Origin: Aureispira sp. CCB-E
Lineage (GTDB): Bacteria; Bacteroidota; Bacteroidia; Chitinophagales; Saprospiraceae
NCBI RefSeq assembly: GCF_031326345.1
Contig: NZ_CP133671.1
Coordinates: 5,518,001-5,582,000 of the forward strand
Direction of reading: 5' to 3'
DNA length: 64,000 bases
Shown: one piece after another, positions 1 to 64,000 of the stretch
Layout of the letters: the number at the start of each line of letters is the position of its first letter
How positions within the stretch are numbered: the first letter of the stretch is position 1
Notes under the pieces: generated by a model
What the model saw: the letters and a program-made list of their open reading frames with translations, nothing else
Databases searched by the model: none
What the model was told of the DNA's origin: nothing
Made by a program: the position numbers and the translations under genes

Positions 1-1
1 T

Positions 2-1138
2 CCTGTTAGTTTGGTGGAGTACTTGTCCTTATTAGAAGCCCTCAATAAAGGTGTTATAAAAAAAAGTGTTGACGAGTTTTATTACTTGTGCCGCATTTCT
101 CTTGTTAAAAATGAAAAGCATTTAGACGATTTTGATCGACTATTTGGATTATATTTTAAAGGTATTGAAACAATTACAGATGAAGCGTTATTCGAAATCC
201 CTGAAAACTGGCTTACGCAAAACGGAGAACGATTGTTCTCCCAAGAAGAAATGGACAAAATCAAAGCCATGGGTGGACTCCAAAAATTGCTTGAGCGCAT
301 CCAAGAGCTTTTCAAAGAACAAAACGAACGACACCAAGGAGGAAACAAATGGATAGGTACTGGTGGTACTTCTCCTTTTGGGGCTTATGGTTATAACCCA
401 GAAGGCATTCGTATTGGTCAACACGAATCTAGGCATCGTCGTGCGGTCAAGGTTTGGGACAAACGCAATTTTGAAAATCTCAAAGACGATGTAGAGTTAG
501 AGACTCGAAATATGAAACTGGCATTAAAACGCTTGCGCAAAATTACCCGTGAGGGAACAGAGGAAGAATTAGACCTGCAACAAACCATCAAAAAAACTTC
601 TGAAAATGCGGGAATGCTGGAGCTAAAAATGTTGCCCAAAAAGAAAAATACGGTTAAAGTTTTGCTGTTATTAGATATTGGAGGTTCTATGGATGACCAT
701 ATTGAACTTTGTTCGCAGCTTTTTTCGGCGGCTAAATATGAATTCAAAAATCTAGAATTCTATTATTTTCATAATTGTGTTTACGAAATGCTATGGAAAG
801 ATAGTACTCGGCGTTGGGGAGAATACATTTCTACCTATGATGTTCTCAACAAATATAATAGTGACTACAAAGTCATTTTTGTAGGTGATGCGGCTATGTC
901 TCCTTATGAAATTATGATGAAGCATGGCAGTGTAGAACATTATAATGAAGAAGCAGGAATTGTATGGCTCGATCGTTTTAAACAAAAATTCAAAAACTTG
1001 GTCTGGTTAAATCCGTTGCCTCAAAACGAATGGCAATGGACTCGCTCTATTCAAATGCTTCAAGAATTCACTGAGCAAAAAATGTTTCCTCTGACCATTC
1101 GTGGGATTGGAGAAGCTGTGGATGCTCTAAAAGATTAA
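2..1138 (+). CDS. VWA domain protein, CoxE-like (5' partial)
   Basis: The reading frame is open to the left edge: codons 2-10 read P-V-S ahead of L-V-E-Y, and PVSLxEYLxLLEAL is a familiar near-N-terminal motif of the Bacteroidota CoxE-like VWA proteins, so the start lies just outside the window and the TTG at 11 is not the start. A von Willebrand A fold begins near residue 210 with a MIDAS-like DIGGSM, in which Gly replaces the first Ser of DxSxS as is usual in this family. These proteins normally sit beside a MoxR-type AAA+ ATPase and are thought to act as metal-dependent adaptor/chaperone partners; that ATPase would be expected upstream, outside the window. No signal peptide is visible in the part seen. 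The role is inferred from the family only. Confidence 0.85.
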   Translation, partial: PVSLVEYLSLLEALNKGVIKKSVDEFYYLCRISLVKNEKHLDDFDRLFGLYFKGIETITDEALFEIPENWLTQNGERLFSQEEMDKIKAMGGLQKLLERIQELFKEQNERHQGGNKWIGTGGTSPFGAYGYNPEGIRIGQHESRHRRAVKVWDKRNFENLKDDVELETRNMKLALKRLRKITREGTEEELDLQQTIKKTSENAGMLELKMLPKKKNTVKVLLLLDIGGSMDDHIELCSQLFSAAKYEFKNLEFYYFHNCVYEMLWKDSTRRWGEYISTYDVLNKYNSDYKVIFVGDAAMSPYEIMMKHGSVEHYNEEAGIVWLDRFKQKFKNLVWLNPLPQNEWQWTRSIQMLQEFTEQKMFPLTIRGIGEAVDALKD

Positions 1139-1207
1139 AAATTGCTACGTTGTGTCAATGCGTTGTACTACTATTTTTTGAGGAAGCTAAAGACAAGTAT
1201 TGATCAC

Positions 1208-1621
1208 TTATAAATGGCGATCAATAATACCTTCCTCCATCAAAACAATCATCAAAATAGGGGCAGGAATATCGCCATCCCAATTGTACAAAATATCGCC
1301 TTCTACTTCCTCGCCCATCCTCAACAAACCATTGGGCCAGTTGCAAATGACATTATTAGAGGGCGAACTACCTTCTACTAATTTATTGTTGTGAAAGTTG
1401 TAAATAATATCGCCCGATTTCTGGTTGCCAACACGCAGATTTGTTCCATCCCAATTGTACAATACTTTATTGAACTGCGAATTCCCTTCTCGAATGGCAG
1501 CACCGTCAAAATTATACGCTACTTCTCCATACGGAGCGTTTCCAATAATTAGCTTTTTCCCATTCCAATTGTAGATGACTTTGGCTGTATCGGCACTACC
1601 TTTTTTTATTTTAGGATTCAT
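1208..1621 (-). CDS. Small protein of tandem 19-residue YNWDG repeats
   Basis: A 137-residue protein made almost entirely of five exact-length 19-residue repeats plus a partial sixth, with consensus (V/I)(I/L)YN(W/F)(D/N)G-x2-(L/I)-x-x-GN-x4-(G/N). Each unit has one aromatic Y-N-W/F step and one G-N turn, which suggests a regular beta-repeat or solenoid-like structure. There is no signal peptide or membrane segment, so it is probably cytoplasmic. The last 15 residues (LMEEGIIDRHL end) leave the repeat. It converges with the VWA gene and runs in the same direction as the nucleoside hydrolase upstream (130-nt gap). I do not recognise the family; function unknown. Confidence 0.75.
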   Translation of the reverse strand: MNPKIKKGSADTAKVIYNWNGKKLIIGNAPYGEVAYNFDGAAIREGNSQFNKVLYNWDGTNLRVGNQKSGDIIYNFHNNKLVEGSSPSNNVICNWPNGLLRMGEEVEGDILYNWDGDIPAPILMIVLMEEGIIDRHL

Positions 1622-1751
1622 CTTTATTTTTTTAATTTCTTGATGTCTGAGTACTCAGGTTACTTTACTAAGTGCTTTTCTATCTCTTATAATTCATCGT
1701 TACCCCATCACTTTGTTCCTGCCTTTGGACTAAAAAACACTAAAATCTAGT

Positions 1752-2705
1752 TTAGGGAATTGCCAAGAAGTCTGCTTTAAATTGAGTAAAAAGGTATTTA
1801 TAAAACACTTCTTTATCAACATCTACAGCAATTTTCACTCGTCTACTATTGGGAGAATTGCTCAACAATGTCTGCCCTGCATTAGGAGGGCGAACCACAA
1901 CTTCTGCTTGAACGTCTTCTACTACAAAATAATGCTCTAAGGCAACATAACTTGTTGCTAGAATATCCCACATATAATAAATATAGTGATAACTTGGGAT
2001 ATTATCGACTGTCAAGGCCCAAAATTGTGCCGCCAAGTTGGAAAGTTCATACTTAGCTTGTTTCGCCAACTTGGATAAAAAAGCCTTGTCAACAGGAACA
2101 TGATTGGTAACATCCAGCGGAATTAAAATCAATGGTAATTCTAATTCAAAAAGCTTTTGTGCGTGAATGGGATCCCAATAAACATTCCACTCGGCAGTGC
2201 CATTGTGTTGGTAGGTTTGAACATTTCCAGGCGTTCTAAACGCTCCCCCCATCCAAATAACTTCTTTAATTTTTGTTGCTATGCTAGGTTTTTGCTCTAT
2301 TGCCAAAACAAGATTGGAACAAGGACCTGTCATAATAATTTTAACAGGTGCTTCTGCTGCCTCTAAACTCGCAATCATCAAATCAACTGCCGTTGGTAAA
2401 CTATAAGGATCTGGTGAGGGAGGTAAATTGATTAGCATAGGCAATGAATTAACAATCTCTGGTCTAGCCCTCCATTCACTAGGAAAAGCATTGACTCCAT
2501 TAAACGTTCCTCTACCAATAGGGATGTGTTCTTTTTGAGTCATTTGCAACAACTTGTAGGTAGACTCTATGGCCGGCTCCAAAAAGCAATCTGCTGGAGT
2601 TACAGTAATCCCAATTAGTTCAATATTAGGCATTGTTAGTAAGAGTAAGACAGACAATAAATCATCTATACCACCATCATGATCCATCAATACAAGTTCC
2701 TTCAT
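1752..2705 (-). CDS. Inosine/uridine-preferring nucleoside hydrolase family protein
   Basis: A nucleoside N-ribohydrolase fold protein of normal length (317 aa). The N-terminus carries the calcium-binding signature as MDHDGGIDD (Asp8, 10, 14, 15), a variant of the usual DxDPGxDD. TGPCSNLVLAI near residue 127 matches the TGPLTNLA motif, and WMGGAF...PGN...AEWNVYWDP matches the substrate-ribose segment with its conserved E-x-N. The C-terminal HDPLA motif appears as WDILA (near residue 246): the metal-binding Asp is kept but the His that helps leaving-group protonation is Trp, so base specificity may differ from classical enzymes. Expected role is purine/pyrimidine salvage by hydrolysing ribonucleosides to ribose and base. 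It appears monocistronic. Confidence 0.9.
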   Translation of the reverse strand: MKELVLMDHDGGIDDLLSVLLLLTMPNIELIGITVTPADCFLEPAIESTYKLLQMTQKEHIPIGRGTFNGVNAFPSEWRARPEIVNSLPMLINLPPSPDPYSLPTAVDLMIASLEAAEAPVKIIMTGPCSNLVLAIEQKPSIATKIKEVIWMGGAFRTPGNVQTYQHNGTAEWNVYWDPIHAQKLFELELPLILIPLDVTNHVPVDKAFLSKLAKQAKYELSNLAAQFWALTVDNIPSYHYIYYMWDILATSYVALEHYFVVEDVQAEVVVRPPNAGQTLLSNSPNSRRVKIAVDVDKEVFYKYLFTQFKADFLAIP

Positions 2706-2821
2706 CTAGTTTTTTTCTTAACGTTTTAGCATTTTTTGACCTCAACTCAATGAATTGCAAGCAGATTGGTCTTATTTCGCCTCTAAAATCAAAAAAAATC
2801 AGAACTATTCAGACTATTTGA

Positions 2822-3182
2822 AACATTTTCTTTTATAAAGAGTATATTGTTGTGGTTTATAGTTTATTAAAAATATAATAAAACCTAACCTCTTAATACC
2901 ATTACTTCGTAAAAAAAATTATATCAACTTGATTATCAACAAACCACGAAGTAGTAGCGCAGCTAAGTGCTATAATACAACACCCTATTTTTAAACTATA
3001 TCAAATCAACAATCCGTATAATTCCATACTTTTTTGTGCCAATCATTACGATAAATAGTACAACCATTTAACATTATTCTGTTGAAACCACACAGTAGCA
3101 GCGAACCAAGCTCACGAAGTAAATCGTATCAGTTTAATGTTTACCTAATTAATTCACTTTTTAAACTCTAAACACTTTAATT
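2822..3182. repeat. Intergenic spacer with two dispersed-repeat fragments
   Basis: Non-coding 360 bp. It holds two fragments of the dispersed family seen elsewhere in the window: TTGATTATCAAC followed by CCACGAAGTAGTAGCGCAGC (about 2929-2966), and CCACACAGTAGCAGCGAAC followed by CACGAAGTAAATCG (about 3090-3129). I see no ORF or RNA gene. Promoters for the genes either side must lie here but no clear TAnnTTTG box stands out. Confidence 0.6.
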
Positions 3183-3665
3183 ATGTCTAAACTATTTTCA
3201 ATCACTTTACTAATTTTAGCATTTTCTCTTTTAAACTCTCAATCCGCAGAAGCCCGTAGAGGGGGTGGATTCTTTAGCTTTGGAGGAGAAGCAATGGCTA
3301 AAGTCCAAGACTTTCCTGACACAGAACAATTTCAGATGGACGATGGTACTTATGTTGATGCAGGTTGTATTTACAAACAAGTGACTATTCTCTTTATTCC
3401 TGTTTGGAATTATGACATTCGTTGGTGTGGCTATACAGGTGAGGACGATAGTTATGTGATGATGACAAAAGAAGAATTGGACGTTCTTGCAAAGGAGGCT
3501 GATATTACCTTACCAGAATCGCCATCCCTATCTTTTTGGCACTCTATCGGAGGTAAATTACTTTTTATCGTTGTAATTGGAGGACTTATTGCCTATGGCA
3601 TTTTTTCTTCAGATGATGAAGAGGAAGAAGAAGCTCCTAAAACAGAAGAAAAACCTGTGGAGTAA
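3183..3665 (+). CDS. Small exported protein with C-terminal membrane anchor
   Basis: A 160-residue protein with a Sec-type signal peptide (residues 1-24, ending SAEA), then an RRGGG stretch, a short domain with two Cys (the Cys pair in AGCIYKQ and IRWCGYTG could form a disulphide), a single transmembrane segment near residues 122-142 (GKLLFIVVIGGLIAYGIF) and an acidic tail SSDDEEEEE. The topology suggests an exported N-terminal domain held at the inner membrane with a short acidic cytoplasmic tail. A strong terminator follows directly, so it is a single-gene unit. Family not recognised. Confidence 0.75.
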   Translation: MSKLFSITLLILAFSLLNSQSAEARRGGGFFSFGGEAMAKVQDFPDTEQFQMDDGTYVDAGCIYKQVTILFIPVWNYDIRWCGYTGEDDSYVMMTKEELDVLAKEADITLPESPSLSFWHSIGGKLLFIVVIGGLIAYGIFSSDDEEEEEAPKTEEKPVE

Positions 3666-3720
3666 GTTTAAGAGCCTGTTTAAAATTTAGGCTCTAATTA
3701 CAAACAGATATAGATACTTG

Positions 3721-3752
3721 CCTCATCAGCTATAAAGTTGATGAGGTTTTTT
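3721..3752 (+). terminator. Rho-independent terminator
   Basis: An 8-bp perfect stem CCTCATCA/TGATGAGG (3721-3728 with 3739-3746) is followed by six T residues, 55 nt after the stop of the small membrane protein. Confidence 0.85.
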
Positions 3753-3921
3753 ATTTAGATTTTTCTTAACAATTTCTTTCCCATCCTATTTTAAAATCAT
3801 CCCGTTTTCTAAATCAAATTACCAAGAGCTTGTTTTAAAATGCGCATTGTACAAACTAGCAAACTATTAATTTTTTTGACAACCAATAGTTTCTATCACC
3901 AAAAAATTTAAACTACAAAAA

Positions 3922-4533
3922 ATGAAAAACGCAATATTTTTAATGCTCCTATCTATAAGTTTATTTTCTTTTCACAATGCCAAAGCGCAAGTTTATGTAA
4001 AAAAGGGAGATCTAAAAGCTTTATTGAGTGACCAAAGCACCATTGGTGTTCGTTTTACGTATAACAATATGTCTGTTGGAAAATTTGGCTCTGAAGAGAA
4101 CTACGTATTACAAAAAGTAAATCGATACGACAATATGAAATTGGGCAGGGGAAAAATTTGGCACAAAGCATGGATTAATGACAGGTTCTGTCATTTTCAA
4201 CCAGAATTTTTGCATTGGCTTACCAAACGTACCGCAAAAACTCAACTTCAATTCTTGGACAATACCGATGAGACAAAGTACACCATGGTCGTTAATACCG
4301 ATTATGTAGATTTAGGATTTAATGCTCTAATTATAAGAAAAAGAGCACAAATTCATACTACCATTAAAATTGTTGAAACGGCTACTAATAAGGAAGTTGC
4401 TGTCTTAAAAGTAGCAGCACAAAGCCCTCGGTTTATTTATAGTTATGATGAAATTTTCTCTAAAATTAGAGTAGGTCAGGCTTACAAAGAAGCTGGCAAA
4501 AAAATAGGAAAGTATTTAGCTAGACTATTATAA
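3922..4533 (+). CDS. Exported protein of unknown function
   Basis: 203 residues with a clear signal peptide (residues 1-22, cleavage after NAKA). The mature part is basic and of mixed alpha/beta character, with W-H-K-A-W and a C-terminal helix KEAGKKIGKYLARLL. No lipobox, no T9SS sorting domain and no recognisable catalytic motif, so it is likely periplasmic. It stands alone between its own promoter region and a bidirectional terminator shared with the convergent CpcT/CpeT-like gene. I do not recognise the family. Confidence 0.75.
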   Translation: MKNAIFLMLLSISLFSFHNAKAQVYVKKGDLKALLSDQSTIGVRFTYNNMSVGKFGSEENYVLQKVNRYDNMKLGRGKIWHKAWINDRFCHFQPEFLHWLTKRTAKTQLQFLDNTDETKYTMVVNTDYVDLGFNALIIRKRAQIHTTIKIVETATNKEVAVLKVAAQSPRFIYSYDEIFSKIRVGQAYKEAGKKIGKYLARLL

Positions 4534-4559
4534 ACTTCCTTTACCTACCCCAATTAAAA

Positions 4560-4594
4560 ATGCTCCATCAAAGTAATATTGATGGAGCATTTTA
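4560..4594. terminator. Bidirectional terminator
   Basis: An 11-bp perfect stem, ATGCTCCATCA with TGATGGAGCAT (4560-4570 / 4580-4590), is flanked by A-rich sequence on the left and TTTT on the right, so it can terminate both convergent genes. Confidence 0.85.
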
Positions 4595-4609
4595 GGCAAA
4601 GATAAACTC

Positions 4610-5416
4610 TTAGTTTTCTGTTAACAGATGCCCCATTTCATCTTCTTTCAAACGTTTAAATTCTAAGCCATTTTTAGCACTTTTTTTCAAATGCTCTTTG
4701 CTAGAGTTATAGAAGTGGAACCACATGAGGTATTTAGAATCGCTTAATTCAAATTCTAGATCAACATAACGTGCAGGACCTTCAGCTGTCAACATCTCAC
4801 AATTAATTTCTTTTGGTGGTACGGTCTTAAATGTACCAGGCTTGTCTTCTTGGTGTGCAATGATCAAATCACAGCCATCTCCTCTAACCAAATCTTTTTT
4901 GATATTCAAGTCAGGGAACTTGGCGTGTTTCCATGCATTGACATATTTCTTAGGGTTTTTGAGATAGTATACCTCCATTCTAAAGGAATCTCGTGTTACT
5001 TGAACATACTGCTCTACCCGTTGATCCATTGGAGCATCTATTAATTTTGGAGAGAAAAACTCCAAATATACCCAAAATTCTCCTGGTCGATCTTTCAGAA
5101 TAGGCATCACAATAAACTCTTGTTGCGGTTCTGTTGTTGTACCTGCTGCTACTTGGTCTCTATTGCTAAAATGTCCAATAACTTGGTATTTTAAACGATC
5201 AAATTTGTTATAAATTTCCGAAATTTCTTCGGCGGATTTAATGTCTTTTAAATAAGGCAAAATATGCTTTTTGTTTCGTTTTCTTTTTTGCCCATAAGAA
5301 GTTGTTGTTGCTCCTAAGCAAAAGAGCGCAACTAAACCCAAAACCCAAAATTGTACTTTCCCTAATTGATAACGATTAGAAAAACTGTTTTTTTGACTTA
5401 GTCGATAATGATTCAT
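4610..5416 (-). CDS. CpcT/CpeT-like family protein, exported
   Basis: 268 residues. A basic N-terminus, a hydrophobic segment (about 22-40) and ATTTSYGQ form a signal sequence. The core from about residue 65 has the CpcT/CpeT plan: GHFSNRDQVA, an EFIVMPIL strand, a W-x-Y-L-E strand, the Q-R-V-E-Q-Y segment, and later GDGCDLI and INCEML around conserved Cys. In cyanobacteria this fold attaches bilins to phycobiliproteins, but Bacteroidota have no phycobilisomes and their exported members have no established function, so bilin lyase activity should not be assumed. It is monocistronic and converges with the upstream exported protein. Confidence 0.7.
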   Translation of the reverse strand: MNHYRLSQKNSFSNRYQLGKVQFWVLGLVALFCLGATTTSYGQKRKRNKKHILPYLKDIKSAEEISEIYNKFDRLKYQVIGHFSNRDQVAAGTTTEPQQEFIVMPILKDRPGEFWVYLEFFSPKLIDAPMDQRVEQYVQVTRDSFRMEVYYLKNPKKYVNAWKHAKFPDLNIKKDLVRGDGCDLIIAHQEDKPGTFKTVPPKEINCEMLTAEGPARYVDLEFELSDSKYLMWFHFYNSSKEHLKKSAKNGLEFKRLKEDEMGHLLTEN

Positions 5417-5507
5417 AATGCTATTTTTTATTCATAAATAAATATATCTCTCTCAGGGGCAAGAGATGTTATTGTTCAAGATATTACTACTCAAGCAGCT
5501 CAAAAAT

Positions 5508-5529
5508 CATCCTACTAAGAAAAAGTAGG
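5508..5529 (-). terminator. Probable terminator of the chemotaxis/SulP operon
   Basis: A 6-bp stem CCTACT/AGTAGG (5511-5516 / 5524-5529) is followed on the minus strand by a T-rich run, about 50 nt after the SulP stop codon. The stem is short, so confidence is moderate. Confidence 0.5.
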
Positions 5530-5577
5530 TATTTTGTCTTGCTCAAGTCCCAAGCACTCAAAAGACTCAGCAATGGA

Positions 5578-7815
5578 TTACAGCATTGCTTCTAAATCTA
5601 ATGGCTGTGCTTTCCAACTTTCTAGCAATATCTCTGCCAATTCGTTACTAAATGTATGCATCCGAGTCATTGCTGAAGGAGTAGCAAAACGCATTTCCTT
5701 AAAAATCAACAACATAGTACCATTGCATTCCATATGATAATATGGGTTGCTATTCAAATATTCAACCAATGGTTGGTTAAAAAATTTGCGTATGGCTGCG
5801 GGGTCTGCACCTTCTAGCAAAAACTTTTCTGAGAAATCAGGATACTCTTCCATATTAATATCCTCTTCTCTTAAGGCTAATTTCACGCCAATTTTATCTA
5901 AAAGTGCTTCTCGTTGCAATACAAACTTGGGAGCATTAAATGGGAGGTGTAAAATAGACACACTTGTATAACGTTCTTGGTTAGAGAAAACGCCTCCTTC
6001 CTCAAAGGTAATATCACAAGTCTGCCATTCAAAAAACATCTTATAGTTTCCTTTCGCTGTATTAAAGGTATATTCTATAGTTCTGCTTTTAAAAAATTCA
6101 AAGTCTTTTAATTGTTGAAAATCCCAACGAACCTCAGGCCAAAATTCTCCATTATTTTCTTCTGACAATGTCTTTAAGGCTATTTGACGTTGGTTTAACT
6201 GTGGTTTTTTATCACTAGGTAGTATTCTAGTTGCATTAGGATGACGGGAATAAGCATCGTGTGCTCCTAGACCAACCAATTCGAAATTAATATTATCAGG
6301 CAAATCATAGCGGGGGGCATCATCGTGCAAATACTCTAACACAGTATAATCTATCAGACGAGCATGAGACATATCTACAATGATATGCTTTTCCGTTTTG
6401 GCACTGACCTTCAATACTTTTTTCAATTTGGGAATATTGACAAAATTCACAATTCCCTCTAGTTTAACATAAAGTTCGTGTGTATTTTCAGTACGTGTTG
6501 TTTGAATAGAAGGTTGCGTTAGGTAATCTATAAATTTCTTAAGTTTTAAGTTTGACTTGGCATAGTGATTAAATACTGTTGTCACAATTCCGATAAACAA
6601 ACCTGCCAATAATCCATAGACTAAGGTGGCAAAAAAAGTAGTAAAGAAAATCAAAAATTGATCGTCTCCTTTTCTATAAGTATCCACCCAAAGTTTGGGT
6701 GTTGCCAATTTGTATCCTGTATAAATCAATAATACCGCCAATGCTGCTAAAGGAATCCAACGAATAATTGGAGCACAAATTAGAACAAACAGTGCTAGTA
6801 TAATTCCATAGTAAAGATTGGACCATTTTGTCTTTGCTCCATTATAAACAGGAATTGCTGTAATAACGGGCAAACCACCGATACATCCAGCAGCAATAGA
6901 ACTTAATCCTGTTGCAATCAACTCTTTATTCAAATTCGTGTTGCGTTCCAAAGGATCTAATTTATCGACTGCTCTGGCACTTGCCAAAGTTTCAATAGCT
7001 GAAACAGCTAAAATACTCAAAGCAACCGACCAAAACTCCCATTGGTCAATTTTTGCAAAACTAGGAAAGACGAGGTACTGTTTTATATCTAATGGAATAT
7101 CGACCAAATACGTTGGCCCTACAGGGTAAGCCGTGTTAAAAAACGGTACATAATGCGTCTCAAAAAAGTTAAAATAGTAAACAATTGGAATTGTAAATAA
7201 AACGATCCAAATCGGTGTTGGTACCCTTTGCATCATTTTTATACTCATCTGCTTGTGCACAAATAGTGTAATGGCTGCAACAAGGCTAATGATTAAGATA
7301 ATTGGATTCAACTTCCAAAAACTCTCTTTGATCATAGAAAAGCTCTCATAAGCACTCTCACTTTCTAGCGAGACACCAAATACCAAATGAACCTGAGTAA
7401 CAATAATTGTAAATCCTACAGCCGCCAGCATTCCGTTAATTGCTGCGGTTGGAATAATATCTCCTCGCTCACCTAATCGAAGCATTCCGAACAACAATTG
7501 CCCTATACCTGCAACAATAGTTGCCCCTAATAGAGATTGAAATCCAATCAAAGATTCCCCATCGCCTAGTGCTATTCCGCCAGACAACATCACTGCAATT
7601 AATCCCGCCGAAGGTCCATTAATTGTAATATGGCTCCCACGGAAGAAAGTTGCAACAATGCCCCCTACAACAGCAGATAGAACGCCTGCCATTGGTGGCA
7701 CTCCAGATGCGACAGCAATGCCGAGCGCAATAGGTAGAACGACCAATGCTAAACCAAAGGCCGCAGTGACATCTTCTTTAAAATATTGTTGTATTGTTCC
7801 TAACTTCTTTGTCAT
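5578..7815 (-). CDS. SulP-family anion transporter with STAS domain and C-terminal extension
   Basis: 745 residues. The first ~425 residues are the polytopic SulP (SLC26-like) domain with signatures GLALVVLPIALGIAVASGVPP and HITINGPSAGL near residues 20-75. A STAS domain follows (about 443-545), with IIVDMSHARLIDYTVLEYL at the site that carries the phosphorylatable Ser in anti-sigma antagonists. A further ~200 residues of predicted soluble sequence come after STAS and are not part of the canonical transporter. SulP proteins carry sulfate, bicarbonate or other anions; the substrate cannot be read here. The gene lies 97 nt after the partner-switching ATPase gene, on the same strand, so it may be the last cistron of the chemotaxis operon. 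Confidence 0.9.
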   Translation of the reverse strand: MTKKLGTIQQYFKEDVTAAFGLALVVLPIALGIAVASGVPPMAGVLSAVVGGIVATFFRGSHITINGPSAGLIAVMLSGGIALGDGESLIGFQSLLGATIVAGIGQLLFGMLRLGERGDIIPTAAINGMLAAVGFTIIVTQVHLVFGVSLESESAYESFSMIKESFWKLNPIILIISLVAAITLFVHKQMSIKMMQRVPTPIWIVLFTIPIVYYFNFFETHYVPFFNTAYPVGPTYLVDIPLDIKQYLVFPSFAKIDQWEFWSVALSILAVSAIETLASARAVDKLDPLERNTNLNKELIATGLSSIAAGCIGGLPVITAIPVYNGAKTKWSNLYYGIILALFVLICAPIIRWIPLAALAVLLIYTGYKLATPKLWVDTYRKGDDQFLIFFTTFFATLVYGLLAGLFIGIVTTVFNHYAKSNLKLKKFIDYLTQPSIQTTRTENTHELYVKLEGIVNFVNIPKLKKVLKVSAKTEKHIIVDMSHARLIDYTVLEYLHDDAPRYDLPDNINFELVGLGAHDAYSRHPNATRILPSDKKPQLNQRQIALKTLSEENNGEFWPEVRWDFQQLKDFEFFKSRTIEYTFNTAKGNYKMFFEWQTCDITFEEGGVFSNQERYTSVSILHLPFNAPKFVLQREALLDKIGVKLALREEDINMEEYPDFSEKFLLEGADPAAIRKFFNQPLVEYLNSNPYYHMECNGTMLLIFKEMRFATPSAMTRMHTFSNELAEILLESWKAQPLDLEAML

Positions 7816-7912
7816 TTATTTTATCCTTTGCTATTTAAATAGCCTAGTCTTTTGTACACTACAACCAATAGAACGGGAACTTTTTCTATTGTTGAGCATC
7901 CTTATTTATTTT

Positions 7913-8338
7913 CTAACAATTGTTTTTAATCATTGAGGTGATGTTTAAATTCACCTGTCTCTTATAACTGTATTCATCCATCAATTTCTTCACCAAAAGA
8001 ATACCCAAGCCACCTACTTCACGATCTTCTAGGGGGATAGATAGATCTGGTTCAGGTGTATCAAAAGGATTAAAAGGTATTCCTGCATCGGTCAATTGAA
8101 TAATTAATTTTCCAGTTGTGAACAGCTCTATTGAAATATCAATCTCGTGTTCGTCATCATCGGGAAAGCTGTACTTAACTATATTGGATAACAGTTCGTC
8201 TAACACAATATTTACCTTTACCATAATTGTTTCAGGAATATCATACTGTATCGCAAAAGTTTCAAACGCACTAATTGCACGTTGCACTTCCTCTATGGTG
8301 TTTTTAATAATAATTTTTTTTGAATGTATCTCCCCCAT
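7913..8338 (-). CDS. HATPase_c anti-sigma/switch kinase, RsbW-like
   Basis: 141-residue GHKL ATPase domain standing alone, the size of RsbW/SpoIIAB. The N box is VLDELLSNIVKYSF (about 46-59), the G1 region is LTDAGIPFNP and the G2 region GGLGILLVKKLMDE. It starts 3 nt after the PP2C phosphatase gene and lies near the STAS gene, giving the kinase, antagonist and phosphatase of a partner-switching module. Such kinases phosphorylate the STAS protein and bind a target when the STAS protein is phosphorylated. No sigma factor is encoded nearby, so the output partner is unknown. Confidence 0.9.
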   Translation of the reverse strand: MGEIHSKKIIIKNTIEEVQRAISAFETFAIQYDIPETIMVKVNIVLDELLSNIVKYSFPDDDEHEIDISIELFTTGKLIIQLTDAGIPFNPFDTPEPDLSIPLEDREVGGLGILLVKKLMDEYSYKRQVNLNITSMIKNNC

Positions 8339-8341
8339 TGT

Positions 8342-9172
8342 TTATTCTTTTATTTCAACACACAAAGCGGTTATATCGTCAAATTGTTCTTCTCCTCGTT
8401 CGAATAGTAATATATCCATGACCAATCGCTCTACTGTATCCTTTACATTTTTGAAAGGTCGCTCTAAGGATTGGCACAACCGAGTTTCTGAAAACAATTC
8501 TAAAGCACTGTTATGTGCTTCGGTAATTCCATCGGTATACGCAAAAATCACATCTCCCACCGACAAGGAGATGGTTGATTCTCCATACGTTATATCTTCC
8601 ATTGCAGCCACTACAGGACCATGCAAGGTGGACAACTTTATCAAGTTGCCTTCTTTTTGGCGAATAAAAGTAGGGTTGTGCCCTGCATTTGTATACACCA
8701 TTTCTTTTTTTGCTAAGTCAATAATTCCCATAAAAACAGTCGTAAACATGTAATTAGGGTTATTGGTCGCCATTTCTTGGTTCACATGACTCATAATACT
8801 TGCAGTAGAAAAATCTGTTGCTGCTCTAGACTTTAACAAAGCCTTGCCAACAGCCATCATAAACCCAGCAGCTACTCCTTTTCCTGACACATCTCCTACT
8901 ACAATTCCTAAATGAGTATCATCTAACAAATAATAGTCATAAAAATCGCCACCAACCTCTCTTGCCGAGATTAGTTTTGCATACAGTTCAAAATCTTTTC
9001 GTCCTCCAAAATCAGGGTGGCTCATTGGCACCATATTCAGTTGAATGTCTTTGGCTAGATTTAGTTCCGCTTCCATTCGAACCTTTTCTTCCTTCAGTAG
9101 TACAATTTCCTGCTCCTTTTGAGCCAAGATATTGTTTACCTCATCAGATTTATTTGCTTCTTTTCCCATCAT
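8342..9172 (-). CDS. PP2C/SpoIIE-type serine phosphatase, RsbU-like
   Basis: 276 residues: a short N-terminal coiled coil (about 8-40, EKEEKVRMEAELNLAKDIQ-like) leads into a SpoIIE-type PPM phosphatase. Metal-binding Asp sit in AREVGGDFYDYY and GDVSGKGVAAGFMMA; further motifs are YTNAGHNPTF and IFAYTDGITEA. It should dephosphorylate the STAS protein encoded just upstream (53-nt gap) and so reverse the RsbW-like kinase. There is no sensor domain, only the coiled coil, so its activity is probably set by a binding partner. The ATG-ATG at 9172 is the only reasonable start. Confidence 0.92.
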   Translation of the reverse strand: MMGKEANKSDEVNNILAQKEQEIVLLKEEKVRMEAELNLAKDIQLNMVPMSHPDFGGRKDFELYAKLISAREVGGDFYDYYLLDDTHLGIVVGDVSGKGVAAGFMMAVGKALLKSRAATDFSTASIMSHVNQEMATNNPNYMFTTVFMGIIDLAKKEMVYTNAGHNPTFIRQKEGNLIKLSTLHGPVVAAMEDITYGESTISLSVGDVIFAYTDGITEAHNSALELFSETRLCQSLERPFKNVKDTVERLVMDILLFERGEEQFDDITALCVEIKE

Positions 9173-9225
9173 TCAATTTATATTGTCAGGACTTGATTGT
9201 TATAATGATTTACCAAAACACCGTT

Positions 9226-9558
9226 TTAGTTAAAATTAGTCACGGCTTCGTCCAACGTTTTCTTTACATCCAAAATTTGACTAAACCCTGAAATGTCCAA
9301 AATTTCTTGGACAACGTTATTCGCATTACAAATTCTAAACAACCCACCCGATGCTTTTAACTTTTTGGCTGTACCCAAAAAAACACGCAAGCCTGCACTA
9401 CTCACAAAAGCCGTTTGTTCAAGATTAAAAATAATTTTTTGATTATTTTCCAAATACTTGTTTACTTCTATCTCTGCTTTGGGGGCTGTTCCTGTATCTA
9501 GTTGACCGATAAAATCTAAAATCAACATATCGTCTTTCGTTGTACTTACAATATCCAT
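9226..9558 (-). CDS. STAS-domain anti-sigma factor antagonist, SpoIIAA/RsbV-like
   Basis: 110 residues, a single STAS domain. The phosphorylation segment is QTAFVSSAGLRVFLGTAKKL (about residues 47-66), with the target Ser in SSAGLR. It begins 10 nt after the CheR stop and is followed by the phosphatase and kinase of the partner switch. Being co-transcribed with cheR suggests that the switch is tied to chemotaxis or motility rather than to a general stress sigma factor. Confidence 0.92.
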   Translation of the reverse strand: MDIVSTTKDDMLILDFIGQLDTGTAPKAEIEVNKYLENNQKIIFNLEQTAFVSSAGLRVFLGTAKKLKASGGLFRICNANNVVQEILDISGFSQILDVKKTLDEAVTNFN

Positions 9559-9568
9559 TTCTTAAGTA

Positions 9569-10420
9569 TTAAGTATTATTTTTATAATTCAAATTCTTCC
9601 TATAAATTCTAGTTGCTGCACAATATAAGGTAAACATTTCTTTAGATTGATATGGAAGCATGTCATAATAACCTATTATAAAAAACCCATCATCATCTAA
9701 TGCATCATAAAAAAGCTTTAACACCTTCATTTTTAAAACACTATCAAAATATAGCATTACATTTCTACAAAAAATAATTTTAAAAGTTTCTTGCATTTCG
9801 TCCTGTACTAGGTTGTGCCGCTGAAATCTAATATGTTTTTTTAGTTGATTCACAACTCGAAAACTACGCTCCTCTTTAGAAAAATAACGTTCTACATCCC
9901 CTTTTGGATTGTATAAAGCATAAGATTTGGCACATTTGTTCCAAATGATATTGCTATAGCTGCCTTCTATTGCTTGGGCAAGTGCTTTAGCACTCAAATC
10001 TGTTGCCAGTACTTTTGACTTGTGCAACATAAAGTGCTCTTTTAAAACAATCGCCATAGTATAAATCTCCTCTCCTGTCGAACAACCCGCATGCCAGATA
10101 GTTAGTTCATCTTGATAACCAATTTTTTTGAGGACATCTGTTTTCAATTTTTGCCACAAATCGTAGTTTCTAAAAAACTCTGTCAAATTAACCAGCAACT
10201 CATCTATATAACTTACTATTAAGGACTTGTCTCTTAGCATTTGCCCCCATAAACCCAACATAGAATCTAAGTCTTTTTTAGCAATTAATCGAACAAGTCC
10301 TCTTTTTAGTGACTTTTGCTCGTAACTCGTAAAGTCTAATCCAAAACGAGTTTTTACTGCTGTTGTAAAAGCATTTAATTCCTCATCGGTTATCTGTAGT
10401 CGTTTAGGGTGTTCTGCCAT
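9569..10420 (-). CDS. cheR: Chemotaxis protein methyltransferase CheR
   Basis: 283 residues, the normal CheR length. The all-helical N-terminal domain (1-~85) is followed by the SAM-dependent methyltransferase domain: IWHAGCSTGEEIYTMAI (SAM-binding motif I), VLATDLSAKALAQA and IIFCRNVMLYFD, the CheR signature. It uses SAM to methylate glutamates of chemoreceptors and would act on the receptor encoded at the head of this operon. The gap to the upstream CheC-like gene is 243 nt and contains a dispersed repeat; the gap to the STAS gene is 10 nt. Confidence 0.95.
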   Translation of the reverse strand: MAEHPKRLQITDEELNAFTTAVKTRFGLDFTSYEQKSLKRGLVRLIAKKDLDSMLGLWGQMLRDKSLIVSYIDELLVNLTEFFRNYDLWQKLKTDVLKKIGYQDELTIWHAGCSTGEEIYTMAIVLKEHFMLHKSKVLATDLSAKALAQAIEGSYSNIIWNKCAKSYALYNPKGDVERYFSKEERSFRVVNQLKKHIRFQRHNLVQDEMQETFKIIFCRNVMLYFDSVLKMKVLKLFYDALDDDGFFIIGYYDMLPYQSKEMFTLYCAATRIYRKNLNYKNNT

Positions 10421-10663
10421 ATCAAATCTGCAATTCTCTTATAATTCTATTGTATTTAATTCTAGTAGTTCGTTGATTACCTACGGTGCTACTTCGTGGT
10501 AGCTCCCTGCGGTCGTGAGATCGCTATCGCTTAGTTGTTTACTTTTTCACCCAAAAAGACAAAAAAGCACATTTATATTAATTTGATAATCAAAATTTTA
10601 ACACAAAACGCAACAAATCCACAACTTGTTGATTATCAACTGCGCAGCACTCCCGAAATAAAT
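10421..10663 (+). repeat. Dispersed intergenic repeat, ~120-nt core copy 1
   Basis: The spacer between the CheC-like gene and cheR holds a copy of a repeat also present at about 46063-46265 and 57738-57900. It has a 5' part with GGTGCTACTTCGTGG and CTGCGGTCGTGAGATCGC, then a core with TTAGTTGTTTACTTTTTCAC, CCAAAAAGACAAAAAAG, TTGATAATCAA, TTAACACAAAACGCA and TTGATTATCAAC. The two TTGATnATCAA palindromes are typical. The 63-residue ORF inside it is not a gene. Confidence 0.8.
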
Positions 10664-11272
10664 CTATTGTCCTTGAGCACTAAGTTGTTTGATATCATTG
10701 ATAAAAGGCTCATTCATAAACCATAAAAACATAGGACTAAACGACTTACCTTTAGCCGAAAAATTGGTTTTAAAATTGATCACATGAGATTGGTTGTTCA
10801 AGCGTCTCTGTATAAATACTTCAAAAGTACTTGGATCAATATGACTCAATTGAGGTACCGAACCGTGCATTTTTCGTTTCAGTAAATTAGCAAACTGAGT
10901 AATAACCGCTGCTGCAATGATATTATCAACCTCTAACAAGATAGCATCTTTCATAGATTCAAATAGCACGGGATCTTTAATTACTTCAGGAGGCAAAGCA
11001 GCCTTTTGTAACATCTCTGCTTCCTCTTCTGTAAATACCAAACAACAAAATCCCTCTAATTCTCCAACCACCTCTGTTGTCAACAAATAAGCATTTCCAG
11101 TACACCTTAATTTTAAAGGCGTTTTATCTGCAATTCCTAAGTTGTTCACTCCAATCTGCTCAACGACGATGGGTTCTTTCATAAAGAAAGAAAGTGTCTC
11201 TGCGGCACTACTCAATCCTTGGTTAATAATAGCTTCAGCAGTTTGCATTTCTGCGTTGTTAAAAACTTCCAT
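10664..11272 (-). CDS. CheC/CheX-like CheY phosphatase family protein
   Basis: 202 residues of the CheC-like fold. GLSSAAETLSFFMKEPI near the start resembles CheC's GLSNAATALS. The active-site signature E-x2-N-x22-P is present exactly (E-V-D-N, then 22 residues to the P of HGSVPQL). The upstream D/S that should sit four residues before the Glu is Ala, with an Asp one residue earlier. CheC/CheX remove phosphate from CheY-P; this set has no CheZ, so this is the best candidate for signal termination. It begins 22 nt after cheA. Confidence 0.8.
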   Translation of the reverse strand: MEVFNNAEMQTAEAIINQGLSSAAETLSFFMKEPIVVEQIGVNNLGIADKTPLKLRCTGNAYLLTTEVVGELEGFCCLVFTEEEAEMLQKAALPPEVIKDPVLFESMKDAILLEVDNIIAAAVITQFANLLKRKMHGSVPQLSHIDPSTFEVFIQRRLNNQSHVINFKTNFSAKGKSFSPMFLWFMNEPFINDIKQLSAQGQ

Positions 11273-11294
11273 ATTATTTTGTTGTCTTGTCTTT

Positions 11295-13094
11295 TTATCC
11301 TAATGCTGCGATGTTGGTACCAATTCGTTTTTCTCTAAATAAATGTGAAAGAATACTAACAATATCTAGTACCAAACACATTCTCCCTGTTCCTAGTATT
11401 GTCACTCCACTAAATAGAGCAACTTTGTCAATAGGTGGAGGCAATTTTTTCTCTACAATTTCTTTCTGTTGCATCAACTTATCTACCACTAGCCCAACCA
11501 TTCGATGATTGTAGCTAACAATGACGATATCCAAGTTTGGATTTCCCTCTATTTCATCAAAGCGTTTGTACAAACTTCCTTTCTCTTCTATTTCCTTCAT
11601 GGTTTCCATTTCAAACAAATCTTGCAAAAAGACAATCGATATTGTCTTGCCCAAATAAGTAGAAATCAAACCTGTATTAATCTTATGTATTTCGTTTTTA
11701 GGCATCGAAATAACTGCTTCTGTATAAGCCAAAGCAATCGCAAATTCTTGTTGGTTCAACTGAAACAACAACGCTGCCTTTACAGCCATAGAAGAAGGCA
11801 AACCGAGTATAAACGTAGTCCCTTTGCCCAATTCCGTTTCAATCGAAATTTTTCCACCTATAGATTCTACTGCCATTCTAACCACATCCAATCCTACCCC
11901 ACGTCCAGAGATTTCCGTAACTACTTCGGCATTTGAAAACCCAGGCTCAAATAAGCACAGTAAAATTTCCTCTTTGGAAATAATTGGAGCGTATTCTTTT
12001 GGAATCAAGCCTTTTTTTATCGCCTTCTGTTTAATTTTATCTACATCAATCCCGTACCCATCGTCACTAATTTCAATATAAACTGTATCCTTTTCATTTC
12101 TAGCCCTCAATGTCACCACACCTCGTTCAGGTTTTCCCAATTTGAGTCGCTCCTCTGGTGGTTCTATACCATGTCCAACAGAATTTCGAACCAAATGCAC
12201 CAAGGAATCGCTCATTGTTTTTAACACATTACGGTCAATCTCACTCTCTGTCCCTTCCAGCACCAAATCTGCTTTTTTGTTTTCAATAACCGCTGCATCC
12301 CTCAATACTCGATGAAACTTATTAAACAAGAACCCAACTTGCACCAAGCGAACATCCATGACACTATATTGCAAATCAGATGTCAAGCGGTGTAAGCGTG
12401 CCAAATCACTATTAATCCCTTTTTCCTCCAGCCGTTGAGCAATTAAAGTATCCTTCTCAATAATCAACTCCCCGACAATATTTAGCAACTCATCCAATTT
12501 TCGAACAGGCACCTGGACCATATCCGATAGGATGATTTTATGTCCTGTCTGTTCCAACTCATCGGATTCATCCTCATCATCACCTTCTCCCTCTTCTGTT
12601 GCTCCTATTACTGCCGTACTATTCTCTGTATTTGTCTGCTCTTCTGTATTACTCTCTTCTTTATTTTCTGTCGTTTGAACGGTTGTGGATTCATTTTGAG
12701 TCTCGTAATACGCCTTTGCCTTTCGCAGGGCAACCTGTAATTTGGTACGAATTCCTTTATAACGAACAGTAGCACCTGTTTTTACAGCTTGAATTAATTC
12801 ACCCAAGACATCGTTGGCTCTAAACAAAGATTGAAACAACATAGAATCTAAGCTCATGCGTCCCAACTTCACCTCATTAAAAATATCCTCCATTACATGG
12901 CTCAACTCAGCAATCGCATCAAACCCCATCCCCATGGCATTGCCTTTGAGCGTATGTGTTATTCTAAAAATGGCGTCAATAGCAGATCGGTTTTGGTTAT
13001 TTTTTTCCAATTCCGTAAATAGTCGATTGAGTTCTTCATAACTCTCCTCGGCTTCTGCCAGAAACATTTCCTTATATTCCTCTTCTTTTGCCAT
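11295..13094 (-). CDS. cheA: Chemotaxis histidine kinase CheA
   Basis: 599 residues with full CheA order: HPt domain (1-~105) with phospho-acceptor His47 in ITHTLKGNAMGMGF; an acidic Thr/Glu-rich linker (~140-180) with no obvious P2 domain; dimerisation helices (~185-250); a HATPase with VRNSVGHGIE, DDGYGID and ISGRGVGLDVVR (~300-415); and a CheW-like regulatory domain (~425-590). The apparent lack of a P2 CheY-docking domain means phosphotransfer to CheY and CheB would be direct. It lies between cheB and the CheC-like gene. Confidence 0.96.
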   Translation of the reverse strand: MAKEEEYKEMFLAEAEESYEELNRLFTELEKNNQNRSAIDAIFRITHTLKGNAMGMGFDAIAELSHVMEDIFNEVKLGRMSLDSMLFQSLFRANDVLGELIQAVKTGATVRYKGIRTKLQVALRKAKAYYETQNESTTVQTTENKEESNTEEQTNTENSTAVIGATEEGEGDDEDESDELEQTGHKIILSDMVQVPVRKLDELLNIVGELIIEKDTLIAQRLEEKGINSDLARLHRLTSDLQYSVMDVRLVQVGFLFNKFHRVLRDAAVIENKKADLVLEGTESEIDRNVLKTMSDSLVHLVRNSVGHGIEPPEERLKLGKPERGVVTLRARNEKDTVYIEISDDGYGIDVDKIKQKAIKKGLIPKEYAPIISKEEILLCLFEPGFSNAEVVTEISGRGVGLDVVRMAVESIGGKISIETELGKGTTFILGLPSSMAVKAALLFQLNQQEFAIALAYTEAVISMPKNEIHKINTGLISTYLGKTISIVFLQDLFEMETMKEIEEKGSLYKRFDEIEGNPNLDIVIVSYNHRMVGLVVDKLMQQKEIVEKKLPPPIDKVALFSGVTILGTGRMCLVLDIVSILSHLFREKRIGTNIAALG

Positions 13095-13185
13095 TGTTAA
13101 TAATTAACTAATCATTTGTTTTTTGATACACTAAAAGTCTCTCTTTGAGAGCAACACGATTCTTTCGAAACGATATGTTATTATT

Positions 13186-14229
13186 TTATGCCAAGCAACT
13201 GACCAAAAAGGCAGCAATTTCATCCAAGTGCACCACTTGCTTTACAGCTTGATTTTGAACCGCAGCTTTGGGCATTCCATAAACAATACATGATGCCTCA
13301 CTCTGCGCAATTGTATAACTTCCAGCATCTTTCATTGCTTTCAAGCCAATCGCGCCATCTTTTCCCATCCCTGTCAATACTACCCCTATTGCTCTTTCTT
13401 GATAAGCTTTTGCTACAGAAAGCATCAAACCATCAACAGACGGATTGTTATAAGCCAAAAATTCTTGCTCTGTTTTTCCAAAAACGTACTTTTTTCCTCT
13501 TCGTTCTACGGTCAAATTTACATCTCCTGGTGCCAGATAAACATTTCCAGCCTCCAACACTTCTTTTTGCTCTGCCACTCGAACATTTAAAGGCGTCAAT
13601 TGATTCAAACGATCTGCAAATGCTGGAACAAAATTAGCAGGCATATGCTGTGCAATAACAACTGGAATTGTCAAATTCTTAGGCAGTTGCGTCAGTATTT
13701 TTTCTAAAGATCGAGGTCCTCCAGTCGAAGCGCCTAAAACAATACAGTCATAAGAAGCTTTGCTATCGAACGAATGCTCGTGAATGTTTACAGGTGTAGG
13801 CTCGTCCCGCACCTCTTCCAAATCAACCGTACTCGCCACCTTTATTTTCTCTATTAAATCCTGTTTTACTTCATCCATATTAACCCGATTCTTAGCGGGT
13901 TTATTTAGGTAATCAATAGCTCCTAATTCTAGACCTTGCAGAATAGGATTCATATCAACATTACCAATAGAAGATAAAATAATAATAGGTGTAGGACAAT
14001 GCTCCATAATTTCAACAACACCATAAATACCATCGTACTCTCCCATATTGACGTCCATTAAAACCACATCAGGCTTTAATTTTTGCGTCAACAAATAAGC
14101 TGTTTTGCCGTTATTAGCTTGTCCAATAACATGAATGTCAGGATCAGTATTAATAATATCGTTGATTAGGATACGCATTAGAGCAGAATCATCTGCCACC
14201 AGCACCCTAATCTGTTTTTTCTCGTTCAC
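13186..14229 (-). CDS. cheB: Chemotaxis methylesterase CheB
   Basis: 347 residues: a receiver domain (1-~120) with acidic pocket Asp13/14 and phospho-acceptor Asp59 in VVLMDVNM, then the methylesterase domain with the Ser-His-Asp set in LGASTGGPRSLE, IAQHMPANF and GMGKDGAIG. It removes methyl groups from receptor glutamates and opposes CheR. The start is GTG at 14229; the next in-frame ATG would delete the first receiver strand. It follows cheY by 11 nt. Confidence 0.95.
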   Translation of the reverse strand: MNEKKQIRVLVADDSALMRILINDIINTDPDIHVIGQANNGKTAYLLTQKLKPDVVLMDVNMGEYDGIYGVVEIMEHCPTPIIILSSIGNVDMNPILQGLELGAIDYLNKPAKNRVNMDEVKQDLIEKIKVASTVDLEEVRDEPTPVNIHEHSFDSKASYDCIVLGASTGGPRSLEKILTQLPKNLTIPVVIAQHMPANFVPAFADRLNQLTPLNVRVAEQKEVLEAGNVYLAPGDVNLTVERRGKKYVFGKTEQEFLAYNNPSVDGLMLSVAKAYQERAIGVVLTGMGKDGAIGLKAMKDAGSYTIAQSEASCIVYGMPKAAVQNQAVKQVVHLDEIAAFLVSCLA

Positions 14230-14240
14230 GATGCCTGAAT

Positions 14241-14609
14241 TTATTCTTGCATTTCTTTATCAATAACCTCTAGCAAACTCTCTGTCGTAAAAGGCTTAAC
14301 GATATAAGCAGCAGCACCCAAACTCATCCCCTCTTGTATTACAGAATCTTGCCCCACAGCACTAATCATAATGACTTTAGATGGAATATTTTCATCTTCT
14401 TTTAATACTCTCAAAATATCTGTACCAATCATATCTGGCAAGATATTATCCAAAGTGATTAAATCTGGAAGTAAATCCAAAGCCATATCAATTGCCGATT
14501 CTCCATTGGCAGCCTGTCCCACAACTTCGTACCCAGCTGCTGTCAAAGCAGAATTAATCATCGTCCGCATATACAGGGAGTCGTCTACAATTAAAACTCG
14601 TTTACCCAT
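14241..14609 (-). CDS. cheY: CheY-like response regulator
   Basis: 122 residues, a single receiver domain: acidic pair Asp9/Asp10, phospho-acceptor Asp54 in LITLDNILPDM, Thr/Ser switch region MISAVG and Lys in YIVKPF. It is the diffusible output of the CheA pathway in this operon. Its target is not encoded here; in gliding Bacteroidota it would not be a flagellar switch, and no fliM-like gene is in the window. Confidence 0.93.
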   Translation of the reverse strand: MGKRVLIVDDSLYMRTMINSALTAAGYEVVGQAANGESAIDMALDLLPDLITLDNILPDMIGTDILRVLKEDENIPSKVIMISAVGQDSVIQEGMSLGAAAYIVKPFTTESLLEVIDKEMQE

Positions 14610-14681
14610 TTTGTTTTTTATTTATACTAAATTTATCACTTTTAAAATCTAAAAATTTGACCTTTTTGGGTACTTCTACCA

Positions 14682-15215
14682 CTATGAATAAGAAGTTTTA
14701 ACACCTTCTGATTCGATCAACTTAACCATATCAATCAAAATAATCATTCGATCTCCTACATTAACAACACCGACCAAACAACTTGCATCTAAAGAAGAAT
14801 ACTGAATCAAAGTAGAAGCTTTATCAATATCATCAACTTCAATCGTCAACGTATTGGGCACTTCCTTGACTAGAATTCCCACTTTGAAAGCCTCGTTCTC
14901 GACGACCAACGTATAATTTTGAGCTTCCTTAGCCTCCAAGCCATCTCCCAAGCCAAATTTTTGCTCCAAATCCATAATGGCGATGATATTGCCCCGAATA
15001 TTGGCAACGCCCTTGATATAAGGAGGTGTTTGAGGCATTTTAGCCACACGAGGAGTCAAAACTACCTCTTTAATTTGGTCTATCGGAAGCCCATATTCTT
15101 CTCCAGCCAATTTAAAAATAATCAACTGCATTAACTCCGACTGTTCTTTGGCTTTTTGATGATTTTCTGCCTCCCGCTTCACATCATCTATAGTATATTC
15201 TGTTTTGTCAGACAT
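14682..15215 (-). CDS. cheW: Chemotaxis coupling protein CheW
   Basis: 177 residues: a charged N-terminal extension of about 27 residues, then the CheW SH3-like domain with LIIFKLAGEEYGLPIDQIKEVV, MPQTPPYIKGVANIRGNIIAIMDL and LVGVVNVGDRMIILIDM. It links the receptor to CheA. It begins 32 nt after the receptor gene. Confidence 0.95.
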   Translation of the reverse strand: MSDKTEYTIDDVKREAENHQKAKEQSELMQLIIFKLAGEEYGLPIDQIKEVVLTPRVAKMPQTPPYIKGVANIRGNIIAIMDLEQKFGLGDGLEAKEAQNYTLVVENEAFKVGILVKEVPNTLTIEVDDIDKASTLIQYSSLDASCLVGVVNVGDRMIILIDMVKLIESEGVKTSYS

Positions 15216-15247
15216 CTATTCTATTTTTAATCCAAGAGGAAAAAAGA

Positions 15248-17611
15248 TTATTGCAATTTAAACTTAGAAATGCTTTCTTGAAGTTGATTTGCTACATTAG
15301 CTAAGTCTTCGCTAGTAGCAGTTACTTCATTCATACCTTGACTTAGTACTTTACTAGAGCTAGCAACCTGCTCTGTTCCAGAAGCTGTTTCTTCTGCTAC
15401 AACAACAATTTTTTCTATATTTTTAGCGGTAGCATGAATAGAATCTTTTTGACCTTCGGTAGCTTCCACAATTTCTTTGGACAAGTCCAATGTTTCGTGA
15501 CTTGCTTTTTCTATACTTTCAAATACTGATTGGGCTTCTTTCGAAGCTTGCATTCCACTCTTTACATTTAGCTCCATGCTATCGATTGCTTTCGAAGCAA
15601 CACTAATATCTTTTTGAATTTCGCGAATCACTTTTTCAATATCCACAGCTGATTTTTTCGAACCTTCTGCCAATTTTCTAATTTCTTCCGCTACCACGGC
15701 AAAACCACGTCCAGCATCACCAGCACGAGCCGCTTCGATGGCTGCATTTAATGCCAATAAGTTCGTTTGAGCAGCGATATCGGTGATAACACTCAAAGCA
15801 CTAGCGATTTCTTCTGAACGTTCAGACAATATTTCGATAGAATCAGACGTACTGACCGCAGAGTCTTGAATTTCGTTCATACTATTAGCCACTAGCTTAA
15901 TCGTAGACAAACCTTCCGAAGAGTTTTTCTGTCCTTCTAAAGCAGATTTGTTAATTAATCCAGCTTTCTTAGCCATAGTATCAACAGATTTTAGCACATT
16001 GTCCATCATTTTGCTTGCTTCGTCTGTTTGTTGTGCCTGCTGTTGGGCTCCTTCTGCCATTTGTTGAGTGGCGGAAGCTACTTCTTGAGTCGTATTCTTC
16101 ATTTCCTCCCCTTTCACTAACATTTCCTCAGCGGAAGCAGCTACTAGGTTTCCTATTTGAGAAATTTGCCCCATCAAAACATTGATACTATCAATCGCAA
16201 CGTTTAGTTCATCTCCTAAATTTTTGATATCACCTTCTATAAAAGAATCGAAACGTTCTGTCAAATCTCCTTTGGCAAGTGCACCTACAATATCACTAAT
16301 TTCCATAATAGGCATAGCCACCGACTCTAACAATAAGTTAACAGAACTTGCCAGTTCTTTCCAGTCACCAGTTGCTTTACTTGCATCCAGTCGAGCATCT
16401 AATTTTCCTTCTTCTCCCGCTGATACAATAACCTTATTAATTTCATACAAAAATTGCTTCTGAGGAGTTATATCAGTAGCTATTTTAACTACTTTTTCAA
16501 CCTCCCCTCTTTTATTTTTAACAGGAGCATAGATTGCTTGAATCCACAAGGGTTCTCCACTCTTTTTAAACCTCTTAAAATCAGCACTTTGACTTTCTCC
16601 TGCTCTTAAATCTTCCCAAAAACGCTTGTAATTTTCAGAATCAGCATAGCGCTGTTCCAAAAACACTTGATGATGCTCTCCTATCAAATTATCACTATCA
16701 TCATACCCAAAGAGATGTAAGAAATTAGCATTGATATCTAATATTTTTCCATAAGGATCAAACTCAATTCGAGCAAAAGAACCATCTATAGCTGTTTTTA
16801 GATTCGCAGCTTTTAAGGCTTCTTCACGTTCCTCTGTGATATCGGTTGCAATTTTGATAATCCGAATAACAGAACCATCTCTACTTAATAATGGCGTATA
16901 AGAAGCTTGCACCCAAACAACATCACCATCTTTTGTTTTTCGCTGAAAAACACCGTGTTGTGCAATTCCATTTGCCAAATCCATCCAAAACTGTTCGTAT
17001 TCATCAGACGATTTATATTCTGTTTCAACAAAAACTGAATGATGTCTACCTACTATCTCGCTAGGATCATCATACCTCATTATAGAGGCAAAATTAGTAT
17101 TGACATCTAATATTGTTCCATCTCTGTCAAACTCGACTCTCCCAAAAGAACTATCAATCGTTTGTTGTAGTAAAGTTGTGTAATTATTTTCGTTTCCAGA
17201 CATCATATTTTGGATTTGATTTTCATCGACTTGATTAATGTTATCTATTTTATGTGAAGATAGGACATCCTCTTTGGCTTCTAATACCAAATCTATAATA
17301 TTTTCAACTAGATTACTATCTATATTAGATGCATCCAGTGCCATATCCAAATGACCTATAAAAGCGTTAAAGTGAGAAACTTGAATTTCTAGGTGAGCAT
17401 GGGCTCGCTGGATTTGCTCCCCCATTTTATAAGTCTCTTCTACCAACAAAACTTCTAAAAAATTGACAATTTTTTCTTTTAGCCAATCAATATTTATTGC
17501 CTCAAAAAACGGAAGTAATTCGGTGTCGTTCAGGATACGTTCATACCAACGATCAACAACCTCTACTAATACCGATTTTCCTCCAATTTCCTCTAATAGT
17601 GTGTTTTCCAT
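15248..17611 (-). CDS. Soluble chemoreceptor: truncated haemoglobin - PAS - PAS - MCP signalling domain
   Basis: The frame extends to a TTG at 17650, but the ATG at 17611 ([11 protein letters not shown]) is the better start and gives 787 residues. Residues 1-~115 align with group-I truncated haemoglobins: [17 protein letters not shown] (Tyr at B10), LPFFEAI (CD1 Phe), and RAHAHLEI...HFNAFIGHL, whose first His fits the proximal haem ligand. The E11 position, Gln in mycobacterial HbN, is Ile. Two PAS domains (~148-260, ~270-385), a HAMP-like stretch with [11 protein letters not shown] (~430-485) and an MCP domain with the [19 protein letters not shown] tip (~613) follow. There is no membrane segment, so it is cytoplasmic. 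It heads the che operon and likely senses O2, NO or redox state; haem binding is inferred. Confidence 0.9.
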
Positions 17612-17680
17612 AGTTATGATAGAAGAAAAGCAACTGGTAAATCTATTCAATATGATGAAATGTCCTAAGTTTCACCATGT

Positions 17681-17702
17681 AAAAGAGAACCCCCGTTCTT
17701 TT
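17681..17702 (-). other. Leader hairpin of the chemotaxis operon
   Basis: On the minus strand AAAAGAAC, a GGGG loop and GTTCTCTTTT form a short stem of AGAAC/GTTCT plus two A-T pairs past one mismatch, between the promoter and the receptor start. It could affect translation or mRNA stability; no T-tract follows it in this direction. Confidence 0.35.
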
Positions 17703-17734
17703 AGAATAGACTATACCAGTCGCACTATTACATA

Positions 17735-17766
17735 CAAATATATAATATATTATTTAAATACACAAA
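17735..17766 (-). promoter_or_regulatory. Bacteroidota-type promoter of the chemotaxis operon
   Basis: On the minus strand a TTTG (-33, 17766-17763) is separated by 20 nt from TATATTTG (-7, 17742-17735). This matches the TTTG-N19~21-TAnnTTTG consensus of the Bacteroidota primary sigma factor. It would give a leader of roughly 115 nt before the ATG at 17611. Confidence 0.75.
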
Positions 17767-18240
17767 GAAAGACTTTATAATATCACAATGAATTATAAAA
17801 AGTCTTTAATTGACTAGTGCTCTACATTTAATTAAGTGGGAATATAATTGCCTTGTATTTTGTACAATAAAAATGTTTTAGTTATTAATTTAAGTAGGAC
17901 TAAATATATAAAATATATGTTTATCAAATAATAACTACATATACAAGCTCAATCATTTTAAATATAAATAAAAAATATCGCATTCTACAACTTATCCCTA
18001 TAAATTTAAGTGGGGATACCCAAACTTATTCTTAGCTTTCAAAAAGGTTTTCTAAGTCTGGAGGTACACAAGTAAAATAAATACCTTTTTTTTAAAATAA
18101 AAAAAGCAATTTTAAATCTTAATTTTTGCTGCATCACGCCCCCTATTATGAAGGTTTTTTATCAATAATTTGACCAACAATAAGCCAAAAAAAATCTAAA
18201 AACCATGTTAACCTAATGGTCTAACTATTAAGTAATAACC
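17767..18240. other. AT-rich non-coding spacer
   Basis: About 470 nt between the che operon promoter and the stop of the PAS histidine kinase gene. I see no ORF with coding character, RNA gene, clear terminator or repeat of the family found elsewhere. Confidence 0.5.
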
Positions 18241-20007
18241 CTAGTTAATTTCTTGAAAACTCATTTCATAATGTGTCCCTTTTTGAGTCAAATTTCGTTT
18301 AATTTCGCCTCTAAGCTGTTTGGCTAAATTATGGATTAATTTAAGCCCTAAAGAGTTGGTTGTTTTGAAATTTACATCTCTAGAAAACCCCTTTCCATTA
18401 TCGCCTATATACAGCACATAATTGGGGCGTTCTAAGGCTTCTAGACGAATATAAATAGCCCCTTTTTGATCTCCTTTTAAACCATACTTGAGTGCATTGG
18501 TAATAATTTCATTAATCAACAACCCAAGAGGTATAGCTGTATCAATATTTAGCTTTATGTTGTTGGCTTCTATAGTCCACTCAATACTATGATTCGCACC
18601 TTTCATTGACAAAATCAAATAGTGCATCAAAGCTTCCATGTATTGAGCATAACCTATGGTAAGAAAATCTTCAGACTGATACAAGGTTTCATGAATCATA
18701 GCCATCGTATTGATCCGATATTGACTCTGCTGAAAAAGCACTTTGGTTGCCTCTTCATTGATGGTATTGGCTTGCAAACTCAGAAGACTCGTAATAACTT
18801 GTAAGTTGTTCTTAACTCTGTGATGAATTTCTTTTAGAAGCGTCTCACGTTCCTTGATAATTGTTTTAAGTTTTTGAGCTGTTTCTTTTTCATTGGTAAT
18901 ATCCTTGCTGTGTGAAGCATAACCAATTGGTGTTCCTGCATTATCCTTAATTAACTGTACAGACAAAAAGGCTTCAAAGGTAGTTCCATCTTTCCGCAAT
19001 TGACGAATTTCTCCTGCCCACATTCCTGTATCAAGAATGGCTTGAATAACGGCTTCTGTTGTATGGCTTTCTTGGCTATTAAATACATCCACACTTTTCC
19101 CAATCAATTCATCTCCTTCATAACCATACAATCGATTGGCAGCAGGGTTTATATACTGTACAATTCCTTCTAAATTAGCAAATGTAATGGCATCCCAATT
19201 TTGAGAAACAATGTTTTCAAAGACACTCAAATCTTTGAGCAATACCTCTTTCTCACCAATAATTTGCTTTAGCTTTTCTTTGGTTTCTTTTTCCTTTGAA
19301 ATGTCCTTACTATGTGATACATATCCAGTTGGCACCCCCATACTATCCCGAATCAACTGTACAGACAAGAAAGCATTAAACAAGCTTTTGTCTTTTTTGA
19401 CTTTGACCAATTCGCCCGACCAAAAACCTGTTGCTTGCACAATTTTACTAATTGCATCGGTTTGGTGTATTTCTTGATTGTTCAAAATAGAAACATGTCG
19501 ACCAATCAATTCATTTTCATCATAACCATACAAACGATTGGTTGCTGGATTGATATATTGTATGACACCATCCAAATCTAAAAACTTGATGGAATCCCAG
19601 TTCTGAGAAACAATTCCTTCAAAAACACGCTTTTGAGACTTTAGCTCTACCTCTTGCGTACAGTCTCCTACAATCAAAAGCATATATTGCCCCCCATATT
19701 TGTCTTTATCATCTATTAGATTCAGGCGAACTCGATACCATCGCTTGCTGTTTTGGTCTGGCGAACTGTATATAATTTGATTGTTTTCTTTGGTTTCAAA
19801 AACAGCTTTTATTTTAGCAACAACATCTATTTTTAGACCATCTGGAAAAATCTCATCAATTGCTCTACCTAAAAATTCATCTGGAGGAATCCACAGCGAA
19901 CGCTCATCTGCAACCCAATATTTTTTAAATATTAATTTTGAATCGATCAAAAACACGATATCATCTAAAGACTTTAGAATAGAGTTCAATTCTATCATAA
20001 CATACAT
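18241..20007 (-). CDS. PAS-PAS-PAS sensor histidine kinase, HisKA_2 type
   Basis: 588 residues with no membrane segment. One divergent N-terminal PAS (~1-115) and two closely similar PAS domains (~125-240 and ~255-375; both contain IVSQNWD and INPA-NRLYGY) precede a HisKA_2 phospho-acceptor motif, KEIHHRVKNNLQVITSLLSLQ, with His395/His396. The C-terminal HATPase has LLINEIITNALKYG and IGDNGKGF. HisKA_2 kinases often pass phosphate to stand-alone receivers; CheY in the adjacent operon is one possible partner but this is speculation. The two inner PAS domains look like an internal duplication. It appears monocistronic. Confidence 0.9.
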   Translation of the reverse strand: MYVMIELNSILKSLDDIVFLIDSKLIFKKYWVADERSLWIPPDEFLGRAIDEIFPDGLKIDVVAKIKAVFETKENNQIIYSSPDQNSKRWYRVRLNLIDDKDKYGGQYMLLIVGDCTQEVELKSQKRVFEGIVSQNWDSIKFLDLDGVIQYINPATNRLYGYDENELIGRHVSILNNQEIHQTDAISKIVQATGFWSGELVKVKKDKSLFNAFLSVQLIRDSMGVPTGYVSHSKDISKEKETKEKLKQIIGEKEVLLKDLSVFENIVSQNWDAITFANLEGIVQYINPAANRLYGYEGDELIGKSVDVFNSQESHTTEAVIQAILDTGMWAGEIRQLRKDGTTFEAFLSVQLIKDNAGTPIGYASHSKDITNEKETAQKLKTIIKERETLLKEIHHRVKNNLQVITSLLSLQANTINEEATKVLFQQSQYRINTMAMIHETLYQSEDFLTIGYAQYMEALMHYLILSMKGANHSIEWTIEANNIKLNIDTAIPLGLLINEIITNALKYGLKGDQKGAIYIRLEALERPNYVLYIGDNGKGFSRDVNFKTTNSLGLKLIHNLAKQLRGEIKRNLTQKGTHYEMSFQEIN

Positions 20008-20628
20008 TTCTCATACAAACCTAAAGAAACAACTTCCTTCTAATTTCTAAAGGGGTTACCGAATACATAATATCTATACCGTAGTTTATCCAACCAAAAT
20101 TAATCTCAGAACAATCACCATTGCCACAACAAGACAAACTACCCATAAAAAAGTAGTGACCAAAAATCACAAAAACTCAAAATAAAAAATAATCTTCAAG
20201 AACAAAGCATTTAGAGATAGTCGTCTGTATGCGTTTTTAATAATATAGATTTATTATAAATATAATAAATTTCAACTAGCATTTCCAATAATAAAATAAA
20301 CTTTTAAAAATCAACTCAAAGCAAGTTTTAAAATATATTTGTTGGCAAAAAATAATAGCTCTTTGCTTCAATATCAAAAAGTCAACTTTTTTTCAAAGTA
20401 TTCTTTTTTAGGTCTTTATTAATTATAATCTGCCTATTCTCCCTAATAGATTATTCAAAAGTATTGCAAATGAGTTCCACCATAGTATATGAACACAAAC
20501 GAGTTAAGCATTTAGAACAAGGCATTACTGAGAGTACTTTAGCGGTTATTTTAGACACCTCTTAAAGTGAAACGTACAGTTTTATTGATAATTCTCTTTT
20601 TTAATTCACAATAATAAAAACCCTTTTG
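20008..20628. other. AT-rich non-coding spacer
   Basis: About 620 nt between divergently transcribed genes (histidine kinase and aminotransferase). Apart from an isolated 31-codon ORF at 20470-20565 with no clear support, nothing stands out: no RNA gene and no repeat of the dispersed family. Confidence 0.5.
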
Positions 20629-20636
20629 TACATTTG
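20629..20636 (+). promoter_or_regulatory. -7 box upstream of the aminotransferase
   Basis: TACATTTG fits the TAnnTTTG -7 consensus 50 nt before the ATG at 20686. No clear TTTG lies about 20 nt further upstream, so only half of the promoter is supported. Confidence 0.45.
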
Positions 20637-20685
20637 TATTTTAATTAGAAAATAAACTATTCTACATAAAAAAGTTTTTTGGATT

Positions 20686-21912
20686 ATGCCAACAACATCA
20701 AACAGAGTAGCGAATACTCCTTCTTCTCCTATTCGCCGATTGGTTCCATATGCCGAAGCGGCAAAAAAAAGAGGCGTAGAGGTATTTCATCTTAACATTG
20801 GTCAACCAGATATTATAACTCCTCAAACGGGCGTGAATGCTCTACAAGAAGCTGACTTGGGAGTCATTGCCTATTCACATTCAGCTGGTCTTATCTCTTA
20901 TAGAGAAAAGCTTGTTGAGTTTTATAGTCGATACGGAGTTACTGTTGATACAGAACAAATGATTGTAACCAACGGTGGGTCTGAAGCATTGTTATTTGCT
21001 ATGCTTGCTTGTGCAGATGCAGGAGACGAAGTTATTGTTCCTGAACCTTTTTATGCGAATTACAATGGTTTTGCAAAAAGTTTAGATATCACTATTGTTC
21101 CAATTACCGCACACATCAAGGATGGTTTTGCATTGCCAGCAATGGAGGATTTTGAAAAGAAAATTAGTCCAAAAACCAAAGCCATTTTAATTTGTAACCC
21201 TAGCAATCCTACAGGTTATTTGTATTCTGTTGAAGAATTGGAAAAACTAAGAACCATCGTAAAAAAACACGATTTGTTTTTGATTGCAGATGAAGTGTAT
21301 CGCGATTTTTGCTACGAAGGACAAAAGCATACTTCTATTTTGGCATTAGAAAACATGGAAAACCATGCTATTGTTATCGACTCAATATCGAAACGTTATA
21401 GTGCTTGTGGTGCTCGAATGGGTGTTGTTCTTTCAAAAAATGAGTCGTTTATGGTAGAAGCTATGAAATTAGCGCAAGCGCGCTTGAGCCCTTCTACTTT
21501 GGCTCAAATTCTAGCAGAAGGCTTGATAGATACCCCTCAAAGTTATTTTGGAGATCTAACCAAAGAATACGACCACCGTCGACAAACCGTCATCAATCGC
21601 TTACAAGCAATGGAGGGTGTTGTTTGTCCTAATCCTAAAGGTGCGTTTTATGCTTTTGTTAAATTCCCTGTCGATAATTGTGATAAATTCTGCCAATGGC
21701 TTTTAGAAGAGTTTGAACACAATGGCAAAACAATTATGATGGCTCCTGGAGCAGGTTTTTACAATACAGATGGATTGGGTGTACAAGAAGCTCGCATCGC
21801 TTATGTATTAAATTCTGACGATTTGAACACGGCAATGGATTGTTTGGAAGCAGCTTTGAAGGCATATCCAGGACGTTTGGAGACCAATAAAATCGAATTG
21901 GACGTCAACTAA
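20686..21912 (+). CDS. Class I/II PLP-dependent aminotransferase
   Basis: 408 residues, fold-type I aminotransferase of the aspartate/aromatic class. Visible landmarks: LNIGQPD near residue 36; TNGGSEALLFAM (cofactor phosphate region); CNPSNPTGYLYS; IADEVYRDF with the Asp that pairs with the PLP ring nitrogen; and the Schiff-base Lys in DSISKRYSACGARMG (about residue 236). The Arg that binds the substrate carboxylate is probably in EARIAYVL near the C-terminus. Substrate cannot be decided from sequence; the family includes aspartate, alanine and aromatic aminotransferases. It is a single-gene unit with its own terminator. Confidence 0.92.
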   Translation: MPTTSNRVANTPSSPIRRLVPYAEAAKKRGVEVFHLNIGQPDIITPQTGVNALQEADLGVIAYSHSAGLISYREKLVEFYSRYGVTVDTEQMIVTNGGSEALLFAMLACADAGDEVIVPEPFYANYNGFAKSLDITIVPITAHIKDGFALPAMEDFEKKISPKTKAILICNPSNPTGYLYSVEELEKLRTIVKKHDLFLIADEVYRDFCYEGQKHTSILALENMENHAIVIDSISKRYSACGARMGVVLSKNESFMVEAMKLAQARLSPSTLAQILAEGLIDTPQSYFGDLTKEYDHRRQTVINRLQAMEGVVCPNPKGAFYAFVKFPVDNCDKFCQWLLEEFEHNGKTIMMAPGAGFYNTDGLGVQEARIAYVLNSDDLNTAMDCLEAALKAYPGRLETNKIELDVN

Positions 21913-21928
21913 AAATGATTTTTACAAG

Positions 21929-21961
21929 AGCAGGATACGTAGCCACGTGTGCTGCTTTTTT
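21929..21961 (+). terminator. Rho-independent terminator
   Basis: An interrupted stem (AGCAG with CTGCT outside, ACGT with ACGT inside) ends in a run of T residues, 17 nt after the aminotransferase stop. Confidence 0.7.
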
Positions 21962-22531
21962 GTTTCTAAAACGATAATAACGTATTCGTATAACGTCAAA
22001 CAACATGCAGTACTATCGTTTATTGGTGCAGTAGCAACAACAAGCAACTTTTGGGAATGCCTTGATTTTATGCTTGGCTTTTTTAATAAAAATTAAAATG
22101 TTTGGCTACTCATATACTTCATTTAAGAGATTCATTCGTTAAGATAGTGAAGTTTTTTAGGTATTAATTCACTTCTAGTCTTTAAACTTTTGTAAATTTA
22201 CAGATAATGCTGCTTTTAAGCCGCTTTAAAAATACAAATAGCACTTAAAATCAGCGTATTATTTTATAAAGAACACCTAACTAAAATTTTGTGTATTAGT
22301 CATTGAGCATAATTAATATACAGAGAAGTTTTTTTTAAGAGGATGCTATTTAGAAACAACAGACCATACTCTTAAAAGCTTCAGAAAAAAGAAAAACTTT
22401 ATTTTTAAATTTAGATTACTTTGTAGCTTTACGAAATTATGCTTAAGCAAATAAATTGCCAATTTCAAAAGAGTCTTTTATTATCTTAATCATAATAACT
22501 ACAAGGTCTATCACAAAAAAAAACACGACTA
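21962..22531. other. Long non-coding leader region before pckA
   Basis: About 570 nt of AT-rich sequence with no coding ORF. A near-consensus TTACTTTG occurs about 115 nt before the pckA ATG and may be the -7 element. I could not recognise any riboswitch or structured RNA. Confidence 0.45.
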
Positions 22532-24145
22532 ATGAAGAACGTAGGTCTTAAAAATCCCAACGCAGATTTAACTACGCTTGGTCTGAAGAATGTAACCGCT
22601 TACTGGAACTTACCTGTTCCTAATCTAGTAGAACGCACCATCGCTATGGGGGAAGGTGTCTTGGCCGATTCTGGTGCACTTGTGATCAAAACAGGAGAGT
22701 TTACTGGGCGTTCACCCAAAGATCGCTTCATTGTAAAAGACGCTGTCACCGAAAATACAGTTGATTGGAATGATATCAACATGCCTTTCGATTCTGATAA
22801 ATTCGATGCTTTATATAATAAAGTAACCGCTTACTTAGAAAACAAAGAGGTTTATGTACGTGATGCTTACGTTTGTGCAGATGAAAACTATCGCTTGACG
22901 CTTCGTTTGGTTGCTCAAAAACCATGGTCTGCCATGTTTGCTTGCAACATGTTTATGCGTCCAACAGAAGAGGAAATTAAAAATGCAGCTCCAGAATGGA
23001 CAATTTTGTGTGCTCCTGAATTTATGGCTGTTGCTGAGGAAGATGGCACTCGCCAACACAACTTTGCAATTGTTAATTTCTCACGCAAGGTAATTTTGAT
23101 TGGGGGAACTGGTTATACAGGAGAAATCAAGAAAGGTATTTTCTCTGTTTTGAATTATGTTCTACCTCACAACAGAAATGTATTATCAATGCACTGTTCT
23201 TCTAATGTAGGAAAAAATGGAGATACAGCAGTTTTCTTTGGGTTGTCTGGTACAGGAAAAACAACGCTATCTGCTGATCCTAAACGCAATCTTATTGGCG
23301 ATGATGAACATGGTTGGTCGGATACAGGTGTCTTCAACTTCGAGGGTGGTTGTTATGCCAAAACAATAGATCTTTCAGCAGAAAAAGAGCCTGAAATTTT
23401 CAATGCTATCAAATTTGGTGCAATCTTGGAAAACATCAAATTCCACGAAGGAACAAGAACACCAGATTATGAAAATACGGAGATTACACAAAATACGCGT
23501 GTATCCTACCCTATTTATCACATCGATAATGCTTTAGAGCCATCTCGTGGAGGTATTCCTAAAAATATTTTCTTTTTGACTTGCGATGCCTTCGGTGTAT
23601 TGCCTCCGCTTTCTAAATTAACTCCTGGTCAAGCTATGTACCACTTTATCTCTGGTTACACAGCTAAAGTTGCAGGAACAGAAGCTGGAATTACAGAACC
23701 TGTGACTGTATTTTCTGCTTGTTTTGGAGCTCCATTCTTACCGTTACACCCTACACAATACGCTGAAATGTTAGGTAAGAAAATGAAAGAACACAATGTT
23801 AATGTGTGGCTAGTTAACACGGGATGGTCTGGTGGTTCTTATGGCGTTGGTAGCCGTATGCAACTAAAGTATACTCGTGCTATGATCGCAGCAGCACTAA
23901 ATGGAGATTTAGATAATGTTGAATTTTCTACATTGCCTGTATTTGGGTTGAGCATGCCAATGACTTGTCCTAATGTTCCTGATGAAGTACTTAATCCAAG
24001 AAACACATGGGAAGATAAAGAAGCTTATGACGCTAAAGCTCAAGAATTAGCACTTGGTTTTGTTCAAAACTTTGAGCAATACAAAGCACAAGCTAATGAA
24101 GAAATCATGGCTGCTGCACCTAAAAATACAGCAAGCGTTCAATAA
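22532..24145 (+). CDS. pckA: Phosphoenolpyruvate carboxykinase (ATP)
   Basis: 537 residues, the usual length for the ATP-dependent enzyme, which converts oxaloacetate and ATP to PEP, ADP and CO2 as the entry to gluconeogenesis. Diagnostic features: GEFTGRSPKDRFIV, GGTGYTGEIKKGIFS (oxaloacetate site), the P-loop GLSGTGKTTLSADP (about residue 237-250), GDDEHGWSDTGVFNFEGGCYAKT (metal-binding Asp and the PEPCK signature) and ANTGWSGGSYGVG-like LVNTGWSGGSYG. It is complete and monocistronic, flanked by a long leader and a terminator. No missing catalytic residue seen. Confidence 0.97.
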   Translation: MKNVGLKNPNADLTTLGLKNVTAYWNLPVPNLVERTIAMGEGVLADSGALVIKTGEFTGRSPKDRFIVKDAVTENTVDWNDINMPFDSDKFDALYNKVTAYLENKEVYVRDAYVCADENYRLTLRLVAQKPWSAMFACNMFMRPTEEEIKNAAPEWTILCAPEFMAVAEEDGTRQHNFAIVNFSRKVILIGGTGYTGEIKKGIFSVLNYVLPHNRNVLSMHCSSNVGKNGDTAVFFGLSGTGKTTLSADPKRNLIGDDEHGWSDTGVFNFEGGCYAKTIDLSAEKEPEIFNAIKFGAILENIKFHEGTRTPDYENTEITQNTRVSYPIYHIDNALEPSRGGIPKNIFFLTCDAFGVLPPLSKLTPGQAMYHFISGYTAKVAGTEAGITEPVTVFSACFGAPFLPLHPTQYAEMLGKKMKEHNVNVWLVNTGWSGGSYGVGSRMQLKYTRAMIAAALNGDLDNVEFSTLPVFGLSMPMTCPNVPDEVLNPRNTWEDKEAYDAKAQELALGFVQNFEQYKAQANEEIMAAAPKNTASVQ

Positions 24146-24214
24146 ACAAGCTTATTATTATAAGGTGCTCCTTTTTTGATGTGTGGTGCCTTTTTTATAA
24201 GTAATGTCTATATC

Positions 24215-24256
24215 ATGAAAGCCATCTCTAGTCGTTAGGGGTGGCTTTCATCTTTT
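24215..24256 (+). terminator. Terminator downstream of pckA
   Basis: A 10-bp perfect stem, ATGAAAGCCA with TGGCTTTCAT (24215-24224 / 24242-24251), is followed by CTTTTG about 70 nt after the pckA stop. Confidence 0.75.
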
Positions 24257-24461
24257 GATCATCTAAACTTCTCTACCAAGGAATTATTGCAAAGCTAGAG
24301 AAACCTCATTACTCACAAAAATAGTTCACTAAAAATCTCTTAAAGAAGCTATACATCTACAACATATTTTTATATATTGTAGGGTTCCAAAAAATTTGGT
24401 TCTAAAATAAGTTGGGAGTTGATACCCCAACAATATATTCACTTTAATACAGTTTTATATT

Positions 24462-24698
24462 ATGCCAGAAATAGGAGAAGTAGTTCGTCTAAAATCAGGT
24501 GGTCCCGACATGGTTATCACTTATGTTTACCAAGAAAATGAAGGCTCTCGTGAAAAACTTGCACTCATGAAAGGTTTTGGACCTGGTGATATTGCTTGTG
24601 AATGGCAACAAGTAATTAATGAAGAAAATATTCGAACAAAAAAAGAATCTTTTAAAGCTGCTACGGTCGTTTACTTAGATGGTCGACCAGTGAGCTAA
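24462..24698 (+). CDS. YodC/DUF2158-family small protein
   Basis: 78 residues. GEVVRLKSGGPDMVITYVY is the hallmark of DUF2158 (YodC-like), a small SH3-like beta-barrel domain, and CEWQQV corresponds to the family's CxWF strand. Function in the family is not established. It lies 88 nt upstream of a second protein whose N-terminal domain is a diverged copy of the same fold (shared KGFGxGD and a Cys-x-Trp strand), so the two probably arose by duplication. Confidence 0.8.
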   Translation: MPEIGEVVRLKSGGPDMVITYVYQENEGSREKLALMKGFGPGDIACEWQQVINEENIRTKKESFKAATVVYLDGRPVS

Positions 24699-24786
24699 GA
24701 ATATCTAAATTACTTACCTAATGATGGTTCATTCAATATAATTGGATAACCTACTCTAATCAACAAAAGAATAACTCAATTAAAAT

Positions 24787-25722
24787 ATGGAAATTGGAGA
24801 TTTAGTCCGACATAAGGTGTCTAAAGTAGAAATGACCGTTATGCGGTTAATTGGAGATGAGGAAAATGCAGCTTTTGAATCTATTGATCGTCGTATGCAA
24901 ACCAAAGGTTTTGGAATGGGCGATCCGACTTGTATGTGGTTTGAAGGTAGTATCCTGCATTATGGCGTCTTTAAAGCAAACGAATTGGATGTCTTGGTAT
25001 ACAAAGCCGCTGGTGCAGCTGGCATCGGTGCTGATGACGAGGACTTAGGCGATTTAGATCTAGATATTGATGATTTAGACCTTGACTTAGACGATTTGGA
25101 TTTGGATTTAGATGATCTTGATTTAGACGATGACTTAGATCTGGATCTTGATTTAGACCTTGATCTAGATGATGATGATTTGGATTTAGACTTGGACTTA
25201 GACGACGATCTAGATTTGGATGACTTGGACTTGGATGATTTAGACCTTGATTTGGATGAGGACGATGATTTAGACTTAGACTTAGATCTAGACGATGATC
25301 TGGATTTAGATGATTTGGATCTAGATGATGATGGAGACGATTTTGACGATTTGAATATCAACTTTGGAGATGATTTAGATGACTTAGACTTAGATGATTT
25401 GGATTTAGACGATGATTTAGATCTGGATTTAGAGGACGATACCGAGGAAGAGAAAGCAGCGGAAGCTCCTGCTAGTGACGACTTAGACTTTGACCTAGGG
25501 GACGACTTAGATTTGGATTTGGATGAGAACGATAACTTAGACTTAGACGAAAGTGATTCAGAAGAGGAAGATGACAGTCTAAATCTTGACTTAGACGATG
25601 ACTTAGATTTAGACGATGACGACAGCTTAGATCTTGACTTAGACGATGACTTGGATTTAGACGACGATGACAGCTTAGATCTTGATTTGGATGATGATGA
25701 TGATTTAGATTTGGGTTTTTAA
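24787..25722 (+). CDS. DUF2158-like domain fused to a long Asp/Leu repeat tail
   Basis: 311 residues. Residues 1-~80 form a diverged YodC-like domain: EIGDLVRHKVSKVEMTVMRL, TKGFGMGDPTCMWFEG. From about residue 83 to the end the protein is almost only Asp and Leu in DLDLDD/LDLDL patterns, broken by a short E/K/A stretch (EEEKAAEAPAS) and a few Asn/Ser, ending LGF. The tail is extremely acidic with regular D-L alternation. Codons vary widely (GAT/GAC; TTA/TTG/CTT/CTA/CTG), which argues that the amino-acid pattern is selected. A roomy AAGGAG precedes the next gene 17 nt downstream, so these two are probably co-transcribed. Function unknown; multivalent cation binding or nucleic-acid mimicry are possibilities. 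Confidence 0.85.
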   Translation: MEIGDLVRHKVSKVEMTVMRLIGDEENAAFESIDRRMQTKGFGMGDPTCMWFEGSILHYGVFKANELDVLVYKAAGAAGIGADDEDLGDLDLDIDDLDLDLDDLDLDLDDLDLDDDLDLDLDLDLDLDDDDLDLDLDLDDDLDLDDLDLDDLDLDLDEDDDLDLDLDLDDDLDLDDLDLDDDGDDFDDLNINFGDDLDDLDLDDLDLDDDLDLDLEDDTEEEKAAEAPASDDLDFDLGDDLDLDLDENDNLDLDESDSEEEDDSLNLDLDDDLDLDDDDSLDLDLDDDLDLDDDDSLDLDLDDDDDLDLGF

Positions 25723-25739
25723 GGAGTAAGGAATAATAG

Positions 25740-26465
25740 ATGTCAACATTTCGATTTAAACAATTTACTGTACAACAAGATAAGTGTGCCATGAAAATTG
25801 GCACAGATGGCGTACTATTAGGTGCTTGGGCGGATACGCTTCAAGCATCTTCTATTTTAGACATAGGAACAGGAACGGGTGTACTAGCGCTGATGTCGGC
25901 ACAAAGAAATGCAAAAGCTCTTATTCATGCTTTAGAAATAGATCGAGCTGCATTTGAACAAGCTAGTTCTAATATTGAAAATAGTCCTTGGAAAAATCGA
26001 CTTAGGATTTTACATCAATCTATACAGGATTATAGTCAAAAACCTTTGATACCACTTTTTGAGAGCATTATATCTAATCCACCTTATTTTAAAATAGAAT
26101 CGGGTACTTTGATCAAAGATGCCGCTAGACGACAAGCAAGAAGTACAGATACTCTAACATTCGATACTTTGTTAGACAGTGTTTTTTCCCTTTTACATCC
26201 TAAGGGAAATTTTTCCGTTATTTTGCCTATTGACGAAGGAAAGGAATTTATGCAGTTAGCACTGCAAAAAAAATTTTACATAAAGAGATGTACTGAAGTC
26301 ATCCCTAGAGAAGGAAAAATGAGTAATCGTCTTTTGCTCGAACTTGTTCTTTACGATACTCTTACAGAGAAAAAGTCTTTAATTATCCGAACAGCAGAGA
26401 AAGGTAATCATCATTATACAACAGCCTTTAGACAATTGCACAAAGATTTTCTGTTAGCTTTTTAA
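25740..26465 (+). CDS. tRNA1(Val) (adenine37-N6)-methyltransferase family, TrmN6/YfiC-like
   Basis: 241 residues of the YfiC type. FRFKQFTVQQDKCAMKIGTDGVLLGAWA is the family's N-terminal signature; ILDIGTGTGVLAL is SAM motif I; ALEID binds the SAM ribose; and ISNPPYF is the N6-adenine catalytic (D/N)PPY motif near residue 117. It should methylate N6 of A37 in tRNA-Val. It is preceded by AAGGAG at 25722-25727, one of few strong Shine-Dalgarno sequences in the window, and follows the Asp/Leu-tail gene by 17 nt. Confidence 0.9.
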   Translation: MSTFRFKQFTVQQDKCAMKIGTDGVLLGAWADTLQASSILDIGTGTGVLALMSAQRNAKALIHALEIDRAAFEQASSNIENSPWKNRLRILHQSIQDYSQKPLIPLFESIISNPPYFKIESGTLIKDAARRQARSTDTLTFDTLLDSVFSLLHPKGNFSVILPIDEGKEFMQLALQKKFYIKRCTEVIPREGKMSNRLLLELVLYDTLTEKKSLIIRTAEKGNHHYTTAFRQLHKDFLLAF

Positions 26466-26541
26466 CAAAAAAGCTGCATTATTTTATTATTATTTATAAT
26501 AATATTATAACTTTATAGTTACATTCTGTTATTATATATAT

Positions 26542-26693
26542 AAAGAAAAAAGGCTAGCAGTAAAAACCTAGACGATAGTTTCCAACTGCTAGCTTAACAA
26601 GATTTTTTCTATCCTAGTTTCGTCCCTTAAACTGTATGGATAGTTTGTATCTTATTATACAACTTTATCAAATCCCCTTATTTGCTTTAGTTG
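26542..26693 (-). ncRNA. Candidate structured small RNA, copy 1
   Basis: Read on the minus strand, a TATATTTG box (26707-26700) is followed by about 150 nt that fold into two hairpins and end in a strong terminator. Hairpin 1: ACAACT (26694-26689) with AGTTGT (26664-26659), plus AAAT/ATTT inside, with an AAGGGG loop. Hairpin 2: CTATCC with GGATAG (26643-26638 / 26614-26609), with AAGGGAC in its loop. Terminator: 9-bp GCTAGCAGT/ACTGCTAGC (26593-26585 / 26561-26553) then a T-run. A related copy lies at 29525-29683 with different but complementary stem bases. There is no ORF. It lies beyond the terminator of the five-gene cluster and converges with the TrmN6-like gene. Confidence 0.55.
26553..26593 (-). 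terminator. Terminator ending the copy-1 RNA
   Basis: A 9-bp perfect stem GCTAGCAGT/ACTGCTAGC is followed on the minus strand by CCTTTTTTCTTT. No other minus-strand gene ends here, so the terminator needs a transcript of its own. A-rich sequence on the other side is limited. Confidence 0.75.
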
Positions 26694-26699
26694 TTAATA

Positions 26700-26732
26700 C
26701 AAATATAGACCACATTTTTATAGTATGCCAAA
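26700..26732 (-). promoter_or_regulatory. Promoter of the copy-1 RNA
   Basis: On the minus strand TTTG (26732-26729) is separated by 21 nt from TATATTTG (26707-26700), fitting the Bacteroidota consensus. The only thing downstream in this direction is the structured RNA candidate. Confidence 0.65.
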
Positions 26733-27162
26733 ACAGAAGTGTAAACTTTTCCCGTTTTTTTCGCCATTTTTAAACACAAAAACCTCCATAACCAACTACA
26801 AAACAACACTTTACACGAAATAAAATTTCCCCAAAAAATACCCATTTTTTTTCTCAAAAAAAACTTACTTTTTTTTCTCAAAAGACAAAAAAGAGACATT
26901 CATAATAGCGAATCTTAGAATTTGCCTCTATTTTAAAATAACATTTTACAATAAAAGTCTCGATTACGCTTTATTTGAAAGTCTAACCAAAGCATTTTGG
27001 CACTTTTAAGCAAAACGAATTTGAAGAAATTCCAAAAACTCAGTTGGATTCTTAGCGATTTAATTTTGATTGTACAGTCTTTATCTTCCCCAAAGCTCTT
27101 CCTCTAAAAAATCTATTTTTCTTGCTCCACTTACTCACTCCTCATTGTATTCATAATTAACA
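26733..27162. other. Non-coding spacer
   Basis: About 430 nt with long A/T homopolymer runs. A 70-residue minus-strand ORF here is low-complexity (poly-Lys/Phe codons) and not credible. No RNA gene or repeat recognised. Confidence 0.5.
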
Positions 27163-27213
27163 AAAAAGGCAAAGAATATAGCTTCATCTAGTTACTATCT
27201 CCCTTGCCTTAAC
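27163..27213 (-). terminator. Terminator of the five-paralogue operon
   Basis: On the minus strand AAGGCAA (27210-27204) pairs with TTGCCTT (27172-27166) and is followed by a run of T. It lies about 150 nt after the stop of the last paralogue; the intervening 3' region has further self-complementary stretches such as TGCCTGA/TCAGGCA. Confidence 0.65.
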
Positions 27214-27360
27214 ACTTCATTTTTAGATAAGTAAGCAATAATAAGTAACACACTAGTATAAAATTAATACATGAGTTTGTTGTTACTTACTGAGAACAAC
27301 TTACTTAAGTCAATGCCTGAACTCTTAAAGATATTTATTGTTTAAATCAGGCACTTATCT

Positions 27361-27717
27361 TTATATAACTATGGTAAACACTTGAAGGTCGTCATAGTCA
27401 TCAATTGTCTCTACAGTATATGTTCCTGGTTTTAATCCAGTCGTTGAGATTCTAGTTTGTAAACTTTGTGTTGTCTCTTCTATTACAACAACACCCGTCG
27501 AATCTATCACTTTAATAGACAAATTAGTAGCTGTTGGTTGGTTGACCACAATTTCGGTCATTGCTTGAATTACAGTTCTTGGTCCTCCATCTACTTTTGG
27601 AATTACAACCGTATTAGGAACCTTAATAGATGCGTGACGCACATCAACAATTCCCGTAATATTTAGCAGCAGCATAACAGCTGCTGATGTAGCAACAAAA
27701 AAATTTGATAAATTCAT
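27361..27717 (-). CDS. Small exported GGPRTVIQAMT-family protein, paralogue 5 of 5
   Basis: 118 residues: signal peptide (1-~29), a short variable stretch, the conserved core KVDGGPRTVIQAMTEIVV, then a beta-rich domain with QPTATNLSIKVIDSTG, an ISTTGLKPGTYTVET turn and DDYDDLQVF near the end. The C-terminal half resembles the plan of small exported beta-sandwich proteins such as DUF3244 (strand, S-x-G turn, GxYxVE strand), but I cannot confirm family membership. It is the most diverged of the five and the last in the minus-strand operon, 77 nt after its neighbour. Confidence 0.8.
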   Translation of the reverse strand: MNLSNFFVATSAAVMLLLNITGIVDVRHASIKVPNTVVIPKVDGGPRTVIQAMTEIVVNQPTATNLSIKVIDSTGVVVIEETTQSLQTRISTTGLKPGTYTVETIDDYDDLQVFTIVI

Positions 27718-27794
27718 GTTTCAATTGTTCTTTATTATTTAGAAAATAGATTGGGGGGTTCTAATATAATAAACAAGTCACAGGGTAAGTTTTA

Positions 27795-28142
27795 TCAATC
27801 AATAGTTATGGGGAACTCTTGATAATCTCCATGATCATCCACAGTCTCTACTATATACGTTCCTTTACTAAGTCCCGCTGCCGAGATTACGGTCTTTTTT
27901 TCTTGGGTTGCAGTTTTTATAACAACATTTCCGTTTGAATCTACTATAGTTATATATAAGTTAGTAGCTGTTGGCTGATGAACGACAATATCTGTCATTG
28001 CTTGAATTACAGTTCTCGGTCCACCCTCTACCTTAGCCACTTCGACTAAGAAAGTTGTTGTTGTCTTCGAAGCTTCAGCAACGACGCCTAATGTAAATGT
28101 AATAAAAATTAATATCGTGATAAAAAACTTTGGCATATTCAT
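27795..28142 (-). CDS. Small exported GGPRTVIQAMT-family protein, paralogue 4 of 5
   Basis: 115 residues: signal peptide (1-~22, ending VVAEA), conserved core KVEGGPRTVIQAMTDIVV, QPTATNLYITIVDSNGNVVIK, an ISAAGLSKGTYIVETVDD turn and DYQEFPITID at the C-terminus. Mature size is about 90 residues. The signal peptide and the segment just after it vary freely among paralogues while the GGPRTV core is invariant, so the core is probably the functional site. Same strand and spacing (62 nt to the upstream member) as the rest of the array. Confidence 0.82.
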   Translation of the reverse strand: MNMPKFFITILIFITFTLGVVAEASKTTTTFLVEVAKVEGGPRTVIQAMTDIVVHQPTATNLYITIVDSNGNVVIKTATQEKKTVISAAGLSKGTYIVETVDDHGDYQEFPITID

Positions 28143-28204
28143 AATAATAATCTGTCAGTCTGTGAAGTAAATAGGGGTATGGGGTGGGTTTCAGAGTTTA
28201 GCTA

Positions 28205-28555
28205 TTAATTAATTGTTATAGAGAATTCTTGATAATCATTATAATCATCTACTGTCTCTACAGTATAGCTGCCAGATTCTAATTCCTCTATTGAAATCAC
28301 AGTCTGTTCACTTTGAGTCTCTGCTTCTATGACGGCATCGCCACTAGAATTTTTGATGGTAATATATAGATTGGTACTTGTTGGTTGTGTTACCGTAATA
28401 TCAGTCATTGCTTGAATTACAGTTCTTGGACCTCCATCTACTTTGGGGGTAACAACCAAAAGGTTAACTACAGGTTCTATTGTTGTTGTACTAGATGCAT
28501 TCAAAGAAAAAGTAGTACAAACGAATATGGCGATAAGAAACATTAACGTCTTCAT
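28205..28555 (-). CDS. Small exported GGPRTVIQAMT-family protein, paralogue 3 of 5
   Basis: 116 residues: signal peptide (1-~20), a Thr/Val-rich linker, core KVDGGPRTVIQAMTDITV, QPTSTNLYITIKNSSGDAVIE, ISIEELESGSYTVETVDD and DYQEFSITIN. It is very close to paralogues 2 and 4 over the last 80 residues. Predicted to be a monomeric all-beta exported domain; no lipobox, sorting domain or catalytic motif. The upstream gap to paralogue 2 is 69 nt. Confidence 0.82.
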   Translation of the reverse strand: MKTLMFLIAIFVCTTFSLNASSTTTIEPVVNLLVVTPKVDGGPRTVIQAMTDITVTQPTSTNLYITIKNSSGDAVIEAETQSEQTVISIEELESGSYTVETVDDYNDYQEFSITIN

Positions 28556-28624
28556 ATGATATAGGTATTTGTTGTTGTTAATAAATGATTGATTTGTGCA
28601 GTGGTTCTAGTTGGTACAAAGCGA

Positions 28625-28975
28625 TTATTCTACAGCAATCGAAAACTCTTGATAGTCACCATAGTCGTCTACTGTCTCTACTACATAGTCACCTGGCTCT
28701 AAGCTTTGTATCGAAATCATTGTATTTTCTTCTTGCGTTTCTGCTTCTATCGCTGTATCTCCATTTGAGTCTTTGATAGTGACGTATAAATTGGTTGCTG
28801 TTGGCTGCAATACTGTAACATTTTCTTCTGCTCCAGTCATTGCTTGAATTACGGTTCTTGGTCCACCTTCTACTTTTGCCATCGTATAATCAGGGAAAAC
28901 ATTTGTCGTTGAATTGGCATTAAAAGAGAAAGAAATAGTAAAAAGTAGCGCGATATATATTTTGAATAAGTTCAT
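28625..28975 (-). CDS. Small exported GGPRTVIQAMT-family protein, paralogue 2 of 5
   Basis: 116 residues: signal peptide (1-~21), core KVEGGPRTVIQAMT followed by a four-residue insertion (GAEENVTV) not present in the others, QPTATNLYVTIKDSNGDTAIE, ISIQSLEPGDYVVETVDD and DYQEFSIAVE. Its start codon lies 33 nt downstream (minus strand) of a seven-unit ATTG microsatellite, so its leader length may vary between cells. Confidence 0.82.
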   Translation of the reverse strand: MNLFKIYIALLFTISFSFNANSTTNVFPDYTMAKVEGGPRTVIQAMTGAEENVTVLQPTATNLYVTIKDSNGDTAIEAETQEENTMISIQSLEPGDYVVETVDDYGDYQEFSIAVE

Positions 28976-29008
28976 GTCTGTCTGTATTTAGTTGTGTGTT
29001 TATTAAAA

Positions 29009-29036
29009 ATTGATTGATTGATTGATTGATTGATTG
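29009..29036. repeat. ATTG tetranucleotide microsatellite (7 units)
   Basis: Seven perfect ATTG units lie in the 80-nt gap between paralogues 1 and 2, in the leader of paralogue 2. Tracts like this expand and contract by slipped-strand mispairing. Confidence 0.9.
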
Positions 29037-29055
29037 GTGTTGTGTATATATTTGA

Positions 29056-29406
29056 TTACTCAACATTTATGTAAAACTCTTGATATTCTTGAGAGTCGTC
29101 AGTAGTTTCGATCTTGTAAGTTCCTGCATTCCACTCTTCTGTAGAAAAAGTAACTTCTTGTGCACTAGTAGTCGCTTTAGCCATAAGTTGTCCATCTGAG
29201 TTAAGGATAGTGATGTATAAATTGTTAGCTGTTGGTTGCAAAACTACAACCTCGGTCATTGCTTGGATTACAGTTCTTGGTCCGCCTTCTACTTTCTTGG
29301 CTTCTACAGTTATATCGTTATCAATAATTGTAGGCAAAGTAGCAGCTGCGTTGAATGAAAAAGTAATAGAAGTAAGTACGGCGATAAAAAATTTTGAAAT
29401 ATTCAT
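29056..29406 (-). CDS. Small exported GGPRTVIQAMT-family protein, paralogue 1 of 5
   Basis: 116 residues: signal peptide (1-~22), core KKVEGGPRTVIQAMTEVVV, QPTANNLYITILNSDGQLMAK, FSTEEWNAGTYKIETTDD and EYQEFYINVE. First gene of the array on the minus strand. Its start lies about 120 nt beyond the end of the copy-2 structured RNA candidate, so transcription reading through that RNA would enter this gene and the RNA could act as a leader. Confidence 0.82.
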   Translation of the reverse strand: MNISKFFIAVLTSITFSFNAAATLPTIIDNDITVEAKKVEGGPRTVIQAMTEVVVLQPTANNLYITILNSDGQLMAKATTSAQEVTFSTEEWNAGTYKIETTDDSQEYQEFYINVE

Positions 29407-29524
29407 GTTCCCTGTAAGTTTTATATTTTTATATCTAAAAAAATGAAGTGTTAATTTGCTTTTTACAATTTATAGTCGTAGATTTATGGCTATTATATCA
29501 ATAAGAAATATATTTCCACTTGAT

Positions 29525-29683
29525 AAAAGGCTAGCGCATGAGTAATAGACGACTCAAAACTGCTTAGTTTAACAAGATTTGGTCCTAAAGAATTAGAACA
29601 TATTGTCCCTTTTGTTATGTATGCTTTAGAACCTTTTGTCCTTATTAACCAACTTTAAATAAGTCCCCTTATTTGCTTGGTTG
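29525..29683 (-). ncRNA. Candidate structured small RNA or leader, copy 2
   Basis: Homologous to 26542-26693. On the minus strand a TATATTTG box (29697-29690) precedes hairpin 1: AACCAA (29682-29677) with TTGGTT (29652-29647) and AAATAAG with CTTATTT, enclosing GGGA. Hairpin 2: GGTTCTAAAG (29633-29624) with CTTTAGGACC (29590-29581), 10 bp with one G-U pair that would be C-A on the other strand, so the fold belongs to the minus strand; its loop contains AAGGGAC. The 3' end (29567-29531) is an imperfect CTAAGC...GCTAG stem with TGAGT/ACTCA inside and a TTTT tract. The -33 match is poor (TTTG at 26-nt spacing). It lies upstream of paralogue 1, so it may be a leader rather than an independent RNA. 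Confidence 0.5.
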
Positions 29684-29839
29684 TTGACACAAATATAGAG
29701 TGCCTTTTGTCCAATAACTAGGACAAAAAATGGCTCATTTCCCCCTTTTTAAAAAAACTGGGGCTCGCCCTTAATTGACACAACTCATTACAAATCAATT
29801 TTTTATAACCATTTTTAACCTTTTAAAACGTCCCCAAAA

Positions 29840-31354
29840 ATGGAAAAGAAAAAAGTTGCTTTTTTTTTAATAAAAGCTTTATCAGACAATGATAGGGGGA
29901 CTTTTATTAAGAAAATAAAGTGCGGAAAAACGACGAAAAGTGCAGAGCGACATGAGAAGTTATTTGCCTACTTGGAGAGCCTTCAATCTACTGATGAAAT
30001 CAATTCAACCAAACTTGTAAAAATGCTGAAGTTGTCTAGCTCTAAAAAGTTGACTCCTTTGTATGGCGAGCTGATTTCTGACATCAAAAACCACTTAATT
30101 ACTTCAGAATTAAAAAAAGATGAACTAGTACAAGAACTCTTATTGCAAAAAGCGTTATGTAACAGAGAAGAAGTAGAATATATTAAAATTTTACACGAAG
30201 AAATTCGAGAACGAATTAGTGAAAATGCAGACAAACCTCTTCCTCCTGAAGTTTATCATCAATATGCTCAGTTCTACAAAAACCTATATTCTCATCCACA
30301 CACCAATACAAGCAAAGAATCTGCTTCCATTTATTTGAGTTTTAGCGAGAACAACTTAGACACCTCTTATTGGATTAGTAAATTAAGATTGCTGATAGAA
30401 AAAGCCAACAGGGGGATTGCATTGGCACACGAACGATTCTTGCTTCAAGAATTAAAAGAACTACCTGATCTTACTCAATACAATCATAATAATGATAATC
30501 ACATATTGAGTATCTATGCTCGAGTGTACAAGTTTGCCTTGGCTCCTTTCCAAAAAGAAGACCTAGAACACGTATTGACGATCATTGATAAGTATTCTTT
30601 TAATTTGCCAAAAGAAGACAAAGAACGTATTTTCACATTCTTGATGGGTATTATAGACTATTACAGAGTACACGAAGAAACAAAAACAAATCTGACAGTT
30701 TACGAAGTCTATAAGGTTTACAAAATGGGCTTTACCAATTTGTGGTTGGTTCAAGATGATGGCTTGATGTATTTTGAAGATTTTATCAATATGCTCTACT
30801 TAGCCTTTTACTACAAAGATTCTAGTTTGTTAGAATCTATTGGTTCTGATTATACCCAATACATCCATGAAGGATACGATTCTTTTATTTCTATGCTATC
30901 CAAAGCTTATAATTTCTTCTTACATAAGCAATGGGAAGCGGTTCTAAAATCATTTTCAAATCAAGAACTTCCCAACAAAGAACATCGTTTGCACTTTATT
31001 GTACAACGCAACAATATTGAGATAAAAGCCTTATTTGAAGCATTTGTTCACGATAAAATTGAAATTCGTGATATCTTAGGCTATTTAGAAAAACACTATC
31101 GTTTTATACAAAGAAGAAATACGTATTCGGACGAGAAAAAACTTCGTAACTTCAATTTTATCAAATTCTTAAGAAAGCTATACACTTATCTTACCAAGCG
31201 TATCACATTTAATTTCAACAAGGAAATTGCAAAAAAAGAAATTACTGCATGGATTGCAGAAGTAGAAAAAGCGGGAACAGAAACTATTGATCAGCCTTGG
31301 TTAAAATCGATTGGTGAAACACTCTTGCAAGAATTGGGGCTTGGCGCAGCATAA
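29840..31354 (+). CDS. Large alpha-helical protein of unknown function
   Basis: 504 residues, no signal peptide and no membrane segment, rich in Lys, Glu and Leu, predicted largely alpha-helical with TPR-like spacing in the middle. The N-terminus KKKVAFFLIKALSDNDRGTF and the poly-basic stretch KKIKCGKTTKS suggest a nucleic-acid- or protein-binding helical array. I do not recognise the family. It is transcribed divergently from the copy-2 RNA and the five-paralogue cluster and shares their intergenic region; it is followed 78 nt later by the OmpA-domain gene. Confidence 0.8.
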   Translation: MEKKKVAFFLIKALSDNDRGTFIKKIKCGKTTKSAERHEKLFAYLESLQSTDEINSTKLVKMLKLSSSKKLTPLYGELISDIKNHLITSELKKDELVQELLLQKALCNREEVEYIKILHEEIRERISENADKPLPPEVYHQYAQFYKNLYSHPHTNTSKESASIYLSFSENNLDTSYWISKLRLLIEKANRGIALAHERFLLQELKELPDLTQYNHNNDNHILSIYARVYKFALAPFQKEDLEHVLTIIDKYSFNLPKEDKERIFTFLMGIIDYYRVHEETKTNLTVYEVYKVYKMGFTNLWLVQDDGLMYFEDFINMLYLAFYYKDSSLLESIGSDYTQYIHEGYDSFISMLSKAYNFFLHKQWEAVLKSFSNQELPNKEHRLHFIVQRNNIEIKALFEAFVHDKIEIRDILGYLEKHYRFIQRRNTYSDEKKLRNFNFIKFLRKLYTYLTKRITFNFNKEIAKKEITAWIAEVEKAGTETIDQPWLKSIGETLLQELGLGAA

Positions 31355-31432
31355 ACATACCTCAAAAATCTCATTGAATTGGTGTATTATTTGTGGTGAA
31401 TAAACAGTTGACTAATCACTAAAAAACAGTTT

Positions 31433-32458
31433 ATGAAGCTTTTTCTATCACTAACATTTTTAAGCCTTTCTTGTAGTCTTTGGGCTCAACCTCAGAAATC
31501 CAATCATCCAATTCGTGTTGAATCTCAGCCAACCTATACCAAATGGCAAAAAAATTACTTTATCTCAAAAATTAGCTTCTTTGAGAGACGTACGGTATTA
31601 GATTTGAAGTTTGTCTTCGAAAGAGGCACCAAAGAATGGACTAAGTCTGTTATTTTTATGCCTCCTAATACGGTTAATTCATGGTGCCTCAAAGACCCTG
31701 AAAGTGGTCAAATATTTGACCTGTTAGAAATTAGTGCGGTTAAACGGAATGGCGTAGAAATCAAGGAACGCATTAAGTCTCCTAAAGATAAAGTGCAAAT
31801 TGAGTTGCCCTTAGAAGGTAGACCGAAAGAAGTATTTACTTGCCAAGTACACTTTCCTAGACTTCCAAACGAATTAAAAATAGTCGATCTACTAGAAGGT
31901 CCTAATAGCAAATATTCGAAAGGACACTGGAATTTTTTTGATATTCAACTTTTCCCTGTTGCTCCCGAAAAAACCGCTCCTTCTATGCAGGAAAAAAAGG
32001 AAACTTCTGATGTTAGCAATGACTTTAAGTTGACCTCTGATAATCCTCCTCAAGATCACCCCGTTTTACCTTCTGCCTTAGTTTCAATGAACGATATAAA
32101 GTGCAACAAAAAGTTAGAACTTAGTGAGATTGTATTCCAAGACAATTCTATCAAATTTCAAAATATTATCAAAGCTGAAAGAACGTTGTCAATCTTGCGC
32201 ACCTATCTCCTAGCGTATCCCAATAGCCAAATTGAACTGTATGGTCATACAGATATTTTTGGTACTCCTCAACGAAATCTAGATCTATCTCAACAGCGTG
32301 TTGATAAATTAAAAGATTGGTTTATTCAACGAAGTATTTCTACTTCCAGAATAAAAACACATGCATTAGGAGGCACTCAACCTTTATTTCCTAAGGGGAA
32401 TGCAAAAAATAGACGAGTAGAGGTGCAGATTTTGTGCGACCTATCTCCTAAAAATTAG
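31433..32458 (+). CDS. OmpA-domain exported protein
   Basis: 341 residues: signal peptide (1-~19, ending LWAQ), an N-terminal domain of about 170 residues with no recognised family, a Pro/Ser-rich linker (~180-215) and a C-terminal OmpA-like peptidoglycan-binding domain (~225-335) with IELYGHTDIFGTPQRNLDLS, the RVDKLKDWFI helix and NAKNRRVEVQI. It should tether an outer-membrane or periplasmic structure to peptidoglycan. It has no beta-barrel. Runs in the same direction as the 504-residue gene (78-nt gap). Confidence 0.88.
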   Translation: MKLFLSLTFLSLSCSLWAQPQKSNHPIRVESQPTYTKWQKNYFISKISFFERRTVLDLKFVFERGTKEWTKSVIFMPPNTVNSWCLKDPESGQIFDLLEISAVKRNGVEIKERIKSPKDKVQIELPLEGRPKEVFTCQVHFPRLPNELKIVDLLEGPNSKYSKGHWNFFDIQLFPVAPEKTAPSMQEKKETSDVSNDFKLTSDNPPQDHPVLPSALVSMNDIKCNKKLELSEIVFQDNSIKFQNIIKAERTLSILRTYLLAYPNSQIELYGHTDIFGTPQRNLDLSQQRVDKLKDWFIQRSISTSRIKTHALGGTQPLFPKGNAKNRRVEVQILCDLSPKN

Positions 32459-32508
32459 TTTCTATTAGACGATTCGAACTTGCCATTAGTCCTATTCAAA
32501 TAAATTTC

Positions 32509-32516
32509 TATATTTG
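32509..32516 (+). promoter_or_regulatory. -7 box upstream of the polytopic membrane protein
   Basis: A perfect TATATTTG lies 128 nt before the ATG at 32644, just after the OmpA-domain gene. No good -33 TTTG at 20 nt. A dispersed-repeat fragment (about 32553-32600: ACTTCGTAG ... CCACGAAGTA, inverted) would be in the leader. Confidence 0.45.
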
Positions 32517-32552
32517 TAGTCTAGTAACTTTACTGACTTTAATATTATACTT

Positions 32553-32600
32553 CGTAGTTTTTTCGTTTTTTGCAAAAAGTAAAAAAATCCACGAAGTAAA
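32553..32600. repeat. Short inverted dispersed-repeat fragment
   Basis: ACTTCGTAG and CCACGAAGTA face each other across TTTTTTGCAAAAAGTAAAAAA. Nearly the same T-rich/CCACGAAGTA arrangement occurs at about 37429-37470. Confidence 0.6.
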
Positions 32601-32643
32601 GTAATATACATCAAGGAATTAATAGCAAGTCTCATTCTATTTT

Positions 32644-34473
32644 ATGCGCCAACTTATAAAAAAACAGCCTTTCTTAAGTAGTTTATTCATCAACTTGGTG
32701 CTTTTTGTCGTTTTCCTAAGTATTTTCTATACTCGATTTGGAACAACCGATGATGTCGAGATGCAAATGGTTTTGGCAGGAACTGGGATTATACAAGAAT
32801 CATCGGCTAATCTGCGTTGGTCTCATATTTTTTTGGGGCACTTACTTTCTAACCTATATATTTACTTTCCTAGCTTACCGTGGTACGGTCTCTACCTAAC
32901 TGTTGCCCATTTACTAGGAATGTCTGCTATACTATATAGTATCTTAATACTAAAACCAAGTTATTATAGAGTAGCTATTTTTGTAGCTTGCTTTTTACTA
33001 GGCGAAACAGCCTTATTGCAAGAACTCCAATTCACCTCTTCTGCCCTAGTCTTAGGGACAGGTGCTGTATTTTTGTTATTTACAGCCATTTCAAACCCCA
33101 AAGATAAACGGCAAAAGCTGTGGTTTTCTTTGAGTTTTGGGATGCTCTTATTGGTAGAAATGATTCGTTGGAACTCATTTCAACTGATTGTAGTTCTAAG
33201 CCTTCCCCTATTGTTGTATGCTATTTTTCAACAAAAAGAAAAGCGCGTCGCCAACCTACTTATTTGCACATTAATGCTTGTTGGAGCTTGGGTAGTCGAA
33301 CAGGGACATTATTGGATTCAAAATCAAGATCCTGCTTGGGAGGCTTATAATGAATACAAACACTCCTTATCTGCTCACGATATTTTAGATTATCACAAAC
33401 CTCAATACGAATGGAGTCCTTCTACAGCAGACGATTATTTCTATAAAGTAGGTTGGGAATACGAGGATTTAATGCTTTTTAAACATTGGTTCTTTGCTGA
33501 CTCAACTGTTTACGGCGTTCAGCAGTTTAAAGCACTTCAAGAAACCTTTCAAAACTGTCCGTATCCTCAAGAACACTTAGAAGACCGACTGTGGCAATTT
33601 TTTATAGGATCTCCCATTCAAGACTATGTTTTTTATGGTTTTCTATTGGCAGGACTTTGTTTGTTATTCATCAAGGGCAATCGTTGGATTTATCTATCGT
33701 TAGGCACCAGTATTCTAATGATTTTTGCTTTATTGTGCGCGCTGTTTTTATTCAAACATCTACCCTCTAGAGTCAGCTACCCAATGGCATTCTATTTGAT
33801 TGCCTTATCAGGTTTGTTCATTACCTACGACAAAGAATTGCAGCGAAAAACCAAGTTGTTTAGTTTGATTTTTATCAGTTTCATGGTTTTATCAAATCTA
33901 AAAATGGTCACACTAGAGAGTAGTAAAACAGCTTTTAACAAGATGTATTGGTCAGCGGCATTGGATAGTTTAAATGCTCAAGCGGATCAACTTTATATTG
34001 GAGGTGGCGATTACTATATGCAATCTACAATGACTCCTTATCAAGCAACCAATGATTCGCTATTTTTAAATTTTAATATGCTTGATTTGGGACATTTTGC
34101 AAACTCCCCCAATCACTACAAGCAATTGGAAGCCTTTGGCATTAAAAACATTCATACAGAAGCGCCATTGGATACCAATATTTATCTAATTCACCGTTAT
34201 AATGCCTCATTCTTAAATTGGTATGCTAATTTTTTGGCACGACACTACGACTTGCACATTCAATACGATTTGGTACGCAAAGAAAAGAATGTCAATGTTG
34301 CTGTTTATAGAATTCAGGAGCAAATTAGAGACAAGCCCAACTCGCAAGGCATTAGCTTGTCTAATATGGAGGAATTAGGTATTCAACCCAAAAAGAAACA
34401 ATCATCTCCTGAAGATGCCCAAAAACCCAAAGCCAATTATTTAGAACAAGAGCATTTTTACTTACCCCAATAA
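32644..34473 (+). CDS. Polytopic membrane protein, glycosyltransferase GT-C-like
   Basis: 609 residues with about 10-11 membrane segments over the first 430 residues and a soluble C-terminal part. The acidic pair Asp36-Asp37 (RFGTTDDVEM) directly after the first membrane helix sits where GT-C glycosyltransferases keep their catalytic/metal acidic residues, and the long loop with W-S-H-I-F-L-G-H fits the type. The C-terminal ~40 residues are a hydrophilic Lys/Pro/Gln tail. A lipid-linked sugar transfer role is possible but not shown. Not clearly co-transcribed with the kinase-like gene 141 nt downstream. Confidence 0.6.
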   Translation: MRQLIKKQPFLSSLFINLVLFVVFLSIFYTRFGTTDDVEMQMVLAGTGIIQESSANLRWSHIFLGHLLSNLYIYFPSLPWYGLYLTVAHLLGMSAILYSILILKPSYYRVAIFVACFLLGETALLQELQFTSSALVLGTGAVFLLFTAISNPKDKRQKLWFSLSFGMLLLVEMIRWNSFQLIVVLSLPLLLYAIFQQKEKRVANLLICTLMLVGAWVVEQGHYWIQNQDPAWEAYNEYKHSLSAHDILDYHKPQYEWSPSTADDYFYKVGWEYEDLMLFKHWFFADSTVYGVQQFKALQETFQNCPYPQEHLEDRLWQFFIGSPIQDYVFYGFLLAGLCLLFIKGNRWIYLSLGTSILMIFALLCALFLFKHLPSRVSYPMAFYLIALSGLFITYDKELQRKTKLFSLIFISFMVLSNLKMVTLESSKTAFNKMYWSAALDSLNAQADQLYIGGGDYYMQSTMTPYQATNDSLFLNFNMLDLGHFANSPNHYKQLEAFGIKNIHTEAPLDTNIYLIHRYNASFLNWYANFLARHYDLHIQYDLVRKEKNVNVAVYRIQEQIRDKPNSQGISLSNMEELGIQPKKKQSSPEDAQKPKANYLEQEHFYLPQ

Positions 34474-34614
34474 GTATTCTAACAAAGAGATTTATGGTAC
34501 TAATGATTGGGCAAACTGCAATTTATTCGTTAAATTAGTTGTCTAGAGTTTTGCTATCCTGCAATTTGTCCGTATGGTAAAACTCTTAAATTTGTCAATA
34601 CCCAATATACCTCA

Positions 34615-37308
34615 ATGAGTCTTAGTGTTTATACCAAGAAGAGTAAAGAAAAACTGATGCTTTCTCACAAGCCATTTGCTAGTGGAGGAGAAGGGCATCT
34701 ATATCGCATTATTGCTCCTCGCTCCTTTTCCAATTCTGTTGTTAAAATTTACCATCCCAATAAACTTAGCCCTACAAGAGAAGCTAAAATTGATTACTTA
34801 TTGGAATACCCTCCCCAAGATAAAGGACAAAATGCTATTGTTTGGGTACAAGATAGTATCAGAGATGCTGCTGGCAACTTTCTTGGTTTTGTCATGCCTT
34901 TGGTTGAAGGAGAAAAATTAGAAATTTTATGTACCTCTAACTTGCCTAAAAAATTAGCCAATACTTGGTATCGGTTTCATAACAAAGCAGACAATGCACT
35001 AGAATTGAGATTAAAAGTTTGTTATAATCTCGCTACAGCAATTCATCAAATTCATGCTTCCAAACGCTATATTTTAGTAGACTTAAAACCAGATAATATT
35101 ATCATTACCTTAGATGGTTTAATTTCTTTGGTTGATTTGGATTCGGTAGAGGTTGTTGAAAATGGTCAGAAGTTGTTTGATGCTCCAGTGGCTACGCCCG
35201 AATATACTCCACCCGAATATTACAACAAAAACAATGCGCACGACCCAACACAACAACAAGCTTGGGATCGTTTTAGTATGGCGGTCATTTTTTACAAACT
35301 ACTCATGGGCATCCATCCCTTTGCTGGTTCTTTTCGGTCTCCTTATGATAATGCTACGACCCTAGCCAAAAAGATAGAACACCATCTTTTTGTTTTTAAT
35401 CCTGAGATCAGTTCTTATAAAAAAAGTATTCCGCCTCCGCATGAATCCTTTTATCACTTGAGTCAAGAATTCCAAGATTTGTTTCTACAAGCTTTTGTAA
35501 TAGGTAGTAAACAACCAGAATTGCGACCAACAGCACATGCTTGGTGTTCTGCAATTATGCAACACTTGGACATTCAGCGTTTCAGAGTTCTACCATCAAA
35601 ATTAATTCAATTACCAGAAAACCAAACGTTATTAGAGGCGGTATACCAAGCTAGTATTTCACCTGATGCTTTTATTCAGGAATTAAAGATGCCTACAAAC
35701 AATTCGCTGATAACTTCATTTCCCACAAAGAAATCTGATGCAACCTTTATGCTTCCTCTTCGGCGAATCAACGCTGCCATTTTAGCATTAGGACTGACCT
35801 ATGGTCTTTCGAATATTTTTTTTAATAACAACTTGCCTGTTGGTTATTTGGTGGTACTAATTACAGTTGTTAGTTCGATGACAATCCTTTGGTTTAGTTT
35901 TTTTAGTCGTCAAAACAATCGAGAAGCCTACTTGCTAAAGATATCTTTATCAGAAACTCTAAAATTTGCTCAAAAACAGCAACAAATATTTGAAGGGATC
36001 AAAGAACATTTAGAACAATTTTGGAAGCGGTTGAATCAAGAGCATTCTAAATTTTTCCCCAATGCATCTCAAAACCAACATTATTCCATTCAACAATCTA
36101 TCGCTCATGAATTTAAGCAACTACAAGAAGATTTGGAACGACAAGATAAATTGGCTAAAGACTTAATTCAATCCGAGACTTTTGAATACACTGCCCTAAA
36201 AAAGAAATACAATCGTGCTCTACATACCAATTCTGAGTTTGCCGCAGCAACATCCTTAGATGCAGAATTATCAGCGATTGATTTTGCATTGCAAGAAAGT
36301 ATGGAAGATTTGCAAAAAATGTTGGGCAAGGAATTAAAGGCAACGCAACTCGAATACGACCAAGTTGTTGAAAAAGATCAACGTAGACTTCGAAATTTGG
36401 AACGTTCTGTACAACAAAAAATTGGACAATATCGAAAAACAAGCTTGCAAGCTAAAAAACAAGAAGAAAAGAAGACTTTGATTAAAATGAAACGTCAAAT
36501 TCAGAAAGATTTTGCCAACGTTCCCAATAATATTGCCACCAAAATTAGCTTGTTTAAAGATGAAATCAAACATTTTTTAAATCAGCACAACATTCAAGAT
36601 ATCCATCAAATCAAAAACATACAAGCTCCAGGGATTGTTACCCTAGAAGATGATAAAAAAGTCTCGATTGCTCCACTCAAATATTATCAAATCCACGAAC
36701 TACTGGAATGGTGGATGGCGGTCAAATTGGGAGAAGTTGAATTGAGTAAAACACTAAAAGAGCAGATTCATCAACATTACGAAGATAAATTTCAGGGGTA
36801 CAAGAAAAAACTTATGGATGAACTCAAAAAAGTGCAACAAGAAACTGCCAAACGCAAACAATCGATACAAAAAGAAGCTTCGGTTGTGCTTAAAAAATTA
36901 CGAGAAAAAAACACTCCTCAGATTGCCGTATTAAAAGAAAAATATGCGCAACAAAAAGCTTTTTTGGAGCAACTTTTTGAGGCTAGAAAAATAGAAGAAA
37001 CCGAAATTCATGAACGATACCAAACTCGGTTTGATGCTTTGTTAGAGGAAGCTCAAACTAGAGCTAATAGAAGTAAGGAGGCTATTCAAACTATCTATCA
37101 AGCTAATACCGCTGATTTTAAGCGTATTGCTGCTTATCAAAAAAATCGAGCTAAATATACCATTGGTTTGGAACGCCTAAAAGAAGAATACAGTCGCTTA
37201 AAAGATAGTCGTTCTAGGTATCAACGCACCAAAGAACAAGCTCAAAAATATCAAGAAATCGACCTTTGGAAACACCTTCAACAAATGTTTTTTATCGCTC
37301 CTATTTAA
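34615..37308 (+). CDS. Protein-kinase-like domain with TM hairpin and long coiled coil
   Basis: 897 residues. Residues ~14-300 form a kinase-like domain related to the YegI/TerY-associated kinases: glycine loop SGGEGHLY (24-30), Lys44 in VVKIYHP, catalytic loop VDLKPDN (Asp156, Lys158, Asn161; the usual HR of HRD is absent), metal-binding Asp174 as DLD in place of DFG, and ATPEYTPPEYY as the APE region. Two membrane helices lie near residues 385-430. Residues ~435-890 are a long charged coiled coil. The kinase core keeps Lys, Asp, Asn and Asp, so it may be active. Members usually sit with a VWA protein (TerY) and a PP2C phosphatase; neither is adjacent here. Confidence 0.75.
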   Translation: MSLSVYTKKSKEKLMLSHKPFASGGEGHLYRIIAPRSFSNSVVKIYHPNKLSPTREAKIDYLLEYPPQDKGQNAIVWVQDSIRDAAGNFLGFVMPLVEGEKLEILCTSNLPKKLANTWYRFHNKADNALELRLKVCYNLATAIHQIHASKRYILVDLKPDNIIITLDGLISLVDLDSVEVVENGQKLFDAPVATPEYTPPEYYNKNNAHDPTQQQAWDRFSMAVIFYKLLMGIHPFAGSFRSPYDNATTLAKKIEHHLFVFNPEISSYKKSIPPPHESFYHLSQEFQDLFLQAFVIGSKQPELRPTAHAWCSAIMQHLDIQRFRVLPSKLIQLPENQTLLEAVYQASISPDAFIQELKMPTNNSLITSFPTKKSDATFMLPLRRINAAILALGLTYGLSNIFFNNNLPVGYLVVLITVVSSMTILWFSFFSRQNNREAYLLKISLSETLKFAQKQQQIFEGIKEHLEQFWKRLNQEHSKFFPNASQNQHYSIQQSIAHEFKQLQEDLERQDKLAKDLIQSETFEYTALKKKYNRALHTNSEFAAATSLDAELSAIDFALQESMEDLQKMLGKELKATQLEYDQVVEKDQRRLRNLERSVQQKIGQYRKTSLQAKKQEEKKTLIKMKRQIQKDFANVPNNIATKISLFKDEIKHFLNQHNIQDIHQIKNIQAPGIVTLEDDKKVSIAPLKYYQIHELLEWWMAVKLGEVELSKTLKEQIHQHYEDKFQGYKKKLMDELKKVQQETAKRKQSIQKEASVVLKKLREKNTPQIAVLKEKYAQQKAFLEQLFEARKIEETEIHERYQTRFDALLEEAQTRANRSKEAIQTIYQANTADFKRIAAYQKNRAKYTIGLERLKEEYSRLKDSRSRYQRTKEQAQKYQEIDLWKHLQQMFFIAPI

Positions 37309-37428
37309 TTAGAATAAACATACTATCATTACTTCTTGGAAAAACCGTATCAGTTTGATTACAAATAGGTTGCACTAGTACCGCTTACTTCCTTAAAGAG
37401 CTAATAATCAAAACTAATGTAAAGATGC

Positions 37429-37470
37429 TTTTTTATTTTTTTGCAAAAAATAAAAAATCCACGAAGTACT
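37429..37470. repeat. Short dispersed-repeat fragment
   Basis: A T-rich run, TTTTTTGCAAAAAATAAAAAA and then CCACGAAGTA, matching the fragment at 32553-32600. Confidence 0.55.
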
Positions 37471-37489
37471 AATACAATAATACTAATCA

Positions 37490-38131
37490 ATGACAAAAAA
37501 AACAGCTTTAATTATTGGCGCTTCTGGCTTGGTCGGAAAACGCTTGGTTCAACAATTATTACAAGACGAACGCTACGAAAAGATCACGGCATTGGTTCGA
37601 ACACCATTGGAAATAAAGCATGAAAAGCTAACTCAAACTCGCTATGATTTTAACTGGCCTAATGCGGACTTGGCCATCGGAGATGAGTTATTTTGCTGCT
37701 TGGGAACGACAATCAAAAAAGCGGGCTCTCAAGCTGCTTTCAGAAAAGTAGATTATGATTATATCGTAGAAACTGCTAAAATTGCCCTAGCTAATGGCGC
37801 TAAAAAAATAGCAGTTGTTTCTTCTATGGGAGCAGATAAAGATTCTAGTATTTTTTACAATAGAATAAAAGGCGAAACAGAGGCAGCCCTTCAAAAATTA
37901 AGTTATGAAGCGTGTTATATCTTGCGACCATCTTTGTTAATGGGGGCTCGCGACGAGTTGAGAATGGGAGAATTGGTAGGTAAACTATTTATGACAGCAT
38001 TTGCTTTTGCTGTACCAAACAAATACAAGGGTATTGAGGGCAAGCAAGTTGCCAAAGCTATGATCGCAATTATGAATTCTAATAAAGTAGGGTTTCAAAT
38101 TTTTGAATCAGATGCGCTTCGCACTTTTTAG
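37490..38131 (+). CDS. NAD(P)-binding short-chain/atypical SDR oxidoreductase
   Basis: 213 residues, an atypical SDR of the HTATIP2/YbjT-like type: IIGASGLVGKRLVQQLL is the Rossmann GxxGxxG, LFCCLGTTIKKAGSQAAFRKVDYDYI is characteristic of the HTATIP2-like group, and SSMGADKDSSIFYNRIKGETE has the Tyr-x3-Lys active site. It probably binds NADP(H). Substrate unknown. It converges with the aminopeptidase gene, with a shared terminator between. Confidence 0.88.
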   Translation: MTKKTALIIGASGLVGKRLVQQLLQDERYEKITALVRTPLEIKHEKLTQTRYDFNWPNADLAIGDELFCCLGTTIKKAGSQAAFRKVDYDYIVETAKIALANGAKKIAVVSSMGADKDSSIFYNRIKGETEAALQKLSYEACYILRPSLLMGARDELRMGELVGKLFMTAFAFAVPNKYKGIEGKQVAKAMIAIMNSNKVGFQIFESDALRTF

Positions 38132-38135
38132 ATTC

Positions 38136-38187
38136 AGTTGAAGATTTAAACTATGAATATGAATACCCATAGTTTAAATCTTCAACT
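38136..38187. terminator. Bidirectional terminator with 20-bp perfect stem
   Basis: A 20-bp perfect inverted repeat (38136-38155 with 38168-38187) around a 12-nt loop lies between two convergent stop codons, 5 nt and 21 nt away. It is unusually long for a terminator. Confidence 0.75.
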
Positions 38188-38208
38188 AAACTTTTGGTTA
38201 TCTTCCTT

Positions 38209-39996
38209 TTACTCTACACCAACAGCTTGGCATTTATTCCACAACCAAGCTTTCTCCTCTCCTTCCAACGAAGGCGACAAAGCTGCATACACACGTTGAT
38301 GATACTGATTCAACCATGCAATTTCTTCTTTTGACATCAAAGATAAATCAATCAATTCCGTTTCGATTGGAAACAAGGTAATGGCATCAAATGCCAAGAA
38401 ATCTTTATTAATTGGAGAAGGTATACAAAGCATTAAGTTTTCAATTCGAATACCATATGCACCTGTTTTGTAAAAACCTGGCTCATTAGAAGATACAGTT
38501 CCCGCTTTTAAAGGAGAGGAACCTCTCAAGGTTGTCGTACTTTCTGCAAACCCTTGAGGGGGCTCATGGACTCTCAAAAAGAAACCAACTCCATGCCCCG
38601 TTCCATGTCCATAGTTCAGACCTGCATTCCAAAGATTCATTCTAGCCAGTACATCCAGTTGAACCCCAGTTGTACCTTTAGGAAAATGAGCCGTTTGCAA
38701 GGCAATATTACCTTTCAAAACTAAGGTATAGTGTGTTTTTTGTTGCGCAGTCGGTGTTCCAAAACAGATGGTTCTTGTAATATCTGTTGTTCCATCCAAA
38801 TATTGCCCACCACTATCAATCAAGAGCATCCCTTCATTTTTGATGGTAGCGCAAGTTTTTTCTTCGGCACGATAATGCACAATAGCTCCATTGGATTGAT
38901 ACCCTACAATTGGCGGAAAGCTCTCGCCTTTGTATAAATCTTGTTGGCTTCTGAAGTAAATTAGCTTATCCGCTACTTCTGTTTCTTTTAAATCTCGATT
39001 TTCAACTGTTTTTTCTAACCAGTTGAAAAAATGAGTTAAAGCAATTCCGTCTTTAACCATTACCGATCTAAAATGAGTTATTTCTGTCTCATTCTTAATC
39101 GCCATTATCGGCATAATAATCGAAGTCCCCTTTATCAAATCCGCTTTGAGAGAAGGCTCAAAAGACCAGCTAAAGTTATTTTTGTCTACAAAAATGGTAT
39201 CTTTTGCTGGTAATACACTCAAAGCAGTGCCTACAGCATGGTAATCCTTTAGGGATACTCCTGATGCTTTTAATTTACGTTTTAACTCTTCAGGCACTTT
39301 ATAATCTCTAATAAACAAGGTTGCCTTTTCTTCACTCACCAACAAATAAGAGAGTACGACAGGAGTATGATCAATATCCCATGCTCGAATGTTCAACAAC
39401 CAAGCGATTTCATCCAAACCACTAATAAAATAATGCTCTACTTTTCTTTTTTTCATCTCCGCACGAACTTGCGACAACTTTTCTTCTCTAGGCTTACCAT
39501 TGTAGAAAACATCATAATCGTATGCAATTGTGTCAGGCAGAGGGGGACGGTTTTCCCAAACTTTACTACTAATCCGTTCGACATCTTTAATGACAATATC
39601 TTTAAGACTACAATGAGATTTTAAATAAGCAATTTGTTGTACAGAAAACAAACTTGCTTCTACCCCTATTGTTGCCCTTTCAGGCAATGTATTACACAGC
39701 CATTCAACGTGTTCTGGTGCATGCTGTACTTTTTGTTTGTGCAAGGTAATTCCTGTCCCTTCCAGTTCTGATTCTGCTTGCAAAAAGTATCTGGAATCGG
39801 TCCATAAAGCAGCATAGTCCGCCAAAACAACTAACAGTCCTGCTGACCCTGTAAATCCTGAAAAATAAGTTCGTACTTTCCAATGTTCTGCCACATATTC
39901 GCTTTGATGAGGATCATTAGCAGGGATAATTAAGGCATCAACACCTTCTGATTTCATAGCAACACGCAGTGCTTTCAAACGTTCTTTTATGGTCAT
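38209..39996 (-). CDS. Aminopeptidase P family (Xaa-Pro aminopeptidase), M24B
   Basis: 595 residues, the long three-domain form like eukaryotic XPNPEP1. Two creatinase-like N-terminal domains (~1-300) precede the pita-bread catalytic domain with the five metal ligands: Asp in LLIDSGGQYLDG and Asp in TTDITRT, His in NYGHGTGHGVG...VHEPP, Glu in NEPGFY and Glu in RIENLM. It releases N-terminal residues preceding proline, using Mn or Zn pairs. No signal peptide, so cytoplasmic. The ATG at 39996 gives full length. Confidence 0.94.
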   Translation of the reverse strand: MTIKERLKALRVAMKSEGVDALIIPANDPHQSEYVAEHWKVRTYFSGFTGSAGLLVVLADYAALWTDSRYFLQAESELEGTGITLHKQKVQHAPEHVEWLCNTLPERATIGVEASLFSVQQIAYLKSHCSLKDIVIKDVERISSKVWENRPPLPDTIAYDYDVFYNGKPREEKLSQVRAEMKKRKVEHYFISGLDEIAWLLNIRAWDIDHTPVVLSYLLVSEEKATLFIRDYKVPEELKRKLKASGVSLKDYHAVGTALSVLPAKDTIFVDKNNFSWSFEPSLKADLIKGTSIIMPIMAIKNETEITHFRSVMVKDGIALTHFFNWLEKTVENRDLKETEVADKLIYFRSQQDLYKGESFPPIVGYQSNGAIVHYRAEEKTCATIKNEGMLLIDSGGQYLDGTTDITRTICFGTPTAQQKTHYTLVLKGNIALQTAHFPKGTTGVQLDVLARMNLWNAGLNYGHGTGHGVGFFLRVHEPPQGFAESTTTLRGSSPLKAGTVSSNEPGFYKTGAYGIRIENLMLCIPSPINKDFLAFDAITLFPIETELIDLSLMSKEEIAWLNQYHQRVYAALSPSLEGEEKAWLWNKCQAVGVE

Positions 39997-40427
39997 TTTA
40001 TTATTTATTTATTATTTTTAATAGTAGTTACTTAGTAATGCTACTTCGTGGTCGTTCGCTTTGTTACTTGCTACACTACTAGCACAAAGGCCCAAGGTCA
40101 TGAACCTAGCGAACTAACTAAAAGCGCAGCGCTCACGAAGTAATCAACGACCACGAAGTAGCAGCGTAGCTAACTACTAATACTAGCAATACTTCATTAA
40201 AAATTGCCAGTAACAGATCGTACTTACTCCAATATTTTTTTCACTAAAAGATCACTCCACAAAAAGCAAGATAATTATTTGACGAAGTGGTGCAACTAAT
40301 GTAATTACATTAACAGAATAAAAGTAAAAACAAGCGTAAATTTATTAGACATTACCAAAAATTAGGAGTCTCTTGTTTGCTTTCCAAATTTGTTATATTG
40401 GTACACTTAACCGCAAATTTCTTACAA
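39997..40427. repeat. Intergenic spacer with MITE-like inverted-repeat element
   Basis: The spacer between the divergently transcribed aminopeptidase and AraC genes. Between 40041 and 40161 a 16-bp inverted repeat, CTACTTCGTGGTCGTT and its complement, encloses about 90 nt; the inside contains a segment related in inverted orientation to about 59026-59065. Its right half is identical over 33 nt, in opposite orientation, to 46063-46095. No ORF. AT-rich promoter sequence for the AraC gene occupies the rest. Confidence 0.75.
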
Positions 40428-41291
40428 ATGGACAATATAAAAACCTATCAGCATATCAATGCCGCCAATGCCAAGCTAAGTTTTGGTATTTCTAGAATGG
40501 AAGCCATTTACACGCAAAGAAAAGGGAAACCAGATGCCCCACATCGACATAATTACTATACAGCCTTGCTCATAAAACAGGCACAAGGAAAGCATTTCAT
40601 TGATTTTGAATCCTATCCACTCAGTGATTTACAAGTTTACTTCATCACGCCAGGGCAAGTACATCAACTCATAGAAGAACAAGTTTCTATAGGGTATTCG
40701 ATGGTCTTTTCCGTAGAGTTTTTGATACAAAACAACATTCCTCTTTCTTTTATTGATGATCTTAATCTTTTTAATAATTATAACCAAAATCCACCTTTAG
40801 ATTTAAATATACAGCAATTTGACAAATTAGCTTATTATTGCAACGAAATGATCGCTTGCCAAGACAGTACCCACAAATACAAAACAGCAGCAACAGGGGC
40901 TTTGTTGAAACTATTTTTAATTACCTGCAATCAAATTTGCACCTTGCCTACTGACAACCCTCAACAATTGGAAGCCAGTAATTCTATCTTAAAAAAATTC
41001 AAGCAGTTGGTCGAAAGTAATTATTTGACATGGCATTCTACTTCTGACTATGCCCGTGCTTTAAACATTACACCAGATCACCTCAATAGAACCATTAAAT
41101 CCTTGATTGGAAAAACTGCTAAAAATTATATCCAAGCTAGGATAACCATTGCTGCCAAACGATTGTTGTACTTTTCTGATTTGAGTTCCAAAGAGATCGC
41201 TTACCAATTAGGGTTTTCTGAGCCTGCTAATTTTAGTGCTTTTTTCAAAAAAAACACGGGCTTATCTCCCTCTCAATTCAAAAAGTCGTGA
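40428..41291 (+). CDS. AraC-family transcriptional regulator
   Basis: The frame extends to a TTG at 40377, but the ATG at 40428 (MDNIKTYQHIN) is the likely start, giving 287 residues. An N-terminal cupin-like ligand domain (APHRHNYYTALLI; ~25-110) is followed by a C-terminal pair of helix-turn-helix motifs: SDYARALNITPDHLNRTIKSLIGKTAKNYI and SSKEIAYQLGFSEPANFSAFFKKNTGLSPSQF. It lies 46 nt upstream of the bestrophin gene and could control it and the pirin gene. Confidence 0.92.
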   Translation: MDNIKTYQHINAANAKLSFGISRMEAIYTQRKGKPDAPHRHNYYTALLIKQAQGKHFIDFESYPLSDLQVYFITPGQVHQLIEEQVSIGYSMVFSVEFLIQNNIPLSFIDDLNLFNNYNQNPPLDLNIQQFDKLAYYCNEMIACQDSTHKYKTAATGALLKLFLITCNQICTLPTDNPQQLEASNSILKKFKQLVESNYLTWHSTSDYARALNITPDHLNRTIKSLIGKTAKNYIQARITIAAKRLLYFSDLSSKEIAYQLGFSEPANFSAFFKKNTGLSPSQFKKS

Positions 41292-41337
41292 TGCTATCAA
41301 CAACTCATTTTATCCATAACTAAAACAATATAACACT

Positions 41338-42324
41338 ATGTACGCCAAACGAAATTATAGTTTTAAAATGACCGCCAATTGGTCCAAAAAACCTTTTTTA
41401 TATGGATTAGTCTATGCGACCGCAATCTGTGCCATTCCCATTGTATTAAAAATTAAATTTTCTTTGCCTTGGCAACCTGTCAGTGTTATTGGTATTGCAG
41501 TGGCTTTTTATTTGGGGTTCAAAAATAACAGTTCTTATGATCGCACTTGGGAAGCTCGAAAAATATGGGGTGCTATTGTCAATCACAGTCGCTCTTTTGG
41601 CGCTGCTACAATGGCATTTGTTCAAGGAGATGGTCGCGAAACAATCCAAAAAGAACTACTTTATCGGCATATTGCTTGGATGACAGCACTTCGTTATCAA
41701 CTTCGTTTAAGCAAGGAATGGGAGCATACACAAGAACGTATCAAAGGACTTTATAATCCTACTGTCTGCGAAAATTATTACCAACAATTAGACACAGAGT
41801 TGTTGCAATACATTCAACAAGACGAAGTGGATTATTACAAAACAAAATCCAATATTGCTACTCAAATATTGATACGACAATCCAAACGACTACAAGAACT
41901 AAAGGATTTAGGCTATTTTAATGATTTTAGACATGTGGAGTTTCATGAGTTGATTACAAAACTATACGATGATCAAGGAAAATCTGAGCGCATCAAAAAC
42001 TTTCCCTTTCCTAGACAATATGCCTCTACGGCACTATGGCTAACCATGGTCTTTTGTGCCTTGTTGCCCTTTGCTATGTTGGATATTTTTATGGAACCAG
42101 CAGGTTGGACAATTTTCTTTTGTCCGCTAATTTCAGCTTTACTTATTTGGGTTTATTTTCTGATGGAAAAGATTGGCGATTATTCCGAAAACCCTTTTGA
42201 AGGAACGTACAACGATGTTCCGATTACTTCTATTGCTAGAGGAATTGAGATTGATTTGAGAGAGATGCTTGACGATACGAATATTCCTGCGCCACTACAA
42301 CCCCAAAATGGCTTTTTGTTATAA
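41338..42324 (+). CDS. Bestrophin-family channel (UPF0187)
   Basis: 328 residues. Signatures: MYAKRNYSFKMTANWSKKPFLYGLVYA at the N-terminus, SVIGIAVAFYLGFKNNSSYDRTWEARKIWGAIVNHSRSFGA, the acidic run EKIGDYSENPFEG, and about four membrane helices. Bacterial bestrophins form pentameric cation- or anion-conducting channels; the selectivity cannot be decided here. It follows the AraC regulator by 46 nt. Confidence 0.92.
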   Translation: MYAKRNYSFKMTANWSKKPFLYGLVYATAICAIPIVLKIKFSLPWQPVSVIGIAVAFYLGFKNNSSYDRTWEARKIWGAIVNHSRSFGAATMAFVQGDGRETIQKELLYRHIAWMTALRYQLRLSKEWEHTQERIKGLYNPTVCENYYQQLDTELLQYIQQDEVDYYKTKSNIATQILIRQSKRLQELKDLGYFNDFRHVEFHELITKLYDDQGKSERIKNFPFPRQYASTALWLTMVFCALLPFAMLDIFMEPAGWTIFFCPLISALLIWVYFLMEKIGDYSENPFEGTYNDVPITSIARGIEIDLREMLDDTNIPAPLQPQNGFLL

Positions 42325-42463
42325 TCTAATAGATTATCCTACTACTAATAACAACAGTATTGAGCAATAATTGTTCATCGCTTTTTCATAAGTTTTATCC
42401 GTTTTTTCATATTCCCTAATTGACTGTTTTACTCGATATTTGTAGTTACAAAAACAAACGAAT

Positions 42464-43336
42464 ATGAATCGAAAAAACTTTATAAAAGGGGCTTTGTTAA
42501 CCAGTTGGGCAACCATTTTTTCGCCTACTAGTATCAAAGCTGAATCAAACAAAAAATCCACTTATGATAGGTTACTGAATCAAGTTGGATTTAATCATTT
42601 ACCCAATAAACAAGATAAAACGATGAACACAGTATTGCATAAAGCCGATAGTAGAGGAAAAGCTGATCATGGATGGTTGAATAGTTACCACAGCTTTAGT
42701 TTTGCGAATTATTACAACCCCAATCGAATGAATTTTGGTGTTTTGAGAGTCCTAAACGACGATCGAGTAGCAGCCAATAGAGGTTTTGGAAAGCACCCAC
42801 ATGACAATATGGAAATTATCTCTATTCCATTAGAAGGCGACTTGGAACATCAGGACAGTATTGGAACAGTTTCTGTCATTAGAGAAGGCGATGTACAAGT
42901 AATGAGTGCAGGAACTGGAATTTTTCATAGTGAAATGAATAAAAATAAAGATAAAGAAGTCAAATTTTTGCAAATATGGGTCTTTCCAAAAGTTAAGAAT
43001 GTTGAGCCTCGGTATGATCAAATTTCTATTCGGGCAATCGAAGAAAAAAACAAGTTCTACCAAGTATTGTCCCCCAACAAAGACGATCAAGGTGTTTGGA
43101 TATACCAAGATGCTTGGTTTCATATGGGAAAATTTGAAAAAGGCAAAAAAGATAGCTATTCGATCAAAAAAGAAGGAAATGGTGTCTATATCTTTGTTCT
43201 GGAAGGCAATGTTAAAGTCGATGGTCAACAATTAGAACGTCGTGATGGCTATGGGATTTGGGATATAGAAAAATTCAACCTAGAAGCTAGTTCAGATGCC
43301 AAAGTTTTGGTCATGGAAGTTCCCATGAATCTCTAA
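42464..43336 (+). CDS. Pirin-family protein with N-terminal export signal
   Basis: 290 residues. An N-terminal signal (NRKNFIKGALLTSW...SIKA) looks Tat-like but has Arg-Lys rather than Arg-Arg. The pirin domain proper begins at MNTVLHKADSRGKADHGWL (residue 54) and has the metal ligands in HPHDNMEI, HQD and HSEMN, followed by a second cupin. Pirins bind iron and some have quercetinase activity; the exported form is a Bacteroidota variation. An internal ATG at 42623 could give a cytoplasmic form of normal pirin length. Probably in one unit with AraC and bestrophin, though the 139-nt gap leaves room for a promoter. Confidence 0.88.
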   Translation: MNRKNFIKGALLTSWATIFSPTSIKAESNKKSTYDRLLNQVGFNHLPNKQDKTMNTVLHKADSRGKADHGWLNSYHSFSFANYYNPNRMNFGVLRVLNDDRVAANRGFGKHPHDNMEIISIPLEGDLEHQDSIGTVSVIREGDVQVMSAGTGIFHSEMNKNKDKEVKFLQIWVFPKVKNVEPRYDQISIRAIEEKNKFYQVLSPNKDDQGVWIYQDAWFHMGKFEKGKKDSYSIKKEGNGVYIFVLEGNVKVDGQQLERRDGYGIWDIEKFNLEASSDAKVLVMEVPMNL

Positions 43337-43365
43337 TGGAATGTTGTACAGGTTGTTAAAAAACG

Positions 43366-43402
43366 ATGGTTCTTCTCAATATTTTGGGAGGAACCATTTT
43401 TA
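43366..43402 (+). terminator. Rho-independent terminator after pirin
   Basis: A 7-bp stem ATGGTTC/GAACCAT (43366-43372 / 43391-43397) is followed by TTTTTAT, 30 nt after the pirin stop. Confidence 0.7.
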
Positions 43403-43495
43403 TTGAATATTTTTGGATTTTCAACAGCCTTTATTCTCATTTACGACCAACAATTATTTCATTGATTTACAATTAACTTAAACCCATTTCTCTTT

Positions 43496-44962
43496 ATGCC
43501 AAAATTACTAATTTTCCTTTGCATCTTCTCTTGTACTTTAACATCAATAAGTGCCCAATATTATGGTGGTTCTAAAAATGACAAAGGGGTTGCTTTTTGT
43601 CAAATTGATCAACAATTTTTTCTTGCTGGTACAACTCGAAGCTTTGGAATGGGAAGTGACGATATTTTTGTTGTAAAAGTTAACGAAGCATGGGAAGATA
43701 GTTACCACTCTGAATGGGGAGATATTCACTTTGATGTAGCAGGGGACATTACGGCAACTTCTGACGGACATTATCTTGTAACAGGGCATTCATGGGACGC
43801 TCCTGGAGGACGTAGTACGGTCGTTTTGGCTAAATACAATACTTCCAGTCAATTAATTTGGATTGCTTATTTTGGTGACTATCACAACGATTATGTATAC
43901 AGTGTCAAAGAAACACAAGATGGAGGGTATTTAATGACAGGTATTAATAGAGCACAAGGCGATTTAGGGGCTATTTTCTTAGCTAAAACGGATCAAAACG
44001 GTATTTTGCTTTGGCAAAAATTTTATGACACAGTAACAAGGGACTCTGCTAAAGATATAGGTATGGATGTTGTCGAAGCTAATGATGGTTCTCTTCTTAT
44101 TTTAGCCACAACGAGTTCTTTTATTGGAAAAATAGCCAACTCTTCTGAATATTTTGGTTCTTCAGCGTCTAATATTTTAGTCATTAAAACAGATGCTTTA
44201 GGCAACGAAATTTGGAGAAAACCTTTTGGCGGTGTTAAACATGACTTTGCTAGAAAAATTATTTCAGATGGTACGGGTCATTTTTATATTGTAGGTTCTA
44301 GCATAGAACAAACCAATGGGAGTTTTGATGTCATTATTTATAAAATAGATAGTAACGGCGATTTGATTTGGCGGAAAAACTTTGGTGGAGATGGCTACGA
44401 ATATGGCAATGATATTGATATTAATGCCAATGGAGAATTACTGGTTACAGGAACGAGTAGTAGTTTTTCAGTAGATGAAAAGCCAGATATTTTTGTCTTA
44501 AAATTAAATGCGAATGGTCAAGAAATCTGGTCAACAACTTTAGGCGGAGAAAATAGTGACTACGGAAATGCGGGAGCATATTTGGCAGATAATTCCATTG
44601 GTATTTTAGGCACTTCCAAAAGCCATTCTAATCAAGATGAGGATTTATATTTTGTGAATATATCGACCACTGATGGTCGTATCCTCAAAGCACTCAATCA
44701 AGATAACACCATCGAAAATATTGCCCCTATCCTGTTCCCTAATCCAACTCAAACATATATTAATATTGATACCAAAACAAAAAATCAAAATACAACCATC
44801 AAATTCAAACTCTACGATATTTCAGGAAGGCTGATTCAAGAAGAAATGTTCCAAGGCAATTCTCAAACCATTTATTTTAACAATCGCTTGGCTCAAGGAG
44901 TTTATGTCTATAGGATTGAAGTGAACGACAAAGGCTATCAGGGCAAGATTATTATTAACTAA
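43496..44962 (+). CDS. Type IX secretion cargo with beta-propeller-like repeats
   Basis: 488 residues: signal peptide (1-~20), a series of about 45-50-residue repeats of the form G-G-x-x-x-D...DGGYL(V/M)TG...(A/K)xKLDxNGxxxWxxxFGG (about 7-8 units), and a C-terminal T9SS type A sorting domain (~412-488) with LFPNPTQTYINI, LYDISGRL and GVYVYRIEVNDKGYQGKIIIN. It is predicted to be secreted by T9SS and attached to the surface. A similar protein is encoded at 53320-54726. Same strand as the pirin gene, but after its terminator. Confidence 0.9.
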   Translation: MPKLLIFLCIFSCTLTSISAQYYGGSKNDKGVAFCQIDQQFFLAGTTRSFGMGSDDIFVVKVNEAWEDSYHSEWGDIHFDVAGDITATSDGHYLVTGHSWDAPGGRSTVVLAKYNTSSQLIWIAYFGDYHNDYVYSVKETQDGGYLMTGINRAQGDLGAIFLAKTDQNGILLWQKFYDTVTRDSAKDIGMDVVEANDGSLLILATTSSFIGKIANSSEYFGSSASNILVIKTDALGNEIWRKPFGGVKHDFARKIISDGTGHFYIVGSSIEQTNGSFDVIIYKIDSNGDLIWRKNFGGDGYEYGNDIDINANGELLVTGTSSSFSVDEKPDIFVLKLNANGQEIWSTTLGGENSDYGNAGAYLADNSIGILGTSKSHSNQDEDLYFVNISTTDGRILKALNQDNTIENIAPILFPNPTQTYINIDTKTKNQNTTIKFKLYDISGRLIQEEMFQGNSQTIYFNNRLAQGVYVYRIEVNDKGYQGKIIIN

Positions 44963-44965
44963 TTT

Positions 44966-45832
44966 TTATAAATCATTTATTTCAACAAAAGACCAAGTTA
45001 ATTGATTGTTTGCCAAAACATGCTTAAAAATAATAGCAACATCGGCTGCATAAATCGTTTGACCAGTTTGTAATCTATATCCATTTCCCAATCCTGCGGC
45101 TAAGTATTCAACTCCATCAACCGAAGTTTCGTGGAATGATTTGTACCAAGACCCCGTGTCTCCCATGATGTGAAAAACATTCACTCCTCTTTGTTTGGCA
45201 TTAACCATTAAAGGATAGATAGATTTGGTATAACTAGACGAATCATGATAACAATGTGCCATCCAGTTTTGAGCCTCATTATGAGCATAAGTAATAGGAT
45301 TCGATACTCCTGGTACATCTATAGCAATACCGTGATGTATCAAAAACACCAAATGACCTGACTGTATTGTGTCACAAACAGATTTCACCAAATTATATTG
45401 AGCATTTAATTTTTCACAATCCAAAGGTGTGATATTTCCATCTAAAACAACAACCGTTAAGCCATTCGAACTATAAGCATAAAAACTTGGGCGTTCTGTA
45501 AATTCTTCAATCCATTCTAGATTCCCATTTCGTGTATCATGATTTCCCAATGCCCAATGTGTCATCGGATTATCTAAGTCAAACAGGCTATCTAAATATT
45601 GCAAGTTAGTATACTTCAAGGCTGCTTCAGACCCTACATCTCCCCCCAACCAGATACCATCGAACTGGCTCATGTCCATAGCCTCCAAGCGAAAATCTAC
45701 TTTTTTCCCATCAGGATCTCCTTGATAAGGATGTCCAAAAAATGCATATGTCAATGTGTCTTGAGCATTTGTGCAGACGACAACACTCCCCATTAAGCAG
45801 ATCGTCCACAGTATAGTTCTTAATATCGTCAT
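44966..45832 (-). CDS. Exported calcineurin-like metallophosphoesterase
   Basis: 288 residues with a signal peptide (1-~23, ending NAQ). Calcineurin-like motifs: GGDVGSE (GD), HWALGNHDTRNG (GNHD), FLIHHGI (His) and FHIMGDTGSW in place of the last GH. The first metal motif, normally DxH, is FFGHPYQGD, so metal-site composition may be unusual. Extracytoplasmic phosphatase or nucleotidase is likely, substrate unknown. It ends 4 nt from the stop of the convergent T9SS cargo gene, without room for a terminator. Confidence 0.8.
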   Translation of the reverse strand: MTILRTILWTICLMGSVVVCTNAQDTLTYAFFGHPYQGDPDGKKVDFRLEAMDMSQFDGIWLGGDVGSEAALKYTNLQYLDSLFDLDNPMTHWALGNHDTRNGNLEWIEEFTERPSFYAYSSNGLTVVVLDGNITPLDCEKLNAQYNLVKSVCDTIQSGHLVFLIHHGIAIDVPGVSNPITYAHNEAQNWMAHCYHDSSSYTKSIYPLMVNAKQRGVNVFHIMGDTGSWYKSFHETSVDGVEYLAAGLGNGYRLQTGQTIYAADVAIIFKHVLANNQLTWSFVEINDL

Positions 45833-46342
45833 GTGTTTTTAATTTACATGGATGTGTCCTAAATAAGATAAGCAATTACAAAATATACGATCTTGCGGTA
45901 GTGCTACGCTGCTACTGCACAGTCGTAAAAACACTTAAAAATACGAATTTAATTGCTCTGGGTATAAATTTTAACAGTAAGATTAGTTCCCCCTACACCT
46001 GCTGTTCATTTGTTTTTCCATTCAAATCATGACTTTATAATAAGAATACCTTATCTTAGTAATTAGCTACGCTGCTACTTCGTGGTCGTTGATTATTATT
46101 CGCTACGCTCATGAGAGCGCAAGGCTAGTTCCCTGCGGTCATGAGATCGATATTGCTTAGTTGTTTACTTTTTCACCAAAAAGACAAAAAAGTACATTCA
46201 TATCGTATTGATAATCAAAGCCATAACACAAAACACACTAAAATCACAACTCATTAACTATCAAGCCAATAAAGTTTTTTCTTTCAACAAACTATTGTCA
46301 TCTTAGATTATAAGATATTTAACTCCTATCATACCGTCTACT
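45833..46342. repeat. Intergenic spacer with dispersed repeats, ~120-nt core copy 2
   Basis: About 510 nt between divergent genes. It contains GTGCTACGCTGCTACTGCAC (about 45898-45922) and, at about 46063-46265, a full repeat: a 33-nt exact inverted copy of 40141-40173, then CGCTACGCTCATGAGAGCGC, CTGCGGTCATGAGATCG, and the same core as 10480-10640 (TTAGTTGTTTACTTTTTCAC, CCAAAAAGACAAAAAAGTAC, TTGATAATCAAAG, TAACACAAAACACAC). No ORF. Confidence 0.75.
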
Positions 46343-47074
46343 ATGAAATTAAAATTTTATTTTCTTATATCCTTTTTTAGTAGTTTAGTAACCTTTTCCT
46401 TATCGGCACAAACAACAATCAATCTCAAAGCATACTACTTTCCTTATCAGAATTTTTTTGAGCCCATTGTCTACAAATATGTCAATTTAGACAATCCTAA
46501 TGATATTTTTTACTGCCTAATGGAAACAAAAATAGTAGACGGAGATACACTAGTTATTACCAATACATTTGACCAAGCTTTTTATGAGGTAGATGCTGGT
46601 GAAGAAAAAATCACAGCACAGGGCACCGAATTAAGTCGCTATACGATTTATATCACGGGTATTCTTACGCCAACTCGTCCTATACACAAAGATATTTTTC
46701 GTTGGCAACAAACGAATAAGGAAAAAATAAAATGGTCGGCTCGATACAGCAGCCCTTTTGGAGAAGAAAGTATCCGAAAAATGCGCGAATATGTTGGTAC
46801 TGGTGCTGATTATATTTTTCAAAAAAAAACCTATCCAAGTATTTTGTTCAAAGATTCTTATCGACATAGCATAAAAGCCAATAAAAGTGTCCGCACTTCT
46901 GATTTTCATCAACTGTCCTTGTACTGCAAAGGGATTGGATTGGTTGATTATCAGCGCGAGATGGACAATGGTCTTCAACTCCATTATCAGTTAGAAAAAA
47001 TAATCTCTAAAGAAGCATGGGATGCACTTAAAAAACAACCTTATGTAACTGAGAAACCCATAAAAAAAATCTAA
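46343..47074 (+). CDS. Exported protein of unknown function
   Basis: 243 residues with a signal peptide (1-~23, ending LSAQ). The mature part has an N-terminal beta-rich stretch (TTINLKAYYFPYQNFFEPIVYKY) and a C-terminal basic tail ending KPIKKI. It resembles small exported Bacteroidota proteins with YYFPYQN motifs, but I cannot name a family. It begins a five-gene run on the plus strand (gaps of 30, 12, 22 and 87 nt). Confidence 0.75.
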   Translation: MKLKFYFLISFFSSLVTFSLSAQTTINLKAYYFPYQNFFEPIVYKYVNLDNPNDIFYCLMETKIVDGDTLVITNTFDQAFYEVDAGEEKITAQGTELSRYTIYITGILTPTRPIHKDIFRWQQTNKEKIKWSARYSSPFGEESIRKMREYVGTGADYIFQKKTYPSILFKDSYRHSIKANKSVRTSDFHQLSLYCKGIGLVDYQREMDNGLQLHYQLEKIISKEAWDALKKQPYVTEKPIKKI

Positions 47075-47104
47075 ACCAAACTAAAAAAAGCAAACATTCA
47101 AAAA

Positions 47105-47647
47105 ATGCAGAATTTAGAAAAACTTAAATTTCCTATTGGTGAATTCTCCCCTCCTATTCAAATAGACGCCACTACCATAACACACTGGATTACGAGTATA
47201 GAAGCCTTTCCAAATCGGCTTGAAGTATTGGTCAAAAATTTAAGTATTGAGCAACGAAATTGGAAATATCGTCCCGAAGGTTGGAGTATCAAACAGGTCG
47301 TACATCATTGTGCTGATAGCCACATGAATAGCATCATTCGTTTCAAATTAGCATTGACGGAAACAAACCCTAACATTCGCCCTTATTGGGAAAATAGATG
47401 GGCAGAGTTACCTGATTCTTTGGACAATGACCTCTCCTCTGCTCTATTGTTACTAAAAGGTTTGCATCAAAAATGGGTTTTTCTTCTAAAAGCATTATCT
47501 ACTCAAGATTTAGAACGAGAATTCATTCATCCTGAACATGATCGACGTTTTTCTTTAAAAGAAAATATTGGTATTTATGCTTGGCACTGTGACCATCATT
47601 TGGCGCATATAGAACAGGCGATTAAAGCGAAAGGAGTTTACAATTAA
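47105..47647 (+). CDS. DinB-like YfiT/BstA-family metal-dependent hydrolase
   Basis: 180 residues, four-helix DinB/YfiT fold: YRPEGWSIKQVVHHCADSHMNSIIR contributes one His, and YAWHCDHHLAHIEQAI the others; this is the Zn/Ni-binding triad of YfiT/BstA. Relatives act as bacillithiol S-transferases or uncharacterised hydrolases; Bacteroidota do make bacillithiol in some lineages, so the activity is plausible but not shown. It starts 30 nt after the exported protein and 12 nt before the next gene. Confidence 0.88.
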   Translation: MQNLEKLKFPIGEFSPPIQIDATTITHWITSIEAFPNRLEVLVKNLSIEQRNWKYRPEGWSIKQVVHHCADSHMNSIIRFKLALTETNPNIRPYWENRWAELPDSLDNDLSSALLLLKGLHQKWVFLLKALSTQDLEREFIHPEHDRRFSLKENIGIYAWHCDHHLAHIEQAIKAKGVYN

Positions 47648-47659
47648 AATTTTGCTACA

Positions 47660-48205
47660 ATGAACTACAAACAATTGAGTGACAAGATATGGATTATAGA
47701 TCGCTTTTTGTCCCCTAAGGCTTGTGAAGATTTAATTTTTTTTAGTGAAACTAGAGGCTTTGAAGAGGCAGAAGTTAGCCTATCTTCAGGTTCTAAAATG
47801 ATGAAGGGGATACGCAATAATTATCGCTTGATTTATGAAGATCAACAGTTGGCAAAAGAGCTTTGGGAAAAGTTGGCTCCTTTTTGTCCTCATCAGATAG
47901 ATGGTTGGAATGCTGTCGGACTAAATGAGCGTTTTCGCTTCTATCGCTACGAAAAAGGACAACGCTTTAAACGACATATTGATGGGCGTTTTCAACGAAA
48001 TGAATGGGAAGAAAGTCGGATTACATTTATGGTTTACTTAAACGATGACTTTCTTGGCGGAGCAACAAAATTTGATGATATTAGCGTCCAACCTCAAATA
48101 GGTTCTGCTCTTTGTTTTATGCACGAACAAAAACATGAGGGCATGCCCATCTTGAGCCATGCTAAATATGTCCTTAGAAGTGACATAATGTATCGGAAAG
48201 AATAA
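47660..48205 (+). CDS. 2-oxoglutarate/Fe(II)-dependent oxygenase, prolyl 4-hydroxylase-like
   Basis: 181 residues, the size of small bacterial P4H-like oxygenases. The Fe(II) facial triad is His-x-Asp in RFKRHIDGRF and the distal His in HEGMPILSHAK; the 2-oxoglutarate-binding Arg is in KYVLRSDIMYR. FRFYRYEKGQRFKRHID is the characteristic strand. Substrate unknown; free amino acids, peptides and proteins are all precedented in the family. It sits in a tight run with the DinB-like gene. Confidence 0.9.
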   Translation: MNYKQLSDKIWIIDRFLSPKACEDLIFFSETRGFEEAEVSLSSGSKMMKGIRNNYRLIYEDQQLAKELWEKLAPFCPHQIDGWNAVGLNERFRFYRYEKGQRFKRHIDGRFQRNEWEESRITFMVYLNDDFLGGATKFDDISVQPQIGSALCFMHEQKHEGMPILSHAKYVLRSDIMYRKE

Positions 48206-48227
48206 CTTCAGTAAGAAACTATAAGTA

Positions 48228-48680
48228 ATGAATAAAGACATCATTCAAGAACGAAGAGATAATTTAGAACAATTTGCTAAAGAAAGCTACCCTGTTATCA
48301 TTGATTTTGCAGAGCGTTTAGAACACCATGATCCTTCTTCTATCTTACTTAACTCAGAAGCCATGACGCTTTTTGTTGGTACGGTAGCCGAATTTATGCA
48401 ATCAGAACCTGTTGATGCAGAAACAAGGGTATGGATTTCTGTGCGAATTGGGTACTTAATTGGAGAGTATTTGATTCAAAAATACGAAGGGCATTGGGGC
48501 GTTAATTTGAATGAAAATTCTCCCCAATATGGTCATTATGTCGTCTTTGCTATCTCTCCTACCAACTCTCAAAAAGCCTACCCTGTTGATCCATTTGAAG
48601 CTGCCAATGAGTTTGTCAACCAAGAGCCAGATAGAGATTTAATTTCTTTGATTGAGGAAATTGAATTGATGATTAAGTAA
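48228..48680 (+). CDS. Conserved small cytoplasmic protein of unknown function
   Basis: 150 residues, soluble, acidic, mostly alpha-helical at the start (EFMQSEPVD) with the conserved-looking segment VRIGYLIGEYLIQKYEGHWGVNLNENSPQYGHYVV in the middle, which recalls DUF3806-like proteins, but I cannot confirm this. No signal peptide. It starts 22 nt after the oxygenase gene, so it is probably in the same transcript. Confidence 0.75.
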   Translation: MNKDIIQERRDNLEQFAKESYPVIIDFAERLEHHDPSSILLNSEAMTLFVGTVAEFMQSEPVDAETRVWISVRIGYLIGEYLIQKYEGHWGVNLNENSPQYGHYVVFAISPTNSQKAYPVDPFEAANEFVNQEPDRDLISLIEEIELMIK

Positions 48681-48767
48681 ATCTATTGATAACGTTTTTT
48701 TTTCTCAACCTTCAATTCAAACGCACGATACACCCTTAGTTACCAAACCTTAACACCCTAAAATTTT

Positions 48768-49832
48768 ATGTCAAAAATCACCCATGTCTATTGGTTTGCT
48801 CCTTATAATTTAACTTGTCCAAGTACTAGATATAGAGGCAAGATGCCACTTGAATACGCCCAAGAAAAGCATAACATAACCTTTGATTTTGTCACACCTA
48901 GTCGGTCTCTCAAAGGGTTGTATGCCTTTGCTAAAATTTATTTTAAAATTTTATTCTTTCGTAAAAAAAATGCACTCATTGTCATACAAAAGATTTGCTC
49001 CAATCGTCTTTATGCCAATGCATTAAAATTGCTTGTTTTGCTTAAAAATAAGCAGACACTCTACGACTTAGACGATGCTGAATATTTACGTCAAGACACT
49101 AAATCACTTCACTTTTTTCTCCAACATTGTGAAAAAATTCAAGTTGGAAGCCTTGCTCTAAAAAACTACTGCCTCCAATTCAATCCAAATGTTTATATAG
49201 CGACTTCCCCTGTCTACAGACATACCTCCAAAAAAGTTTCGAAAAATAAAAAAATACACATTGGCTGGGTTGGAGATGTAGGAGATGGCAATAACATATC
49301 TCAAAATTTCTCTCACAAGACCAGTCTTTTTCACATTCTTTTTCCACAAATTCTACAAATAAAACACCCTTTAAAATTATCTATTATTGGAGTTAAAAAA
49401 GCTAGTGATGTTCCCCAAATAGTTAGATTTTTTGAGCAATCTAAGAATATTGAGCTAGACATTCCATTAAATTTAAACTGGGAAGATGATGCTTGGTTGT
49501 ATCCTAAAATTTGTCAATTTGACATTGGTCTTTCTCCGCTTGTGAAGCATCCTTTTAATATTGCCAAATCTGCTTTTAAAGCCAAACAATATCTTTCTTG
49601 TGGAGTGCTTACTATTGCAAGTAATGTAGGAGAAAATAGCAGATACGTCAAACATGGATACAATGGTTTTATAGCAGATCAACCGAGTGATTTTGTAGAC
49701 TTTATTCATCAAGTGGCGACGATGAGTCAAGCTGAATACCGTGTTTACTTAGAAAATGCCTTCAATAGTTATGAAAATTTTTCGATGCATAACTATTGCC
49801 TGCTTTTGCTACAGAAAAAGAGGGATACATAA
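48768..49832 (+). CDS. Glycosyltransferase, GT-B fold
   Basis: 354 residues. The N-terminus ITHVYWFAPYNLTCPSTRYRGKMPLEY is the acceptor-side Rossmann start; the C-terminal half has IHIGWVGDVGDG, LSPLVKHPFNIAKSAFKAKQYLSCGVLTIASNVGENSRYVKHGYNGFIA, the EX7E-like donor site of GT4-type enzymes with AKxxYLSCG. No signal peptide, so a cytoplasmic or membrane-associated enzyme; sugar and acceptor unknown. The 87-nt gap to the preceding gene suggests it may be expressed separately. It converges with kbl. Confidence 0.85.
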   Translation: MSKITHVYWFAPYNLTCPSTRYRGKMPLEYAQEKHNITFDFVTPSRSLKGLYAFAKIYFKILFFRKKNALIVIQKICSNRLYANALKLLVLLKNKQTLYDLDDAEYLRQDTKSLHFFLQHCEKIQVGSLALKNYCLQFNPNVYIATSPVYRHTSKKVSKNKKIHIGWVGDVGDGNNISQNFSHKTSLFHILFPQILQIKHPLKLSIIGVKKASDVPQIVRFFEQSKNIELDIPLNLNWEDDAWLYPKICQFDIGLSPLVKHPFNIAKSAFKAKQYLSCGVLTIASNVGENSRYVKHGYNGFIADQPSDFVDFIHQVATMSQAEYRVYLENAFNSYENFSMHNYCLLLLQKKRDT

Positions 49833-49864
49833 TGTTGTCATCAATATAACATCCATATACCAAA

Positions 49865-49897
49865 AGTGGCTAAAAGCTAGAAGCTTTTAACCACCTT
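49865..49897. terminator. Bidirectional terminator between glycosyltransferase and kbl
   Basis: GTGG/CCAC and TAAAAGCT/AGCTTTTA form an interrupted stem (49866-49894) flanked by A and T residues between convergent stop codons. Confidence 0.7.
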
Positions 49898-49924
49898 AAT
49901 ATATTTCATCGGAATCAATAAGCG

Positions 49925-51115
49925 TTATTTAATCACGCCCAATTCTTTACCTACTTTCGTGAATGCCGCCACTGCTTTTTCTAAATGATGGCGATCGTGT
50001 CCTGCTGAAATCTGCACTCGAATTCTTGCCTTTCCTTTAGGTACGACAGGATAATAAAATCCAATAACATAAATTCCTTCCTCCAATAATTTATCAGCCA
50101 TTTGCTGTGACAAAACAGCATCATACAACATAATTGGAACAATTGGATGATCACCAGGAATGATATCAAAACCAGCAGCTGTCATTTCCTGACGGAAATA
50201 AGCCGTGTTCTCTTCTAGTTTATCCCTCAACGCTGTGCTTTCTGTCAGAATATCCAATACCTTGATTGAAGCCCCCACAATAGAAGGTGCTACCGTATTA
50301 GAGAATAAATATGGGCGAGAACGTTGGCGTAACATTTCTACAATTTCCTTTCGAGCGGCCGTAAATCCACCCGATGCGCCTCCTAAAGCCTTTCCTAAGG
50401 TGCCTGTAATAATATCTACTCGTCCCATAACATCTCTATACTCGTGAACCCCACGCCCTGTCTTTCCCAAAAAGCCAGTAGAATGACATTCGTCAATCAT
50501 AACCATAGCATCGTACTGATCTGCCAAATCACAAATTTTGTCCAACTGTGCAATCGTACCATCCATAGAAAACGAACCATCCGTAACAATAAGACGACGG
50601 CGTGCGCCTTGTGCGGCTTTCAACTGCTCCTCTAAGTCATCCATATTATTGTGTTTGTAGCGATAACGAGCTGCTTTACACAAGCGAATTCCATCAATAA
50701 TAGAAGCATGGTTTAACTCATCTGAAATAATAGCATCTTCTTTATTCAGAATCGGTTCGAAGACACCTCCGTTGGCATCAAAAGCAGCGGCATAAAGAAT
50801 AGAATCCTCCATACCCAAAAAGTCAGCAATTTTTTGCTCCAACTCTTTGTGAATATCTTGCGTTCCACAAATAAAACGCACCGAAGACATACCATACCCA
50901 TGCGTATCAATAGCTTCTTTGGCAGCTTCAATGACAGCAGGATGAGAAGACAAGCCCAAATAATTGTTGGCACAAAAGTTAATTACTTCTGCTCCTGTGT
51001 TCGTTTTAATATCTGCGGCTTGAGGTGTTGTAATGACACGTTCCTCCTTGTAAAGTCCAGCGTCTTTTATATCTTGTATTTCTGCTGCTAGAGCATCTTG
51101 AACATTCTTAAACAT
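49925..51115 (-). CDS. kbl: Glycine C-acetyltransferase (2-amino-3-ketobutyrate CoA ligase)
   Basis: 396 residues (E. coli Kbl is 398), alpha-oxoamine synthase family. Landmarks: [70 protein letters not shown], and Schiff-base Lys in [17 protein letters not shown]. It cleaves 2-amino-3-ketobutyrate with CoA to glycine and acetyl-CoA, the second step of threonine breakdown. The threonine dehydrogenase gene lies directly upstream on the same strand, 131 nt away, which strongly supports the assignment over other family members such as AONS or ALAS. Confidence 0.96.
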
Positions 51116-51246
51116 AGTGTGTATTTTTTTGATAATTTAAATAGCTTCTTGTTAGCAATAGACATTATCACCAAACAAGCAACAAACAATTGCTCATTAA
51201 ACGAGCTATTAGATTAAAATCTCCTGTTTTCTGTTGCCAACCAATG

Positions 51247-52230
51247 CTACAAAAACATTCTCTCATCGTACTCAGAAGAACCTTGCGCTTTGATTCGCTT
51301 TAGATTAACAATCATATCTTCCACCATCGCAGGCAAATCATATTGTTCTTGCCATCCCCAATCGTTGCGAGCATAGGTATCATCCATATTTTCGACCCAG
51401 GACTCCGCAATTTGCTGACGGAAATCAGGTTTGTACGTAATCTTGAAATCAGGAATATGCTTTGTTATTTCCGCGGCTAGTTCTTCTGCCGAAAAGCTCA
51501 TAGCACGTACATTATAACCATAATGCATTGAGATTTTCTCTAACGGAGCATTCATCAACTCTATTGTTGCACGAATGGCATCAGGCATATACATCATTGG
51601 AAGATAAGTATCCCGCTCCAAAAAACACTCGTAGGGTTCACCAGCTACGGCTTTGTGAAAAATATCAACGGCATAATCTGTTGTTCCTCCGCCAGGCAAT
51701 GACTGATAACTAATCAACCCTGGATAACGTAACGAGCGAACATCTAAATTAAATTTCTTGAAATAATACTGCGCTAAGTGCTCCCCTACTTCTTTGGTGA
51801 TTCCATACATTGTTTCTGGTTGCAACACCGTAAACTGTGGCGTTGCCTTTTTAGGCGTTTGTCCTCCAAAAACAGCAATAGAGCTAGGAAAATAGACTTT
51901 GTCTAAATTTTCTTGACGGGCAACTTCCAGCACATTAAACAAACCATTCATGTTCACATCCCAAGTCTGGCGAGGATTTTGCTCTCCTTTGGCTGAGAGC
52001 AATGCAGCAAGATGGTATATTTGGGTAATCTTATGTTTTTTTACAATGGCTAACAAACGTTCTCCATCCAAAATATTCAACTTTTCAAAATGACCAATAA
52101 CACTTGTTCTTGGTGGGTTGATGTCTGATGTGATTACATTTGCAATTCCATAAGTATCTCTTAGAGCATGACTTAACACGGTGCCAATCTGCCCTTCTGA
52201 GCCGATTACCAAAATTTTATCTGCACTCAT
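51247..52230 (-). CDS. tdh: L-threonine 3-dehydrogenase, SDR-type
   Basis: An upstream in-frame TTG at 52293 would add 21 basic residues; the ATG at 52230 (MSADKILVIGSEGQIG) is the true start, giving 327 residues. It is an extended SDR related to UDP-galactose epimerases: GSEGQIGTVL binds NAD, HLAALLSAKGEQNP and PSSIAVFGG flank the active site, and YGITKEVGE has the Tyr-x3-Lys. This short-chain-type L-threonine dehydrogenase is common in Bacteroidota and oxidises threonine to 2-amino-3-ketobutyrate, the substrate of Kbl encoded next to it. The N-terminal extension has no support. Confidence 0.92.
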   Translation of the reverse strand: MSADKILVIGSEGQIGTVLSHALRDTYGIANVITSDINPPRTSVIGHFEKLNILDGERLLAIVKKHKITQIYHLAALLSAKGEQNPRQTWDVNMNGLFNVLEVARQENLDKVYFPSSIAVFGGQTPKKATPQFTVLQPETMYGITKEVGEHLAQYYFKKFNLDVRSLRYPGLISYQSLPGGGTTDYAVDIFHKAVAGEPYECFLERDTYLPMMYMPDAIRATIELMNAPLEKISMHYGYNVRAMSFSAEELAAEITKHIPDFKITYKPDFRQQIAESWVENMDDTYARNDWGWQEQYDLPAMVEDMIVNLKRIKAQGSSEYDERMFL

Positions 52231-52463
52231 TACTAGTAGTAGTTTTTTATTTTTAGGTAAAGTAGTTTTGTACTTGATTTTTTGGCTTTTCAAATATCTA
52301 CTTTTTTGGTTAAATACCTTGTATTTTTACCTTAAAAGATGCACTAAAATTGCAGAAGCACCTATTTTTTGCCAACTATCCTGTACTTTTGTTCTTGAAT
52401 TGAAGCAACAGCAACACCAATTGCTTCCCTACCAAGGAGCAACTCTAAGAAAGTATAAAATTT

Positions 52464-53291
52464 ATGAAATATATTTACAGTATCCTGTTTATTTTTGTTC
52501 TGGCACCTTATGTCATTGCCTGTAGTGCCGCTTATCAATATAGTTTGTTTCCCTTAGGGAGTACAGCAGGACAACTTATTTTATTAGAAGTAGAATTGGA
52601 TCGCTATTTATCCAATCCAAGCAATCAAATGATGCAAATGGGTGGAGGACGCCCTTTTGAGAATACCCCAGCTATTGAAGTTCGTTGGAAGGGAACGCTA
52701 AAAGTTTTTACCTATCAAATGGGCGAAATGGTTTTGAATACAGATCTAGGCGTTATAGATATTTTAGATTCAGATTATGAAGAAGCCTTACTTCCCTATT
52801 TTCAGAAAGCTTATGAAGCCGCCCGTGTTTTGCCTATGTTTGAAGCAGCTGTCTTGGAAAATGTAGGCTATTGTCACCATGATAGAAGTTGTACTTTTAT
52901 GGAGCTGCGCATTGACACTCAACAGGTCAAGTTTTATGCTTCTTCTAATGAGGAAGGCTACGAAGACAAATCCTGTCTTGTGCCTTTTGCTGAAAAAACA
53001 TTGTTAAAAGTAGAAAATCAGACTAAGATTAAGTTTACTGATTTTGATAATGTCGAAAAAGAATTTCAAGTGGATTTTTTCCGACTCTGGAGTCCACAAA
53101 CCATCCGCCGTTATACTGTTGGTGGACAAACGGTACAAGTGTTTACCATTGGAAGAGGTGACAAAAGTCGTTATTATGAAACCAAAGAAACAGAATGGAA
53201 AACACCTGTTTTAGAAACAATAGGGCATTATATTCAAGGAAAGGACGTTGTTTTTCATGGACAACGGTTTGATTTCTTCCATGTTTTTTAA
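52464..53291 (+). CDS. Exported protein of unknown function
   Basis: 275 residues with a signal peptide (1-~19, VIAC; a Cys follows at residue 19, so a lipoprotein is possible: FVLAPYVIAC is a fair lipobox). The mature part is Tyr/Phe-rich and acidic with several Cys (GYCHHDRSCTF) that could pair. No known domain found. It lies between divergent tdh and convergent T9SS cargo gene. Confidence 0.7.
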   Translation: MKYIYSILFIFVLAPYVIACSAAYQYSLFPLGSTAGQLILLEVELDRYLSNPSNQMMQMGGGRPFENTPAIEVRWKGTLKVFTYQMGEMVLNTDLGVIDILDSDYEEALLPYFQKAYEAARVLPMFEAAVLENVGYCHHDRSCTFMELRIDTQQVKFYASSNEEGYEDKSCLVPFAEKTLLKVENQTKIKFTDFDNVEKEFQVDFFRLWSPQTIRRYTVGGQTVQVFTIGRGDKSRYYETKETEWKTPVLETIGHYIQGKDVVFHGQRFDFFHVF

Positions 53292-53319
53292 TGTACAGGT
53301 CACTCTATAACTCTGCCTT

Positions 53320-54726
53320 TTACTGCTTTGCAATCGACTTCATATCAATAATCTTTCCTTCCTTATCTTTGAGTACAATCCAATATTGTCCTGTTTCTAG
53401 ATGACGAATATCTATTGTATTCTGTTTGATAACAGGTCGTGAAACTCGCCCTAATTTATCTACAATCTCAACTTGTTGAAAATGAATTGTAGAGGATAGA
53501 TAAATATAATCATTAGAAGGGTTGGGGTATACTAATAGTTCATTCTGTAACAACGGTAATGTTGAAATGGCTGTATTAGGGCTGAATGAATCGTAAATAA
53601 TATAATACTGATCACTTGCTTGTCGATTCGTAAAACCAGATATAATAAATCGTCCATCGTTCCTTACTTGAATATCAATTCCCATATCAAAAGAAGTCCC
53701 GCCATAATAGCGTTCGTTTTTAATTCCTCCGATTGAATCAATTTCCATAACAAATAAATCGGTGCCTTGTATAGCGTTGTTGTACATATATCCTGTTACA
53801 AAAATTTCATTAAGAGATTTTACTACTAAATCAAAAATAGCATCTCCATTATTTGTTTTGGGTATCGTTCCTTGCCAAAGGACATTCCCTTGCAAATCTG
53901 CACGAATCAAATAAGGATCAAAAGCGGTCGAAGTTGCCGTCCCCATTTCTCCTACTATAATTAACTGGTTATCATAAATTAGAGCTTGCTTGCAACCGCC
54001 ATTGTAAGGATTGGCTACCACTGTATCCCAGAGCATATTCCCCGATGCATCACAACCAACAATAGCCACATTATAATTACCAGCAGGTTGCAATTGATCG
54101 CCGACCAAGAGGTATCCCCCTTGAGGTTTTTCTATCGCAACCATTCCAATATCATTTCCTCCCAAGTCGTGCACCTGCATCCAATCAAAATAGTTTTTAT
54201 TATCAAACTTTGAAATCAAAAAATCATTGCCAATTCGATTGGGCAGAGACGCAAAACCAGAAACAACAAAACCTCCATCCTGCGTAGCCTTGATATCAAA
54301 AAACTGTTCGGTTTGTCCTGTTTGTCCATAGGTCTCAAAAGATTCAAAGATGCCTAGAGTATCCACAATTAATATAAAACCATCTATATCACTCGTCAAG
54401 ATATTATGCGTTTCTCCTGCAATAATTAACTTACCTCCCTTATAAATCATATTATTAGGGTAATCATTTTCAGATCCTCCAAAATAGCGAATTGGAACCA
54501 TCGTATTTCCCAAAGAATCAACCCTTATCAAGGTAACATCTGCCCCACCATTCGTTCCAGTATTGGTAAACCCAACTACCCAAAAAGAACCATCTGCCAT
54601 TGGATAGGTTGCAATTGCTTTTTCATTGACCAAAGTATCTCCAAAAATAAGTTCTACTTGTGCATGCACATTCGCCATAATATTTAGAAAAAGGCATACC
54701 AATAAAATTTTCTTTAAATGGTTCAT
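53320..54726 (-). CDS. Type IX secretion cargo with beta-propeller-like repeats
   Basis: 468 residues: signal peptide (1-~22), about 7 repeats with TGGADVTLIRVDSLGN, GGSENDYPNNMIYKGGKLIIAGET, QDGGFVVSGF and NDIGMVAIEKPQGGYLLVGDQ, and a T9SS type A C-terminal sorting domain (~396-468; LLVYPNPSNDYIYLS, VDKLGRV, GQYWIVLKDKEGKII). It should be exported to the cell surface. Architecture and repeat type match the 43496-44962 product although sequence identity looks low, so they are probably distant paralogues. Confidence 0.88.
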   Translation of the reverse strand: MNHLKKILLVCLFLNIMANVHAQVELIFGDTLVNEKAIATYPMADGSFWVVGFTNTGTNGGADVTLIRVDSLGNTMVPIRYFGGSENDYPNNMIYKGGKLIIAGETHNILTSDIDGFILIVDTLGIFESFETYGQTGQTEQFFDIKATQDGGFVVSGFASLPNRIGNDFLISKFDNKNYFDWMQVHDLGGNDIGMVAIEKPQGGYLLVGDQLQPAGNYNVAIVGCDASGNMLWDTVVANPYNGGCKQALIYDNQLIIVGEMGTATSTAFDPYLIRADLQGNVLWQGTIPKTNNGDAIFDLVVKSLNEIFVTGYMYNNAIQGTDLFVMEIDSIGGIKNERYYGGTSFDMGIDIQVRNDGRFIISGFTNRQASDQYYIIYDSFSPNTAISTLPLLQNELLVYPNPSNDYIYLSSTIHFQQVEIVDKLGRVSRPVIKQNTIDIRHLETGQYWIVLKDKEGKIIDMKSIAKQ

Positions 54727-55010
54727 AATTTTTTATTTTAAGGATGGTTCCCTTTGTTATGCAACTTAAGAGCATACTACATTGAATATGGTGGTATTCG
54801 TTTTTTTTGTTTCAGTACTTATAAAAATACGCTAATATTTTTTAAAACTTATGTTCATTCCAATAAAATCATTTATTTTCTTGTGCTTGTTTGGGCAGAT
54901 TGCTTAAATTTAGTTTTCTATTATTCTAGTAGTCTATTTACTTAATACTCCGTTGATACCACGCAGTAATGTTTTACGACTCATAACAATCTAATCATAA
55001 TCCATCCACA
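54727..55010. other. Non-coding spacer between divergent genes
   Basis: About 280 nt, AT-rich. Only a short repeat fragment near 54958-54966 (CCACGCAGT) recalls the dispersed family. Nothing else seen. Confidence 0.45.
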
Positions 55011-56021
55011 ATGACTGATGCCAATAACAATCCTTTAGAGGTAAACGATTCTACCCCCAAAGAGACACTCCCTAAGAAAAAAAATAATCAGATTATAATT
55101 ATTGTCACCCTGCTTTTATTGGTCGTTTTTGCAGTGGGGTATTACTTTGTGTCTACCAAAAATGTAGCAGAAGAAAAAATTATTACGCTAGAACAAGCTG
55201 CACATCAATCGGATAGTTTATACAATGAATTAAAAGTTGAACTGGCTAGATACAAACAAGAAAATGAAGAATTGTATGCTCAAATTGCTCGAAAAGAGGC
55301 GGAGCTAGAAAGTCAGTATTCCAAAATAAAGCGCTTGATAGAACAAGCTCAAAAAGATAAAGCTGCTCGCCGAAAAATTCAATTAAAATTAAAAAATCTA
55401 GATTTAGAACTCGAAAATATGCGTGTTTATGTCGATGAACAGACCCTCGATTTGAATGAATTACGAGCTGAAAATCGCCGTCTCAAAAAAGAAAAAGAAT
55501 TGTTAGACAAACAATACGCTAAAGAGTTGGAAGAACGCAAACGACTCGCCGAAGAAGGAAAAAACCTACAAGATACCAACGAAGAACTCAACAAAAAAAT
55601 AAATACGGCTTCTGTTCTACAAACCAACAATGTACATGCCAAGGGCTTGCGCTTAAAAAATAATGGTGACCGACGTGGCATCAATTCTGCCAAACGTACG
55701 GAGTTTATAGAGGTTTGTTTTGATATTGTCAAAAACGAAGTCTGCGAACCTGGAGCCAACCGCTTTTATTTGCGCTTAATTGATCCCTCTGGTGCTGTTG
55801 TTAGTGACCCCAATAGAGGTTCGGGCAAGCTTACCTTATTTGAAGAAACGGCAACCATTAGTTACACTACCAGCAAAATATTTGAGTACAATCCTTCTGT
55901 CAAAAATCTTTGTATAGAATGGTACGCTTATCCCAATACGCCGTTTCGAGCAGGAACCTATAGAATTGAGTTGTATAACAAAGGGCGCTTGGTAGGTACC
56001 TACGATTTTAATACGAAGTAA
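55011..56021 (+). CDS. Membrane-anchored coiled-coil protein
   Basis: 336 residues: a hydrophilic cytoplasmic start, one transmembrane helix (~27-47, IIIIVTLLLLVVFAVGYYFV), a long coiled coil (~55-215) rich in E/K/R and a C-terminal beta domain (~225-336) with CFDIVKNEVCEPG, FYLRLIDPSGAVVSDP and GTYRIELYNKGRLVGTYDF. This is a single-pass, periplasm-facing architecture. The C-terminal domain probably binds a partner through its Cys pair. Function unknown; structurally it resembles Bacteroidota envelope scaffolding proteins. A strong terminator follows. Confidence 0.8.
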   Translation: MTDANNNPLEVNDSTPKETLPKKKNNQIIIIVTLLLLVVFAVGYYFVSTKNVAEEKIITLEQAAHQSDSLYNELKVELARYKQENEELYAQIARKEAELESQYSKIKRLIEQAQKDKAARRKIQLKLKNLDLELENMRVYVDEQTLDLNELRAENRRLKKEKELLDKQYAKELEERKRLAEEGKNLQDTNEELNKKINTASVLQTNNVHAKGLRLKNNGDRRGINSAKRTEFIEVCFDIVKNEVCEPGANRFYLRLIDPSGAVVSDPNRGSGKLTLFEETATISYTTSKIFEYNPSVKNLCIEWYAYPNTPFRAGTYRIELYNKGRLVGTYDFNTK

Positions 56022-56032
56022 TGCTAAAAATC

Positions 56033-56068
56033 GAAGGAGGACACCTCACACTTGAAATGTCCTCCTTC
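56033..56068. terminator. Bidirectional terminator
   Basis: An 11-bp perfect stem, GAAGGAGGACA/TGTCCTCCTTC (56033-56043 / 56058-56068). Read on the minus strand it is followed by GATTTTT; on the plus strand the T-run is weak. Confidence 0.75.
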
Positions 56069-56094
56069 TACTATTAAGAAATATTCATTTTTGA

Positions 56095-56847
56095 TTACAA
56101 TCCTATTCCACCATTTCCTGTTCCCATTTTCTGCTCTATCTCCTCCTTAAATTCATCCATTGTCTTTTTACTATATGACTCAGGAACAATAAAAGCATCC
56201 TCGTCTAAATTTTCTTTGATAACATCAATAGCGGTAATCTTAATGAGCATTCCCTCTACTCGCATCTCAAACCCTAAAGGGAATCCTTGCATCACTCCCA
56301 ATGTTTTTTCTACTTGTGAAAGGGCGGTAGGGCGTAACTTTTCAGTTAAATAAACAATCAGTTTGTCACTGCTTCCATCCCCCATCTCTAACTCTGCCTT
56401 GTAACAAGGGTACTTTGCTATCTTTTGTTTTTTGTTTTTAAAGTACTTTACCTCTACATCTTTTGTTGGTGCTTGATTTCTACCGCCAGCTTCTTTCAAT
56501 TCTTTTAGAAAATCACTGTCTTCATCAATAGATACAGCCGTTTTTTCATAAAAAGTAGGGACATCCATCAACAAGGTAAACAGATTTTCTGTCATATTAT
56601 TAATCAATTGAAAACTTGCCATTCCTCCCATAATGGAAATATCCATTTTAGAGTCTTTTCCTTTTAGGTATAAATTAATAAGAGAACTATTGGCAAATTG
56701 AGCCGCTTCGGGCATACCCTCTACCTCAATTTTGTATTTGATAATACCTTCATCAAAATTGGCAGGCTTCTTCTTTTGTGCACTTGCAGATGTAATAATC
56801 CCCAAACCAATAATCAGTGCTAATAGGAAGTTCATTCTTTGTTTCAT
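56095..56847 (-). CDS. Exported GLPGLI/DUF4412-like protein, paralogue 3
   Basis: 250 residues with signal peptide (1-~23, TSASA). It shares a plan with the next two genes upstream: IIKYKIEVEG near the start, a segment with NMTENLFTLLMDV, then KKQKIAKYPCYKAELEMG, LIVYLTEKLRP and GFPLGFEMRVEGMLIKITAIDV towards the C-terminus. The K-I-A-x-Y-x-C-x-K-A strand resembles GLPGLI/DUF4412-type Bacteroidota exported proteins, whose role is not known. It carries a unique C-terminal Gly-rich end. Confidence 0.75.
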   Translation of the reverse strand: MKQRMNFLLALIIGLGIITSASAQKKKPANFDEGIIKYKIEVEGMPEAAQFANSSLINLYLKGKDSKMDISIMGGMASFQLINNMTENLFTLLMDVPTFYEKTAVSIDEDSDFLKELKEAGGRNQAPTKDVEVKYFKNKKQKIAKYPCYKAELEMGDGSSDKLIVYLTEKLRPTALSQVEKTLGVMQGFPLGFEMRVEGMLIKITAIDVIKENLDEDAFIVPESYSKKTMDEFKEEIEQKMGTGNGGIGL

Positions 56848-56954
56848 ATGTATCTGTTTTGTTTAGTAGGCAAAAATTTATTGTTAGGGGCATTACTATA
56901 ATATACTGCATCGAAGCACAAAAAGTTAGAAAAGTAAGCTATTTTATTAATTTC

Positions 56955-57647
56955 TTAACGATTCTTTTCTATTTCTTGCTTAGCAGCTTTTTCCAAACCA
57001 TCTACTGTTGTCAACTCATAGCCCTCTGGTATACTTAAAGAAAAAGCCCCATCACTTGGCGTTCTAGAACTAACTTTATCAGCCATAACACGAACTGTTG
57101 TACCTTCATGACGCACAATAATCCCAAGTGGAAATCCTTTTATTTCATCTACTAGATAAGTTGCAAAAGGGTCTCCTTTAGGTGTAATCTTATCGGTAAT
57201 ATACAGAATAATGTTGGCACCAGATTCTTTATCCTTCATCAAGACTTTCTGACAAGTATAACCTGCAATCGTTTTAGTGTCTTCTGTATGACGCATAGGG
57301 TTTTTAGCCGCCTTTTCCATATCCGCTTTAGCTTCTGCCAACTTATTTTTTTCTAGTTGAAGTGCCTTTTTTTGCCCTAAGACATCCATTAAAGACAATC
57401 CTTTTTCTGCCTTATGATCTACTACTAAACTAACGGTGTTGGTTCCTCCTGCTACTTTTGCAACTGCCTTGGTTTTCTGACCTTTGAAAGCTACTTGCAA
57501 CGAAGAACCCATCGTTAAAAATGCTGCGGCAGGTTCATCACTATCAACACTAATAGAGTAACTAATATAACCATCCGTAAGTGCAGATTGAGCCTGTGCA
57601 GAAACAGCCAATACCATAATTGTAAATGTCAATACTAAAAGACGCAT
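56955..57647 (-). CDS. Exported GLPGLI/DUF4412-like protein, paralogue 2
   Basis: A GTG at 57674 opens the frame, but the ATG at 57647 (MRLLVLTFTIMVLAVSAQAQ) gives a clean signal peptide and 230 residues. Conserved plan: GYISYSISVDSD, TMGSSLQVAFKGQKTKAVAKV, LSLMDVLGQKKALQ, TKTIAGYTCQKVLMKD, ILYITDKITPKGDPFATYLVDEIKGFPLGI. It lies about 100 nt upstream of paralogue 3 and downstream of a repeat-filled spacer separating it from paralogue 1. Confidence 0.75.
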   Translation of the reverse strand: MRLLVLTFTIMVLAVSAQAQSALTDGYISYSISVDSDEPAAAFLTMGSSLQVAFKGQKTKAVAKVAGGTNTVSLVVDHKAEKGLSLMDVLGQKKALQLEKNKLAEAKADMEKAAKNPMRHTEDTKTIAGYTCQKVLMKDKESGANIILYITDKITPKGDPFATYLVDEIKGFPLGIIVRHEGTTVRVMADKVSSRTPSDGAFSLSIPEGYELTTVDGLEKAAKQEIEKNR

Positions 57648-58105
57648 AAATTTTTTATTAGATAAATAGTCCACTTCTTTTTAGTTGCCAGCAAAACATT
57701 AAAAGTACCTTGTGTTAACTAATTTTACTATTACTTAGTAGTTCGTTGATTAGTTCGCTACGCTCATGAGGGCGCAAGCTTAGTTTTTTACTTTTTTACC
57801 AAAAAGACAAAAAAGTACATTTATATTAACTTGATAATCAGAATTTTAACACAAAACGCAATGAATGCGCAACTTACTGATCATCAACTGCGAAGCACTC
57901 ATGCAATAAACTAATAAAGTTTAGCTTCGCTGCTACTGTGTGGTTTAAACGAACTATTGATTACTAAAAGAAGCGGATTAATAATTAGGAATTTATTTAA
58001 GAACATTATCATCAGTCATTTACAATAGTACTGTCATTGCAAACAACCAACCATTAAATTTGATAACAAAACACCAAAAATTAGTGCTACTAAGAATGCC
58101 CCATC
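57648..58105. repeat. Spacer with dispersed repeats, ~120-nt core copy 3
   Basis: Between paralogues 2 and 1. The core at about 57738-57900 matches the copies at 10421-10663 and 45833-46342: CGCTACGCTCATGAGGGCGC, TTTTTACTTTTTTACC, CCAAAAAGACAAAAAAGTAC, TTGATAATCAGAAT, TTAACACAAAACGCAA, then GATCATCAACTGCGAAGCAC. A further GCTTCGCTGCTACTGTGTGG unit lies at about 57927-57946. No ORF. Confidence 0.75.
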
Positions 58106-58813
58106 TTACAGACCTAACGTTCCACCCATATTTTTGAGATCTTCTTCTGTCATTTTAGTGTAACCTTCAGGAACCTTCGTATTGAAGATTTTTTTAGATA
58201 ATTTATCCAAGGAAATATTAACTGCTTCAATCTTAAACTTCATTCCTTCTGCTTCCACTTCCCATGCCAAAGGAAAACCTTTCAAGCCAGAAAATTTCAT
58301 CATATCCATATCCCCCAGATTGCCTGGTTTAATTTTTTCTGTGATATACACAATAACAGGATTGGGTGAACCTTCTACGGTCATTTTAGCCTCTTGGCAT
58401 TTATACCCTGCAATTTTTTTATACGTTTTGGTATACTCTACCTGTGGTGGCTTTTGGTTGACGTTTTTAGATTCTTCAGCCGTTTTTTCCATAGACTCGT
58501 TGTTCATTTCCATAAACTTCTTTTGTCCCATCATATCCATCAACAACAAACCTTTTTTATCCTTATTGTCAAAACGACCATCTATTTTTATCATTCCGCT
58601 CATTACATCTCCAACAACTTTGGCATTATTAGGAGTAAAAAACAGATCTATAGTAGATCCAGTTAATGCTGCTGCCATTCCACCTTCGGCAGTAATTGTA
58701 TATTTTACATGTGCCTCATCAACTGTTTTCGATTTCTTTTTCTGTGCAAATGTTGGTGCTGATATAGCGACCAATAAGAGGCTAAATGTAAAAAGTTTTA
58801 ATACTGATTTCAT
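58106..58813 (-). CDS. Exported GLPGLI/DUF4412-like protein, paralogue 1
   Basis: 235 residues with signal peptide (1-~23, TFAQ). Conserved plan: AHVKYTITAEGG, GSTIDLFFTPNNAKVVGDV, LLLMDMMGQKKFMEM, YKKIAGYKCQEAKMTV, VIVYITEKIKPG, LKGFPLAWEVEAEGMKFKIEAVNISL. Closest to paralogue 2 by its LMDxxGQKK motif. Probably periplasmic or surface-associated; function unknown. Confidence 0.78.
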   Translation of the reverse strand: MKSVLKLFTFSLLLVAISAPTFAQKKKSKTVDEAHVKYTITAEGGMAAALTGSTIDLFFTPNNAKVVGDVMSGMIKIDGRFDNKDKKGLLLMDMMGQKKFMEMNNESMEKTAEESKNVNQKPPQVEYTKTYKKIAGYKCQEAKMTVEGSPNPVIVYITEKIKPGNLGDMDMMKFSGLKGFPLAWEVEAEGMKFKIEAVNISLDKLSKKIFNTKVPEGYTKMTEEDLKNMGGTLGL

Positions 58814-59186
58814 TGTATTGTATTTTTAAAAGATTAGTAAGTAGGTGATTATGCTTTTCCATCTAAGCAACGCTCTAATTCACGAATAGTTTCAGATCTT
58901 ATTGCTTTAATTCTTATTATACAAAAGGAATACCATAAATGTTTTCTTACCTGTTTTTTCAATTCTATTAAGATATTAATCCTCCGTTAATTAGTTTGCT
59001 TTGTTACTCCCTTCGGTCGTGAGCTCGCTATGCTCGGTTCGCTCATGACCTTCGGCTTTTGTGCTATTAGCACAAGCCTACTCGGCAAGCTTAGTTACCT
59101 GCGGTGCTACTGCGTGGTTCCACGGAGTAATTAATAGCTTTTTTAAAAGAATAGCACTATAAGATAGGATACCCTCTAAGACCTGT
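58814..59186. repeat. Spacer with dispersed repeats
   Basis: Contains (about 58990-59130) CTTCGGTCGTGAGCTCGC, GGTTCGCTCATGACCTTCGG, TTTGTGCTATTAGCACAAGC and GGTGCTACTGCGTGGTTCCA. The GTTCGCT...CATGACCTT...TTTGTGCTA segment corresponds, inverted, to part of the 40041-40161 element. No ORF seen. Confidence 0.7.
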
Positions 59187-60122
59187 TTATTTTTTCTTTT
59201 TTCTTCGAGCCGCACGTTGTTCTTTTTTAGATTTTGGTAAACCTCCCATAGCAACTAACTTTTTGAAATCTTTTACCAAGTCATTGGGCACCATGATAGC
59301 TAAATCATAATGTTTAATCTTCCAAACACCATCTTTTTTTACCAAAACCCCCGATCCACGACAAGTTCCCATTTGAGTATCGAGCATTTCCTCAAACCAA
59401 GCTGTTTTTTGATTGTTACTAAAATAAATTTCACGCTTAGAAGCAGTAAATGCCCAAGCAGTATCGCGCTCAAAGGCAAACTTCGACCACTCTCTCAATT
59501 CGTCTCTCAACCAACGTTCCGAGGCATCTGTCCCTAAGTAAATGCCATCTTCTGTCATTGCTCCAAAGAAAGCATCGGCATCCGCTGTCGCTGAAGCTTC
59601 GTGCCAATGGTTCAAGACGTTCTCAACCATCCCCTTATTCTCCACAACCGTTTCTTCTGTGATACAATTTTCTTTTCGACGCGTATCTGTGATGTTTGTA
59701 ATTAGCCAAGTTCCTTTTTCAGATTTCCCTAAGGTAAATACATTGACTCCACAATGACTCAACTGATTCGTTGCCCCTGTAAACATCGTATATTCAGTCC
59801 ATACAATTGCCAAATTATCATCTTGACTAATATCATAGTTCCATAAACGCTCATCATAAACGTATTTTTTGGCAATTACACGCTTCATAAATGTCAAAAA
59901 AGAAGCTTTAGGCACCGCTTGAATTTTGGGAGTGCCGTTTTGAGTTAGTGTTGTAAAAAGTACGCATTGATCGTGCATCAATTGATCTAATGCTATCGTG
60001 TCTTTAGCCTCCATGGCAACAAAAAAATTATCTATTACTTTTCTAATTTCTCCCTTCGATTGAGCCTGAATAGCATTACTCCAAAGAGCAATCAACAATG
60101 TAAAAATTAAATTATATTTCAT
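59187..60122 (-). CDS. Exported protein with two SnoaL/NTF2-like domains
   Basis: A TTG at 60152 opens the frame; the ATG at 60122 (MKYNLIFTLLIALWSNAIQAQ) gives a clean signal peptide and 311 residues. Two NTF2/DUF4440-like domains follow in tandem: residues ~25-150 (IRKVIDNFFVAMEAKDTIALDQLMHDQCV) and ~165-290 (VENVLNHWHEASATADADAFFGAMTEDGIYLGTDASE...WLVKKDGVWKIKHYDLAI). The C-terminus is basic (KKSKKEQRAARRKKKK). Each domain forms a cone with an enclosed cavity; binding or lyase-type roles are precedented. The role here is unknown. Confidence 0.82.
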   Translation of the reverse strand: MKYNLIFTLLIALWSNAIQAQSKGEIRKVIDNFFVAMEAKDTIALDQLMHDQCVLFTTLTQNGTPKIQAVPKASFLTFMKRVIAKKYVYDERLWNYDISQDDNLAIVWTEYTMFTGATNQLSHCGVNVFTLGKSEKGTWLITNITDTRRKENCITEETVVENKGMVENVLNHWHEASATADADAFFGAMTEDGIYLGTDASERWLRDELREWSKFAFERDTAWAFTASKREIYFSNNQKTAWFEEMLDTQMGTCRGSGVLVKKDGVWKIKHYDLAIMVPNDLVKDFKKLVAMGGLPKSKKEQRAARRKKKK

Positions 60123-60226
60123 ACTATTTATTAATATTTTAATACTCAACAAAATGACCTAAGCAGTCGGCGTTGTTCTAATAAAACTACTAGATCAATA
60201 TAATCCTAAGATAATTTTTTTTGTTA

Positions 60227-60288
60227 AAAAAATAAGTCGTAACTCATATTCATCTTCTATAAACAAAGAGATATACGACTTACGACTT
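60227..60288 (-). terminator. Terminator of the LytTR/LytS operon
   Basis: On the minus strand a 9-bp stem AAGTCGTAA/TTACGACTT (60288-60280 / 60242-60234) with a large loop is followed by ATTTTTTTAAC. It lies about 130 nt after the LytTR stop. Confidence 0.65.
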
Positions 60289-60418
60289 AAAAGCAACGAC
60301 GAAAACAACTGTTTAAGCAAGCACTCAAAATGATTCGTAAACATTTTGTCTGTCTTTTGAGTTTAGCTCAATCAAAATCCAATGCAAAATATAATTTAAA
60401 CAAATTCTGCTTCCTGAC

Positions 60419-61162
60419 TTATAGCTTCCGCATATTAATTAACTCCATAAACAACGTTTTTTTACGCCTAGACACTTCTACTTCTGAGCCATCCCCCATT
60501 CTAATTTTATTCTTCGTTTTCATAAACTGTTGAATATGACTAAGATTAATTAAGTGCGATTGGTGTACTCTAAAAAAACCTTCGGAAGCCAATAGTTCCT
60601 CAAACTCTTTCAAAGTTTTGGGAGCGACAATTTTTTTGCCAGTAGCTAGATAAATAATGGTATAATTACTACTTGCCTCACAACGAATAATTTCAGAAAT
60701 GCGCACAAAATGAAATTCATCTACAGAAGGAATCGCAATTTTATCAAACTTGTTTTCCTTATACAATTCAAACATACTATCGACGCTCTGTGCAGAATTT
60801 TCATTACTCGACTGTTGCACCTTGCCTACGGCATCAATTAACTCCAAAGGATCAATTGGTTTCAGCAAATAGTCAATAGCAGAATATTTAAAAGCCTTGA
60901 GGGCATATTCATCATAAGCTGTTGTAAACACCAAATTAAAATTAATTTTTGGCAAACGTTTGAGCAAGTCAAAACCTGTTCCATCGTTCATTTTGATGTC
61001 TAAAAACACCAAATCTACCTTTTTGCTAGCAATTAATTTTAGTCCCTCTTCTACGCCGTCTGCTGTCCCTACTACATTAACGTCAGGGCAATGCATTTGC
61101 AAAAATTTCATCAGCGTTATTTGAGCTGCTTGCTCATCATCTATAATTACCGTGTCAATCAT
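60419..61162 (-). CDS. LytTR-family response regulator
   Basis: 247 residues: receiver domain (1-~120) with Asp8/Asp9 and phospho-acceptor Asp55 in VDLVFLDIKMND, Lys in YLLKPID; then a LytTR DNA-binding domain (~140-247) with VDEFHFVRISEIIRCEASSNYTIIYL and FFRVHQSHLINLSHIQQF. It begins 9 nt after the kinase gene and is the output of that kinase. LytTR proteins bind direct repeats upstream of target genes; no target could be identified here. Confidence 0.95.
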   Translation of the reverse strand: MIDTVIIDDEQAAQITLMKFLQMHCPDVNVVGTADGVEEGLKLIASKKVDLVFLDIKMNDGTGFDLLKRLPKINFNLVFTTAYDEYALKAFKYSAIDYLLKPIDPLELIDAVGKVQQSSNENSAQSVDSMFELYKENKFDKIAIPSVDEFHFVRISEIIRCEASSNYTIIYLATGKKIVAPKTLKEFEELLASEGFFRVHQSHLINLSHIQQFMKTKNKIRMGDGSEVEVSRRKKTLFMELINMRKL

Positions 61163-61171
61163 GTTGTTTTA

Positions 61172-63136
61172 TTAAGCTTTAAATTTGATCGGCAACAACA
61201 ACTCAACCTGTGTTCCTGTTGCGTTTCCTTCTGCATCTTTTAAATCAAGTACTTTTATAAAAGGACCTGTTATTTTTTCTTTTATCGTTAAATAACGCAA
61301 GCGTTGTTCTGTAATCTTAATCCCCAAAGACTCCTGCCCTTCTTCCGTTTTAAAAGCCGCAGCAGCCACTCTGCCGATGCCATTGTCTTTGATGGTGCAT
61401 TTGATCATAGTATTATTATAATCTTCAAACTTAATCAACAAAGTTCCTTTTTCGGACTTACGCAATAAGCCATGGATAATTGCATTCTCAATAAAAGGCT
61501 GAATGACCAATGGTGGAATCATCACAAAATGAGCATCTTCAATTCCTTCCTCATCTAGCTCATAATCGAAGGCTTCTTTAAAACGACGTTGTTCCAACTC
61601 AATATAGTTGTCTAGAAATTCAATTTCCTGACGCAATGGGATATAAGCCTGTCTAGAGTTTTGCAAAATGCGGCGCATCAAGCGAGAAAATTTAGCCAAA
61701 TAAATACTCGCTTCTGCATTGTTGTCTGTTGCAATCAAACTTTGGATAGAGTTCAAAGAATTGAACATAAAGTGAGGGTTCATTTGCGAACGCAATGCCC
61801 GTTGTTCTAATTCTGTTTCTCGTATCTGTGTTTTTAATTTGTCTTGTCGAAACACCAACAAACCAATGGTTATAATAAGTAGCAAACCACTAATCAATGC
61901 TACAATGATATAACGATTTTGCGTGTTCTCTAACTCTTGATTTCGACGACTCTCTTCATTTAACTTGACAATCAATTCATTCTTTTCTTCCAACTCTGCA
62001 TTTTCTCGTTCCAACTCCCTCGTCTTATGTTTGATTTGAATTTCTGCTATTTCTCTGTTCTTGTCTTGATTAAAAATAGAATCTTTTACAACATGATATT
62101 TTCTATAGTAATCCATGGCTTCTTTGTGTCGTCCACTACCTCTATAAACATCTGACAAGCTTTGATAAACATCTTTGGTCAATACCATTGCCCTTGCATT
62201 TCGAGCAATTGGCATTGCTTTTAACAAATACCCTTCTGCCTTTTTGTATTGCCCCCGATCCAATTCTACTTTTGCCATTCCTTGCAATACTTGCGCAATA
62301 CCAATAACATCATTCAGTTCTGTATAGCCTTCCTCTGCTTTTTTGAAATAAGCAATGGCTTGATCGTTGAATTGTTCAGAATTGGACAATAAGCCTAAAG
62401 CATAATTTCCATAAGCAACACCTCTAGTATTCGACATCTTCTTGCTTAGTTCCAACCCTGCCTTCATCAAGTCATTGGCTTGTGTCCAAGCATCCTTTTG
62501 CATATAAATTAGCCCTTGCTCTGTATAAATCAAAGCAGCTAAATTTTTATCTTTTTCTTTTCCCAGATAAGTAGAAGCCTTGTTATAATAGAGTACGGCT
62601 TTGTTGGTATCTTGCAAGTTGGCATAGGACTTACCGATATGGTAATAGCCCAATGCCAAGCTTTTTTTATTGCTTACTTGTTTTGCTATATTAATGGACT
62701 TAATGCTATACTCAATGGCTTTGTAAGCATAACCTTTAACGCTGTAAATTAAACTCAACCTTGCGTAAGCCATTGCCTTCAAAATTGGACGATTCAAATA
62801 ATCAGCGATTTGAATGGCTTCCGTTACCTTCTTGATCGCCAGCTCATATTGACCAAAACCAAAACTCAACAAACCTTGATCGTTCAGTACATTTCCCATC
62901 CCTATTGAAAGGGAATCCTTTTGTGCCAACTGGTAGGCTTCTTCGCAATAGCGCTTGGCACGTTTAACATCTCTATTATAATAAATAGTGGTCAACTGAT
63001 TATAAGCAGCAATCCGCTTCACTCGATCTACCTCCTTATTCAAGGCCTGTTCTTTAAGCTCCTTGATTAGAGAAGAAGATTGCCCAACACTCCACTGAGT
63101 TCCTAGTAATAAAATTATACAAAAAAGATAGTTCAT
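61172..63136 (-). CDS. LytS-type sensor histidine kinase with TPR sensor
   Basis: 654 residues: signal peptide (1-~18), a periplasmic array of about eight TPR-like helical repeats (~25-370), a short coiled coil (~370-400), one membrane helix (~405-427, IIVALISGLLLIITIGLLVF), and a cytoplasmic His_kinase domain with QMNPHFMFNSLNSIQSLIA (phospho-His), a HATPase (NAIIHGLLRKS, CTIKDNGIGR). This is the usual Bacteroidota TPR-LytS architecture. It signals to the LytTR protein encoded 9 nt downstream. The gene is 3 nt after the membrane protein. Confidence 0.92.
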   Translation of the reverse strand: MNYLFCIILLLGTQWSVGQSSSLIKELKEQALNKEVDRVKRIAAYNQLTTIYYNRDVKRAKRYCEEAYQLAQKDSLSIGMGNVLNDQGLLSFGFGQYELAIKKVTEAIQIADYLNRPILKAMAYARLSLIYSVKGYAYKAIEYSIKSINIAKQVSNKKSLALGYYHIGKSYANLQDTNKAVLYYNKASTYLGKEKDKNLAALIYTEQGLIYMQKDAWTQANDLMKAGLELSKKMSNTRGVAYGNYALGLLSNSEQFNDQAIAYFKKAEEGYTELNDVIGIAQVLQGMAKVELDRGQYKKAEGYLLKAMPIARNARAMVLTKDVYQSLSDVYRGSGRHKEAMDYYRKYHVVKDSIFNQDKNREIAEIQIKHKTRELERENAELEEKNELIVKLNEESRRNQELENTQNRYIIVALISGLLLIITIGLLVFRQDKLKTQIRETELEQRALRSQMNPHFMFNSLNSIQSLIATDNNAEASIYLAKFSRLMRRILQNSRQAYIPLRQEIEFLDNYIELEQRRFKEAFDYELDEEGIEDAHFVMIPPLVIQPFIENAIIHGLLRKSEKGTLLIKFEDYNNTMIKCTIKDNGIGRVAAAAFKTEEGQESLGIKITEQRLRYLTIKEKITGPFIKVLDLKDAEGNATGTQVELLLPIKFKA

Positions 63137-63139
63137 TGA

Positions 63140-63658
63140 TTAAGATTCTGTTCGCTGATTTTTGCTATAATAACACAGCCAACCTGTCGTTACAACTATA
63201 GTAAACAATAAATAAAGAGCGCTTAATGCGATTCCTTCGATTTCAAAATTAGTAATTAATAAGCTGCCTATTAAAAATACTGCGCCTAAAAAAATAATTC
63301 GAGGAATAAGTATTAATAGAGTAACAAAAAAAATTACCACAAAACTTGATAGCCACCATACGACGATATTACCAACCCACTGTATCCATTCCGCTTTCGT
63401 TTTAACCTTAAGAAAAGCTTGTGCGCTATCTAGTATTAATAGCAACAACACCCAAGTACCTGCTTGTATAAAAGCAATATAACTCTCTGAAGTTAAAACA
63501 CGCATAAGGTCATTTCTACTGCTTACTAGTGAAGTAGTACTAGTATACAAAACAATAGTCAATGCAATATTTAAAAAGCCAACTACAAACAAATAAAAAG
63601 GATAGTTGAATTTTGGTTTGACCTCTGCAATCCCGTTATCCAGTAATTCATCTTCCAT
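63140..63658 (-). CDS. Four/five-helix integral membrane protein
   Basis: 172 residues with hydrophobic helices near 20-40, 60-80, 95-120, 120-140 and 145-165 and an acidic start (MEDELLDNG). No recognisable family. It ends 3 nt before the start of the TPR-LytS kinase gene and starts 24 nt after the upstream partial gene, so the three and the LytTR regulator form one operon. It may be part of the signal-receiving complex for the kinase; that is inference from gene order. Confidence 0.75.
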   Translation of the reverse strand: MEDELLDNGIAEVKPKFNYPFYLFVVGFLNIALTIVLYTSTTSLVSSRNDLMRVLTSESYIAFIQAGTWVLLLLILDSAQAFLKVKTKAEWIQWVGNIVVWWLSSFVVIFFVTLLILIPRIIFLGAVFLIGSLLITNFEIEGIALSALYLLFTIVVTTGWLCYYSKNQRTES

Positions 63659-63682
63659 CTCTCAACAAGCTATTTTCAGTGT

Positions 63683-64000
63683 TTACTTTCCTTTCTTAAG
63701 CGCTACCTCTTGCCGAATAAATCGTCCACTAGGCTGTAAAATATAGTAAATTCGTTGTTTCTCATTTCCTTTTTTGTAATACTCTTGTTCTGTAAGATCC
63801 GTTCCATATTCAATTACAGAACGACTTGAACGCATTTCTATCGTAGAATCAACCAAAAAATGACTGGTCATTTTTTCTCGCCACTGCTGTCCATTGTATT
63901 CCAAATCAAGATTTTTTCCAACCTTACAAGCATCCAACAAATGTCCTGCATAATCATATGTCAATAGAAAGGTAACATCGTAATGATCCCATCCTGTATC
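63683..64000 (-). CDS. Protein of unknown function (5' partial)
   Basis: The frame is open through the right edge: 12 codons before the TTG at 63964 read D-T-G-W-D-H-Y-D-V-T-F-L without a stop, so the start lies outside the window. The visible 105 residues contain YDYAGHLLDACKVGKN and end in IYYILQPSGRFIRQEVALKKGK, with beta-strand character. No family recognised. It is the first visible gene of the LytTR/LytS operon. Confidence 0.75.
   Translation of the reverse strand, partial: DTGWDHYDVTFLLTYDYAGHLLDACKVGKNLDLEYNGQQWREKMTSHFLVDSTIEMRSSRSVIEYGTDLTEQEYYKKGNEKQRIYYILQPSGRFIRQEVALKKGK

Follow-up and report, generated by a model that had tools for sequence, protein, structure and literature searches.

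A soluble Aureispira chemoreceptor with an N-terminal truncated haemoglobin, the putative haem gas sensor of a single che system

Globin-bearing and PAS-bearing chemoreceptors

Chemoreceptors that carry a truncated haemoglobin are rare, and the architecture has been known since 2018. In the accessible text of their survey, Sharma, Parales and Singer (2018) reported seven proteins combining PAS, Bac_globin and MCPsignal in 8,075 genomes, among them Cc_4972 of Corallococcus coralloides, and proposed O2 sensing for them (PMC6194562). The seven were assigned there to Deltaproteobacteria, Gammaproteobacteria, Nitrospirae, Alphaproteobacteria and Planctomycetes, and none to Bacteroidota (PMC6194562). 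A 2026 review, in the part available, repeats this account and calls HemAT of two species, GCSBh and Atu1027 validated globin receptors for aerotaxis (PMC13401364). BdlA and McpS of Pseudomonas are described in the available texts as chemotaxis transducers with two PAS domains (PMC8694187, PMC9769550), which are regarded as FAD candidates (PMC8694187).

Here we analysed a window of 64,000 nucleotides from Aureispira sp. CCB-E, which encodes a soluble chemoreceptor of 787 amino acids. From N- to C-terminus it consists of a group-1-type truncated haemoglobin, a variable linker, PAS1, PAS2, a HAMP-like region and an MCP signalling domain (coordinates in Table 1). Thus, the three Pfam families of the Sharma et al. 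receptors (PF01152, PAS, MCP) were found together in one soluble protein, and Cc_4972 is likewise soluble and encoded in an organised che cluster according to the accessible text (PMC6194562). C. coralloides is credited there with 21 MCPs and 12 systems, against a single MCP match and a single CheA in this genome; the Aureispira protein further differs by its two PAS domains and by a syntenic relative in which a PAS replaces the globin. HemAT and other globin-coupled sensors resemble it in the N-terminal globin on an MCP, the distal Tyr and the proximal His. However, HemAT is of the 3/3 protoglobin type and runs from globin through linker to signalling domain without PAS, as far as the available texts describe it (PMC13401364, PMC1457004). 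BdlA and McpS share the two PAS domains and lack a globin. The closest solved globin, by sequence as well as by fold, was HbN of M. tuberculosis (1idr, 2gkn), which differs in standing alone, in a Gln at position E11 and in a Gly-Gly pair after helix E. Multidomain truncated haemoglobins were reportedly treated by Hade et al. in 2017.

The literature searched, mostly outside subscription papers, yielded no case from Aureispira or other Bacteroidota, no such exchange between two genera and no experimental truncated-haemoglobin taxis sensor. Added here are a receptor that alone matched MCP in a genome with a single CheW and a single CheA match, its spread over five of nine Aureispira genomes, and a syntenic exchange of PAS for globin. 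The most informative facts are two: the sole receptor found goes with the sole che system found, and in a related genus the position of the globin is taken by a PAS. In many bacteria numerous receptors blur the role of each one, which is eased by the single receptor match here. We consider it fairly probable that the protein is a soluble energy- or gas-taxis receptor, in which a putative haem gas sensor of PAS-to-globin origin feeds the sole CheA array. If haem binding proves true, this would provide direct evidence for a truncated haemoglobin as taxis sensor, as proposed from sequence in 2018.

Domain layout and putative haem pocket

The receptor frame of 787 codons was read from its ATG; a TTG start 13 codons 5' of it was set aside, because the start codons of the orthologues align with the ATG. 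Using Pfam on the whole protein, Bac_globin PF01152 was found at residues 4-115 (E 4.6e-13), the PAS families in two stretches each (best 159-263 and 285-382), HAMP_2 PF18947 at residues 413-477 (E 4.9e-13) and MCPsignal PF00015 at residues 556-736 (E 1.1e-37), which places the protein among the MCPs. The signalling hairpin matched the PDB sequences 3ja6 and 2ch7 with E of about 7e-24. No transmembrane stretch was found in the receptor, its highest 19-residue Kyte-Doolittle mean being 1.4 versus 2.4 in the receptor at locus L042, which served as yardstick. The original prediction, a cytoplasmic chemoreceptor with a PAS tandem behind a globin, had read the feature correctly.

Table 1. Features of the receptor gene and of the che operon (window positions; boundaries of linker, PAS1 and PAS2 drawn by the authors)
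Feature	Position	Strand	Evidence
Soluble chemoreceptor, 787 aa	15248..17611	-	ORF, ATG at 17611, end at 15248
Truncated haemoglobin domain, group-1-type, residues 1-118	17258..17611	-	PF01152, PDB, AlphaFold/Foldseek, tree
Tyr23 codon, position B10	17543..17545	-	Alignment with HbN and HbN mutants
Ile48 codon, position E11	17468..17470	-	Alignment with HbN and GlnE11 mutants
His71 codon, proximal histidine	17399..17401	-	Gap-free alignment with HbN His
Linker, residues 119-146	17174..17257	-	Alignment
PAS1, residues 147-270	16802..17173	-	Pfam, PDB
PAS2, residues 271-395	16427..16801	-	Pfam, PDB
HAMP-like region, residues 396-480	16172..16426	-	HAMP_2 PF18947
MCP signalling hairpin, residues 481-787	15248..16171	-	PF00015, PDB
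CheW	14682..15215	-	32 bases after receptor
CheY-type response regulator	14241..14609	-	Pfam
CheB	13186..14229	-	Pfam
CheA	11295..13094	-	Pfam, genome profile search
CheC-like (CheY-P phosphatase-like), weak	10664..11272	-	PF04509 E 0.0049, NF041093 E 2.9e-4, both below cut-off
CheR	9569..10420	-	Pfam
STAS-domain protein, anti-anti-sigma type	9226..9558	-	Pfam
SpoIIE-type phosphatase	8342..9172	-	Pfam
HATPase_c_2, anti-sigma-kinase type	7913..8338	-	Pfam

The globin part alone scored 54.6 bits with PF01152 (cut-off 21) over profile positions 1-119 of 121. The HemAT-type family Protoglobin PF11563 reached 18.0 bits, under its cut-off of 25, and a globin-coupled sensor of this type was rejected on that ground. 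A search of PDB sequences up to an E of 1 gave 26 distinct chains, 19 of them with E <0.001; all 26 are haemoglobin, globin or cyanoglobin by name (one also myoglobin) or carry a truncated-globin gene name. First came HbN entry 2gkn, by its title the GlnE11Val mutant, with E 2.7e-12 and no gap across 115 residues. An AlphaFold model of residues 1-136 (mean pLDDT 78.9) had 2gkn as its top Foldseek match as well (E 5.5e-5, rmsd 4.8 Å). The best 25 Foldseek rows comprised HbN, other truncated haemoglobins, THB1/THB4 and the haemoglobins of Chlamydomonas eugametos and Synechocystis, with TM of 0.59-0.74 and rmsd of 3.9-5.2 Å, which indicates a 2/2 fold at a loose fit; over the 50 matches listed the rmsd was 3.6-5.3 Å, again a loose fit of the predicted fold. 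Since Pfam, PDB sequence and Foldseek matches agree, a chance similarity to globins was rejected. The original prediction had called the domain a truncated rather than a HemAT-type globin and had named a profile search and an AlphaFold model as checks; both were run, and the N-terminus fell inside the globins (PF01152) with the HbN mutant as nearest fold.

Within the truncated globins the position of the domain is less sharp. In a tree of 34 globins it lay on a fork of 16 rows that also holds HbN, L010 (a stand-alone globin from Saprospiraceae) and ten more; the support was 82/74, below the tool's mark of 95/80, and the groups of the remaining rows were unlabelled. The path was 3.44 to L010 and 3.47 to HbN, near neither. 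L010 was the best of 30 stand-alone loci (E 1.9e-22) when these were searched with a profile of the four Aureispira globins. Two glycine motifs, at AB and EF, we take to be a feature of group-1 truncated haemoglobins. The first of these is present as Gly10-Gly11 in the alignment with HbN, while the HbN Gly-Gly after helix E is replaced by Val-Glu. This replacement and the loose predicted fold are two departures from an ideal group-1 globin.

The pocket residues were named by alignment. Tyr23 aligns with a residue changed in 2gl3 (title TyrB10Phe GlnE11Val) and is therefore B10, and Ile48, aligned with the position at which 2gkn (GlnE11Val) departs from HbN, is therefore E11; Phe36, Leu44 and His71 we assume from the aligned HbN positions to be CD1, E7 and F8. 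Tyr23, Phe36, Leu44 and His71 were identical in all four distinct Aureispira globins, which are down to 58% identical (68/118) over the domain, and E11 is Ile in three and Met in one. Thus, the proximal His and the Tyr at B10 of a group-1 truncated haemoglobin were both found. The proximal His that had been predicted in the motif RAHAHLEI is the first one, His71, which all four distinct globins retain; genome G298 has Glu in place of the second. Comparison with three species gave dN/dS of about 0.13, 0.17 and 0.24, at a dS near saturation. The original prediction had also noted Ile instead of Gln at E11 and expected a ligand affinity unlike that of HbN. The difference in residue is real, yet Gln is not the usual residue among Bacteroidota truncated globins: 4 of 29 have it, and 19 of 29 have Tyr at B10, in a non-random draw for which the 117 genomes that matched PF01152 supplied their top-scoring loci, with L002 added (30 stand-alone loci scanned, L027 without match). 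A Tyr at B10 without a polar partner at E11 resembles some gas-sensor globins.

We are aware that a globin fold might serve as a dimerising or spacing module after loss of haem and gas binding. The missing Gly-Gly after helix E and the existence of a globin-free receptor body in the genomes G258 and G777 are consistent with this. However, the retention of the four pocket residues in 4 of 4 distinct globins amid variation elsewhere, and dN/dS values well below 1, argue against it, and we hold such a loss to be very improbable.

A single che system and its PAS-headed relatives

The receptor heads a same-strand series of genes for CheW, CheY, CheB, CheA, a CheC-like protein, CheR, a STAS protein, a SpoIIE phosphatase and a HATPase, spaced by 3 to 91 bases except that a wider gap of 243 separates cheR from the CheC-like gene. 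The positional counterparts of the CheC-like gene at loci L070 and L074 were without Pfam match. The nearest upstream gene (18241-20007), 629 bases from the receptor and on its strand, encodes a HisKA_2 histidine kinase with tandem PAS; the kinase at this position in G298, also of the HisKA_2 type, carries a single PAS. MCPsignal matched once in the genome, which is 99.93% complete, namely in the receptor, and the CheW domain matched twice, in one CheW and one CheA. From the gene neighbourhood and the absence of other CheW-domain matches, a partnership of the receptor with this CheW and CheA is predicted. The G+C content of the globin codons (0.35 versus 0.357 for the window) gave no sign of a recent acquisition with foreign composition.

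The space behind cheW varies. It measures 72 bases up to cheY in the window, while other Aureispira have additional ORFs there: four in L003 (8162-10388), one in L004 (7971-8393) and one in L070. The small ORF L070:8677-9090 matched DUF7793 with 31.6 bits (cut-off 26), and one L003 ORF tested stayed below the cut-off. G299, of the same species, has about 880 bases more than the window between its CheW and CheA matches.

Using the full protein in a search of genome contigs, three Aureispira loci were found, in CCB-QB1 (99%) and in two uncultured Aureispira (82%). Five of nine Aureispira genomes carried the receptor in full, and within the genus MCP and CheW matches were confined to these five. 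Three of them had no other MCP match; G298 had one additional MCP, of the CHASE3 type (L042), and G304 one of the order PAS-PAS-PAS (L041). The remaining four genomes (G284, G301, G302 and G303; 4.2-5.1 Mb) gave neither MCP nor CheW matches, indicating that chemotaxis was lost or gained within Aureispira as the tool draws the genus.

Beyond the genus, PF01152 was found in 117 of 298 genomes of the order sample, in frames of at most 270 amino acids besides the window's, and in 85 of 395 genomes of the overlapping phylum sample, in frames of up to 250 amino acids besides those of the window and of G564. The latter, a 577-aa frame without MCP match, was rejected as receptor fusion; its protein (L069:1250-2878, 542 aa) looks hydrophobic by eye ahead of a truncated globin at the C-terminus (PF01152 22.7 bits, cut-off 21) and is another kind of truncated-globin fusion. 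MCPs are themselves uncommon here: in the family 8 of 199 genomes gave any match, in the class 21 of 345, and several of these matches were weak. In a set of 19 genomes with clear MCPs, the five Aureispira had a globin in a frame of receptor size and the 14 others had none; this set was drawn without G733, G294 (over the cut-off only with frame neighbours) and ten weak-match genomes, one of which, G1050, also passed the cut-off only with neighbours. The globin part matched 37 records of the plasmid collection. The annotation at the match is group 1 truncated hemoglobin in 32 of them, four have no feature there and one record lacks annotation, and none of the 37 carried a chemotaxis-protein annotation. 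The survey of globin-MCP fusions covered Bacteroidota genomes. Earlier, the fusion had been described as uncommon, which fits both the seven proteins in 8,075 genomes given in the accessible survey text (PMC6194562) and its restriction to Aureispira in our Bacteroidota samples.

The closest counterparts without globin came from two Saprospiraceae genomes, G258 and G777, probably Saprospira, which have one MCP match each (L074 and L075, respectively) and no PF01152 match. G258 shares the che gene order of the window: upstream lies a SulP-type gene, then come MCP, CheW, a response regulator, CheB and CheA, followed by an unassigned ORF and two CheR genes. Between L074 and the window receptor an ungapped alignment of 640 residues (57% identity) starts at residue 148 of the latter and reaches its end, whereas no significant alignment was found in the first 147 residues; by Pfam the first domain of L074 is a PAS. 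Collinearity of the 640 residues together with a PAS in the place of the globin leads to the conclusion that the N-terminal sensor was exchanged. Two proteins that differ by one exchanged domain ahead of 640 collinear residues represent a natural experiment in how a receptor comes to read another signal.

The direction we infer from sequence comparison: a replacement of PAS by globin in the Aureispira line is the simplest reading. In the MCP tree, whose long and gappy rows were flagged by the tool, the Aureispira rows and those of G258 and G777, eight in all, group at 96/95, and L041 (G304, 1498-3828), a second receptor of the order PAS-PAS-PAS-MCP, branches closest to the globin receptors (84/84). 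The first PAS of L041 and that of L074 may be different domains. The fork that would polarise the exchange, joining G298b with Aureispira apart from G258 and G777, reached 53/8; because of this value the alternative stands that the globin may have been lost in the G258/G777 relatives. The receptors of G807 and G765 were rejected as close relatives due to long branches in the MCP tree and, by eye, different gene surroundings.

We tentatively propose, as a possibility rather than a likelihood, that the tip PAS of a sole chemoreceptor was replaced by a truncated haemoglobin in Aureispira, so that the whole che input became haem gas sensing, as an origin of globin taxis apart from HemAT and the Corallococcus type, with living relatives, probably Saprospira, showing the globin-free state. 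The other source would be gene transfer, by which the receptor would share its descent with the PAS/Bac_globin/MCP proteins of the Corallococcus type. Both have the three Pfam families, each in one protein, to judge from the accessible text of PMC6194562. Against this stands the part of the Aureispira receptor from residue 148 onward, collinear and 57% identical with the syntenic G258 receptor, so we judge such a transfer unlikely. An exchange within Saprospiraceae is therefore the reading retained.

Proposed signal path and output

How the globin might reach the signalling hairpin depends on the linker. Only 6 of its 28 residues were identical to G298, and in the alignment the linker of G300 has as many as 15 extra residues. 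In the AlphaFold model for residues 1-136, helix H extends to residue 135, with block pLDDT of 51 and 46, while a poor model of residues 1-400 (mean pLDDT 55.6) shows coil at 119-129; the two models conflict on helix H beyond residue 118. The variability in sequence and length argues against a rigid helix as signal carrier, and a contact between globin and PAS1 seems the more likely route.

Of the PAS domains, PAS1 matched best the PDB entry 3ewk ('Sensor protein', E 2.8e-11), followed by Aer (8dik, E 1.6e-6), and PAS2 likewise had 3ewk as top match (E 2.2e-9). We take 3ewk to be MmoS, both 3ewk and Aer to be redox PAS, and PAS1 and PAS2 to resemble the PAS of BdlA in sequence and to be of the BdlA/McpS kind. 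These matches bear on a further reading, in which the globin is an enzyme and the receptor reads its product or a redox state via PAS. NO dioxygenase activity is the role proposed for HbN, the closest solved relative in sequence and fold, and the presumed redox PAS matches would fit. On the other side, E11 is Ile or Met and not Gln, no reductase was found among the operon proteins scanned, and a single enzyme per receptor would arguably make a poor scavenger. We consider an enzymatic globin improbable, and prefer the sensor.

In the available text on E. coli Aer, the FAD contacts are His53, Arg57, Met69, Trp70, Asn85 and Arg115 (PMC9668731). Two of these six were kept in PAS1 and two of six in PAS2, in each case His and Trp, and a flavin in either domain is doubtful for this reason. 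The second (middle) PAS of L041 keeps five of the six.

We infer haem, ligand, signal path and output of the receptor as follows. Haem in the N-terminal truncated haemoglobin would bind O2, possibly NO or CO. The change in the globin, together with the state of the two PAS domains, would reach the MCP hairpin by way of the HAMP-like region, and the hairpin would set the activity of the single CheW-CheA array. CheR and CheB would adapt the receptor, and CheY would carry the result onward, most likely to the gliding motor, possibly to gene control by partner switching. Since the genome gave no further MCP match, every input of the che pathway would be integrated by this receptor. At its origin, the N-terminal PAS of a PAS-PAS-PAS receptor would have been swapped for a truncated globin in the Aureispira line.

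GldN, a part of the gliding and T9SS machinery, gave four matches over cut-off in the genome (G000:C1 at 862871, 1121460, 1130670 and 1450305), and PilT none; T9SS gliding is therefore the likely motility. The predator of the ixotrophy study is said to be Aureispira. The available text of that study mentions gliding and T9SS and does not name the genus.

The main rival to a gliding output keeps the sensor as proposed and lets the che system drive gene control through STAS protein, SpoIIE phosphatase and HATPase, a set whose presence in the operon makes gene regulation an alternative output. The three genes lie behind cheR in the same orientation, separated by 10, 53 and 3 bases, and their order is kept in G298. 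A SpoIIE-HATPase protein beside the G777 cluster, beyond SulP, slightly favours this rival, and a paper on T9SS direction ties CheY, in its accessible part, to the flagellar motor alone (mBio 2025, PMC12239597). Opposed to this, CheY, CheB and CheR form an adaptation set as usual for behaviour, and in G258 a second CheR, not STAS, follows cheR. Overall, gene control as the output appears somewhat unlikely to us, and gliding remains the preferred output.

The protein beside the G777 cluster (L075:15783-16973, 396 aa) unites SpoIIE phosphatase and HATPase_c_2, which are encoded by two adjacent genes in Aureispira. Elsewhere in the window, at 24787-25722, a gene made of imperfect tandem repeats of 15-48 bases encodes a protein of 311 amino acids that consists mostly of Asp/Leu repeats (DLDLDD).
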